A DNA stretch of 40,051 nucleotides from Nesterenkonia alkaliphila (lineage in GTDB: Bacteria; Actinomycetota; Actinomycetes; Actinomycetales; Micrococcaceae), in assembly GCF_009758175.1 (NCBI RefSeq), contig NZ_WRPM01000070.1:1-40051 (forward strand), written 5' to 3'. Of the stretch, positions 1-40,051 are shown one piece after another; the stretch's first letter is position 1; every line of letters starts with the position of its first letter. The notes under the pieces were generated by a model, which was not told where the DNA came from, searched no databases, and saw only the letters and a list, made by a program, of their open reading frames with translations. The position numbers were made by a program, and so were the translations under genes.

Positions 1-498
1 GAAGCCGCGGCGGAACTGCTCCTTATCGCGCACCATGCCCAGGCTGACCAGGGTGTTGGTCAGGGTGGTGCCGATGTTCGCGCCCAAAATGATCGGCACG
101 GCGATGCTCAGCGGCAGACCCCCGGCCACCAAGCCGACTGTGACTGAGGTGGTGGTGGAGGAGGACTGGGTCAGGGCAGTGGCTACCACGCCGATCATCA
201 GACCCACCACGGGATTGGCGGCGAAGCTGAAGAGCACAGCGGCCTGGTCCCCGGCAGCGATGGAGAACCCGGAACCGATCACATTGACCGCGGTGATCAG
301 CACGTAGACGCTGGCAGCGACGATCAACCAGTTGAGAACTGAAACAGTGCGCGGGGTGAGCCGGCTGTGCAAGCCCCCGGGCAGGCCGGGCGCGGCAGCG
401 GCGTTGGCGCGCTGACGTTCCTGAATCGCGTCGCTCTGGGTGATAGGTGAAGTTGGGAGGCGGGTTTCGTGCTTCTCCGGTGCCGGCAGTACGGCCAT
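1..498 (-). CDS. Na+/phosphate cotransporter, N-terminal part (runs off the window)
   Basis: The first 166 codons are present; the gene continues beyond position 1. It is an inner-membrane sodium-dependent phosphate symporter of the NptA/PNaS family. After a hydrophilic N-terminus of about 55 residues there is a membrane segment (LNWLIVAASVYVLITAV), then the family hallmarks TQSSSTTT (about residues 120-127) and GANIGTT (about 147-153), which form the ion/phosphate path in this family. The ATG at 498 is the only sensible start. A tandem PHO-box-like repeat lies about 85 bases upstream, so phosphate-starvation control is likely. It is divergent from htpX. The family call is firm; the exact substrate is inferred. 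Confidence 0.9.
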   Translation of the reverse strand, partial: MAVLPAPEKHETRLPTSPITQSDAIQERQRANAAAAPGLPGGLHSRLTPRTVSVLNWLIVAASVYVLITAVNVIGSGFSIAAGDQAAVLFSFAANPVVGLMIGVVATALTQSSSTTTSVTVGLVAGGLPLSIAVPIILGANIGTTLTNTLVSLGMVRDKEQFRRGF

Positions 499-583
499 CA
501 GCTCTCCGTTCGCGGGTGCGAGGGCGGGACCTCGAACAATGACTGGAGCGATCCAGTCCCTCTGTCCATTGAACAGTGACAGC

Positions 584-605
584 TCAAGGTGAACTCTCGG
601 TAAAC
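584..605 (-). promoter_or_regulatory. PHO-box-like tandem 11-bp repeat
   Basis: Read on the minus strand, two adjacent 11-mers follow each other: GTTTACCGAGA and GTTCACCTTGA, with a weaker third unit GCTGTCACTGT directly after (573-583). Tandem 11-bp units starting GTTCACC are the known PhoP binding pattern in actinobacteria. The site lies upstream of the Na/phosphate symporter and points towards it, which supports the assignment. A separate perfect 6-bp stem, GACTGG/CCAGTC, lies at 541-558. Confidence 0.6.
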
Positions 606-772
606 AGCGGCGGAACTGAGCTCAAAAAATGCAGAGTGTGAGGAAACGCACGCAGCACGGCCCACCGCAGCAGAAGGGACCGATGTCCTGAGCCGGGGAA
701 GAGCCGGCCCGTAGAATGACGTTGTTCCCGGTAGGCACGGGGCAGAACAGGGCAATCAGCGAGGAGCACTAC

Positions 773-1651
773 ATGCATCATCATCACGGACGGCTGCGCA
801 CTATGGGGCTGCTTGCCTTCATGTTCGCCCTAGTGCTGCTGATCGGCGCCATTGTGGCCTATACCTCCGGCAACCCGGTGTTCCTGTTCGTCTTTGCCGG
901 CATCGGCGTGATCAGTGTGGCTTACTCCTACTGGAACTCGGACAAGATCGCCATCCGGGCAATGAAGGCCTATCCGGTCAGCCGGGAGCAGGCACCTGCG
1001 CTCTACCAGATGGTGGAGGAGCTGGCCGCCCGCGCCCAGCAGCCGGTGCCGCAGATCTTCATCTCTCCGCAGCCTACGCCGAATGCCTTCGCCACCGGTC
1101 GGAACCCCGAGAAGGGTGTGGTCTGCTACACCGAGGGGATCCTGAACCTGCTGACTCCGCGGGAGCTGCGGGCGGTGACCGGCCATGAGCTGATGCACAT
1201 CTACAACCGGGACATCCTAATCTCCTCTGTGGCCGCTGCCGTGGCGGGGTTCCTCACCACCATCGCGCAGTTCTTCATCCTCTTCGGCGGCGGCCGCGGG
1301 CGCGGCAACGGGGGCGGTAACCCGCTGGCGCTGGTGGGTGCCCTGCTGGCAATGATTCTGATGCCGCTGGCTGCCGGGCTGATCCAATCGGCGATCAGCC
1401 GCACCAGAGAGTACGACGCCGACGCCGACGGGGCAGAGCTTGCCCAGGACCCCCTGGCCCTGGCCTCAGCTCTGGACAAGCTGCAGAACGGAATATCCCG
1501 GATCCCCCTGCAGGAGGACCCCAAGCATGACGCCCATGCCCATATGATGATCGCCAACCCCTTCGGGCCGCGGGCACGTCAGATGTTCTCCACCCACCCG
1601 CCTATGGAGGACCGGATCGCCCGGCTGAAGGCTATGGCCGGGCAGGGCTGA
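773..1651 (+). CDS. htpX: Membrane zinc metalloprotease HtpX (M48 family)
   Basis: A 292-aa membrane-bound zinc endopeptidase that degrades misfolded membrane proteins under stress. The catalytic HELMH lies at residues 138-142 and the third zinc ligand is the Glu in TREYDADADGAEL (about residue 213). Two membrane helices lie at about 10-30 and 34-52, and two more flank residues 150-210, as is normal for HtpX. The ATG at 773 is chosen because GAGGAG ends 7 bases upstream; an in-frame ATG at 716 would add a non-conserved tail. The native N-terminus has four consecutive His codons, MHHHHGR. Length fits the family. It is divergent from the phosphate symporter. Confidence 0.96.
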   Translation: MHHHHGRLRTMGLLAFMFALVLLIGAIVAYTSGNPVFLFVFAGIGVISVAYSYWNSDKIAIRAMKAYPVSREQAPALYQMVEELAARAQQPVPQIFISPQPTPNAFATGRNPEKGVVCYTEGILNLLTPRELRAVTGHELMHIYNRDILISSVAAAVAGFLTTIAQFFILFGGGRGRGNGGGNPLALVGALLAMILMPLAAGLIQSAISRTREYDADADGAELAQDPLALASALDKLQNGISRIPLQEDPKHDAHAHMMIANPFGPRARQMFSTHPPMEDRIARLKAMAGQG

Positions 1652-1873
1652 CACCCCCGTCTCCCCAGGATTCTACGGCGCTCCTATAGGCGGGATGTTT
1701 GATGTGCCTGATGAAGGTGGACGGAGCATATGCACATCAATAGTCCCGCAGAAAGGAGGAAATCTCCGTTGGAACGGGACAATTCATGTGCGATCAGCCT
1801 CAGTACGGCTGCACCGCGCATCAAAACGACGATCAGGCCTAGGAGGAGCTGCGCTTCCTGCTAACTGCCCAAT

Positions 1874-2398
1874 CTAGCCGGAGAGAGCGGATTTCAGGAG
1901 CATGATATCTGTGAGATCTTTCTGTCTCCGGCAGAGATGCGGAACCCAGGTCGGTGTCATTTTCTTGATCTCAATCTGGGCCTCGATGCCAATGACATCG
2001 GCTTCGGCACCGTGGAGCTGGCACCGCCGCGACTCTGAGATCATGGTGGCTGGCCAATTTTCTCCGCCATATGGTCCGCCACCAACGAAGGGCTGACCGT
2101 CCTTCAATCGGATCAGTGCGATGCCGAAGTCCAGATCGCCCTTGACCAGGTCACGTTGCTGTTCACGAGGTGCCCTTGCAACTTCTGTCCATCCGAGCTG
2201 TCGGAGGAGATCGACTAGAGCGTCGGCGTCCTTACTCTCAGCGAACCAGTCAACATCGCGATGAGAGCGAGAGATCCTTCCAAGGATGAAGTCCACTGCC
2301 CAGCCACCCCTGAGCCATAGTGATCGATTGAGCTCTCTCGCTGCGGCGCTAAACTCTGCGATCGCCGCGAGTTGCCGCTGAGCCAGATCATCCATCAC
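1874..2398 (-). CDS. Nucleotidyltransferase of the aminoglycoside/lincosamide adenylyltransferase type
   Basis: A 174-aa soluble protein. The segment WLRGGWAVDFILGR followed by HRDVDWF (about residues 28-52) is the GG..D.D nucleotide-binding signature of the ANT(2'')/Lnu-like superfamily (PF10706 type), which transfers AMP to small-molecule hydroxyls. The rest shows the family's short alpha/beta layout. Whether it confers drug resistance cannot be told; many chromosomal members have unknown substrates. GTG 2398 and ATG 2395 are both possible starts. It stands alone, with about 590 gene-free bases upstream. Confidence 0.75.
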   Translation of the reverse strand: MMDDLAQRQLAAIAEFSAAARELNRSLWLRGGWAVDFILGRISRSHRDVDWFAESKDADALVDLLRQLGWTEVARAPREQQRDLVKGDLDFGIALIRLKDGQPFVGGGPYGGENWPATMISESRRCQLHGAEADVIGIEAQIEIKKMTPTWVPHLCRRQKDLTDIMLLKSALSG

Positions 2399-2990
2399 TC
2401 ATGCATCGTATCGACACGGAGGACAATGGCGCATACCTCTTCGGTGGTGCACCGAGTACACGCTGTCCCGTGGGCGTGACACTCTGGACTGGTGAACGAC
2501 TACGACAGCTTGGCGAGGACTTTCAATCCGCTTGCGAAGGCGATAGGCCAGCCTGGCAGTGAGTTACTAGATGCCCGCCATATCAGCGATCCCAGGCCAT
2601 CGACAGCTTGCTTAGTAAGTGCCCAATGGCCGCCTGGTGGCCATTTTGGTGGCCTTTCCCTGCGGAAGCCGGCACCCCGACGTTTCCTGGTAGCGGGAAA
2701 GTCGTGACCCCCATGATGTTCCAAGGGAGGTCTGCACGGATTCAGGAGCAAGTTGCCACACCAAACGGCAGCCAGTAGGGCTGGTGTGCCTGTCGCCGAC
2801 GAGGGCTGACCTCGTACCTCATTGCGTGATTGAGAACGCACGATGCGTCCTGGCAGTCAGACCAGTTCCTCAACGGTGAGGGGAGGGCTCGGCCGTTAGC
2901 GTCCTCATGGAAGCTGAGCGTCACGTTAGAGCTGAACTCGACCACACTCCCACGGATAGAAAGGTCTGTGGGACCGCCCCGGGGAGCAGA
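2399..2990. other. Gene-free stretch
   Basis: No reading frame here has recognisable protein character; open frames on both strands look like shadow translation rich in Arg, Ser and Pro. The segment near 2618-2665 contains repeated TGGTGGCC-like words that resemble an IS21-type end but are too short to assign. CCCAC/GTGGG arms at 2948-2973 could form a weak hairpin just past the end of the pseudogene that follows. Confidence 0.5.
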
Positions 2991-3884
2991 TTAGGTGCGC
3001 ACGGTCGCCCGCGTCTCTCGAACTTTGTCTCGGGCGTCCCTCCACGTCACGACGCACTCGACGACGTCGGCGCTCGCATCGCTAAGAGCAGTGGGAGCCG
3101 CGCCTCCTGTCTCGGCGGGGATCGTCCCGAGCAGACCGTCCTTTCGGGCTACCCGGAAGAATGCATGCTCAGGCACATCCTCGAACGCGAAGTCCACGCT
3201 CGATGCGGGGCCGCGTGAGGTGTTGTGGAGCACCAGCTCCCAATGCCGTTGAGATTTTCACTCGCCCTGTGCTGTCGGTCTTCACGGACTCGCGGACCTC
3301 GGCCCTAGGTTAGACCCCCCCGCCGAAGGTTCCGACTCCTCCAGGCCGTTCTTCGATGCATCGACCGATTGTTGGAACTGCCCCGTCGCCCGGCTGAGAA
3401 AGTTGTTCAGGTGGCCGATGAGGTCTCTTCCGTCGGTGTACTCGAGAACCAGCGCCGCCTTCCCAGTTCCTCCAGGTAGGCCTCGAGGCGCTGCCGATCC
3501 TGCAGACCGTTGCCCATGAGCGGCAGGCGCGGCGCGGCACTCATCAGGACCGCGACTGGCTTTCCCGCCTTGACGAGGAGCTTGATCTCCTTCGAAGTGT
3601 CGGATTCTACCTCCCCTGTCGGCGTGCCCAGACGGTCCCGGAACAGTGCGACGGCGAGGTCGGCCTCCTCGACGATCTGGCCATTGAGGATCGCTTGCGG
3701 CCGTTCTCCGAATTCGGCGACGGCATGCTCGGTCCACGAAACCGGTGGCACGGTGAGCCCGATTGTGCGGCCGAAATTCAGATTCCACTGGCTGATCGTC
3801 TTCCGCACCATGGCCAGTGTCGTCGATAGGGACGTTGCCGGGGGGTGAGATGAGCAGGTGTAACGCGAGGGTGGGATAGGCCAT
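2991..3884 (-). pseudogene. Frameshifted DUF4062 / deoxyribosyltransferase-like gene
   Basis: Pieces of one protein lie in successive frames on the minus strand. Frame 1 starts MAYPTLALHLLISPPG (3884); frame 2 carries VRKTISQWNLNFGRTIGL through FRDRLGTPTGE and AGKPVAVLMS to LEAYLEELG (about 3811-3470); frame 3 continues as LVLEYTDGRDLIGHLNNF; after a run of seven G (near 3312) and another shift come SQRHWELVLHNTSRGPAS and VVECVVTWRDARDKVRET to the stop at 2991. The first half matches the DUF4062/nucleoside-deoxyribosyltransferase-like fold; the last part resembles the Ig-like tail of such proteins. At least four shifts argue for decay, though assembly errors are possible. The piecing together is my inference. 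Confidence 0.65.
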
Positions 3885-3936
3885 CGGTCAGAGTCCTTGC
3901 TTGTTGTGACGAGGCAGGCGCGGAGGAAGCGGCGCG

Positions 3937-5061
3937 TCAGGCGTCCGTGACGAGCCGGAGGACAGGACGCGGATCGGGCTCGCCGAGCAGATCCCGCACC
4001 TGCCTGGGGCTGATCTTGAGCACCTCCGCTAGGGCAGGCACACCGGCCCCGTGCTCCCCGGCGAGCTCCACGGCCTTCTTGAGCAGCGTCGGAACCTCTC
4101 CCGGGTAGGCGCTCGACGGGTCGGCCTTCGGGTCGTTGATCATGGCCAGGCGCTGGTAAGCGCGCCTGGCCGAGGACTCAGTGGTCCGGCCCCGCTCCAC
4201 CATCCGACGGACCAGCGAGTGCGGAGACACGCCCCAGGTGCGTCCGAGCCGGTCGAGCGTAGCGAGGTCGAGCCGCTGCGGGAGAGCAGCGTCCATGGAT
4301 GCTGCCGGTGTGAGGAAGGCCGCGGCGAACTCGTCGGCCTGATTCTCAATCGCAGCGCTATGCTCGGTGGAATCCGCATGCAAGAGCAGATGCCCGATCT
4401 CGTGAGCGATCGAGAAGCGGTGCTTGAAGACGTTCTCGGTCCGGCGCGGGGTCGTGATGATGATCGGACGATCGACGATCACGACGGAGAAAGCATCCAC
4501 CGCGTCAATCTCCGCGAGAGGACGCACGGCTACCACGATGCCGCGAGATTCCGCCGTGGCGACCAGGTGCTTGACGGGACCGTCCGGCAGCCTCCAGTGC
4601 TGCCGGAGAGCCGCAGCAGCCTCAGCCGGAGTGCTACCGGGTTCGATGTCGGGCAGATCGACTTCGGGAAGCCGCACATGACGCTCAAGCGCGAATGTCA
4701 GCTCCCAGACCAGCGTCGCCGTGGCCAGTGCTTTTTGCCTGTCACTCACCCGAGCAGACCGCAGGCTGCGGAAGTGCGCGTTCACCGTCTCGAGGCGAGC
4801 CAGCGGTCGACCGATGCTGAAGAAATCCGGACGGACGTCGAGTGCCTTCGCCAGGCGTTCGAGGACATCGGGGCGCGGCGAGTTGATGTTGGCCTCGTAC
4901 TGTCCGATCGCCGCAGCGGAGACGCCGACCTCGGCGGCCAGCTCCGTCTTGGTCATCGAGCGCCGGACACGGGCTTGCGTGAGGCGCGCAGGCTCGAAGC
5001 GGCCGTACCGCTGCCCGGAGCCCGTTAGGTCGAACAGGCTCGGGGGGGTGTCGTCACGCAT
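3937..5061 (-). CDS. XRE-family HTH regulator with ImmA/IrrE metallopeptidase domain
   Basis: A 374-aa protein. Residues about 27-80 form an XRE helix-turn-helix (TQARVRRSMTKTELAAEVGV, then AAIGQYEANINSPRP). The middle and C-terminal part is an ImmA/IrrE (peptidase M78) domain with zinc motif HEIGH at 220-224 and downstream ENQADEFAAAFL supplying the acidic ligand. Such proteins act as cytoplasmic repressors or anti-repressors in mobile elements and in some toxin-antitoxin-like pairs. The C-terminal tail (VPALAEVLKISPRQVRDLLG) looks like a second HTH. The ATG at 5061 overlaps the stop of the upstream gene by 8 bases, so the two are translationally coupled. A longer open frame upstream lies inside the neighbour and is not used. 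Confidence 0.88.
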   Translation of the reverse strand: MRDDTPPSLFDLTGSGQRYGRFEPARLTQARVRRSMTKTELAAEVGVSAAAIGQYEANINSPRPDVLERLAKALDVRPDFFSIGRPLARLETVNAHFRSLRSARVSDRQKALATATLVWELTFALERHVRLPEVDLPDIEPGSTPAEAAAALRQHWRLPDGPVKHLVATAESRGIVVAVRPLAEIDAVDAFSVVIVDRPIIITTPRRTENVFKHRFSIAHEIGHLLLHADSTEHSAAIENQADEFAAAFLTPAASMDAALPQRLDLATLDRLGRTWGVSPHSLVRRMVERGRTTESSARRAYQRLAMINDPKADPSSAYPGEVPTLLKKAVELAGEHGAGVPALAEVLKISPRQVRDLLGEPDPRPVLRLVTDA

Positions 5062-5740
5062 CCGAGCCCGTACCTTCGTGCTCGCGCGGCTTGAGGACCG
5101 GCGCGACCGGCACGCCGTCGCTGAACGACTCGACGTCGGTGGTTGCACCGACAGCGGCGAACTCGGGCTCCCAGATGCAGTCCTGGCCATGGAGCGTGAC
5201 CTTGCCGGAACTGTTGAGCTCGGCAATAGCCCACTCGATCGACTGCAGCTGACGCGGCGTAGAGTGCACCATGACGATCACCAAGGGCATCGGGTCGCCG
5301 GCCGCTCGCACCAGCTCGTCGACCTCGCCCTCCTCCATCGAGTCACGCTCAGGCAGGCCCCAGAACGCCGGCTCTTCAAGCATGGGCTCCGGCGGCGGGG
5401 CGAAGAACCCATTCCGCCGCGTGGGGCTCGAGGCGAACCGGCTCACGGCATCGGGCGCGCCGGGCACGCGCCAGACGTAGACGAGACAGTCGTTGACAAC
5501 GGGCAACTGGTAACCGCCGGGAGCGAGCCTGCGCGATTGGAAGCCGCGCTCGGCGAGCGCCTCCCGGGCATCGTCGAGCAAATCGCGCCACTGCCCGCCG
5601 AACCCGATCGCATACCGGGAGCCGGACGCCTCGTGAGCATCTGCGGAACGATCATGTCGAGATCGGACGACCTCGATCAGCAGATCACGGGTTGTCTGCG
5701 CGTGGCGTCCGAGCGCCCCCTCGGGCGAGTGTGCAACCAT
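5054..5740 (-). CDS. Uncharacterised protein coupled to the XRE/ImmA gene
   Basis: A 228-aa soluble protein with no family I recognise. The ATG at 5740 (MVAHSPEGALGRHAQTTRDL) is preceded by AGGAGG 6 bases upstream; further upstream in-frame starts lack a ribosome site. The N-terminal region looks helical, the middle carries a Pro-rich loop (FFAPPPEPMLEEP) and the C-terminal part has strand-like segments (PLVIVMVHS, GKVTLHGQDCIWEPEF). It is the first gene of a two-gene operon with the XRE/ImmA regulator (8-base overlap) and has its own promoter with an inverted repeat. The layout suggests an effector plus regulator pair or a toxin-antitoxin-like module; the function is unknown. Confidence 0.8.
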   Translation of the reverse strand: MVAHSPEGALGRHAQTTRDLLIEVVRSRHDRSADAHEASGSRYAIGFGGQWRDLLDDAREALAERGFQSRRLAPGGYQLPVVNDCLVYVWRVPGAPDAVSRFASSPTRRNGFFAPPPEPMLEEPAFWGLPERDSMEEGEVDELVRAAGDPMPLVIVMVHSTPRQLQSIEWAIAELNSSGKVTLHGQDCIWEPEFAAVGATTDVESFSDGVPVAPVLKPREHEGTGSDA

Positions 5741-5794
5741 CCTTGACCTCCTGGATCCGCCCCAGACCGCGGTGTCGGCCAGGACTGCACCTTT

Positions 5795-5822
5795 ATTATG
5801 CCACACGATTCGCGCATAACAA
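5795..5822 (-). promoter_or_regulatory. Promoter with inverted repeat for the 5740 operon
   Basis: On the minus strand TTGTTA (5822-5817) and CATAAT (5800-5795) are spaced 16 bases, a good sigma-70-like promoter. The inverted repeat TTATGC-N12-GCATAA (5819-5814 and 5801-5796) lies across the spacer and touches both boxes, as expected for an autorepressor site. The XRE/ImmA protein in the same operon is the natural candidate to bind it (inference). Confidence 0.6.
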
Positions 5823-5876
5823 CTTTAGGGGAGCGTGCAAGGTCAGGAGGAGTCGGAATGCAATCACAGCTCCTCG

Positions 5877-5900
5877 CCCCTCGACCTTGTGGTCGAGGGG
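5877..5900. repeat. Perfect 10-bp stem hairpin
   Basis: CCCCTCGACC and GGTCGAGGGG are perfect inverted copies separated by a TTGT loop. There is no T-run on either side, so a classical terminator is not clear. The rest of the interval 5823-6225 shows no gene; a minor GCCC/GGGC stem lies near 5971-5984. The hairpin lies between the end of the 387-aa gene and the promoter of the XRE/ImmA operon, where it could separate two same-direction transcripts. Confidence 0.5.
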
Positions 5901-6225
5901 TCGACAAGCGGCCCCCATCATTCCCCGCATTCGTCCTCGGGTGCGTGGTAAGACCTCTCTAGAGCCGAACGCGCCCTTGTTGGGCAAGAAGAAAGCCCCT
6001 GGCAACATCCTCATCACCAGAAAGCTCACTGCTACCCACTTACCACATGCCGTAGTGCTTTTGCCTATTTCTGCTTAGGAAGTCAGCGCCGTCCAGAAGT
6101 TAATGCGCTGTTGAACTCGACTGAATTCTGTACATCCGACGACGTCTTGAGTGACAGAAGGATCCTGTCACGCTGTCGACCTACTCGGCACCTCAACAAG
6201 GCTCTCCCCTACCAATCTATGGGGA

Positions 6226-7389
6226 TTAACTGGGAAGTCCAGGCTCAAGCCCCGCGTGGAGACGAGCCTCATCCCGCATCTTTTCTAGGATCGCGAAGTT
6301 GCTCAGCATGGTCTCAGGCTCGTAGGCCAGAGTCGCCCTCAGACGCCGCATCCACGCGAGGACCTCTTGATCCGACAAACTCTGTAGCCATACAGCGATC
6401 TGCTCGGCGTCCGGCGCATGGTCCATCATGGACAGCGTCTCGCACAGACCACCACGCGCGGTTTCCGCGCTGAGGCGGTCATTGTGCCGCTGAGATGCGG
6501 AAACCGTGGACCCAGCCGCCAGCGCGTCGCGCTCATCGTTGTGGCCGACGTTGATCGTGTAACAGTGCGGCAAGGCCGGGGCTGACGACTCAGTGCCGGT
6601 GACCAATCGAGGGACGGCCTGTACTCGAACCCAGGTAGACAGCTCATCGAGTTCCTTGATGAGCACCGGCCAGCAGTCGGTACGTGGTCGATTGATGCCG
6701 ATGGTCGGAAACAACGCCACAGGGACCCTCCTCCCGATGGGTGTCTCCGCGATCACGTCGCCCACTTGCAGCGGCACCTCGGGGCGGTACTCGACATTGG
6801 CCGGTGAAGGCGGCGTGCGATCCTCCCGGTGAATTGCGCCGAGCCGAACAGCGGTGATGGCTGGCGCTCGGTGCTTGGAGTGGTTCGTATGCAATGCCAG
6901 CAGGGCCAGAGGGTGGTTCTGTGGATCCCTAAGCCGGTGAAAAGGCTGCAGCCCTTCGATGCGCCGAAGGATGTGGCTTCCACGCCGCAGCGATGGCGGA
7001 CCGTTCTTTGCCCGAGCTTTCACCCATTGTTGGAAGGCGTCATACGTCAGCGCAGCGGGCATTTCGACAGTTCTGGCGGCCTTCTCATCGAGCTCGCCAT
7101 CGCAGTGTTGAATCTCAGTGAACAATGTGTGCTCGATCGCATTGCGTAACGTCACCAGCGCGTCAGCGACTAAAAGCGGTACTTTGCGCGGAATAGGCGC
7201 GATGCCAGTCACAACAGTCTGGCTGTGTGTCGGGCCAGGCACTTCGTCTAACTGAAGGATGCCGTTCGATTGAGCTTGGTAGCTGTAAAGGATCTCAGCT
7301 ATTTGAGCAATGGTCTCATCCGTATGCGCCAGGGTCGCAGCGACGCCAAGGTGACGGTCAGGGAGCCAAGAATAAGTCTGATTCGACAT
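6226..7389 (-). CDS. Hypothetical 387-aa protein
   Basis: A soluble 387-aa protein of unknown function. The segment VEMPAALTYDAFQQWVKARA, the following SHILRRIEGLQPFHR and LALLALHTNHSKHRAPAI form a well-organised central region with many His and Arg that reads like a conserved domain. The C-terminal part (IAVWLQSLSDQEVLAWMRRL) is helical. The ATG at 7389 has GAGG about 9 bases upstream. It follows the recombinase trio in the same direction after a 150-base gap, so it could be transposon cargo or host DNA. I do not recognise the family with certainty. Confidence 0.7.
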   Translation of the reverse strand: MSNQTYSWLPDRHLGVAATLAHTDETIAQIAEILYSYQAQSNGILQLDEVPGPTHSQTVVTGIAPIPRKVPLLVADALVTLRNAIEHTLFTEIQHCDGELDEKAARTVEMPAALTYDAFQQWVKARAKNGPPSLRRGSHILRRIEGLQPFHRLRDPQNHPLALLALHTNHSKHRAPAITAVRLGAIHREDRTPPSPANVEYRPEVPLQVGDVIAETPIGRRVPVALFPTIGINRPRTDCWPVLIKELDELSTWVRVQAVPRLVTGTESSAPALPHCYTINVGHNDERDALAAGSTVSASQRHNDRLSAETARGGLCETLSMMDHAPDAEQIAVWLQSLSDQEVLAWMRRLRATLAYEPETMLSNFAILEKMRDEARLHAGLEPGLPS

Positions 7390-7539
7390 GGCAACATCCT
7401 CGCGCAGAAGATCCGAAAAGTGACGTTATCTAGAGTCCGGAGAGATGTGTCTTCGACGTCTGGCACGAGGGTCGGCTCATCGGCGTTTTGCTTTGTGGAC
7501 TCAGTTATCTGGAGTCGTCCATTAAGCAGTCATCCTCGA

Positions 7540-7932
7540 TCACCGCTCGGTGATTGGTGTTCGTAGTCGTCCCAGAGCGTGTTCCAACTGCTGTCGAAGT
7601 CGGCGGTTCTCGGTGGTGAGTTCTCGGACGCGTGTGTTGGCGATTTCGAGGCGTCGCAGTATGGATGCATCGGTGGAGCGCTGGGATGCGGGCAGTGACG
7701 TCGAGGTTGTGATGTGCTGGCGGTCATCACGAAGTCGCTGGATTTCGGCGCATATGTCGTCTTGGGTGTAGAGCCAGGACCGTGACACATCAGCCTTCTG
7801 CGCAACAATCGGGAAGGTGACTGATCCGCCTTCGCGGTCGAGGTCGCGAAGAGCCTCAATGGCTCTGGCGCGAGTGTCTTCGTGGCGTCGCTTGGCGGCG
7901 GCGATCAGGTGATCGCTGTTATCGGCGTGCAT
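7540..7932 (-). CDS. TnpC-like DUF6262 protein of a Tn554-type element
   Basis: A 130-aa basic protein. The N-terminal half (AAKRRHEDTRARAIEALRDL and VAQKADVSRSWLYTQ) forms an HTH-like DUF6262 domain; the C-terminal half (RRLEIANTRVRELTTENRRL) is a coiled coil. DUF6262 proteins accompany two tyrosine recombinases in Tn554-type elements, where TnpC influences orientation and frequency of transposition. Its ATG overlaps the stop of the upstream recombinase (TGATG at 7934-7930), so the three genes form one translationally coupled operon. Confidence 0.8.
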   Translation of the reverse strand: MHADNSDHLIAAAKRRHEDTRARAIEALRDLDREGGSVTFPIVAQKADVSRSWLYTQDDICAEIQRLRDDRQHITTSTSLPASQRSTDASILRRLEIANTRVRELTTENRRLRQQLEHALGRLRTPITER

Positions 7933-9434
7933 CAGGGGCCTGCCTCGGCGTCTTCGTCGTTTTCGAGTGTGGTGATGATCTGATCGAGGTTTCCCAGGAC
8001 CTGCTGGTTCATCTCGATCAGTCGCTGTTGGCCGCGTGCTTCGGCGGCGGTGATGATCTCCACGGTCTGCTTACGATGTTGACGGTGCTCGGGCAGGAAC
8101 TCGGCGGTGGTGATGAACATCGGGCAGCTCAGGCACGCGTTCGCATGCGGGCAGGACTGTTGGACCGGTAGCCCGCAATAGCCGTTGGGTAGGGCCTGGG
8201 TAGCTCGTCCGACGCGCTGTTTGGCCCAGGCCGCCTCAGCCAAGGGGCCGTCCGGGTCGAGGGTGACGGTCTCACCCTGGATATTGACCTTGCGTGCGGC
8301 TTCCCAATGCCGCCGGATCGTGGTGTCACTGAGCCGAGCATAGTGGGCAGTCATGGCGTGGGAGTCGTGATCGAGGATCCGGCGGACCACCTCTTGGGGA
8401 ACATCTTGGTTGATCAATCGGGTGCCCAGGGTGTGCCGGAAGCTGTGGGGAACCACACGGACGGTGTCGCCGTGTTCGTCACGGACATCACAGCGCTTCA
8501 GCCACCGGTGCAGCGCCTTACGGTAGACCCCGTCAGCAACTGGCACGTCACCGTTTCCGTTTCGTGTGGCGCGTGGGAACAGCACCGGCGCACCATCCGG
8601 CCATTCCTGGTGCACGCGGCGACGCTGGGCGGTGATGGCCTCCGTAAGGTCCTCGTCGATGGGCACCAACGCCTCACGTTTCATCTTGTGGTTGAGGTAA
8701 CGCAGGTAGGGGGCACCATCCTGGTCATGTATAACGCAGTCAGTTGGCAACTGGACAGTGTCGGTGATGCGCAGTCCGCAGCGCATCAAGATCAGTGTGA
8801 TCAGCTCATAGGAGGGGTTGTTCCACTTCGCCATGTTCTCCGGGTCCTCCAGCTGGGCCATCACAGCCTCACTCAGCGCCCGGGGCAGCCGCGCGCCCTC
8901 TTTTGGGATGTCTTCGCTGTAGAACGTCACCGTCGAGGGCAGCGAGTCATCCCATCCGTGTTGCCGGATCGTGGTGAAGAACAGGTTCAGCTGACCGATC
9001 AGCATCCGGTGAGTCACGGTGCCGGCGTACCGGGAGTGCACTTCCGCGAGGTAACGCTCCAGCAGTTCTCGGTCCAGGTCGCCTAGCCCCTGAACAGCTG
9101 GGGCGATGTTGGTCAGGAACTGCCCGAAGGAAGTGACCGCACGGGTACCGATGGAGACACTGCCCGCACCAAGACCGGAAGAGAAGCGCCACCTGGCCCA
9201 GCGTTTCGCCAAAGCCTTCAACCAGAACTGTGGGATCCCCTCGAAAGAGACGCGCGCCAGCTGACGGTCTCTGATTCCGAGCTCACGGAGCTGCCAGGTG
9301 TCCTTGTCGTATTCGAAATCCCACGCGCTGGCCCGCCGCGTTGTGTGTCCTCGGTCGCGCTCTGTTCTCGGTGGTTGCTGCGTTGTCAGCGGGAGTGGTT
9401 CGCTCACAGTTTCATCTCTCGGTCGGTGAACCAT
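7932..9434 (-). CDS. Tyrosine recombinase, TnpB-like (Tn554 type)
   Basis: A 500-aa site-specific recombinase. The catalytic set is visible: Arg in LILMRCGLRITD, HSFRH for the H-x-x-R pair, and ILDHDSHAMTAHYARL carrying the second His and the nucleophilic Tyr. The C-terminal extension holds a Cys cluster (CGLPVQQSCPHANACLSCPM) that probably binds zinc, as in TnpB of this group. The start at 9434 overlaps the end of the TnpA-like gene by 31 bases. It acts on the DNA ends of the element together with TnpA. Confidence 0.88.
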   Translation of the reverse strand: MVHRPRDETVSEPLPLTTQQPPRTERDRGHTTRRASAWDFEYDKDTWQLRELGIRDRQLARVSFEGIPQFWLKALAKRWARWRFSSGLGAGSVSIGTRAVTSFGQFLTNIAPAVQGLGDLDRELLERYLAEVHSRYAGTVTHRMLIGQLNLFFTTIRQHGWDDSLPSTVTFYSEDIPKEGARLPRALSEAVMAQLEDPENMAKWNNPSYELITLILMRCGLRITDTVQLPTDCVIHDQDGAPYLRYLNHKMKREALVPIDEDLTEAITAQRRRVHQEWPDGAPVLFPRATRNGNGDVPVADGVYRKALHRWLKRCDVRDEHGDTVRVVPHSFRHTLGTRLINQDVPQEVVRRILDHDSHAMTAHYARLSDTTIRRHWEAARKVNIQGETVTLDPDGPLAEAAWAKQRVGRATQALPNGYCGLPVQQSCPHANACLSCPMFITTAEFLPEHRQHRKQTVEIITAAEARGQQRLIEMNQQVLGNLDQIITTLENDEDAEAGP

Positions 9435-10513
9435 CCCGCTTCCTTCAGTGACTTGCGGGCGTCCTCGGCGCTGAGGTGTCCGTAGACCGCGTAAGTGGTG
9501 GTGATATCAGCATGACCCAGGAGCTTGGAGACCACCTCTATCGAAACCCCGTCACGCAGCATCTTGGTCGCGGCAGTATGCCGGTACCAGTGCGGATCGA
9601 AATCAATCCCGGTGCGCTGCCGTAGCCGCTTCACCAGGTCATAGACCGCCGTATACGTCAACGGATGGCCGTAGGGTCGGCCCCAGAGGTTGACGAAGAC
9701 ATAGTCAGAGTCCAGGTCGCCGTACTCCAGGTGAAGATAATCAGCATAGAGCCGGACAAGCTCTGCACTCACCGGGATAGTCCGCCGGTTCCGTGACTTG
9801 GACCGGGCACCGTTGTCATTGACCCGAGGCCGCACCGTGATCTGGGCCTCGGCTGCAGCGATATCCTCATGCCGCAGCCCCAGCGCCTCCCCGATCCGCA
9901 TCCCGGTGTCAAAGAGTACGGCGAAGAGGAATCGGTCGCGTAGATGGTCACAGGCATCAAGTATCGCCTGGGCTTCAGCGGTGGTGAGCACACGGGGAAG
10001 CTTGCGCTCGGCTCTTAGCGAGATGGTCCGCCGTGGCTGCGGGGCGCTCTTGCTGATGTGGTGCAAAAACGGCTTCCACCCCGAGCTTCGTCTTCCGGGT
10101 GGCTGCCATGTCCTGAGCAGTTCTCCCAGGTCGATGCCGTGGCGGGCAGCGTGCTGATAAAACGCGCTCAGCGCGGAGAGCTTCCGGTTGACCGTCACCT
10201 CAGTGCAGTGATGCCCCACCGACGGCAGGATCGAGACCTTTCCCTCGCGTAGCCCGGGCGGACGGCGCAGCCAGGCCACGAACTCTCCGATGTTCTCCAA
10301 ATGCACCGCACGCCAATCCAGGCCCTCAGCAGCCAGGAACTCAAACCAATCCTTCAAATCATGGGCGTAAGCTTTGACCGTATTCGGTGACCGCTCAATC
10401 TGGGTCAAATACGCCAAATACCGATCGACCGCAGCCACCGGGGCACCATCACCGCCCAGCACCGTCCACGACTCCAGCCCATCGACAGGAGAAACTACAC
10501 GCTGGACGGTCAC
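9404..10513 (-). CDS. Tyrosine recombinase, TnpA-like (Tn554 type)
   Basis: A 369-aa site-specific recombinase. The N-terminal SAM-like core-binding domain (YLAYLTQIERSPNTVKAYAH) is followed by the catalytic domain with DTGMRIGEALGL (Arg), HWYRHTAATKML (H-x-x-R) and LLGHADITTTYAVYGHL (His and Tyr nucleophile). The GTG at 10513 is chosen since GGGAGG lies 4-9 bases upstream; a longer frame to 10657 lacks a ribosome site. It is the first gene of the trio, near one end of the element, as in Tn554. Confidence 0.88.
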   Translation of the reverse strand: MTVQRVVSPVDGLESWTVLGGDGAPVAAVDRYLAYLTQIERSPNTVKAYAHDLKDWFEFLAAEGLDWRAVHLENIGEFVAWLRRPPGLREGKVSILPSVGHHCTEVTVNRKLSALSAFYQHAARHGIDLGELLRTWQPPGRRSSGWKPFLHHISKSAPQPRRTISLRAERKLPRVLTTAEAQAILDACDHLRDRFLFAVLFDTGMRIGEALGLRHEDIAAAEAQITVRPRVNDNGARSKSRNRRTIPVSAELVRLYADYLHLEYGDLDSDYVFVNLWGRPYGHPLTYTAVYDLVKRLRQRTGIDFDPHWYRHTAATKMLRDGVSIEVVSKLLGHADITTTYAVYGHLSAEDARKSLKEAGWFTDREMKL

Positions 10514-10601
10514 CTGTCCTCCCGGCGGGGTATTGTGCGCGCAAGCGCCAGCGACTGCTTCTGGCGTGCCGGTAGCATGCTGCGGTGCGGATGCGCCGCC
10601 C

Positions 10602-10637
10602 AATGACGAGCGACGGTGAGGGAGGCCAATCGTCATT
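10602..10637. repeat. Inverted repeat near the TnpA-side end
   Basis: AATGACGA (10602-10609) and TCGTCATT (10630-10637) are perfect inverted copies 20 bases apart, in the 140-base gap between the TnpA-like start and the end of mqo. It could be a recombinase binding site at the end of the Tn554-type module or a terminator of mqo. There is no T-run. The role is inferred from position only. Confidence 0.4.
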
Positions 10638-10653
10638 CGCCGCGCGTCGGGGC

Positions 10654-12153
10654 TCATCCGAGCCTGTCCGGCCTAGATGTGAGATCGAGGGCACTGGCAG
10701 TCCGTTCGAAGCTCGCGCTTACGTCGTCCGCGTCCCACGTGGTCCTCTCGAATCCTGGGACCGCGGTTGCGATCGTGCTTTTCCAGGTTCTCTGCCATCG
10801 ATCGGTAAAGCACTCTCTGAGGAGATTAAGCATGATCGGAACAGCGGTTGAGGCCCCTGGTGAGGCACCAAGTAGCCCGGAAATTGAATGGTCCGCGTTG
10901 GTAACCACTTCCGTTCCTTGACGGAGGACACCGATGTTTTTCTTGTCGGGCGTGACCAGTTGCGCGCGTTGACCAGCGAGGATGAGCTCCCACTGTTCGA
11001 ACGCCGCCGAAGGGTAGAACCGTTGCAGCTGGGCGAATTTTTTCTTCGGGCTGGCGGCAAGCTCTTTGATCAGGTAGCGCACTAGCGACAGGTTCTGGAG
11101 GCCTGCGGCTGTGATGACATGGAGGTTGTGCCACCGGAGGGTCGTGAAGAAGTCAGTGAGCTTGCCATGCTTGAGTAGTTTCGTGCTGAACGTCGCGTAT
11201 GGGCCGAAAAGGAGATGGCTTTGGCCCTCAACGATTCGCTTGTCGAGATGCGGGACTGACATCGGTGGGGCACCTATCGCTGCTTGGCCGTAGACTTTAG
11301 CGTCGTGCCTGACGGCGACCTCCGGGGTTGAACACCGGTAGAACGCCGCACCGACAGGTAGGACTCCATATCCGCGGACCTCGGGCAGACGCGCGCGCTG
11401 GAGCAGTCGCAGAGCGAATCCACCGGCACCGACGAAGACATGCCGTCCCTGGATCGTGAACCGCCCACGGGGAGCACTCCTGCCTGATACGAGCCAGCGG
11501 CCACCCGGTTGCTGACCCAGTGAACTTACGTCGTGACCGAGTAGGACCTTCCCGCCTCTGTCGGTGATGATGCTGGTGAGCGCACGGGTCAAGGCACCGA
11601 AGTCAACGTCGGTGCCATGAACGTGGCGAGTTGCGGCGATCGGCCCATCATCGACTCGCCCTTCCATGATCAGAGGTGCCCAGTTGGCTATCCTCGCTGG
11701 ATCTTCGGAGTATTCGAGTCCAGCGAAGAACGGATCGGTAATCAGCGTCTGATACCGCTGCCGCAGATAGTCCACGCCCCGCCTGTCGAACACCACATCC
11801 ATATGCGGACTGGTATGGATGAACTCGCTGGGATCGAGCAGGCCTGACTCCACCAGGTGCGCCCACCATTGTCTGGTGATGTGGAATTGCCGGGCGATCT
11901 CGGCCGGTTTGCTGCCATCAGTCGGGTCGGGCATGTAGTTCAGCTCGCTAAACCCAGAGTGACCGGTGCCGGCGTTGTTCCAGGGGTCGCTGCTCTCGGT
12001 CGCAAGTGAATTTGACCTCTCCAGCAGAACGATGCGCCAATCGGGCTGAAGAAGAGTGATCATCGCTCCCAAAGTCGCCGACATGATCCCACCGCCGATG
12101 AGGACGATGTCGGCCTCTTCGACATTGTCTGCTGTTCGCCGTCGTCCGCCCAT
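10654..12153 (-). CDS. mqo: Malate:quinone oxidoreductase
   Basis: A 499-aa FAD-dependent, membrane-associated enzyme that oxidises malate to oxaloacetate and passes electrons to quinone, linking the TCA cycle to respiration. The FAD-binding start ADIVLIGGGIMSATLGAMI lies at about residues 14-32. Family blocks WNNAGTGHSGFSELNYMP, VFVGAGGFALRLLQ, HLLFGPYATF and LLGASPGASTAVPIML are all present. Length fits. The ATG at 12153 is preferred; an open frame further upstream runs into the divergent LysR promoter. Divergence from a LysR gene suggests regulation by it. Confidence 0.95.
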   Translation of the reverse strand: MGGRRRTADNVEEADIVLIGGGIMSATLGAMITLLQPDWRIVLLERSNSLATESSDPWNNAGTGHSGFSELNYMPDPTDGSKPAEIARQFHITRQWWAHLVESGLLDPSEFIHTSPHMDVVFDRRGVDYLRQRYQTLITDPFFAGLEYSEDPARIANWAPLIMEGRVDDGPIAATRHVHGTDVDFGALTRALTSIITDRGGKVLLGHDVSSLGQQPGGRWLVSGRSAPRGRFTIQGRHVFVGAGGFALRLLQRARLPEVRGYGVLPVGAAFYRCSTPEVAVRHDAKVYGQAAIGAPPMSVPHLDKRIVEGQSHLLFGPYATFSTKLLKHGKLTDFFTTLRWHNLHVITAAGLQNLSLVRYLIKELAASPKKKFAQLQRFYPSAAFEQWELILAGQRAQLVTPDKKNIGVLRQGTEVVTNADHSISGLLGASPGASTAVPIMLNLLRECFTDRWQRTWKSTIATAVPGFERTTWDADDVSASFERTASALDLTSRPDRLG

Positions 12154-12237
12154 GGTGTGGCCCTTTCCTGAAGCTGCATCTGGTGATCCCACCGTCGCGC
12201 AACATTGAACGTTCCGTCCAATGCATCGATGGGCAGA

Positions 12238-12243
12238 TATAAT
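12238..12243 (+). promoter_or_regulatory. -10 box of the LysR gene, probably leaderless
   Basis: TATAAT ends 6 bases before the ATG at 12250, so transcription would start at or next to the start codon and the mRNA would be leaderless, which is common in actinobacteria. No clear ribosome site precedes the ATG. The 96-base divergent gap to mqo also holds GAACGTTC (12207-12214), a palindrome that may belong to a LysR operator. Confidence 0.55.
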
Positions 12244-12249
12244 CCGAAT

Positions 12250-13137
12250 ATGGATGAATTGATGAAAAGTCTGGCTCCACAGCTTCGTGCACTCACGGAG
12301 GTCGCGGCTCAAGGCGGTCACATGACTGGAGCTGCTTCTGCGCTCGGGATCCCGCAGTCATCAATGAGCCGACGCATCCACGCGCTTGAAGAGACCCTGC
12401 ATATGCCACTGCTGATTCGAGAGGGCAGGACGGTGCGTCTTACCCCGTCTGCTCTGAGACTCGCGCAGCTCGTCCGAGTCTCGCTCCACGAAATCGAGAT
12501 GTCTATTGCGCAGGTCACCGAGACTGCCGACCCAGACCACGGCACGGTCCGTTTCGGGTTCCCGCTGACAATGGGGTCAGGCGCCGTGCCCGACATGCTG
12601 GCCGAGTTCAACCTGAAACATCCCGGCATACGCCTTCAACTCAAACAAGCGCACGGCTCTGCCCTGATCGAAGACCTCCGGAATGGAGGACTTGACCTTG
12701 CAATCACTATCCCGCCACCAACAGACCTCGAACACACCATTCTCACTACTCAGCAGATAAACGCCGTGCTACCCGAAGACCACCCCCTTGCAAACCGCGC
12801 ATGCATCCAGCTCGAGGACCTTGAGGGAGCGCGCTTTATCGCCAATCCCAGCAGCTACAACCTGCGCCAACTCACCGAACGCTGGTGCCGTCGCGCCGGT
12901 TACGAACCGAACATCGGGATCGAGATCACCGAGTTCGCAACTATCCGCGAACTGATCAGTCGTGGACTCGGTGTGGCCCTCCTGCCACACAGTAATCGGC
13001 GTGTTGACGGAACCCTCGAGGTCCCACTCATTGGCGAAGACCACACCCGCAAAATTGCCCTGACATCGGCAACGCTAACTCAGACTGCGGTTACTCAGCG
13101 CCTCAACGACTTCATCCTGGCCCGTGGTCTCAGTTAA
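12250..13137 (+). CDS. LysR-family transcriptional regulator
   Basis: A 295-aa regulator. The N-terminal winged HTH (LRALTEVAAQGGHMTGAASA, then IPQSSMSRRIHALEE) covers about residues 8-66 and the effector-binding domain (GTVRFGFPLTMGSG onward, PDMLAEFNLKHPGIRLQL) covers about 90-290. It is divergent from mqo with 96 bases between the starts, the classic arrangement for a LysR regulator and its target; malate or a related acid as inducer is only a guess. A TTG at 12205 is in frame but would place the start upstream of the -10 box, so ATG 12250 is used. Confidence 0.92.
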   Translation: MDELMKSLAPQLRALTEVAAQGGHMTGAASALGIPQSSMSRRIHALEETLHMPLLIREGRTVRLTPSALRLAQLVRVSLHEIEMSIAQVTETADPDHGTVRFGFPLTMGSGAVPDMLAEFNLKHPGIRLQLKQAHGSALIEDLRNGGLDLAITIPPPTDLEHTILTTQQINAVLPEDHPLANRACIQLEDLEGARFIANPSSYNLRQLTERWCRRAGYEPNIGIEITEFATIRELISRGLGVALLPHSNRRVDGTLEVPLIGEDHTRKIALTSATLTQTAVTQRLNDFILARGLS

Positions 13138-13442
13138 CTGAAAAATCCCCCACATTAGAAGGAACTACGCATCGTGCACGACAAGTACACCGCGCTCTCG
13201 AACCATCAACTTCGTATGGCACACCACGGAGCGAGCAAATGAGCGCCGAGTACCGAGATCAAACACCTCGGAGAGTTCCGTCAAAACTGCGCTCATCCAG
13301 ACAGCCATTACTGCAGCGGCGTGGACACCGTCCACAACAGAAAACTGCACGTCAAGACAAACCACAGCCACTCAACTGAAGATAACCACCGATAAGGGGC
13401 TTTAAACCTCGGGGAGGCCCTCCGGAATTCCCTTGGCGCCAC
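13138..13442. other. Gene-free stretch at the presumed edge of the integrated element
   Basis: No convincing gene. A 68-residue open frame on the minus strand (13165-13371) has no recognisable features. The sequence is less GC-rich than its surroundings. This interval lies between the LysR gene and the excisionase-like genes and is one place where an attachment site could lie, but no matching core repeat was found at the other side by eye. Confidence 0.4.
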
Positions 13443-13763
13443 TCAAGGGTTAGTTCGCTTGGTTCGTTCCTCTTGGGAAGCGATGGCTTCTTCCATCAGC
13501 AGCTGAATGTAGCTCTGTTGTCGCACCGGTGGGTCATCCCCGTGGAACTGATCCCACTTCTCCGCGATGGCTACTTGGTCTTGCGGGGAGAATCGTATGA
13601 GACTGCCTTGCCGATGGCAGGGCCATGCTCCACGGTTCGCTTTGGCGATGACTTTCTTAATCGGGTGGGAGTACCTTGCAGCGAGCTCCTGGGCTGTGAC
13701 CCATCGTGCCGATTCCGCTACACGGGATGGGGCGTGGCCTGATGTTCTCTCAGAAGGCGTCAT
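13443..13763 (-). CDS. Excisionase-like HTH protein, copy 2
   Basis: A 106-aa protein with a MerR/HTH_17-like fold: WVTAQELAARYSHPIKKVIA, then GAWPCHRQGSLIRFSPQDQ (about residues 22-66). This is the pattern of small recombination directionality factors and DNA-binding proteins of mobile elements. It is paralogous to the preceding gene, sharing WPCHR-x-G and IRFSP. Its ATG lies 12 bases inside the end of that gene (14-base overlap), so the two are coupled. The extended helical tail (LLMEEAIASQEERTKRTNP) lacks a known role. Confidence 0.7.
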   Translation of the reverse strand: MTPSERTSGHAPSRVAESARWVTAQELAARYSHPIKKVIAKANRGAWPCHRQGSLIRFSPQDQVAIAEKWDQFHGDDPPVRQQSYIQLLMEEAIASQEERTKRTNP

Positions 13764-14043
13764 TGAGGAGCTTCTTGATTCGTTCTCGTCGAAGCGCGTT
13801 CTGCTTCCGGGCGGGCAACTCCGGCTGGTTGGATTTCCACATATCGCGAATGACCTGCTGATCGTCTGGCGAGAAGCGAATGGTGCGGCCTAAGCGATGG
13901 CAGGGCCATTCTCCGCTCGTGATGCGATCCCTGACTGCTGTTTGCGACATCGAGTACAGATCAGCCAAGTCGGAGACTGTCGCCCATCGCTGCATGAGCT
14001 CGTGTTCGTCCAGACAGCGGTCACTATTGCGCTGAGTCATCAC
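13750..14043 (-). CDS. Excisionase-like HTH protein, copy 1
   Basis: A 97-aa protein with an HTH_17-like DNA-binding domain: WATVSDLADLYSMSQTAVRD followed by GEWPCHRLGRTIRFSPDDQ. It lies 80 bases downstream of the integrase in the same direction and overlaps its paralogue downstream. Integrase-proximal proteins of this type usually set the direction of recombination (excision), but this cannot be proven from sequence. The tail AFLLKKIRERRLANQ-like region (read here as NALRRERIKKLLNDAF) is basic and helical. Confidence 0.7.
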   Translation of the reverse strand: MMTQRNSDRCLDEHELMQRWATVSDLADLYSMSQTAVRDRITSGEWPCHRLGRTIRFSPDDQQVIRDMWKSNQPELPARKQNALRRERIKKLLNDAF

Positions 14044-14123
14044 TCCCGATTCTCCCAGCTACGGCTAGAGCAGAGAACCGCAGTGAACCAACGTTCTCAG
14101 GTGAGTGACCTGATCCTAGGTAG

Positions 14124-15485
14124 TCAGCCAACGCGGCGTTGCTTCCACTCGTCGAAGTCGACAACTGTCGCGTCACCGGCGGTTGCTTCTTCGATGTCCA
14201 TTACTGACTGCGGATCAGGGTCCTCTGGCGGCTTTGGCTCAGCCCAGAGGGCATTGCCGACCTGCGCTGCGACGTCACGCTTCATGTCGTCGAGCACGTG
14301 CTGGTACCGGTCCAACATGGCCCGCTGGCTCCAGCCCATGAGGTCCATCACGACACGGGCATCGATGCCGAGCGTCAGCATCATTGTGGCTGAGACGTGC
14401 CGTGCGTCATGAAGCCGGCGGTGGCCAACTCCGCACTCCTCCAGGAGTGCTTCCCACCGCCTCCAATCACTTTCAGGACGGTGCGGACGACCGTTCAGCT
14501 GGCAGAAGACAAGGTCAACGGTGACGCCGTTCGGATCTGTATATTGCTGACGCCGCTCACCCTCAGCTGCATTCAGGGCCAGATGCTCTGCATGAAGTTT
14601 CTTCAGGTGCTTCAGCACCTGCTTGGGGACGGGGACACTCCGTCGCCCAGCCTGCGACTTTGGAGTTCCGAAGAAGAGGCCGCCACCATGCCTGGATGGG
14701 CAGAGGTGCGGTCCCTTCGCGGGGCAGCGGCTACGGTCATCACATCCGTGCCGCCATTTCTTGGGGTAGAGAGTCCGACGAAGGTCAATTTGACCGCTGT
14801 CAAGGTCCACTGCATCCCAGCCCAACCCCAGAATTTCACCTTGCCGGGGCCCATAGGTGAGCGCGATCATCCAGCGTGCGGCCTCAGATGGCGGCAATGT
14901 CTCTGCATGAGCGATGATCTTCCGAGCATCTTCTGGGGTGAAGGTTGGCGGCACAAAGGCCTCGTCGGAGCGGCCCGAAGGTGCATCAACCTTCAGCAGG
15001 GGATTGGAGCCGAGCCTTCCCCGCTTCACTGCTGCTTTGAAAGCGCCGTTGAGGATGCGGTGAAGCTGGAGCACTGAAGCAACGGCCTTTCCCTCAGCCC
15101 GCTTACGTGCGTAGAAAGTCTCAATATGCTCAGGGTTGAGCTTGTCCAGCTTGGTTCGGGCCAGTTTTGTGTTTTTCAGCCAGGCGATCTTCGCCTCGTA
15201 GCCCTCCAGGGTGCTGTCCCTCAACGTCTCCTTCTTGATGACGTAGAGCCAATGGTCCAGCCATTCTTGGAGAGTGGGGGCGGAACCGATGGTGACGGCG
15301 CCGTCTTCGACTTGACGGATGAGGTCGCGTCGGGCTGCAGTGCAGAGGGCCTGAGTTCTGCCGTAGACCGGCTTTCGGATGCGCTTTCCGGTAATCGGGT
15401 CAGTGCCGACGGTGACATCGGCCCTCCAGCGTCCTTTGCTGACTTGGTAAGGCTTAGAGCCCTCCCCGTTTGCTCGACGTCCCAT
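14124..15485 (-). CDS. int: Tyrosine integrase
   Basis: A 453-aa phage/plasmid-type integrase. An N-terminal arm-binding domain (GRWRADVTVGTDPITGKRIR) precedes a SAM-like domain (TLQEWLDHWLYVIKKETLRD) and the catalytic domain with TYGPRQGEILGL (Arg), RLHDARHVSATMM (H-x-x-R) and MGWSQRAMLDRYQHV (Trp in the second His place, then the Tyr nucleophile). A Cys-containing insert (HGCDDRSRCPAKGPHLCPSR) interrupts the catalytic domain, as in many actinobacterial integrases. The ATG at 15485 overlaps the XRE stop codon (TGATG), so the two are co-translated. It presumably integrates the element spanning about 13.4-30 kb. Confidence 0.93.
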   Translation of the reverse strand: MGRRANGEGSKPYQVSKGRWRADVTVGTDPITGKRIRKPVYGRTQALCTAARRDLIRQVEDGAVTIGSAPTLQEWLDHWLYVIKKETLRDSTLEGYEAKIAWLKNTKLARTKLDKLNPEHIETFYARKRAEGKAVASVLQLHRILNGAFKAAVKRGRLGSNPLLKVDAPSGRSDEAFVPPTFTPEDARKIIAHAETLPPSEAARWMIALTYGPRQGEILGLGWDAVDLDSGQIDLRRTLYPKKWRHGCDDRSRCPAKGPHLCPSRHGGGLFFGTPKSQAGRRSVPVPKQVLKHLKKLHAEHLALNAAEGERRQQYTDPNGVTVDLVFCQLNGRPHRPESDWRRWEALLEECGVGHRRLHDARHVSATMMLTLGIDARVVMDLMGWSQRAMLDRYQHVLDDMKRDVAAQVGNALWAEPKPPEDPDPQSVMDIEEATAGDATVVDFDEWKQRRVG

Positions 15486-15874
15486 CACTCACCTCGCTGC
15501 TGAACCCACTGGCGGTAGATCTCTCGGATTTCTGCTTCATCGGGAGATACTTCGGACGGAGGAGTCATGTCACGAAGGAACTGGACGACGAAGTCTGAAG
15601 CGAAGCGCTCGAGGTGCTTCTCTGTCTCGTAAATCTGCAGTGCACGAAGGAAAAGCCCGTGTGCTCCCAGGCTGAGAACATCTCCCACTTCCTCGAGATC
15701 GTTCACGTTCCAAGTGACGGCGTCATTTAAGCGTTCAGAGACATAACTGCGTGACTTGCCTAGACGCTCTGCGAGCTCGCTTTGGGTGATCTTCCGGTCG
15801 TTGATTTCTGAGCGGACAAGCTTCGACACGGCCTTCGACAGCGGCCCTGGGGGCAACGATGGTCTCGACTTCAT
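15485..15874 (-). CDS. XRE-type HTH regulator coupled to the integrase
   Basis: A 129-aa protein. The HTH lies at about residues 24-55 (DRKITQSELAERLGKSRSYV followed by SERLNDAV), with a helical C-terminal half ending YRQWVQQRGE. ATG 15874 is favoured over ATG 15904, which has no ribosome site, though GTGGA upstream is also weak. The frame stays open a long way upstream without coding character. It overlaps the integrase start by one base. A copy of the TCCGGACACT motif lies 66 bases upstream of the start, so autoregulation is plausible. Confidence 0.78.
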   Translation of the reverse strand: MKSRPSLPPGPLSKAVSKLVRSEINDRKITQSELAERLGKSRSYVSERLNDAVTWNVNDLEEVGDVLSLGAHGLFLRALQIYETEKHLERFASDFVVQFLRDMTPPSEVSPDEAEIREIYRQWVQQRGE

Positions 15875-15939
15875 GGATTCCACTGTAATGGGCTCTGCAG
15901 CCATTTGGCAGCAGATATGAGAGTGAGACTTGAATGTTT

Positions 15940-15949
15940 TCCGGACACT
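15940..15949 (+). promoter_or_regulatory. TCCGGACACT motif, copy 1 (upstream of XRE/int)
   Basis: TCCGGACACT, 66 bases upstream of the XRE start. The same ten bases recur at 16660-16670 (complement), 16742-16752 and 23957-23967 (complement). This copy has TT in place of C after the core. It is proposed as an operator of the element-encoded XRE regulator; the assignment is inferred from recurrence and position. Confidence 0.45.
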
Positions 15950-16149
15950 TTGTAGCGAAATTAGGGGGCATGGGGCATTCCCGGGCATCCTGAAGTGACG
16001 CCAAAAGCGACATTTCAAATAGTGAGACTGAAGATAGAAGTCGGACAGCGTCTCCGGGTGTCCCCGCTTCCGCCTTCGGAAACTTGGCCTCGCGATAACG
16101 GTGCCCCACGGATCCCAACGACCAACGGCTCCTGAATTTCCCCGCGACC

Positions 16150-16646
16150 GTCTCTGCAGTCCCCAGCTGCAGAAGAGCTCGTGAACAGAGGAGAGCCCAG
16201 CACGCGATGTCGCCGGCCCCGTCACCTCGGCTGGTCCGGCGGCACCATCTGTATTCCGTGCACGCTGGGATGGATACAGCGGCGCGTAGTTGAAGAAGTC
16301 GTCTAGCGCGCGACTGCTGTAGAGACAGAGGAGGCACTGAATACCATCGGCTCCAGCCTCGGCAACTCGGTGGTACTCGTTCACCCACCAGTCCGAAACG
16401 ATCCTGGTGTGGTCGGAGCAAAACAGCAGTTCCGCGATTGAGTCTGAGTTGATCTCCCCTTCGAGGCAGTGATGGTGGATCACGATGAACGCGGCTGGTG
16501 CTGTCACATCGCTCTGCCTTGGGGAATTCGCGGTTGAGAGCCGATCGCCAATTGGGGTACTCGCAACGGAACGTGAGCTGATCGAATATCCCGGCTTCCT
16601 TCTGAGTGATCGCATTCATCAGTGAACCTCTTCCACATTGCTGCAT
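16150..16646 (-). pseudogene. Possible decayed or frameshifted small gene
   Basis: On the minus strand, AGGAG followed 9 bases later by ATG 16646, or a second ATG at 16619 with AGAGG upstream, opens a frame whose first 45 or so residues look coding (KEAGIFDQLTFRCEYPNWRS). After about 16510 this frame turns into Arg/Ser-rich shadow, while the next frame takes over with TAPAAFIVIHHHCLEGEINS and DWWVNEYHRVAEAGADGIQ to about 16200. That suggests one gene with a frameshift, or two short overlapping ones. No family is recognised. Coordinates are approximate. Confidence 0.3.
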
Positions 16647-16659
16647 GGTTACAACTCCT

Positions 16660-16752
16660 GAGTGTCCGGAGCCCGGCAAGGGGTGTGTAGCAGGCCCGAA
16701 CCCTTGGGCACTGCAGAAGGGCTGCGCAGGCAGGTGTTGCTTCCGGACACTC
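16660..16752. promoter_or_regulatory. TCCGGACACT motif copies 2 and 3, inverted pair in a divergent promoter region
   Basis: GAGTGTCCGGA (16660-16670) and TCCGGACACTC (16742-16752) are perfect 11-bp inverted copies 71 bases apart. They lie between the decayed minus-strand gene starting near 16646 and the plus-strand DUF6907 gene starting at 16793, so each faces one gene start. Copy 3 is nearly identical over 17 bases to copy 4 at 23957. They are probable operators of an element regulator; alternatively they are the stem of a very large hairpin, which seems less likely. Confidence 0.5.
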
Positions 16753-16792
16753 ACTGGTCACCAGCGAAGCGACAACCTCGGAAGGACCACTC

Positions 16793-17140
16793 ATGAGTGA
16801 CCAGAGCAACGAACTGGCGGACTCAGATTGCCCCCAATGGTGCCGTGCCCAGCACGGTGACGAGATTCATCCAGATGACCGCCGCCACGAAAGCGAGATC
16901 GTGGTGATACCAGTGGTGAAAAACACGCGGACAACCGCTCCAGCTGGCAACGGCGCGGCGCATAGACGACCGGACTCAGCAGAAGCCTTTTTGGTGATCC
17001 ACCAGCAACTGGACGAGTCAGACGTGTGGATCGGCCTCGGAGCCGATGGCCGCGGCATGGACTTATCCCTGGAAAGCGCCCAACGAGTGCACCAGGCACT
17101 GGGAGACCTGCTGAGCATCACCCGACGCAAAGGCGCCTAG
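16793..17140 (+). CDS. DUF6907-family protein
   Basis: A 115-aa soluble protein. CPQWCRAQHGDEIHPDDRRH (residues about 13-32) gives a Cys/His cluster followed by a C-terminal GRGMDLSLESAQRVHQALGD, the pattern of the actinobacterial DUF6907 family, often found in plasmids, ICEs and phages. Function unknown. The ATG at 16793 has GGAAGGA about 8 bases upstream. Its TAG stop (17138-17140) lies within the CCTAGG target site of the following insertion sequence, so the gene is left intact by the insertion. Confidence 0.78.
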   Translation: MSDQSNELADSDCPQWCRAQHGDEIHPDDRRHESEIVVIPVVKNTRTTAPAGNGAAHRRPDSAEAFLVIHQQLDESDVWIGLGADGRGMDLSLESAQRVHQALGDLLSITRRKGA

Positions 17141-17141
17141 G
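17136..17141. repeat. Target site duplication, left copy (CCTAGG)
   Basis: CCTAGG lies directly before the left end of the IS481-family element and is repeated at 18291-18296 directly after the right end. It contains the stop codon of the DUF6907 gene. It fits the NCTAGN target known for IS481. Confidence 0.8.
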
Positions 17142-18290
17142 TGTTGCGGGGCCTGACGTTGTTTACACCTCCCCGGGACCAGGCATAGAAGAGGAGCAGG
17201 CCCTCTGCGCTACATGATGGGTAATCGCGAAAGAACCGTCATGAGCGAAAGCGAGCCTGCTCCTCGATGTCCCACGATAACGCGCCACTGACCCCGCAAG
17301 GACGACTCCGCCTCATCGGCCGCATCCAGAACGGACGACCACTGGCCCACGTCGCTGCTGAAGCCGGAGTCTCGAGAGCCTGTCTGTCGAAATGGCACCA
17401 GCGCTACCAGCACCACGGCGAGGACGGCCTCCACGACCGTTCGTCGCGGCCGCAGGCATCGCCGGATGCCACTCCGGACTGGGTGGTGGAGCTGATCGAG
17501 ACCTGGCGCCGGGAGTATAAGTGGGCGGCTTCCCGCATCGCCGTCGAGCTTGAGCACGAGCACGGCTTCGGCATCCACCCACGCACCGTGGGCCGCTGGT
17601 TCAAGCACCTGGGCATCAATAAGCGCCGCCACCTCGACCCGGGCGGTGAGTCCAACCGGCAGCCCGGGGTGATCACCGCCGGCGCACCTGGGGCGATGGT
17701 GCACCTGGATGTGAAGAAGGTCGGCCGGATCCCCGACGGCGGCGGCTGGTTCGTCCACGGTAGAGACTCCGAGGCCGCTCGCGCCGCCAGCCGGTCGAAG
17801 AGCGCCGCGAAGAAGCAGGGGCACAAGATCGGCGGCTACACCTACCTGTACTCGGCAGTCGATGGATACACCCGCCTTGCCTACACCGAGGTGATGCAAG
17901 ACGAGAAGGCCGCCACTGCGGTGGAGTTCTTGAACAAGGCCAGAGCATTCTTCGCCGCCGAGGGGATCACCCGGCTGGGCCGGGTGGTCACCGATAACGG
18001 GGTGAACTTCGCCGCCGGAGACTTCACCCGGGCGGTGAACAACCTCGGTGGGATCCATCAGCGGATCAGGCCCTACACGCCGCGGCATAACGGCAAGGTC
18101 GAGCGATACCAGCGGATCCTGGCCGATGAATGCCTCTACGCGAGGACCTATGACTCCGAGCGAGCCAGAGAAGAAGCGATGAAGGTCTGGGTTCAGCACT
18201 ATAATCATCACCGCCCCCACTCAGCTGCAGGCGGTCAAGCTCCTGCCAGTCTCGTCCCGGGGCGCGTCACCAACGTCCTGCCCTCCTACA
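17142..18290 (+). mobile_element. IS481-family insertion sequence, complete
   Basis: The element is 1149 bases long. The left end TGTTGCGGGGCCTGACGTTG and the complement of the right end, TGTAGGAGGGCAGGACGTTG, match at 15 of 20 positions, and a further shared CCCCGGGAC follows in both. Both flanks carry CCTAGG, a 6-bp target duplication matching the NCTAGN preference of IS481. The right terminal repeat lies within the 3' end of the transposase gene. The perfect duplication indicates recent insertion. Confidence 0.85.
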
Positions 18291-18295
18291 CCTAG
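17267..18295 (+). CDS. IS481-family DDE transposase
   Basis: A 342-aa transposase. The N-terminal HTH (RIQNGRPLAHVAAEAGVSRA) and second HTH (WAASRIAVELEHEHGFGIHP) bind the ends; the DDE catalytic domain shows MVHLDVKKVG (first Asp), VTDNGVNF (second Asp) and RHNGKVERYQRIL (Glu), with the terminal HHRPHSAAGGQAPASL typical of the family. The last four residues before the stop come from the right terminal repeat, and the TAG stop (18293-18295) lies outside the element, in the right CCTAGG copy. The gene is full length and appears functional. Confidence 0.95.
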   Translation: MSHDNAPLTPQGRLRLIGRIQNGRPLAHVAAEAGVSRACLSKWHQRYQHHGEDGLHDRSSRPQASPDATPDWVVELIETWRREYKWAASRIAVELEHEHGFGIHPRTVGRWFKHLGINKRRHLDPGGESNRQPGVITAGAPGAMVHLDVKKVGRIPDGGGWFVHGRDSEAARAASRSKSAAKKQGHKIGGYTYLYSAVDGYTRLAYTEVMQDEKAATAVEFLNKARAFFAAEGITRLGRVVTDNGVNFAAGDFTRAVNNLGGIHQRIRPYTPRHNGKVERYQRILADECLYARTYDSERAREEAMKVWVQHYNHHRPHSAAGGQAPASLVPGRVTNVLPSYT

Positions 18296-18296
18296 G
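18291..18296. repeat. Target site duplication, right copy (CCTAGG)
   Basis: Second copy of the 6-bp duplication flanking the insertion sequence. Its TAG is the stop codon of the transposase. Confidence 0.8.
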
Positions 18297-18299
18297 GCT

Positions 18300-18584
18300 T
18301 CAATCCGCGGCAGGCGGCGCTTGTTCGGCGTCCTCGGGATCACGGAACAGCTCCAGGGGGTCGATGCCGAGCCGGCTCGCGTAGTCCTCGATCGCAGAGA
18401 GGCTCAAGTTTTGTTCCCCGCGTTCGATGCCGCCGTAGTAGACCCGGTGCAGTCCCTCGAGTTCTTCTTCGGCAAACCGCGCCTGAGAGACTCCACGCTG
18501 CTTGCGGAGCCGCCGCAGGTTCGCGCCCACGCGCCGATGAAGTTCGCCAATCGCCACAACATTCCAGCTTGCGTGGAGTGTCAC
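18300..18584 (-). CDS. Small XRE-family HTH regulator
   Basis: A protein of up to 94 aa with a standard XRE HTH: RVGANLRRLRKQRGVSQARF, EEELEGLHRVYYGGIERGEQ and a final LGIDPLELFRD. GTG 18584 or the in-frame GTG 18557 (GGA 7 bases upstream) may be the start. It is divergent from the large lipoprotein gene, with an imperfect palindrome in the 66-base gap, so it probably controls the lipoprotein cluster. Its end lies only 4 bases from the IS481 target duplication. Confidence 0.85.
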   Translation of the reverse strand: MTLHASWNVVAIGELHRRVGANLRRLRKQRGVSQARFAEEELEGLHRVYYGGIERGEQNLSLSAIEDYASRLGIDPLELFRDPEDAEQAPPAAD

Positions 18585-18594
18585 ACAAAAGCGA

Positions 18595-18610
18595 CAGAGT
18601 TATAACAGTG
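18595..18610. promoter_or_regulatory. Palindromic operator candidate between XRE and lipoprotein genes
   Basis: CAGAGTTATAACAGTG is palindromic at 12 of 16 positions with core GTTATAAC. TATAAC within it is a good -10 for the plus-strand lipoprotein gene. An XRE dimer bound here would block both divergent genes. Inference from layout. Confidence 0.5.
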
Positions 18611-18650
18611 CAAGAATGATCGGGGCTCAGACCTCAACGACGGGAGAAAC

Positions 18651-20210
18651 ATGCGTAACCAAGGACAACGAAGGCTCTACGGGGTATCTGTGATGGGCGG
18701 TGCCGCCCTGTTGTTGACCAGCTGCGGAGGCAACGACGTCGGCCTCGGCAACGCCGAAGATTTCTTAGATGAGGCCACCAGCGCGTGGCTGGATTCGCTG
18801 CCCAGCGACAATGTCGCGGTCCATGACGAGGCCGGGTGCTTCTTCCTCGTCGACGGCGAGGGTGAGGTCACCGGTGAGCTGGCCTGCGGCGGCGCCCGGA
18901 CCCTGTTCGCCGACGACGGCGAGGTTTGGGACCTCACGACTTTTGATTACTCCGAGGACTCCGACGGCGAGATGGTTGCTGAGTTCGACGAGTCCATCCT
19001 CGCCGAGGCGGAGATGGAAGTCTCCCGCCCCGAAGGAGACGTGGTCGATGCTGACGGTGACGATGCCCCGGAGGCCTTGGATGAGATTGAAGCTCCGTCT
19101 CGACCTGAAGCCGATTCGGGTCTGATTGTGGCTCCCAGCCCACAGGATCAGGAAGGTGACGCTGTCGATACCTCCGGTGGCAGTCTCGTTGACGGGGAGG
19201 AAGTCTCCGATGGTGCCTATACCGTCAGCGAGGAGACAGACCCACAGGATTCTGAGATCGTCACCCCCGCCGGGATCGTCACGATCGAGGAGCTCGGGGC
19301 GGCAGAGACGGTCACCGTTGAAGGCGTCCCCGGCCAGCGCGGTGTCGATGATGATCAGTCCGCAGTCCCCCACGCCCCGGCTGAAGGCGAAACCTTCCGC
19401 TATCTCTGGGCATCGTTTGCAGCCAACGAGGTCCCCGAGGCCCCGGAGAACGACGCCTACCTGGACCTGGGAGATGAGCAGATCGAGCTCAGCTCCCTCG
19501 ATGGCGGCGCCTTGGTCTCGGTGCCCGATAGTGGCGCTGAGCTGGTGGTGACCACCGGAGAGGATACCGAGCAGCGCTACGACATCCTTACCGGCCAGCG
19601 CGACAGCGACCCCATCACCGACGGGTTCTATGTCGAGAACCGCCACCAGCCCGAGGCGGACATCACTCTGGACTTCCCGGACTTCGAAGACACCATCACC
19701 GAAGAAGAAGTCGGCTCTCCCAGCCAGGCCGGAGACCTGACCATCTCCACCGAAGCGGTCGTCGAGTCCTACACGATCACCGCGTGGAACCCGATGATGG
19801 GATGGGCCAGCGAGGGCGAGGCCTGGCTGGAGCTGAACTGGGAAGCCTCGGTCAGTCGCGATGGTGATGCCCGTGCCGGCTACTACCGGGCCAGCGATGA
19901 CCAGCCCAGCGTTGTGGACTGGAGCATCACCGTCGATGACACCACCATCGAGGAGCGCTACGAATCCACTGACGCCGGACGCAACGGCGGCAACAGCTTC
20001 GGAGAAGTCACTGTGATCGCTATCCCGGCAGACTTCGAGACCATCTCACTGGATGCAGAGATCACCAGCCACTGGGACGAGCAGCCGGTCACCGTCGAAC
20101 ACGAAGGCACCGAACTGCCCTTCGACGAAACCCACGACTCCGAGAACGAAGACGAGGGTGAGGTCGACGAAGACGGCCCCCTCGATGAGGACGAGAACAC
20201 CGGCTGGTAA
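18651..20210 (+). CDS. Large acidic lipoprotein of unknown function
   Basis: A 519-aa exported lipoprotein. The signal peptide RRLYGVSVMGGAALLL ends in lipobox LTSC-GG, with Cys at about residue 25. The mature part is very acidic and rich in Asp, Glu, Ser and Gly, with a probably disordered stretch at 105-250 and beta-rich segments after it (FRYLWASFAANEVPE, YTITAWNPMMGWASEGEAWL). The C-terminus ends in an acidic tail (SENEDEGEVDEDGPLDEDEN). No family is recognised. The ATG at 18651 has GGGAG upstream. It starts a same-direction cluster of exported or membrane proteins inside the element; surface exclusion or cell-envelope interaction is possible but unproven. Confidence 0.85.
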   Translation: MRNQGQRRLYGVSVMGGAALLLTSCGGNDVGLGNAEDFLDEATSAWLDSLPSDNVAVHDEAGCFFLVDGEGEVTGELACGGARTLFADDGEVWDLTTFDYSEDSDGEMVAEFDESILAEAEMEVSRPEGDVVDADGDDAPEALDEIEAPSRPEADSGLIVAPSPQDQEGDAVDTSGGSLVDGEEVSDGAYTVSEETDPQDSEIVTPAGIVTIEELGAAETVTVEGVPGQRGVDDDQSAVPHAPAEGETFRYLWASFAANEVPEAPENDAYLDLGDEQIELSSLDGGALVSVPDSGAELVVTTGEDTEQRYDILTGQRDSDPITDGFYVENRHQPEADITLDFPDFEDTITEEEVGSPSQAGDLTISTEAVVESYTITAWNPMMGWASEGEAWLELNWEASVSRDGDARAGYYRASDDQPSVVDWSITVDDTTIEERYESTDAGRNGGNSFGEVTVIAIPADFETISLDAEITSHWDEQPVTVEHEGTELPFDETHDSENEDEGEVDEDGPLDEDENTGW

Positions 20211-20263
20211 GCCAGTCATCGACGCACTTCCAGTGCCACTACGTACAGAGAGGAACCACGACC

Positions 20264-20605
20264 ATGAATCAGCGCGTGAAAGCTGCGACCGTTATCCCTG
20301 CGGCGGCACTGCTGCTGACCGCCTGCGGAGGCGACGACGTCCCCCAGGAAGACCTGGAGATGATGCTCGCCTGGGAAGAAGGGATCCACACCGACGACGT
20401 CAACTGTGAAGACGGCCTCAGTCACCAGGAGGGCGAAACCACCTCATGCACTGTCGATAACGGAGTCTCGTTGGATGCCAGCTACGAAGACGAGGAAGGC
20501 GCCCACAGTATTCGCTTCGTCGGAGGCTGGGGCGAGATCTGGGTGGACCTCGACGAATGGGAAGAAACCCGCGACGAAGTAGAGCAGGAGTTCGAGGATG
20601 CCTGA
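20264..20605 (+). CDS. Small DUF4333-like lipoprotein
   Basis: A 113-aa lipoprotein. Signal peptide KAATVIPAAALLLTAC-GG; after the lipid-attached Cys the mature part carries VNCEDGLSHQEGETTSCTVD, the paired-Cys pattern of DUF4333-type domains, and a strand-rich end. It is acidic, like the preceding lipoprotein, and lies 53 bases downstream of it, with GAGAGGA before the ATG. The role is unknown; DUF4333 proteins are common secreted or lipid-anchored proteins in actinobacteria. Confidence 0.8.
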   Translation: MNQRVKAATVIPAAALLLTACGGDDVPQEDLEMMLAWEEGIHTDDVNCEDGLSHQEGETTSCTVDNGVSLDASYEDEEGAHSIRFVGGWGEIWVDLDEWEETRDEVEQEFEDA

Positions 20606-20656
20606 TCACCACACCGCACCGGTATTCGTCCCTACCAGCAGCACAGTCGGGGGTAG

Positions 20657-21211
20657 ATGATGGCCCGGACTCGTCGCTTCAACGCCCGGAAGTTCTTCCG
20701 CTTCCTGCTCATATTCATCGCAGTCGTCTACGCGGCCGGATGGGTGCTGATGCTGCTCTTCGGCCTGACTCCCGACAGGATGGAGAACCGGGCCATGGGA
20801 GGGTGGCCGGAGTACATCTTCGAGCTCATCCTCAGTCCCTTCCTCGCCGCGGCAGCTCTGGTCATCGTGGTGGTGGCACTGCTGATATTCGTCGGACTTC
20901 TGCTGCTGATATTCAAGGGCTATAACCTGTTCGACAAGGTGCTGACCAGGATGGGCTTCTTCGACATCGTCAGCCACGAACCATCCCCAGCCACAGCGGA
21001 TGCGACCGCCGGTCAGACCTCCACCAGGCTGGGGCAACGCGTCGCTGCCCGCAGACAATTGCACCCCCTGTCCCCGCAGGAGATCAAGGCCGGAACATTG
21101 GGCACCGTGGTCGGCTTCGACGAGGGCTTGGGCACCGATTATTACACGGTGAGATTCGCCAGCGGACAGACATTGAACAACCTCACTGACTCAGACGTCG
21201 TCTTCGTCTGA
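20657..21211 (+). CDS. Membrane protein of unknown function
   Basis: A 184-aa protein with two strong membrane segments (FFRFLLIFIAVVYAAGWVLM and ALVIVVVALLIFVGLLLLIF) and a cytoplasmic C-terminal half. The end (AGTLGTVVGFDEGLGTDYYT then VRFASGQTLNNL) looks like a small SH3-like or KOW-like beta domain. ATG 20657 or 20660 may be used. It lies 51 bases after the DUF4333-like gene and is probably in the same operon. No family is recognised. Confidence 0.75.
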   Translation: MMARTRRFNARKFFRFLLIFIAVVYAAGWVLMLLFGLTPDRMENRAMGGWPEYIFELILSPFLAAAALVIVVVALLIFVGLLLLIFKGYNLFDKVLTRMGFFDIVSHEPSPATADATAGQTSTRLGQRVAARRQLHPLSPQEIKAGTLGTVVGFDEGLGTDYYTVRFASGQTLNNLTDSDVVFV

Positions 21212-21293
21212 CTCGGCTGTTCGGTCCGCCTCAGCACTGATGTTGAGACGGACCGAACACCGCCTCGATTCGATGATGAGGAGGCTTCACCCG

Positions 21294-21512
21294 ATGTCCC
21301 AGAATGAAGCCGAGGACCTTCCATCTTTCACCGGGTTCTATCGACGCAAAGCTCTCGGCGACGACGTCGCGTTCACGTCCGAACGTCAATGGATCGCAGG
21401 CATGGAACGTCCGGGCAAGAGACGCCGATACAAGAAGCGAGAGAACCGTCAAGAGCGGCGCAGGATTCGCACTCGACTCCACCAGCGATTCGACCAGATC
21501 GAAGACCAGTGA
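21294..21512 (+). CDS. Small basic hypothetical protein
   Basis: A 72-aa protein, MSQNEAEDLPSFTGFYRRKA at the start and a highly basic helical C-terminus (PGKRRRYKKRENRQERRRIR). The ATG at 21294 has GAGGAGG about 10 bases upstream. It might bind nucleic acid through its basic tail. It overlaps the next small gene by the GTGA junction at 21509-21512. Unknown function. Confidence 0.65.
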   Translation: MSQNEAEDLPSFTGFYRRKALGDDVAFTSERQWIAGMERPGKRRRYKKRENRQERRRIRTRLHQRFDQIEDQ

Positions 21513-21772
21513 ACGGACCGTTTCTGGCACTGCGAACAGGGCAGGATTCAGCTGCAGAAACTACTGCCCGCCGCGCTACCCGGTGGCCTGAAGGCCAGAT
21601 TATTCGCCCCTACTTATGTGTCCACGACCCTGCGCACGCAGTCGCTCGAAGGGTACGTCACGGCCGGATGTGTGCTCTCGACGTTGGACGGCTGATCCCC
21701 GGGCGGATCGAGTGCCGTACCTGCCCCTTATTTCCCCGCAGAAGTACCCTGCCAGACCCCCATCTCCTATAG
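21509..21772 (+). CDS. Small Cys/His protein translationally coupled to the previous gene
   Basis: An 87-aa frame starting at GTG 21509, which overlaps the TGA of the previous gene (GTGA), a typical coupled arrangement. The C-terminal half has PYLCVHDPAHAVARRV, RMCALDVGRLIP and IECRTCPL, a Cys/His spacing that could bind a metal ion. The N-terminal part is less convincing. It is supported by overlap, composition and the metal-ligand-like pattern only. Confidence 0.5.
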   Translation: MNGPFLALRTGQDSAAETTARRATRWPEGQIIRPYLCVHDPAHAVARRVRHGRMCALDVGRLIPGRIECRTCPLFPRRSTLPDPHLL

Positions 21773-22361
21773 CCTCCGAATCCCCTACTTACACAGCTTG
21801 CCACTTGCGATCACAGTCTCAGCCGAGACCCCCTCGACGCGACCGCGAGCCGGGACCGTCATACGCCGAGATAAGCCCCGCCGGCCGCGTGTCAGCTACG
21901 GTTCATCTGACGGCGTCTCGAGGTGCCCGTACAGACCCCCAACCCCGGCAGAAGTACCCCGCAGAGCCTCCATGGCATAAAACCTCCTGACCACGACTTC
22001 CCCCAGCTCCACTTACGAACCAAATATTGAGGCACTCCGGTCTCCGCGGCGAGGTTCACTGCGGCCGTCCGGGCCAGGTGCTTCAGACTGCCACCTTTAC
22101 GGAGCGATTCGTGCTCGTCATGCCTCCTCGACGGGCTCCTTCTCCAGGGGATCTCCTGCCTTACATTGCGGGCTGATCTGATCGCTTACCTCGTGTACAT
22201 GGTGAGGTGCCGGGGTCAGGTGTTCTTGTCGCTCACCAAGGAAGGTCGGTGGCCAAGTTCGTGAGCGCCTGAAGGTGAGCGTCGGCTGGGAGTTGAGTCG
22301 GATTCGCGCGCGCAGAAACCGGCCTCAGGTTGGTCATAGTGTGCGTCGCTACAGTGGGGAC
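21773..22361. other. Gene-free stretch
   Basis: No convincing gene on either strand. The word GCAGAAGTACCC recurs at 21739 and 21951 next to C-rich runs, so a decayed short duplication is possible. GTACAC-like and GAGGTGCCGG words near 22194-22215 show no clear structure. The interval could hold a transfer origin or regulatory DNA, but nothing supports that directly. Confidence 0.4.
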
Positions 22362-22877
22362 ATGACCGACGGGGCGATTGACTACGGCCGGTACGGAAAG
22401 CTGCTGGGGTTCAGTCTGCTGTGTTTTCTGGGTGCGATCGTGTTGGGTCTTGGCGGGATGCATGCCGGTATCGGTGCTCTTGATGAGATGTATCGCGCAG
22501 ATCCGGAGATCGCTCATTATGGTGAAGGTGCTGGTCTGGCTGCAGCGATCGTGACGGTCTACGGGGTGATCCTCGGTGTAGCCGCAGCCTTGGCCTACGG
22601 TGTGGTGGCTATTGGGCTGAATATGCGCCGTCGATGGGGAGTGAGTCTGGGCACCGCTGGGGCGCTGGTGGGGTTCCTACTGATGATCTTTGCCGGCGGG
22701 TTCCTGAACACGGCGTTGTTCACTGTGCTGGGCGACCTCTACGGCAGCGATTACACCCCGGCCAGCACTTTCGGAGTGCTGCTGCTGACCGGTCTGACCG
22801 TTGCCGTACTTCTGGGGCACTGTGTCGTCAGTGTTCTGTGGTTGCGTGAAGAGACCCGGAGGCCACAACGCCGCTGA
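22362..22877 (+). CDS. Polytopic membrane protein of unknown function
   Basis: A 171-aa protein with about four membrane helices: LLGFSLLCFLGAIVLGLGGM, GLAAAIVTVYGVILGVAAAL, GTAGALVGFLLMIFAGGFL and STFGVLLLTGLTVAVLLGHC. Loops are short and the C-terminus is basic (REETRRPQRR), as expected for a cytoplasmic end. The ATG at 22362 is chosen because the upstream frame is not coding-like; only GGGG precedes it closely. No family is recognised. Confidence 0.75.
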   Translation: MTDGAIDYGRYGKLLGFSLLCFLGAIVLGLGGMHAGIGALDEMYRADPEIAHYGEGAGLAAAIVTVYGVILGVAAALAYGVVAIGLNMRRRWGVSLGTAGALVGFLLMIFAGGFLNTALFTVLGDLYGSDYTPASTFGVLLLTGLTVAVLLGHCVVSVLWLREETRRPQRR

Positions 22878-22935
22878 GAGCTCACGGCGAGTGGCTGCTT
22901 TTCAGTGCGGGAACGAGGGTGGGTGTCTCTCTTTT

Positions 22936-22957
22936 GTGAGGGGCTTTGTCCCCTCAC
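22936..22957 (+). terminator. Hairpin after the membrane protein gene
   Basis: GTGAGGGG (22936-22943) and CCCCTCAC (22950-22957) form a perfect 8-bp stem with loop CTTTGT, 59 bases after the stop of the membrane protein. There is no T-run, so it may be a weak or factor-dependent terminator. The rest of the interval to 23185 is very GC-rich and shows no gene. Confidence 0.45.
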
Positions 22958-23185
22958 TCTCCCGGTGGGGGTTGTCGGTGTATCTCCGCTGTCGCGGGGG
23001 CGGGCGCGCCTGCCGGCGCAAGGGCGGTGCGGCCCCTGTGATTCGCCGCAGGCACCTGCCCCGGTATTCGACTTCCGGGTTCTTACAGTGGTGGGTCCGA
23101 GATGACGGTGCCGGCATGACGCGGGTGTAGCTTTCGCGCTCCCGCGATAGCCCGCGGGGAATCACTCCTGCGACGATATTCCAAC

Positions 23186-23431
23186 TCACCGTCGACCGGG
23201 AGTATCCAGCAGGACCGCAATCTGGTTAGGACTCATTCGCGGCCCTTCTTCCAGCAGGCTGCCTCTCAATACTGGCCCAACGCCATTCTGACCTTCTCCA
23301 CCGGTTGGCGTTCCTAGAGGAGCCTCAGCCTCGGGGTCTAGTTGCATGAGGTCATTTGCCATACCAACCCTCATCGACCAGTACTCAGATGATATTCCGT
23401 TCAATGGCGCGATAGGTCGAAGCCGGTTCAC
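23186..23431 (-). CDS. Small hypothetical protein coupled to the 173-aa gene
   Basis: An 81-aa frame starting at GTG 23431, whose GTGA overlaps the stop of the upstream gene (23430-23428). It carries EYWSMRVGMANDLMQLDPEA and a Gly-rich middle; the C-terminal MSPNQIAVLLDTPGRR may be HTH-like but is too short to call. It is supported mainly by the overlap. Confidence 0.45.
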   Translation of the reverse strand: MNRLRPIAPLNGISSEYWSMRVGMANDLMQLDPEAEAPLGTPTGGEGQNGVGPVLRGSLLEEGPRMSPNQIAVLLDTPGRR

Positions 23432-23949
23432 TGATGGTGGATCAGGTTCCGGGCATAGAAATACTCGTCTTCTTCGATCCGGTGCAGAGCAATCATCTGC
23501 CGACGGGTGAAATCCGAGTTCAGCCCGGAAGCGATCCGAGAAGCCTGATCAGCGATGGCGTAGACATCGGGGAACCGACCGCACCAGGTCGCGATGATCC
23601 GGTGCCGTAGCGCCAGCCAGGAGAACAGGCGGTTTTTCTCCTCGAGGGTGATCGGGTCGCGTTTGACCTCCCCGAAGTCTCGTGTGGCCTTCATTACCGG
23701 GCCTGGATGGAGGATGTCGCGAAAAGCCTCTGAGTGACCAAATCTGTCCCCGTCCAGAGTCCGGTCCTCCATGCCATGCAGCTCCCGCCAGGGATCGGCC
23801 TCGGCCAAGGTCTCCAGAAGCAGCGCGTTGGCAGTGTCGAGGTACACGTGCGCCACGTCCTCTTCTACGTCGAGCAGTCCTGCGGTAGTGACACCGAGAA
23901 GCTGAGCCTGCACATGGCGGTTCAGGTGAAAGCGTCGGTCGTTGTCCAT
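23428..23949 (-). CDS. Hypothetical 173-aa protein
   Basis: A 173-aa mostly helical protein; LAEADPWRELHGMEDRTLDG and NRLFSWLALRHRIIATWCGR are its best ordered regions. No known family is recognised. The ATG at 23949 has no clear ribosome site, but a TCCGGACACT motif ends about 8 bases upstream, reading towards it. It overlaps the 81-aa gene downstream by 4 bases. Confidence 0.65.
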   Translation of the reverse strand: MDNDRRFHLNRHVQAQLLGVTTAGLLDVEEDVAHVYLDTANALLLETLAEADPWRELHGMEDRTLDGDRFGHSEAFRDILHPGPVMKATRDFGEVKRDPITLEEKNRLFSWLALRHRIIATWCGRFPDVYAIADQASRIASGLNSDFTRRQMIALHRIEEDEYFYARNLIHHQ

Positions 23950-23956
23950 AACCAGA

Positions 23957-23967
23957 GAGTGTCCGGA
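23957..23967 (-). promoter_or_regulatory. TCCGGACACT motif, copy 4
   Basis: On the minus strand TTCCGGACACTCTCTGG, matching copy 3 (16741 onward) at 16 of 17 positions. It lies immediately before the ATG at 23949, so a protein bound here would cover the start region. Confidence 0.45.
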
Positions 23968-24084
23968 ACCGAGGCCACCTTGCGCTGATGGGAGGCAAGC
24001 CGCTGCACCTCTTCAGGGGAGCGTCGATCGCCGAGAGGCGACCCCTTTTTTCCTTTCCCAGAGCCCAGTGTGATCCCCGGGCGT

Positions 24085-24438
24085 TCAGCGCTCCTCTTCC
24101 CATTGCGGTAGGTAGTCCGGGTGGTCGGCATGGGCTGAGGCCAGCTCCAGCAGTACTGTCTCCATGTAGTCGGTCGCTGCGGCGTACTGCGGGGAGTCGT
24201 GGTGCTCGACCTCCAGGTAGGCCTCGATGATCCGCCGCTTGGCCACACACTCAGCCAGCACCCGCTGGTAGTCCACCGCGACAACGAGTCGGTCCCTGTC
24301 CTGGTCGGCCGGGGTCGCCCAGGTGCAGAACCTGGTCTCCTCTATCGGGGAGTCGTTTCTCACGAAGCCGGCAGTGGCTTCGTCCTCCTCGATCCGGGCG
24401 AGCAGGAACGCGACCAGCGGGTTATTGTTCTCGGTCAC
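24085..24438 (-). CDS. DUF6221-family protein
   Basis: A 117-aa protein starting NPLVAFLLARIEEDEATA and ending HADHPDYLPQWEEE, with the internal VLAECVAKRRIIEAYLEVEH: the signature of DUF6221, a family of unknown function frequent in actinobacterial phages and integrated elements. GTG 24438 is preferred over ATG 24456, because AAGGAG lies 6 bases before the GTG and within the longer frame. It lies 27 bases downstream of the 223-aa gene. Confidence 0.82.
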   Translation of the reverse strand: MTENNNPLVAFLLARIEEDEATAGFVRNDSPIEETRFCTWATPADQDRDRLVVAVDYQRVLAECVAKRRIIEAYLEVEHHDSPQYAAATDYMETVLLELASAHADHPDYLPQWEEER

Positions 24439-24465
24439 TGCTGTCTCCTTGGTCATTTTCTGCCT

Positions 24466-25137
24466 TCACTGCTTCTCGGGTCTGCCCGTGCCCCAGCTTT
24501 CGCCGCCGGCACGGGCGGTACGAACCGCTGAGACCCAGGCGTCGGCGTCGATGAGCTGCCGCTGAGCGCTTCTGCTTCCTTGCTCAGGGAACCGGCCGCC
24601 GGGCTCCCCCACTGATTCGACTCGGCTGAGATAGGGCTCCGTGGGAAAGACCGCTTGGTAGTGCTGATCCCAGGCTGCGGCGCTGATCACCTCAAACACG
24701 CGCTCACACCTGATCCTGCGGGCCTCCTCCACACTCATCGGCCACCACTCGATCCGCTCCAGGTCAGCGATCAGCTCCGCCTCGCTGGAGTACCGCTTGG
24801 ACTCATCCGGCCGCTGAGCGATCGCCGCACCATAGTCCAACCGCCAGTGCTCACCCTCCTTGGTCAGTCTGGTCGGCGCGGTCCACGGGGTCTGGCGCGG
24901 CGGGTACATGCCCGGCCTGCGCTCTCTCAGATCGGCTGGAACAGTGTCGCCCCACTCCCGGGTTCCGCCGTAGCCCACCGGCGCTGTCGGTGGCCAGAAC
25001 CACTCCAGGGGCTCCTCGTCGGCGACGTCGAGGTCGGTCACCGCCCAGCCCCGGGAGAGCAGCGTGGTCTCCACGTCGTCCTTCAACAGACGGATGGAGT
25101 CCTTGATGAACCGAATCTCCTTCTCGGGATCTTCCAT
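24466..25137 (-). CDS. Hypothetical 223-aa protein
   Basis: A soluble 223-aa protein, Trp- and Pro-rich in the middle (PLEWFWPPTAPVGYGGTREW, RQTPWTAPTRLTKEGEHWRL). The N-terminus (MEDPEKEIRFIKDSIRLLKD) is helical. The ATG at 25137 has GGGG 4 bases upstream. It is the first gene of a minus-strand set with DUF6221. No family is recognised. Confidence 0.65.
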   Translation of the reverse strand: MEDPEKEIRFIKDSIRLLKDDVETTLLSRGWAVTDLDVADEEPLEWFWPPTAPVGYGGTREWGDTVPADLRERRPGMYPPRQTPWTAPTRLTKEGEHWRLDYGAAIAQRPDESKRYSSEAELIADLERIEWWPMSVEEARRIRCERVFEVISAAAWDQHYQAVFPTEPYLSRVESVGEPGGRFPEQGSRSAQRQLIDADAWVSAVRTARAGGESWGTGRPEKQ

Positions 25138-25235
25138 GACCCCAGTCTCCCACCGGGCACTGACTTGGAAGACAGACACAGAAGTGTCTGCAGAACATGT
25201 CCGCATTCCTCCCAACACAGGAGAAGGAGGGGCCC

Positions 25236-25613
25236 ATGGACGACATGCCAGCGCGGCCCCGGTGGACTATAAGTTCGGGCCCGTCTTCACCGACGAATGG
25301 CTACCCGGGCCAACCCAGCCTCTCCATCCCAGGACCGTGGCCCAGACATCCCATCGCTAAGAGGTACCCGAGTGGAGGTCATATCCTCCAACTCCCAGAT
25401 ACCCCTGGATCCCTCAGCGATGACAAATCAGACTCCGAGCACGTCGGCGGTCATGCGACACGCCGGCCCCCAAGACTCTTGACCCTGTCGATGGATGTCC
25501 ATATAGTGGACGGCACGTTGATCGTCGAAGGGCATCGCGAGCCGACTACTATCGACGATCAACTGCGGGGTGACCCCCACGAACCGACTTCTCGACTCGA
25601 CCCCACGAACTGA
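25236..25613 (+). CDS. Possible small gene after a strong ribosome site
   Basis: AAGGAGGGG lies 4 bases before ATG 25236, which opens a 125-codon frame. The protein sequence has low coding character (rich in Pro, Ser, His), and a different frame in the first 120 bases (VDYKFGPVFTDEWLPGPTQ) looks better. The frame also runs across the promoter and leader of the replication operon, which speaks against it being a full-length gene. A short leader-type peptide is conceivable. Confidence 0.2.
   Translation: MDDMPARPRWTISSGPSSPTNGYPGQPSLSIPGPWPRHPIAKRYPSGGHILQLPDTPGSLSDDKSDSEHVGGHATRRPPRLLTLSMDVHIVDGTLIVEGHREPTTIDDQLRGDPHEPTSRLDPTN
25479..25511 (+). promoter_or_regulatory. Promoter and overlapping operator of the replication operon
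   Basis: TTGACC (25479-25484) and TATAGT (25502-25507) are 17 bases apart, a near-consensus promoter. GTCCA-TATAG-TGGAC (25497-25511) is a palindrome centred on the -10 box, and ATGGA-TG-TCCAT (25491-25502) overlaps it, giving three TGGA half-sites in alternating orientation. This suits a repressor that shuts off the downstream HTH/replication genes. The start of transcription is expected near 25514. Confidence 0.65.
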
Positions 25614-25682
25614 TCTTCATACCCCGCGACCGTTCTTTGCGGTTTCGCCGCAAAGAGAAGATCAGAACGAAAGGTTCGTGGG
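25517..25682 (+). promoter_or_regulatory. Structured leader of the replication operon
   Basis: The roughly 169-base leader holds ordered inverted repeats: GTTGATCGTCGA (25517-25528) with TCGACGATCAAC (25552-25563); GGGG-TGA-CCCC (25567-25577); CTGATCTTC (25610-25618) with GAAGATCAG (25657-25665); TCTTTGCGG (25634-25642) with CCGCAAAGA (25648-25656). GTTCGTGGG (25674-25682), directly before the ATG, can pair with either of two identical CCCACGAAC copies (25576-25584 and 25602-25610). The ribosome site GAAAGG (25669-25674) touches this arm. It looks like an RNA switch or attenuator controlling translation; a double-strand origin or protein-binding array is an alternative. Confidence 0.55.
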
Positions 25683-25901
25683 ATGCAGCGCCAAGCGTCT
25701 CCGCAAACACTCTTCACCGTGACCGAAGCGGCCACTGCCCTCGGTGTGAAGAAAGACTACATCTACGCCGTCATCCGAGACGGCGACCTCCCAGTCATCT
25801 ACCTGGGCCGAGGCTCTCGGCCCGTCATGCGCGTGCGCCCATCCGACCTGCAGCGCTTTATTGACTCTCGTCGCCTCGAAGGTGGGGTGCGCGATGACTG
25901 A
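25683..25901 (+). CDS. Excisionase-like HTH_17 protein
   Basis: A 72-aa DNA-binding protein. FTVTEAATALGVKKDYIYAV followed by GDLPVIYLGRGSRPVMRV is the HTH_17 (MerR-like) excisionase fold. The ATG at 25683 follows the structured leader. It is the first gene of the replication operon and overlaps the next gene by 8 bases. It may act as a directionality factor, copy-control or replication accessory protein. Confidence 0.8.
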   Translation: MQRQASPQTLFTVTEAATALGVKKDYIYAVIRDGDLPVIYLGRGSRPVMRVRPSDLQRFIDSRRLEGGVRDD

Positions 25902-26541
25902 GGAAGCCGACGGGAGGCCTTTTGTCCAGAAGCCTGTCAACATCGTTCGTCCCATCAGTGATGCTGCGTACTTGCAGTTGGATGATGCTCTCCTCGACGC
26001 CGGGATAAGGAATGGGCGCATCCGGAATACGGTCTTCGATGTTCTGGCAGCCATCACTGATACCCATAGCCACGATGGCCCGGCAGCAAAGGTCCACCTC
26101 AGCGTGATCGGTGAATGCCTGAAGATCGAATACACAGGAATGACCTATCCGTCTCAGGACGAAGGTTTTCGATTGCTGACCCGGACAGTCGTCCGGTATG
26201 CCGTGGAAAACCCAATCGCAGGCGACGCTGACACGCGCTCCATGAAGGAGTGGCGACAAGGCCTAGAGATGGCGCTCTTCCACAAGATGTATGCCCTGAT
26301 GGAGACAAAGCGCAGGATCGGGGCCGGCAGGTTTAACTACCGCTACGACGACGACTTGGAGGACGAGGACGAGCCGGAGGAGCAGGAAGCTCCGGACGGC
26401 CCGTCCACGGGAGCGCATGAGGATGCTCTTGTCACCGAGATACAGAACCTTCGTGACTCTGCAGTGGAAATCGAGGAGATCGCGAGTATCACAGGGGCCA
26501 GCCGTAAGGAGATCGAACGAGTGCTGGGACCTGCTTCGTGA
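25894..26541 (+). CDS. Hypothetical protein of the replication operon
   Basis: A 215-aa protein. The middle (MEWRQGLEMALFHKMYA-like segment, read as KEWRQGLEMALFHKMYALME) is helical, followed by a very acidic linker (DDDLEDEDEPEEQEAPDG) and a C-terminal HTH-like end (EIEEIASITGASRKEIERVL). ATG 25894 overlaps the previous stop by 8 bases and has GGTGGGG upstream. Position suggests a role in replication initiation or copy control, with a DNA-binding tail. No family is recognised. Confidence 0.7.
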   Translation: MTEEADGRPFVQKPVNIVRPISDAAYLQLDDALLDAGIRNGRIRNTVFDVLAAITDTHSHDGPAAKVHLSVIGECLKIEYTGMTYPSQDEGFRLLTRTVVRYAVENPIAGDADTRSMKEWRQGLEMALFHKMYALMETKRRIGAGRFNYRYDDDLEDEDEPEEQEAPDGPSTGAHEDALVTEIQNLRDSAVEIEEIASITGASRKEIERVLGPAS

Positions 26542-26680
26542 AGCTCTTGAAAGCCGCCAGGCTTCCTTCGGTCGCGGGATCGCCGAAGACACCCGCAGTG
26601 CGATGCAATGACGTTCGCCGCGAGTGCCGATCCCAGCGTCAACGTCCCCTGTGAAAATGAGAAGCACAGAAAGGCCCTGC

Positions 26681-29446
26681 ATGGACGAGCAGCAACAAGC
26701 TCTCCGAGACACAGCATATGAACTGGTCGCCGCCGGGTTTCGGATCCTTCCTCTCGGTAAGGACAAAATGCCCCTGACGCCATGGTCAGACGCCAAGTAC
26801 AAGTTTGAGGGCGACGAGACCATTGAGTTGTGGTTCGGTGAGGACCAGCAGGATGATGATTGGCTCTCTGGGCGTCACCCGGAATCGTCAGGGCCGGCGC
26901 AGGGCATCGCGATCGTCACGGGGGAACCCTCAGGGTTCGTTGAGATGTGGGAGCTGGAAGGCCCACACCGGGATAAAGTCTCAGAGCTCAACAGGCTTGC
27001 CCAGGAGCACGGCGAGCGAACGGAAGATGTCTGGCGACGCATCCGGTCCGGCTGGATGGAGCAGAGTCCTTCGGGCGGATATCACTGGATGGTCAGGCTC
27101 ACCGATTGCGAGGAGATGCCGCGCAGCGAAAGCCTGGCGGAGGACCCAGAGCATAAGAAAGTTCAAGTCGCTGAGGTCAAGGCTGCCAAGGCGAACACGG
27201 CCATGGCTCCTAGCTATGGGCACGCCCACTCGACGGGCAAGCCTTATAAGACGCTGACAGGCGGGCCGGATACCATCGCCGAAATAACGATGGAGGAGAG
27301 GCGCCTTCTTCGCGCCCTCTTCCAGAAACTCGATCGCCGCCCGGCCAAACCCAAGCGTGAGGTGGGGTTTCAAGTAGCTCGTGAGAGAAACGTCGGTGAC
27401 CCAGAGTTGCCTGGCGATGACTATAACCAGCGTGCCGACTGGCAGGAGATCTTGGATGCCGATGGGTGGGAATATGTGCGTTCCACCGGCAATGAGGATC
27501 ATTGGCGACGTCCTGGAGCTTCCACCAATGGTGTCGACGCTGCGGTCTACACGCACCCGGACAAATACGACGAAGAGAAAACCTTCTCACTTCTGTATGT
27601 GCCCTCAGGAGGGGCGCTGTCCCAGTTTGGCCTGCCTACCGAGGACGGGAAGGGGCAGGAAAAGACAACCTATACAAAGTTTGAATACTATGTGTTTTCT
27701 CGCCACAGCGGGGACTTCTCCGCTGCGGCGAAAGCACTCAGTGAGCTCGGGTACGGCGAACGCAAGAAGGCTGCTTCCGCATCCCGTGTGGAGTACCCTG
27801 TGGCCTCTCCGCAGGGCGCGGCGACAGGTACTGACGGTGTCGTCATTGACCTGGCTGCCAAACGAGCAGAGAAAGACTCCGTGCCGGGGCAGCAAACCAA
27901 CGGGGCAACTCTGGAGCGGACTGACGATGCAAATGCCAACCGTTTCGCCTCCGATCATTGTGAGGTCATCCGTTTCTCCCCCGCCCACGGGGCATGGGTG
28001 CACTGGAACGGCGTGCGATGGGTTCCTCAGCCTGGCAAAGGCGGGATCGAGCGCGAGCTTGCCAAACAGACTGCCCGAGCACTGCCCACAGAGGAGTTCG
28101 ACAACCAAGGCAAACCTGACCAGAGCGCCTCCAACGCTCTCGCCGCGCACAAAAAGTATTCACTGTCGCGCCAAGGGATCAACAACATGCTCTCCATGGC
28201 CAACAGTTTGCCGCAGCTTCGAGTCGATGACGACAGGTTCGACAACCATCCCTGGGAGCTCAACACCCCCGGTGGAATACTGGATCTACGGACAGGACAG
28301 CTGCTGCCTCATGATCCCACCAAGATGCACGTAAAGATTGCAGGCGTCACTCCTGACTTTGAGGCAGACCGCACTCTCTGGGAGAACTTCCTGCACACCT
28401 CAGTCCCAGACCCAGAGGTGCGCAGGTACCTCAAGCGGCTGGTCGGCCTGACCCTTATCGGCGAAGTCCGAGAGCACCTCATCGTCTTCATCACAGGACG
28501 GTCCGGACGTGGAAAATCCACCTTCGTGGAATCCATCATGACGACCATGGGTGACTATGCAGCAGTTGTCCCCGACGGCATCCTCCTGGAGACCAAGGGC
28601 TCAGACGATGAGGAGACCAAGGCGGTGGCACTCAAGGGCACCCGTTTAGCCCTGATTGATGAGGTCAAGGCCACCGACCGCCTCAACGAGAAACGTGTAA
28701 AGAAGTTCTCGGGCGGAAACACCCTCTCAGCACGGCACCTGTATCAAGAGCATCACAACTTCACCCCGAGTCACACACACTTCCTTGTCGGCAACCATCG
28801 CCCCGGCTTCGACGGCAGCGACGACGCGATGCTTCGAAGGTTGAGGACAATCCCCTTCGACGAGGACATCCCCGATGAGCAGAAGATCCCCAACCTTAAG
28901 GAGAAAATCTTCGGCAATCTGCCGGCTGTCCTCGCATGGGCAGCTGAGGGAGCAGTGGAATATCACAAGGAAGGGCTCGGAGAAATACCGGACCTTGTCA
29001 AAGCCACAACCTCCGACTACGCCGAAGAATCCAACCCGGTGGGCCAGTTCCTCGAGGAGCGTTGCAAGCTCGCTGACGGTGAAACAGTCCTCGTCTCCGA
29101 ATTCCGGGACGCATACGAGATGTGGTGCCAACAGCGCCAACTGCGGCCTCTCGGCGATAAGCGGATGGCCGACGCATTGGAGCGCCACGGGATCAAAGTC
29201 GGGAGCAAAGCACCCAGGACCGCTCAGGGAAGACTCTATGGCGGCGTGAAACTACTCTCCTATGAGGAACGCAAAGCCCAGGCCGCACAGCACAACCAGG
29301 AGCTGGGTTACGACGAGGACCCGCTCACCACACCCCGGCAGTCCAATTCCAAGAAGACGGCTGAGCAGCAACGGAAAAACGGCTCGCCGAAACCGCGCAA
29401 ACCACATCGTCGCCCACCTCGTCGAACCCCTCCACGTCGCAGCTGA
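26681..29446 (+). CDS. Bifunctional primase-polymerase / SF3 helicase (plasmid/phage P4-type)
   Basis: A 921-aa replication protein. The N-terminus (ELVAAGFRILPLGKDKMPLT, about residues 12-200) is a prim-pol domain. The middle carries RFASDHCEVIRFSPAHGAWV and WNGVRWVPQPG, the D5_N/P4 primase-associated region. The SF3 helicase has Walker A GRSGRGKST (about 606-614), Walker B LALIDEV (about 653-659) and motif C FLVGNHRPGFDGSDDAMLRR with the arginine-finger-like end. The tail is basic and disordered. It synthesises primers and unwinds DNA at the element origin. ATG 26681 has AGAAAGG 6 bases upstream. The upstream in-frame ATG at 26624 has no ribosome site. Confidence 0.92.
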   Translation: MDEQQQALRDTAYELVAAGFRILPLGKDKMPLTPWSDAKYKFEGDETIELWFGEDQQDDDWLSGRHPESSGPAQGIAIVTGEPSGFVEMWELEGPHRDKVSELNRLAQEHGERTEDVWRRIRSGWMEQSPSGGYHWMVRLTDCEEMPRSESLAEDPEHKKVQVAEVKAAKANTAMAPSYGHAHSTGKPYKTLTGGPDTIAEITMEERRLLRALFQKLDRRPAKPKREVGFQVARERNVGDPELPGDDYNQRADWQEILDADGWEYVRSTGNEDHWRRPGASTNGVDAAVYTHPDKYDEEKTFSLLYVPSGGALSQFGLPTEDGKGQEKTTYTKFEYYVFSRHSGDFSAAAKALSELGYGERKKAASASRVEYPVASPQGAATGTDGVVIDLAAKRAEKDSVPGQQTNGATLERTDDANANRFASDHCEVIRFSPAHGAWVHWNGVRWVPQPGKGGIERELAKQTARALPTEEFDNQGKPDQSASNALAAHKKYSLSRQGINNMLSMANSLPQLRVDDDRFDNHPWELNTPGGILDLRTGQLLPHDPTKMHVKIAGVTPDFEADRTLWENFLHTSVPDPEVRRYLKRLVGLTLIGEVREHLIVFITGRSGRGKSTFVESIMTTMGDYAAVVPDGILLETKGSDDEETKAVALKGTRLALIDEVKATDRLNEKRVKKFSGGNTLSARHLYQEHHNFTPSHTHFLVGNHRPGFDGSDDAMLRRLRTIPFDEDIPDEQKIPNLKEKIFGNLPAVLAWAAEGAVEYHKEGLGEIPDLVKATTSDYAEESNPVGQFLEERCKLADGETVLVSEFRDAYEMWCQQRQLRPLGDKRMADALERHGIKVGSKAPRTAQGRLYGGVKLLSYEERKAQAAQHNQELGYDEDPLTTPRQSNSKKTAEQQRKNGSPKPRKPHRRPPRRTPPRRS

Positions 29447-29865
29447 GCTGCATCCCGGCGCATAATACCTGACCCCATGGGCGCCGGAATACCGGGGCTC
29501 CCCAAGTAGCGCTCTGCTAAAGGTCAGGGGTTGCTCACTGCGTTGAAGCTCCCGGGCGCCCTGTAGGAGCGAACGAGCGCGGAGTAAACCCTACCCGTCG
29601 TGATACTCAAGAACACCTGGAGTGTGCACTCTCGTCGAGGGCCCCGAAATGCTCCTCAATGTCTGTTGTACCGCCGCCACTGATGAGTGAAGCCTCTGCA
29701 GCCGCCGGAGTGACGGGATAGAGGTCAACTGACAGATCTGGAGGGCGTCCCACCGCTGGTCTCCCCATGAAGTGGCATGGGTTGCCTCCTACCCACTTCC
29801 AAAAGACGCCCGGCAAGAGGATGAAGCCTCCCGAGGAAAGCAGCTTTGGGGAAATGCGGTACCGG
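29447..29865. other. Gene-free stretch after the primase-helicase gene
   Basis: No convincing gene. A minus-strand frame (29607-29927) has some protein-like segments but overlaps the TGTCA cluster and lacks a ribosome site. GCTCC/GGAGC arms near 29548-29570 may make a weak hairpin. Confidence 0.4.
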
Positions 29866-30105
29866 TGTGACACAGCACCGGCCGCATGACGCTCCATCTG
29901 CAGACATGTCACAGAACATGTCATCACACTGAATCCCCGTCATCACGGGGAAGGCCACCTACTCGCTACCTCTTCATGACACTTGTGACACTTTTTCTCA
30001 AAAGTAGTGAATAAGAGGGGTTAAAGGATCTGCCTTCCAGGTGCCCGGGGTCGTTAGTCAGCAGAGGTTCTCTGACACAACGTCACATGTGTCATGCCTG
30101 TCACC
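29866..30105. repeat. Iteron-like TGTCA/TGACA cluster, candidate origin
   Basis: At least eight copies of a TGTSACA-like word occur in both orientations in 240 bases: TGTGACA 29866, TGTCACA 29907, TGTCA 29919, TGACAC 29977, TGTGACA 29984, TGACAC 30073, GTCACA 30082, TGTGTCA 30088, TGTCACC 30099. Between them lies the AT-rich stretch 29990-30027 (including TTTTTCTCAAAAGTAGTG), which would suit an unwinding region. A CCCCGT/ACGGGG hairpin lies at 29935-29950. Position just past the primase-helicase gene supports an origin. Inference; no binding data. Confidence 0.55.
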
Positions 30106-30192
30106 GGAAAAGGCATATGTGCCCTGGAACCCTCGCATCCTCAGGATGTTCGTGCTCAGGGGCCTTTTCAGCGAGGATCGACCGACGGCGCC

Positions 30193-30208
30193 CTCACCCT
30201 GAGGTGAG
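30193..30208 (-). terminator. Hairpin after the class IV aminotransferase
   Basis: CTCACC (30193-30198), loop CTGA, GGTGAG (30203-30208) form a short perfect stem 44 bases past the stop of the minus-strand aminotransferase gene. No clear T-run; a weak terminator. Confidence 0.35.
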
Positions 30209-30251
30209 TGCTTGGCTGCAAGAAACTCTGTGGGGCTAGAGGAGGAACCCG

Positions 30252-31061
30252 TCAGCGCAGTAGAGCGGTCCCTACTTCGTTGGCGTAGGCCCGGTGCAAT
30301 ACCTCCACGAATCGGGAACTACTCGCAAGTCCGTGTTCGCCAATACGCGTGACATCGATCCCTGGGGTCCAGGAGTTCATTACCACTGCGGAGAGCTCAT
30401 TAGTGAGCATGTCCTCAGTGACAGGCACCGTGCGTTGGGGGATCTGTAGTGCTTCAAGCTGCCGGGAGAGGATCTGCATCGTGACCCCGGGCAGGATGCT
30501 GGCTTGGGGCCAGATCACGGATTCGCCGTCCCAGAATGCGAGGTTCCAGATCGTTGCTTCGCTGATCCTGCCACTGTTGTCCCTGAACGCTGCATCGTCG
30601 AACCCTTTCGCGTTGGCTTTGCGCAGGTAGTGAGTCTTCGCGACTTCACCGACGTGCTTCACCGTAGGCAAGTCGCGCTGGTGGCCCACCAGGTCCAAAG
30701 CCAAAGGGCCGGCAGGTGGCTCAGCGGCAGGCATCAGTTTGATGAGGACATTGAGGTCCAGTGGTCCGGGCGCGGGCATGAACTCCCCAGGCTCGGAGGT
30801 GATGAAACACATCAGGGAAGCATCAGCTGGTCCTTGGGTGGCTGCGTTCTGCAAGTATCGAAGAATCTGCTCGTCTGGAAGATGCGTGCCGAAGAGTTGT
30901 GTGCTGGCCTCTCTTAGCCGTTTCAGGTGCAGGTCCAGTCCCTTCACTGCGTGGTCCCTGATCTGCATGGCGGTGAAATGGGCGTAGCCGGCGAAAGCCA
31001 GGGGAGAGAGGTCTTCGACGGTAGCGGTACGGTCATTGAAGAAGGTCTGAGAAATTGTCAT
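30252..31061 (-). CDS. Class IV PLP-dependent aminotransferase
   Basis: A 269-aa enzyme of the branched-chain aminotransferase / 4-amino-4-deoxychorismate lyase fold. The PLP lysine is in VAKTHYLRKANAKGFDD (about residue 137) and GRISEATIWNLAFWDGESVI is the family's cofactor-contact region. The exact substrate is not clear from sequence. The ATG at 31061 has no strong ribosome site. It is divergent from a MerR-type gene whose start overlaps a 16-bp palindrome, so the MerR protein probably controls it. Confidence 0.88.
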   Translation of the reverse strand: MTISQTFFNDRTATVEDLSPLAFAGYAHFTAMQIRDHAVKGLDLHLKRLREASTQLFGTHLPDEQILRYLQNAATQGPADASLMCFITSEPGEFMPAPGPLDLNVLIKLMPAAEPPAGPLALDLVGHQRDLPTVKHVGEVAKTHYLRKANAKGFDDAAFRDNSGRISEATIWNLAFWDGESVIWPQASILPGVTMQILSRQLEALQIPQRTVPVTEDMLTNELSAVVMNSWTPGIDVTRIGEHGLASSSRFVEVLHRAYANEVGTALLR

Positions 31062-31077
31062 GAGGCAAAGCTAGGAG

Positions 31078-31093
31078 TTGACACTAGTGTCAA
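31078..31093. promoter_or_regulatory. Perfect 16-bp palindrome in the divergent promoter
   Basis: TTGACACTAGTGTCAA is perfectly symmetrical. It contains a TTGACA on each strand, so both divergent promoters could have their -35 box in it, as in MerR-type operators. It overlaps the GTG start codon of the MerR gene (31087). The MerR protein is the likely ligand. Confidence 0.65.
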
Positions 31094-31464
31094 AGGCAAG
31101 CGCCCCAGAGAAGGCGCCGTGGCGTATCGGAGAACTCGCTGAGCAGACGGGAGTGAGCACTCGAAGTCTTCGGCACTACGAGAATCAAGGCCTGATCATC
31201 GCTCAGAGGTCTTCTACTGGGCAGCGGATGTTCTCTGCCTCTGCCGCCCAGCAGGTCCGCCATATCAGAATGTTGCTCGATGCTGGGCTGCCTACACAAG
31301 TCATCGCAGAACTCATGGATTGCATCCGCGACCCTGGTCGTCTGGATCCCTGTGCTGTCCCAACGTTGGTAGAACACCTCCAGGACTACGACCGCCGGCT
31401 AGCCGAACTCGAAACCACGCGGGTGACCCTGCAGGGACTCATTGATTCTTCTCAACCAGGGTGA
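31087..31464 (+). CDS. MerR-family transcriptional regulator
   Basis: A 125-aa regulator. The N-terminal winged HTH (WRIGELAEQTGVSTRSLRHY, ENQGLIIAQRSSTGQRMF) is followed by the dimerisation helix (VEHLQDYDRRLAELETTRVT). There is no Cys pair or other metal-binding loop at the end, so a small organic inducer is more likely than metal. GTG 31087 is chosen because AGGAG lies 9 bases upstream; TTG 31078 would abut the ribosome site. It is divergent from the class IV aminotransferase. Confidence 0.9.
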   Translation: MSKASAPEKAPWRIGELAEQTGVSTRSLRHYENQGLIIAQRSSTGQRMFSASAAQQVRHIRMLLDAGLPTQVIAELMDCIRDPGRLDPCAVPTLVEHLQDYDRRLAELETTRVTLQGLIDSSQPG

Positions 31465-31504
31465 GCGCCCCTGGTGGTGGCTTTCCTCATGCAAGAATCA
31501 TCAG

Positions 31505-32137
31505 GTGGGCAATCTGATCGTCTTCCTCGCCGGAGCAGGGCAAGCCAGCTCTGCATGGAATGAGCAGGTTCGGCGTCTTCCCGAGTATCAGAGCCTGGCG
31601 CTGGCAGCTACTGACCTAACCGAAGGCCCCTTCAGTATGGATGCCGCGGTCGAGGGTCTGCAGCGGCAGATCCTCGAAACCGGTGCTGAGTCTGTGACGC
31701 TCATCGGGTTATCCCTGGGCGGGATGATCGCCACCCGGTACGCCGCAACACATCCTGAGATGCTCGCCGGGCTGCTGCTCAGCGGTAGCCAGATCCGCCC
31801 CAATCCCACGCTGATGAGCATCCAACGAGGCATCATGCGTCTGATCCCCGCGCGTATGCTGCCCCTGCCCCAGGGACTCGATAAACCGGCATTCCTGCAG
31901 CTGCTCGATGCCGCAGGGCACACAGACCTCAGCGACGACCTATCCGGCATCGAGGCGCCCACGCTGGTGCTATGCGGAACCAAAGACCGGGCTAACCTCG
32001 GAGCCGCGAAACAACTCGCCCGACAGATTCCCGAGGCTGAACTGCGCCTGATCACCGGAGGCGGGCACGAACTGGCTACTGACGCCCCGGATGAGTTCGC
32101 CGATGCGGTGAGCACCCTACTGAACCGCCAGGAATGA
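31505..32137 (+). CDS. Alpha/beta hydrolase
   Basis: A 210-aa alpha/beta-fold hydrolase. Catalytic Ser in TLIGLSLGGMIATRYA, Asp in LVLCGTKDRANLG and His in ITGGGHELATDAPDE form the triad. The oxyanion-loop region is NLIVFLAGAGQASSAW. GTG 31505 is preferred, giving the normal N-terminal strand; upstream frame lacks coding character. It follows MerR by 40 bases in the same direction. Substrate unknown. Confidence 0.85.
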   Translation: MGNLIVFLAGAGQASSAWNEQVRRLPEYQSLALAATDLTEGPFSMDAAVEGLQRQILETGAESVTLIGLSLGGMIATRYAATHPEMLAGLLLSGSQIRPNPTLMSIQRGIMRLIPARMLPLPQGLDKPAFLQLLDAAGHTDLSDDLSGIEAPTLVLCGTKDRANLGAAKQLARQIPEAELRLITGGGHELATDAPDEFADAVSTLLNRQE

Positions 32138-32158
32138 ACCAATCGCCTCAGAGGTCGT

Positions 32159-32818
32159 TCATGTCCCGAAGGTCTGGAGGGCTAGGGCTATGGCCATGAT
32201 GATCAGCGCTGCACCGGCTCCGCCTTCGACGATCCTGGTCCACCGCTGGCTCATCGCCCGGCGGAGCCCTGCGATGAGGCCTGCGCAGATGAAACACCAC
32301 AGCAGGGAGGAGACCATGAACGCGGCGAAGAAGACCAGCAGCGAACCCAAGGGAGCACCTTCCCCCAGCGCTCCACCGACCGCACCACCTGCACCGCCCC
32401 AGTAGACCACGTTCCATACACTGCCCAGCGACATCAGGGCCCCGGCCACCAGCGGGCCACGCAGCGTGCTGGTATTACCGGGCCGCGTGTCCTGCGCTGG
32501 CACCTCGGAGGGCGTCTCGACGGGTGCGGCACCGGGCCTGACCGCGGCATAGGTGCCCTGTGCCCCGAGGAAGAGCAGCACCAGGCAGCCGGCCAGGGTG
32601 ATCGGGATGTGCCACTGGGGCTGGGTCAGCAGGGCGGCCGCCCCAGCCAGCCCGAGCACGGCCCATACGGCATCGCCGACCAATGAGCCGACCTGGACCG
32701 CGAAGGCAGGGCGGAACCCGCCGCGGACCCCTCGCCGCAGTGATTCTGTGAAGACTGGGCCGGGTGCGGCGTTGAACACCAGGCCCAGCCACAAACCGGT
32801 GAGAACAATTTGGATCAT
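32159..32818 (-). CDS. LysE/RhtB-family amino-acid exporter
   Basis: A 219-aa inner-membrane exporter with about six helices. The N-terminus IVLTGLWLGLVFNAAPGPVF carries the family's PGP motif, followed by FTESLRRGVRGGFRPAFAVQ. A hydrophilic loop near residues 95-117 separates the two halves. Exports amino acids or related metabolites. GGTGGG precedes the ATG. It lies downstream of an AraC-type regulator on the same strand, a common pairing; that regulator is frameshifted. Confidence 0.9.
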   Translation of the reverse strand: MIQIVLTGLWLGLVFNAAPGPVFTESLRRGVRGGFRPAFAVQVGSLVGDAVWAVLGLAGAAALLTQPQWHIPITLAGCLVLLFLGAQGTYAAVRPGAAPVETPSEVPAQDTRPGNTSTLRGPLVAGALMSLGSVWNVVYWGGAGGAVGGALGEGAPLGSLLVFFAAFMVSSLLWCFICAGLIAGLRRAMSQRWTRIVEGGAGAALIIMAIALALQTFGT

Positions 32819-32888
32819 CCCACCACAGTGCCTGCTGCCCGCCGGACGGGTCTTGAACGATTCCGACCTCGTCCGGCCTGATGCGGAG

Positions 32889-33729
32889 CTAGGGCCATTG
32901 CCGCCGGAGCTGGCCGGGCGTCTGGGCGTAGGCGGCCCGGAAGTGCCGGTGGAAGTGCGCCTGGTCGCTGAAGCCCAGTTCGGCAGCGACCACCCCTGGC
33001 CGGTGCCCGGCCTTCAGACGGCGCCGGCCCTCCCGCAGGCGCAGCTGAAGATGCCACGCGTATGGGGTCACCCCCATGGCTTTGACGAAGGCGCGGATGA
33101 AGTGGTCCGGACTCAGTGAGACCGCTGTGGCCAGCTCCGGGACCCGTACCGGGGTGGCCAAGTCATCGCGCATCTGCTGCAGCACCGGAGCCAGGCAGGA
33201 CAGATCCGGTTGGGAGGACAGGGACGGGGGATTACCGGTGCCCTGTCTGCTGAGTCCCAGAGCTTCGCCGACGACCCATAGGGTAATCTGCTCGGCCTCC
33301 TGGGCATACCTTGGCTATGGCAGCCCTGCGCAGCGCCCCAGCCAGCCCGGGACCGGCCACTGCGGCGCGGTGAGCCTCCACCGGATCCCCGCCGGTCACA
33401 GCCGCAGCCGTCTCGGGACTGATGTGGATGCTGAAGCACTCCCACGGGCTGTCTTCTTGTGTCTCGGCCCAGGAGGCCTGCACCTGACCAGGGTTGTAGA
33501 CCGTAATCTCATCCGGCCCCACGGTGAATCTCTTGCCGTCGAGGATGACGTGCTCGGCGTTCACGTTCGGGCTATTTACCGAGATGACGAACTCGTCATG
33601 GGAATGCGCCGGGAACCGGCCACGCTCCGGGCGCAGCCGCTCAGCTGTGAGGCTTTCTACGGGGTACAGGGCGGGGCCTAGTCTTTTCGGAACTTCAGGA
33701 GGATAGTGCCGAAGTGTGTGTCCATCCAC
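32889..33729 (-). pseudogene. AraC-family regulator with a frameshift
   Basis: The N-terminal sensor half (FPAHSHDEFVISVNSPNVNA to ALRRAAIAKV) and the C-terminal AraC HTH half (LATPVRVPELATAVSLSPDH, FIRAFVKAMGVTPYAWHLQL, SDQAHFHRHFRAAYAQTPGQ) lie in different frames. The shift is near 33311: after KV the other frame continues AQEAEQITLWVVGEALGLS. One extra or missing base would restore it. The N-terminus overlaps the upstream methyltransferase gene and the true start is unclear. It probably controlled the LysE exporter. Sequencing error cannot be excluded. Confidence 0.75.
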
Positions 33730-35471
33730 TGCGCCCGCTCGGGGCTCTTCTGGCGCAGTTCTTCGGTGGGCTCTGGTTCATCAAGCTCGACCAATGTGAG
33801 CCCGGCGTTGAGGACCGGCTGAATCTTGTCTGTGATGGTTTCTGTCCGGTGAGTCACCGTCCCCTGGCCCCATGTTGCCGGGTAACTGAACAGGCTGGTG
33901 TCTCGGTAGGCCACACCCAGCGGGACGTTCTCTGCCTCGGCGCGTGCGACAGCGAACCGGAACGGGTGCGACGTCGCCACGATCAGCTCTCCACCTGGGT
34001 TCAGGCGGGCTGCAACCTGCCGGTAGAGGTCGGCCGGGTCACGGGCATAGTCGGTTGCTTGAAAGATGAGCACCAGATCGAATGTCTGATCTCCAACGAG
34101 TTCGGCGGTATCGGAGATGTCCCCGACGACGAAACGCATATCGAGGCCCTCAGGAACTTCGACAAAGGCGTTGACGACATCTACCCCGACTGCGCTGTGC
34201 GCTCCATCCTGAAGCAGGGACATGGTTTTAGCACCATTGCCGCAACCCAGGTCAAGAATCTGCAACCCTGTGACATCGCCGATCATGCGCCGCTGAGCGG
34301 GCCACTCGATGAGCGTATCCAGCGACACCTCGCTAGACCGGACAGTTTCGTAGTCTTCAGCGATCTGCTGCCAGGTTTCTTCGCTCATGTCATCGACTCT
34401 ACCGAGGTGCACGTGCGAACGTGTACGAGCGTCATACTCGGTGCAGTCCACGCTTTCATTCACGCTGCCGGTGGTTTCTAGGCCAGAACCCTCTCCCACG
34501 TGAGAAGGACTCAAACGTCGAGCAAGACCCGCCGCCCGGCGATAAAGAGACTCCCTTAGCGTCCTGGGGCCGAGGATCTCCCACTCTGAGTTCAGCTGCC
34601 AGAGTGCCCACTCGGCGTGGCGGGCGTCCTGGAAGTCTGCCTGGGCCCGAACCCAGCCGTCAGCGTCGTCCTTCATACGGAGTGCCAGTGCGGTACCGGT
34701 GAGCTCTTCGACGCCAGGCGGGCTGATGCGCAGCTGGACGGTGATCTGGTTCTCGCCGTGGCGGAAGCGCCGGCTGCGCTGCTTCCACAGCTCATCCAGA
34801 TCGATGTCGTCGGGAAGCTCAGCCGGTTGGTCGCTGTGTTCGGCTTGTCTGATCCGCGAGAGCCGGTAGGTGCGGTCTTCCCCGTCGCGGAGCGCCAATA
34901 GGTAGCCGAGACCGGCCGCACTGACCAGCCCGATCGGGTCGATGGTGCGCCAGGAAGGTTCGGCTCCCGGGGCTGCGTATCGTATGCGGACTTTGTGCTT
35001 GTTCAGCACTGCTGATCTGATGGTGGTCACCACCTCAGCGTCGATGTCCTCGTGGGTGTGCAGGGGTCGGGCGAGAAGGTCTGCTTCTGGTTCGATGAGG
35101 AAACGCTCCGCTACCCCGGCAGCGGTGTCACGGTGGGTGCCGGGGAGGGCGTCGATGACTTTGAGCATCGCAGAAGCCAGCGGCGCCCCCAGCCCGAAAG
35201 CACCTGCCTTCAGCCGTGACCCAGCCACCAGGAGTGCTAATGCTTCTTCATGATTGAGCCCGGTCAGGTCTGTGGTGAAGTCAGGCAGCAATGAGAACCC
35301 GCCGTGACGACCACGCTCGGCATAGACGGGGATCCCCGCACTGGAGAGCGCGTCGATGTCCCTGAGCACGGTGCGGGTGGAGACCTCGAGTTCCTTCGCA
35401 ATGGCTGCAGCGCTTAGCCGGCCGCGCTGACGTAGCAGCAGAACCAGGGAAACCAACCGATCAGCGCGCAT
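33678..35471 (-). CDS. WYL-domain HTH regulator fused in frame to a SAM methyltransferase
   Basis: A 597-aa frame. Residues 1-60 are an HTH_11 domain (LLRQRGRLSAAAIAKELEVS, RTVLRDIDALSSAGIPVYAE); about 135-320 hold the WYL and C-terminal domains (LGYLLALRDGEDRTYRLSRI). From residue 362 a complete class I methyltransferase follows (MSEETWQQIAEDYETV, ILDLGCGNGAKTMSLLQDGA, VVGDISDT, FDLVLIF). The linker at 325-361 looks like translated intergenic DNA, so a lost stop probably joined two genes; the methyltransferase keeps its own ATG (34388). It is divergent from a VOC gene, the usual partner of WYL/YafY regulators. Confidence 0.85.
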   Translation of the reverse strand: MRADRLVSLVLLLRQRGRLSAAAIAKELEVSTRTVLRDIDALSSAGIPVYAERGRHGGFSLLPDFTTDLTGLNHEEALALLVAGSRLKAGAFGLGAPLASAMLKVIDALPGTHRDTAAGVAERFLIEPEADLLARPLHTHEDIDAEVVTTIRSAVLNKHKVRIRYAAPGAEPSWRTIDPIGLVSAAGLGYLLALRDGEDRTYRLSRIRQAEHSDQPAELPDDIDLDELWKQRSRRFRHGENQITVQLRISPPGVEELTGTALALRMKDDADGWVRAQADFQDARHAEWALWQLNSEWEILGPRTLRESLYRRAAGLARRLSPSHVGEGSGLETTGSVNESVDCTEYDARTRSHVHLGRVDDMSEETWQQIAEDYETVRSSEVSLDTLIEWPAQRRMIGDVTGLQILDLGCGNGAKTMSLLQDGAHSAVGVDVVNAFVEVPEGLDMRFVVGDISDTAELVGDQTFDLVLIFQATDYARDPADLYRQVAARLNPGGELIVATSHPFRFAVARAEAENVPLGVAYRDTSLFSYPATWGQGTVTHRTETITDKIQPVLNAGLTLVELDEPEPTEELRQKSPERAQWMDTHFGTILLKFRKD

Positions 35472-35492
35472 ATCAGAACTCTACTCAGATAC

Positions 35493-35509
35493 ATGACAAG
35501 AGGTGTCAT
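35493..35509. promoter_or_regulatory. Inverted repeat operator in the WYL/VOC divergent promoter
   Basis: ATGACA-AGAGG-TGTCAT lies 22 bases upstream of the WYL regulator start and in front of the divergent VOC gene. Repeats of this TGACA-N5-TGTCA form are typical for YafY/WYL-type autoregulators. Inference from position and symmetry. Confidence 0.6.
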
Positions 35510-35606
35510 ATAAGGCTGGGAGGCTCTTTCTGCGGCACTGAGACAGCCTGTAGCGCTAAGACAGCTCAGGGTCGCGGCACTGTTCATTTCAATGAAGGAG
35601 TCCCAG

Positions 35607-36008
35607 ATGGGGTCTGTTCTGAACCCGTACATCATGTTCAACGGCAACGCCCGGGAGGCGATGGAGTTCTACCGTGAAGTCTTCGGCGGGGAGCTGGAGA
35701 TCGGAACCGTGGCAGATTTCGGCTCACCGGATTCCCCGGAGGCTGAGAAGGTCATGCATGCCCGGCTGCAGACCCCAGATGGGTTCCTCCTCAACGCCTG
35801 GGATGCCCCTGCCGGAATGCCCTATCACCCGGGGAACAACGTGGCGATCTACCTCGGGGGCAACGACGAGACCCTGGGCGATCATTTCACCAAACTCTCC
35901 GCCGGTGGAACCGTGACTATGCCGCTGGAGACCCAGTCATGGGGCGATGAAGCAGGGTCGCTGACAGACCAATTCGGCACCCACTGGATGGTCAACATCA
36001 CCCACTGA
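35607..36008 (+). CDS. VOC-family (PhnB/glyoxalase-like) protein
   Basis: A 133-aa protein starting NPYIMFNGNAREAMEFYREV, followed by VMHARLQTPDGFLLNAWDAP and ending WGDEAGSLTDQFGTHWMVN, which is the PhnB-like/3-demethylubiquinone-9 methyltransferase-like VOC pattern. Usually a small dimeric metal-binding or antibiotic-binding protein of unknown substrate. ATG 35607 has AAGGAG 6 bases upstream. It is divergent from the WYL regulator and probably controlled by it. Confidence 0.9.
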   Translation: MGSVLNPYIMFNGNAREAMEFYREVFGGELEIGTVADFGSPDSPEAEKVMHARLQTPDGFLLNAWDAPAGMPYHPGNNVAIYLGGNDETLGDHFTKLSAGGTVTMPLETQSWGDEAGSLTDQFGTHWMVNITH

Positions 36009-36034
36009 GCATTCCCCGTTATGAGGCAGATGAA

Positions 36035-36073
36035 GGGAGGCGAAGCCAGCCCCACCGCAGTGCTTCGCCTCCC
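36035..36073. terminator. Strong bidirectional hairpin
   Basis: GGGAGGCGAAGC (36035-36046) and GCTTCGCCTCCC (36062-36073) form a perfect 12-bp stem with a 15-base loop. It lies between the convergent VOC gene and the short-chain dehydrogenase fragment. No T-run, but length and position fit a terminator. Confidence 0.65.
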
Positions 36074-36084
36074 GGGCCCTGCTG

Positions 36085-36325
36085 TCAGTCAGCGGGTCTT
36101 GCCTCCAGATCGAGCATCTCCGCGCTGAGCTGCCAGTGGCGGTTCACGGTCTCCGGGTTCCCGGCGGCGCGGGCAGTACGGGCCAGTCGCCGGTTCGAGC
36201 CGTAGAACTCTCCTGAGGCCCAGTCGACGCCGGGTTCGCCGAGGATGAAGTGGACCAGGTTCGCCCCGCCCTTCTGCGGGGAGGTGAGCAATCGCCACAG
36301 CCGTGACTGGGTGAAGACAGCAACT
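36085..36325 (-). pseudogene. C-terminal fragment of a short-chain dehydrogenase
   Basis: About 80 codons on the minus strand, beginning near LWRLLTSPQKGGANLVHFIL and continuing VDWASGEFYGSNRRLARTAR, then VNRHWQLSAEMLDLEARP. This is the end of a short-chain dehydrogenase/retinol-dehydrogenase-like protein (LYW..S...). The catalytic and NAD-binding parts are missing, because the frame is cut just past the end of the neighbouring fused gene at 36326. A deletion remnant. Confidence 0.65.
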
Positions 36326-37423
36326 TTAGAGCGCCGCAGTGAACCACGATCGGAGTAGATTCTTCGTCTCTGGGGTGGCGTTGGTGGAGTCTACTTGCTC
36401 TGATGAGATCCATCGGTAGGAGGTGTGCTCCTCAGAGAGCTTCACCTGCCTACCTGTCAGTGGCACTGAGACGGTGAACTGTCGGGTTCGGCGTCCGGAC
36501 CGGGACTCATAGTCGAACCATTCCAGGAAACCCGGGTCAACATGTTCAGCGGCGAAGCCAACCTCTTCAGTCAGCTCACGGTTCAACGCTTCTGAGAGCC
36601 CCTCCCCGGAGTCCACGCCTCCTGAGGGAACTTCTTCAAGCCCCGGAAGAAAATCATCACTCAAACTGCGCGTGACCACCAGCACGCGCCCCACGTCGTG
36701 GATGACGGCACCGACAACGAATTTCTCGATGCCTTCAGCCTCTGCCGCGGTTCGAAGTTCCTCACTCAGGACCATGCCTTCGCTCCTTTGATCTGATGGT
36801 TGGTTTGAAACCGGCAGTTCTTCTCGAGGGGTTTTCCTCGCCCACAATGCTCCGTGGGGCCGGCTGCCCAGATCATGACGAGTCTGGACTCTCACCACTG
36901 ATAGTCCTCTCTGCGAAAGCTCATCTCGCAGTTCATCTGGCGGCCAGAAGTAGGCCGGGGCGATCGCGTGGTTGAACTTCTCAATATCCTCGCCGCTGAA
37001 GAACCCCATCAGCAGCGAACCGCCAGGCTGCAGGCACCTGACGAACTCATCCAGAACGGCAGGCATCTCTGTTGGTGGGATATGGATAGTCGAGTACCAA
37101 GCCAAGATGCCGCCGAGCTGCATGTCCTCAAACGGCAGGCTCGCGAAGTCACCCACTTCGAAGGGCGTGGACGGAAACCGCTCTTTGGCGGACTCAACGA
37201 ACTCTTCGACCATGTCGATCCCGACGACGTCCACACCGCTCTCGTACAGCAGCTGTGTCCAGTGCCCTGGCCCGCATCCGGCATCAACCACACGACCGGT
37301 GAGGGACTCAGCCCACTCAGAGATCAACTGCCGATCATTGGAAGCCATGACATCCAGGGACCCCAGGGCCTGAACGTACTCTCCAGCGCGACGCTGGTAG
37401 GCGGAGCGAACCCCTTCCCTCAC
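36326..37423 (-). CDS. SAM methyltransferase fused in frame to a NUDIX hydrolase
   Basis: A 365-aa frame. Residues 1-205 are a class I methyltransferase (LTGRVVDAGCGPGHWTQLLY, then VGDFASLPF, FEDMQLGGILAWYSTIHI). From residue 217 a NUDIX hydrolase follows (EGIEKFVVGAVIHDVGRVLV); its box matches G-x5-E-x7-R-E-U-x-E-E-x-G-U exactly (about 272-294, ending RELTEEVGF). The NUDIX part keeps its own ATG (36774) with AAAGGAG 8 bases upstream, so a lost stop probably joined two neighbouring genes. Both domains look intact. Substrates are unknown. Confidence 0.85.
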   Translation of the reverse strand: MREGVRSAYQRRAGEYVQALGSLDVMASNDRQLISEWAESLTGRVVDAGCGPGHWTQLLYESGVDVVGIDMVEEFVESAKERFPSTPFEVGDFASLPFEDMQLGGILAWYSTIHIPPTEMPAVLDEFVRCLQPGGSLLMGFFSGEDIEKFNHAIAPAYFWPPDELRDELSQRGLSVVRVQTRHDLGSRPHGALWARKTPREELPVSNQPSDQRSEGMVLSEELRTAAEAEGIEKFVVGAVIHDVGRVLVVTRSLSDDFLPGLEEVPSGGVDSGEGLSEALNRELTEEVGFAAEHVDPGFLEWFDYESRSGRRTRQFTVSVPLTGRQVKLSEEHTSYRWISSEQVDSTNATPETKNLLRSWFTAAL

Positions 37424-37432
37424 CGCGCAGAC

Positions 37433-37897
37433 CTAGAGGTCCAGGAGATGTTCACGGGCGAAAGCCCTCACACTGTCCGTGGTGGTCAGCTGCTCTAGCT
37501 GGTAGCGGGTGAACCAGCCGACGTCGTCGACCTCCTGCTCCTGGGCGGTCAGGGGTGCGGTGTCGTCGGCTTCGAGCAGGTACATCATGTCCATGTGGAT
37601 GTGCTCGATGTCCTTATGCGATTCCGGGATCAGCTGGGCAGCCATCGCGAAGGGGGTGGGCAGCTGGGATTCGGTAGTGCCGTTGAGCCCCATCTCCAGC
37701 GGATTATGCCCTGAATGGCGGACATGGATGCCAGTCTCTTCAAAAACTTCCCGCAATGCAGTGTCCGAGGGGAACTCATCGGGATCAACGTGGCCTCCAG
37801 GTGGCAGCCAGCGCTGCAGGCCCTGGTGGAAGATCATCAGCATCCGCGTCCGGTCCAGGTTGACCACGTATCCGGTGGCGGTGAACTGCTTCTTCAT
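37433..37897 (-). CDS. NUDIX hydrolase
   Basis: A 154-aa pyrophosphohydrolase. N-terminal strand QFTATGYVVNLDRTRMLMIF; the NUDIX box matches the consensus exactly (GGHVDPDEF start, REVFEETGI end, about residues 45-68). The end has a helical EQEVDDVGWFTRYQLEQL. ATG 37897 is used; GTG 37924 is an in-frame alternative. It lies upstream of the methyltransferase-NUDIX fusion in the same direction (about 10 bases). Substrate unknown. Confidence 0.9.
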   Translation of the reverse strand: MKKQFTATGYVVNLDRTRMLMIFHQGLQRWLPPGGHVDPDEFPSDTALREVFEETGIHVRHSGHNPLEMGLNGTTESQLPTPFAMAAQLIPESHKDIEHIHMDMMYLLEADDTAPLTAQEQEVDDVGWFTRYQLEQLTTTDSVRAFAREHLLDL

Positions 37898-37980
37898 TCC
37901 GGTTGCGTACTCGATCAGCGCCACGCTGGTTCTGCCCCTATCCCTTGGTCTCCGATTCGCCCCATGTAGCGTATCTGCTT

Positions 37981-38463
37981 GTGAATATCGCACAGCTCTA
38001 CGACACCGCCATCGCCGACGCCGATTCCTTGATCGACCGCCTGGGGGTGCGAGATGAGCTGGTGCAGAATGACACCCTGTGCCTACAGGTGCCCAGTAAC
38101 GAGCGCTATGACCAGGTCAAGACGGAACTCTCGGAACTGGGTGAGCTGATCAGCGAGAGCGAGGTCAACGGACGCCTGATCGCCGTCTTCGAGCTGCACC
38201 GCCGGCTGAAGTCATCTGGCTGGTCGGTGAGTTTCGTGGAGCTGCCCCAACCCAAGACCGGAGCTGAGATTGAGGGCGTGCGGCATCTGCAGTTCGTGGT
38301 GCGCACCGGGATCGAGAGCTTCCGGGCTAAGTTCCCGCAGCTGGGCTTCGATGACAGGGGAAATGCGCGTAACCGTCTGCTCGAAATCGCCGACGACGCC
38401 GCCGTGGTGCGTTTCCACGACAAGAACATGGGCGCGGTCATCGCCCTGGAGACGATGGACTAA
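37981..38463 (+). CDS. YecM-like (VOC superfamily) protein
   Basis: A 160-aa protein. TAIADADSLIDRLGVRDELV, LCLQVPSNERYDQVKTELSE, SGWSVSFVELPQPKTGAE and RHLQFVVRTGIESFRAKFPQ match the pattern of the YecM family, a metal-binding VOC-fold protein of unknown function. Starts at GTG 37981 with no clear ribosome site; a leaderless mRNA is possible. It is divergent from the NUDIX gene and 36 bases from the HAD gene that follows. Confidence 0.75.
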   Translation: MNIAQLYDTAIADADSLIDRLGVRDELVQNDTLCLQVPSNERYDQVKTELSELGELISESEVNGRLIAVFELHRRLKSSGWSVSFVELPQPKTGAEIEGVRHLQFVVRTGIESFRAKFPQLGFDDRGNARNRLLEIADDAAVVRFHDKNMGAVIALETMD

Positions 38464-38499
38464 ACCCTCACCAGATCACTCAGCGACAAAGGAGCGCCC

Positions 38500-39162
38500 A
38501 TGCCACTGAGACCCCGTTTCGATGCCATGTTGTTTGACTGTGATGGAGTGCTGGTGGACTCCGAACCCATCGTCAATCAGGTGCTCCGGGACGAGGTCGC
38601 TGCATTTGGCTGGGAGATGAGCATCGAGCAGTGCATCCAGACCTTCGTCGGCGCCTCGCTGGAAGGAGTCCAGGCACGGGTGGAACAGCACACTGGCCGC
38701 AGCGTAGGCCAAGGGTGGGTGGATGAGTTCACCCGCCGCCGTGACGCTGCCCTGCGCGAGCAGCTTCAACTGATTCCCGGCGCGGCCGAACTTGTCGCAG
38801 CCGCCGATGAGGCCTTCGAAGGACGGATCGCCTGCGCTTCGAACTCAGAGCGAGCCAAAGTCGAACTCCAACTGGAGAAGACAGGACTGCTTGCACATTT
38901 CACCGGCAAGATCTTCAGCGCAGCAGAGACCGGACCGGCAAAACCCTCACCTGCGGTCTACCTGGCCGCCGCAGAGTCAATGGGGCCGGCAGCGCAGCGA
39001 CCGCTCGTTCTAGAGGACTCACCCTCGGGTGTCAGAGCCGGCAAAGCCGCCAACGCTTATGTGGTGGCCCTGGCCGCTACCGTCAATCCGGAGGCGCTCG
39101 TGGGTGCAGGAGCGGACGTAGTGGTGGATTCACTCTCCGAGGTCAGAGACCTAATAGGCTGA
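38500..39162 (+). CDS. HAD-superfamily phosphatase (beta-phosphoglucomutase/GPH-like)
   Basis: A 220-aa HAD hydrolase. Motif I AMLFDCDGVLVDSE with nucleophilic Asp, motif II IACASNSE, Lys in GPAKPSPAVYLAAAE and motif IV LVLEDSPSGVRAGKAANAY are complete. A helical cap at residues about 20-85 fits subfamily I. It dephosphorylates a small phosphorylated metabolite, probably a sugar phosphate. ATG 38500 has AAAGGAG 6 bases upstream. It follows the YecM-like gene. Confidence 0.93.
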   Translation: MPLRPRFDAMLFDCDGVLVDSEPIVNQVLRDEVAAFGWEMSIEQCIQTFVGASLEGVQARVEQHTGRSVGQGWVDEFTRRRDAALREQLQLIPGAAELVAAADEAFEGRIACASNSERAKVELQLEKTGLLAHFTGKIFSAAETGPAKPSPAVYLAAAESMGPAAQRPLVLEDSPSGVRAGKAANAYVVALAATVNPEALVGAGADVVVDSLSEVRDLIG

Positions 39163-39196
39163 ACAGGTCGGCACCTTTCTTTCGTGCTACGTTCCC

Positions 39197-39874
39197 CTAG
39201 GACGCAGAGCGTACGTGGAGGCGGTCTCTCAGTGTGCTCACCGAGGGCGGTAGGGGGACCCCACTGTTCGTGGCTGGGGAGGTTTCGGGTTCGCCGGCGA
39301 CTGTGGTCAAAGGTAGGACCCCGGCCCAGATGGAGGGATCATCGCCTGGTTCATCCGCGCTGGAGGCGCTGTTGTCTTTCACACTGGCTTTCTCCAGCGG
39401 GATCCGCAGCACCATGGTGGCAGCCAGTTCCTTCTTGGTCATCGGACGGACTTCCTGAGCGCGTCCCGGCATCAGGTGCTCGGCCAGTGTCAGCAGCGCA
39501 GCTTCTTTCTCTTCTGTTGGCACAGGTGTGGCTTGTCCGTAGATCACCGCTGCGCGATAGCGCATTGAACTGTCGAAAAGCGATCGCGCATAGACAATGC
39601 CTTCCAAGAGGGTGACATTGACACAAACCTCTGTGCCGGTGGCGATCTCTCGGAAGAACCTGCTTCCGGTGGAGCCGTGAATCAACAGCGAGTCGCCCTC
39701 CCGGGCAAAACCGACGGGTAAGGCCATGGGGGTTCCATCACGGGTGATGGAAACATGCGCGACAAGCGCCTGGTCTAGCAACGCATAGAGATCTGCTCGC
39801 TCGGTGTTCTGGTAGTGCGGCATACGACCGATGCGGGTCTGGTCATCGACAGGCAACTTTGGGAGTTCTGGCAT
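39197..39874 (-). CDS. FMN-binding pyridoxamine 5'-phosphate oxidase-like protein
   Basis: A 225-aa protein with a split-barrel flavin fold: QALVAHVSITRDGTPMALPV, LLIHGSTGSRFFREIATGTE, CVNVTLLEGIVYARSLFDSS and MRYRAAVIYGQATPVP. It resembles the NimA/5-nitroimidazole-reductase-like branch of the family. The Gly/Pro/Ser-rich tail after residue 165 is non-conserved. ATG 39874. The reaction in this organism is unknown. Confidence 0.88.
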   Translation of the reverse strand: MPELPKLPVDDQTRIGRMPHYQNTERADLYALLDQALVAHVSITRDGTPMALPVGFAREGDSLLIHGSTGSRFFREIATGTEVCVNVTLLEGIVYARSLFDSSMRYRAAVIYGQATPVPTEEKEAALLTLAEHLMPGRAQEVRPMTKKELAATMVLRIPLEKASVKDNSASSADEPGDDPSIWAGVLPLTTVAGEPETSPATNSGVPLPPSVSTLRDRLHVRSAS

Positions 39875-39985
39875 GTCTTCGATGATCAGCCATCATCTGG
39901 TTCACTGAGTAGGCCAGTTTCTTACAAAATCATTAGACCAGTGAAGGTGCCGTCAATGAAGGTCGAGCTTGCGATCACCCTGGAC

Positions 39986-40051
39986 TGTTGTAAGCGGCCA
40001 TGAAAAACTGCCCATAGGCGGCCACGGAACTGCCCACTGACGGCCAGTAGA
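39986..40051. repeat. Tandem repeats resembling the end of an IS21-type element
   Basis: After TGTTG (39986) the words GCGGCCA (39994, 40018, then CGGCCA 40041) and ACTGCCCA (40007, 40029) alternate with spacings of 22-24 bases to the edge of the window. Repeated 20-24-bp units at the termini are characteristic for IS21-family elements in actinobacteria, so istA/istB genes may lie just outside. Inference; the window ends here. Confidence 0.45.

Follow-up and report, generated by a model that had tools for sequence, protein, structure and literature searches.

RNA control of prophage or satellite dormancy has been described for the enterobacterial elements P4, P1/P7 and Gifsy-1 (PMC4825925 and PMC12197685). 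In P4, the CI RNA keeps the replication genes off by premature transcription termination, and the CI stretch is flanked by its two complements, seqA and seqC (PMC4825925). The c4 RNA of P1 and P7 is described as an antisense RNA on the ant mRNA with a ribosome site as its target (PMC12197685). For IsrK of Gifsy-1, an inactive long message, a terminator and a short form which opens the long form in trans are described (PMC4825925).

The leader considered here lies in a window of 40,051 bases (the whole stretch of DNA that was analysed) from a Nesterenkonia host and precedes an operon with an excisionase-like and a primase/helicase gene. It resembles P4 in being the replication-gene leader of an integrated phage-like element in which two copies are complementary to a third stretch, with keeping the replication genes off as the expected role. 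The primase/helicase operon is indeed found downstream. In contrast to P4, the complement GTTCGTGGG is located at the ribosome site, after both copies of CCCACGAAC, and the scan of 25400–25950 found no intrinsic-terminator-like site. The latter result also argues against the simple attenuator that the original prediction had offered as one option. With c4 the leader shares short complementary stretches aimed at the ribosome binding site region, but its pairing is predicted in cis. With IsrK it would have in common that the long form of a prophage transcript is not translated; a terminator and a short form, however, were not seen. A further likeness, of a general kind, is to Shine-Dalgarno-sequestering leaders such as that of tisB, which have a structured 5' leader with a paired ribosome site (PMC7708055); the gene context differs. 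We consider it rather probable that the leader is a cis-acting RNA and that it blocks the start of translation in a phage-like early operon at the first gene.

The alternative closest to the described systems is an antisense-type control as in P4 CI or P1 c4, where a processed leader RNA would pair in trans with the start-side arm of the same message and thereby confer immunity to related elements. The genetic place is that of P4, a replication-operon leader with complementary repeats (PMC4825925), and the target would be a ribosome site as for c4 (PMC12197685). Against this, no processed RNA is known, a second promoter-like site is missing from 25400–25950, and the complement is found downstream of both copies rather than between them. 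Moreover, none of the Rfam families reached its gathering score anywhere in the window. For the leaders alone nothing credible was returned at E ≤5: only HgcC for the window leader (15.4 of 50 bits, E 0.15) and none for the leader of the diverged relative, genome G283. Hence, antisense control appears unlikely. If a start-locking leader on an excisionase-primase operon is indeed conserved in a Micrococcales genus, the principle of RNA-controlled dormancy would extend to actinobacterial elements.

Layout of the leader and its operon

The features referred to in the text are the following (positions in the window, strand in brackets).

14127–15485 (−): tyrosine integrase, 89% identical to the G283 integrase
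15488–15880 (−): HTH_3/XRE-like repressor, 73% identical to the G283 repressor
15995–16200 (+): probably a second, decayed copy of the leader together with its promoter region, aligning with the G283 promoter-leader region
25479–25507 (+): sigma-70-like promoter TTGACC-17-TATAGT, the only promoter-like site in 25400–25950
25497–25511 (no strand): dyad GTCCA-TATAG-TGGAC lying over the −10 box, a possible operator for a repressor (from sequence)
25517–25528/25552–25563 (+): 5' hairpin with a 12-pair stem (sequence, helix search)
25564–25572 (+): possible pseudoknot strand TGCGGGGTG, complementary to TACCCCGCG at 25620–25628; tentative
25576–25585 (+): left arm copy 1 (CCCACGAACC), part of a near-repeat of 25599–25618
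25602–25610 (+): left arm copy 2 (CCCACGAAC), the copy that aligns with the G283 left arm
25610–25618, partner 25657–25665 (+): middle helix, 9 pairs (helix search)
25622–25633 (+): block CCCCGCGACCGT in the internal loop, found unchanged in G283 and the probable decayed copy
25634–25642/25648–25656 (+): inner hairpin with a 9-pair stem (helix search and structure-fitted alignment)
25669–25682 (+): Shine-Dalgarno-like GAAAGG continuing into the start-side arm GTTCGTGGG (from sequence)
25683–25901 (+): excisionase-like HTH gene, 72 aa (Pfam HTH_17, E 1e-10)
25894–26541 (+): gene U, with its ATG inside the 3' end of the HTH gene
26681–29446 (+): primase/helicase (D5_N) gene, likely start 26681 rather than 26624

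The promoter-like site is on the sense strand, and in the same scan of 25400–25950 shuffled sequences contained 0.0 sites on average. Transcription is predicted to start at about 25514–25517, which places all repeats and stems inside the predicted transcript. The leader of G283 likewise follows a promoter-like site, TTGACG-17-TATTGT, with equal spacing. The dyad at the equivalent place in G283 has different letters (ATCTC...GAGAT). Such a difference would be the expected pattern for operators of diverged repressors, and both dyads are possible candidate operators.

The original prediction had described two copies of CCCACGAAC upstream of GTTCGTGGG directly before the start codon, together with three further perfect stems, and all of this was borne out by the exact positions. 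On the + strand of the window, CCCACGAAC occurs at 25576 and 25602 only and GTTCGTGGG only at 25674–25682, directly before the ATG at 25683; the three stems comprise 12, 9 and 9 pairs. When up to one mismatch is allowed, 12 matches are found in the window against 12.5 expected, and the exact triple of two CCCACGAAC and one GTTCGTGGG is the sole excess over chance. When the 166-nt leader was shuffled 20,000 times with its dinucleotide content preserved, 31 of the shuffled sequences had one perfect complement of their final nine bases and none had two; any 9-mer present twice together with its own complement, at whatever place, was seen in 25. A set of 260 ORF starts, taken from 16 loci and the window (ORFs of at least 150 aa in six frames, many of them spurious), contained one case with a single such complement and none with two.

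The folding energy of 25517–25688 is markedly low (z = −5.7; 0 of 200 shuffles equally stable). The score of the closing helix, which joins a left arm to the start-side arm, was matched at the start codon in one of 2000 shuffles. With spurious ORFs included, it was attained at 2 of the 260 ORF starts and a score of 12 at seven. Within the Shine-Dalgarno sequence of the window, A25670–A25672 are mostly unpaired in the predicted fold.

In the window and in G283, where CGGGGATC/GATCCCCG are the counterpart, the loop block could form a pseudoknot with a GGGG stretch upstream of it. Both pairings can arise by chance (209 and 120 of 3000 shuffles, respectively), and none was found in the probable decayed copy. 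Two further candidates were dropped: a conserved leader peptide IFxPRDRxL, for which the differences are not enriched at third codon positions (by eye), and a G.T/C.A bias as proof of RNA, for which the cases are too few.

Downstream, the HTH protein is similar to the PHROG family 'excisionase and transcriptional regulator' (E 5.9e-7), and gene U matched no family in Pfam or PHROG. The start of the primase gene was placed at 26681 because comparison with G283 favours this position. U and the HTH gene overlap in both elements. The primase gene of G283 also overlaps U; that of the window is separated from U by a gap of 139 nt.

The diverged leader of G283 and a proposed mechanism

At its locus L044, G283 carries an element whose proteins are 67–69% (HTH), 53–56% (primase) and 24% (U) identical to those of the window. 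The gene order is contiguous: integrase, divergent repressor, leader, HTH gene (xis), U and primase. Integrase, divergent repressor, excisionase and replication gene thus form one module, that of a temperate-phage-like integrative element. In the window, integrase and repressor are located about 9.6 kb from the leader.

The G283 leader has different letters but the same plan, with a predicted helix over the Shine-Dalgarno sequence and ATG, an inner hairpin and the block CCCCGCGACCGT. The best helix of the entire G283 leader, TGTGAACGGATCCT/AGGATCTGTTCATG, has 14 pairs including three G.U and spans the Shine-Dalgarno sequence through the ATG; its score at the start codon was matched in 4 of 2000 shuffles. 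The Shine-Dalgarno-like AGAAGG, at the same distance from the ATG as in the window (by eye), is mostly inside predicted helices. The folding energy of this leader corresponds to z = −3.1 (1 of 200 shuffles equally stable).

A covariance model (R1) that was trained on the leaders of the window and of N. sedimenti detects the G283 leader at 28.9 bits. In the structure-fitted alignment all eight modelled pairs of the closing helix are kept in G283, six of them through changes on both sides. In the inner hairpin four of nine pairs are changed on both sides and one is not paired. In total, 10 of the 26 modelled pairs are changed on both sides and 94.7% of the cells are paired, compared with 43–49% in controls with slid partners. 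None of 500 shuffles reached these values, and one of 500 equalled the number of pair types; the count of covarying pairs depends, however, on the alignment having been fitted to the structure. In an alignment by sequence only, the outer strands are placed by their letters, and two covarying pairs with an unfavourable covariation term result. The 5' hairpin has equal size in G283, but four of its 12 pairs are unpaired and two changed on both sides, a covariation score within chance (reached by 55 of 500 shuffles). The register of the middle helix is shifted in G283, TCTTCG pairing with CGAAGA.

The original prediction had looked to homologous operons for paired arms with compensating changes in both copies of the arm. 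The closing helix is kept in G283, and in the structure-fitted alignment copy 2 and the G283 arm show compensating changes (6 of 8 pairs); for copy 1 no counterpart was found in G283. Thus, a predicted helix over the Shine-Dalgarno sequence and/or the start codon is retained despite sequence change. The intact leader is known from four genomes that amount to only two independent sequences, since two of the genomes are near-identical to the window. On these two sequences, the G283 helix, found independently, and the fitted alignment support a predicted start-sequestering leader RNA.

The near-identical leaders are those of N. sphaerica and N. sedimenti, two genomes that the genus search counts as the same genus; both arms are present and 4 of 166 bases differ from the window. 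Two of the differences affect the 3' side of the 5' stem, where one gives a U.G pair and the other, in N. sedimenti, a C.A mismatch; the remaining two are located within the 5' hairpin and in the inner loop. In both genomes a further exact CCCACGAAC occurs some 3.1 kb 5' of the leader. These leaders are too close to the window to be a real test of the pairing or of the two arms.

From these data we propose the following mechanism. The promoter with the dyad over its −10 box would be the target of the XRE-like repressor. Once transcribed, the leader would fold into a long-range helix in which the upstream strand pairs with the nucleotides immediately 5' of the ATG. In the window this helix would mask the end of the Shine-Dalgarno sequence; in G283 it would mask both the Shine-Dalgarno sequence and the ATG. 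In the integrated state, transcripts that leak past the repressor would then be translated poorly. Since U overlaps the HTH gene, it would presumably be silenced together with the latter through translational coupling. We infer that the lock is opened by a trans factor, which may read the internal-loop block CCCCGCGACCGT. A more far-reaching version, with a new RNA family controlling the exit from dormancy in actinobacterial elements, CCCCGCGACCGT docking an element- or helper-encoded RNA or protein as opener and the duplicated strand acting as a tunable second lock, is rather unlikely. The two diverged leaders with their different arms would be a ready system for arm-swap and compensation tests.

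DNA sites, chance and the two left arms

The repeats could instead act as DNA sites, either as operator half-sites of the excisionase-like protein or the repressor or as iterons of a replication origin. Direct and inverted copies are usual for protein binding sites, and origins often precede replication genes. The arrangement of the copies and their place before replication genes fit such a role, and HTH proteins are encoded next door. However, the HTH proteins of the window and G283 are about 68% identical, and yet the letters of the arms differ. Neither motif is repeated more often than expected by chance, whether in the window or across the 19.5 kb surrounding the G283 element. In addition, the three G.T pairs of the G283 helix can be formed by the + strand only. 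Taken together, a role as DNA sites is quite unlikely.

Chance complementarity in a GC-rich leader, kept through recent common descent, was also considered. The small number of genomes (four), the two of 260 ORF starts with an equal helix score and the little covariation in the alignment by sequence only are in its favour. It is at odds with the folding energies of the two diverged leaders (z −5.7 and −3.1) and with their helices, which occupy the same place in both and are rarely matched by shuffles (1 of 2000 and 4 of 2000). The probable decayed copy in the window, after which no HTH-U-primase genes were found by tblastn, also argues against it, as this copy folds no better than shuffles (z −0.48). 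We therefore regard chance as very improbable.

In the original prediction the leader was a structured RNA whose two identical arms compete for the start region. This is supported in part: the structured leader that closes at the start codon recurs in G283; the doubled arm does not. Neither the helix search nor a motif check found a second left arm in the G283 leader. Both arms pair with one and the same start-side strand, and therefore an exchange of arms does not free the start. In 17 of 18 folds of the window and N. sedimenti, the mean unpaired probability of the start-side arm is below 0.07. The remaining fold is the longest one of the window (+300), where this probability is 0.15 and pairing of the start side with one or the other arm amounts to no more than 10% and 23%. 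The predicted energies of the two pairings in 25516–25700 are −75.2 and −74.5 kcal/mol, and in the predicted folds the dominant pairing shifts with transcript length. The two copies sit in a near-repeat of about 20 nt (25572–25591 and 25599–25618); a tandem duplication of the left strand is therefore the simplest origin. The duplicated left arm of the window lineage may thus be read as a redundant strand rather than as a switch. A two-arm riboregulatory switch, in which translation would be turned on or off according to which of the two copies is paired, would profit from the near-equal pairings, their varying balance and a second copy that exceeds chance (0 of 20,000 shuffles), but with the start-side strand occupied by either arm, a single left arm in G283 and a near-repeat that duplication suffices to explain, it is highly improbable.

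Distribution of the leader and its genomic surroundings

R1, run with stricter filters on 395 genomes of the family (E ≤1), gave five matches, namely the four leaders and one in genome G071. The latter (L161 1473–1546, − strand) reaches 20.4 bits with the model R2 (E 0.0046), above the probable decayed copy. This two-hairpin match follows the end of an ORF, and the nearest HTH similarity has an E-value of 0.55; apparently it is an unrelated pair of hairpins. Since R1 missed the decayed copy in its own genome, the number of members is a lower bound. In six genomes of the genus, R2 found the four leaders and weak matches in G228 (17.6 bits) and G283 (16.2 bits).

The pattern CTTCNNNCCCCGCGACCG occurs at 32 places in 30 of the 395 family genomes, four of the places being the known leaders. 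R1 called none of the other 28 places in the same genomes. Twelve of these were scored with R2, and five reached 12–15.7 bits, so that an R2 score in this range proves nothing. In viral contigs the pattern was present in 78 stretches, with two R1 matches of 14 bits (E 4.1) that are not credible.

Searches with the HTH protein gave matches in 6 of the 30 genomes of the genus (E ≤1e-4), in 14 of the 390 from the family (E ≤1e-9) and in 2 of the 376 from the order (E ≤1e-12). None of the ten HTH genes beyond the four leaders has such a leader, as judged from the two best helices at each of up to four nearest ATG/GTG starts, and R2 found none there at E ≤5. At the nearest starts of nine other HTH_17-type genes, the best-scoring helices have at most 8 pairs. 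For L179, which offers no ATG/GTG start, the motif check alone was applied, and in L175 CGCGACC is found at −222 without a helix.

Beyond these genomes, the HTH protein was retrieved from two phage records (50%) and from no plasmid record, and a DNA search of phages and plasmids with leader and HTH gene gave no match at E ≤0.01. The integrase was found in 246 phage records, all below 60% and at best 43%, and in four plasmid records; the repressor in 23 phage records, all below 60%. IMG/VR returned one locus for the primase, one for the HTH protein, five for the HTH alignment and none for the integrase. In the HTH-alignment loci, R2 gave two weak matches in a single locus, away from the HTH gene. 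An 18-base match in L187 is without a model match. Primases of other genera are 33–41% identical, and eight of the nine listed neighbourhoods contain other gene sets (by eye). Arthrobacter phage Karkharias has a partly similar order, with integrase and HTH gene divergent from HTH genes. In titles and the first parts of abstracts on neighbouring topics, an incomplete coverage of the literature, no description of the leader RNA was found.

The probable decayed copy at 15995–16200 stands directly before the repressor gene of the window. It contains CCCCGCGACCGTCTCT, the inner hairpin and a short closing helix GGCTC/GAGCC over AGAGGAG, and no promoter reaches the scan threshold in this segment. 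R2 gives it 14.7 bits (E 0.47), not above the unrelated loci picked by motif. Its identity as a decayed leader copy is probable and is derived from its place beside integrase and repressor.

Several insertions and neighbouring genes were noted in passing. Upstream of the leader, the window contains a segment of 1.46 kb (23991–25451) with a DUF6221 ORF and an unknown ORF of 250 aa; N. sphaerica and N. sedimenti lack this segment at the corresponding junction. N. sphaerica has an extra stretch of about 1.7 kb (L033 8898–10618) shortly 3' of the primase gene, equivalent to position 29521 of the window; it is missing from the window and from N. sedimenti. A second, diverged primase gene, 39% identical to that of the window, is present in G283 (L044 15930–18416) and starts 12.5 kb after the first, past a region shared with the window. 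On the − strand of the window, two overlapping tyrosine-recombinase genes (7935–10657) directly follow a malate:quinone oxidoreductase gene. In N. sedimenti a weak tRNA match (L180 8073–8132; 30 bits, cut-off 29) is located about 1.5 kb from the integrase gene and is a possible attachment site.
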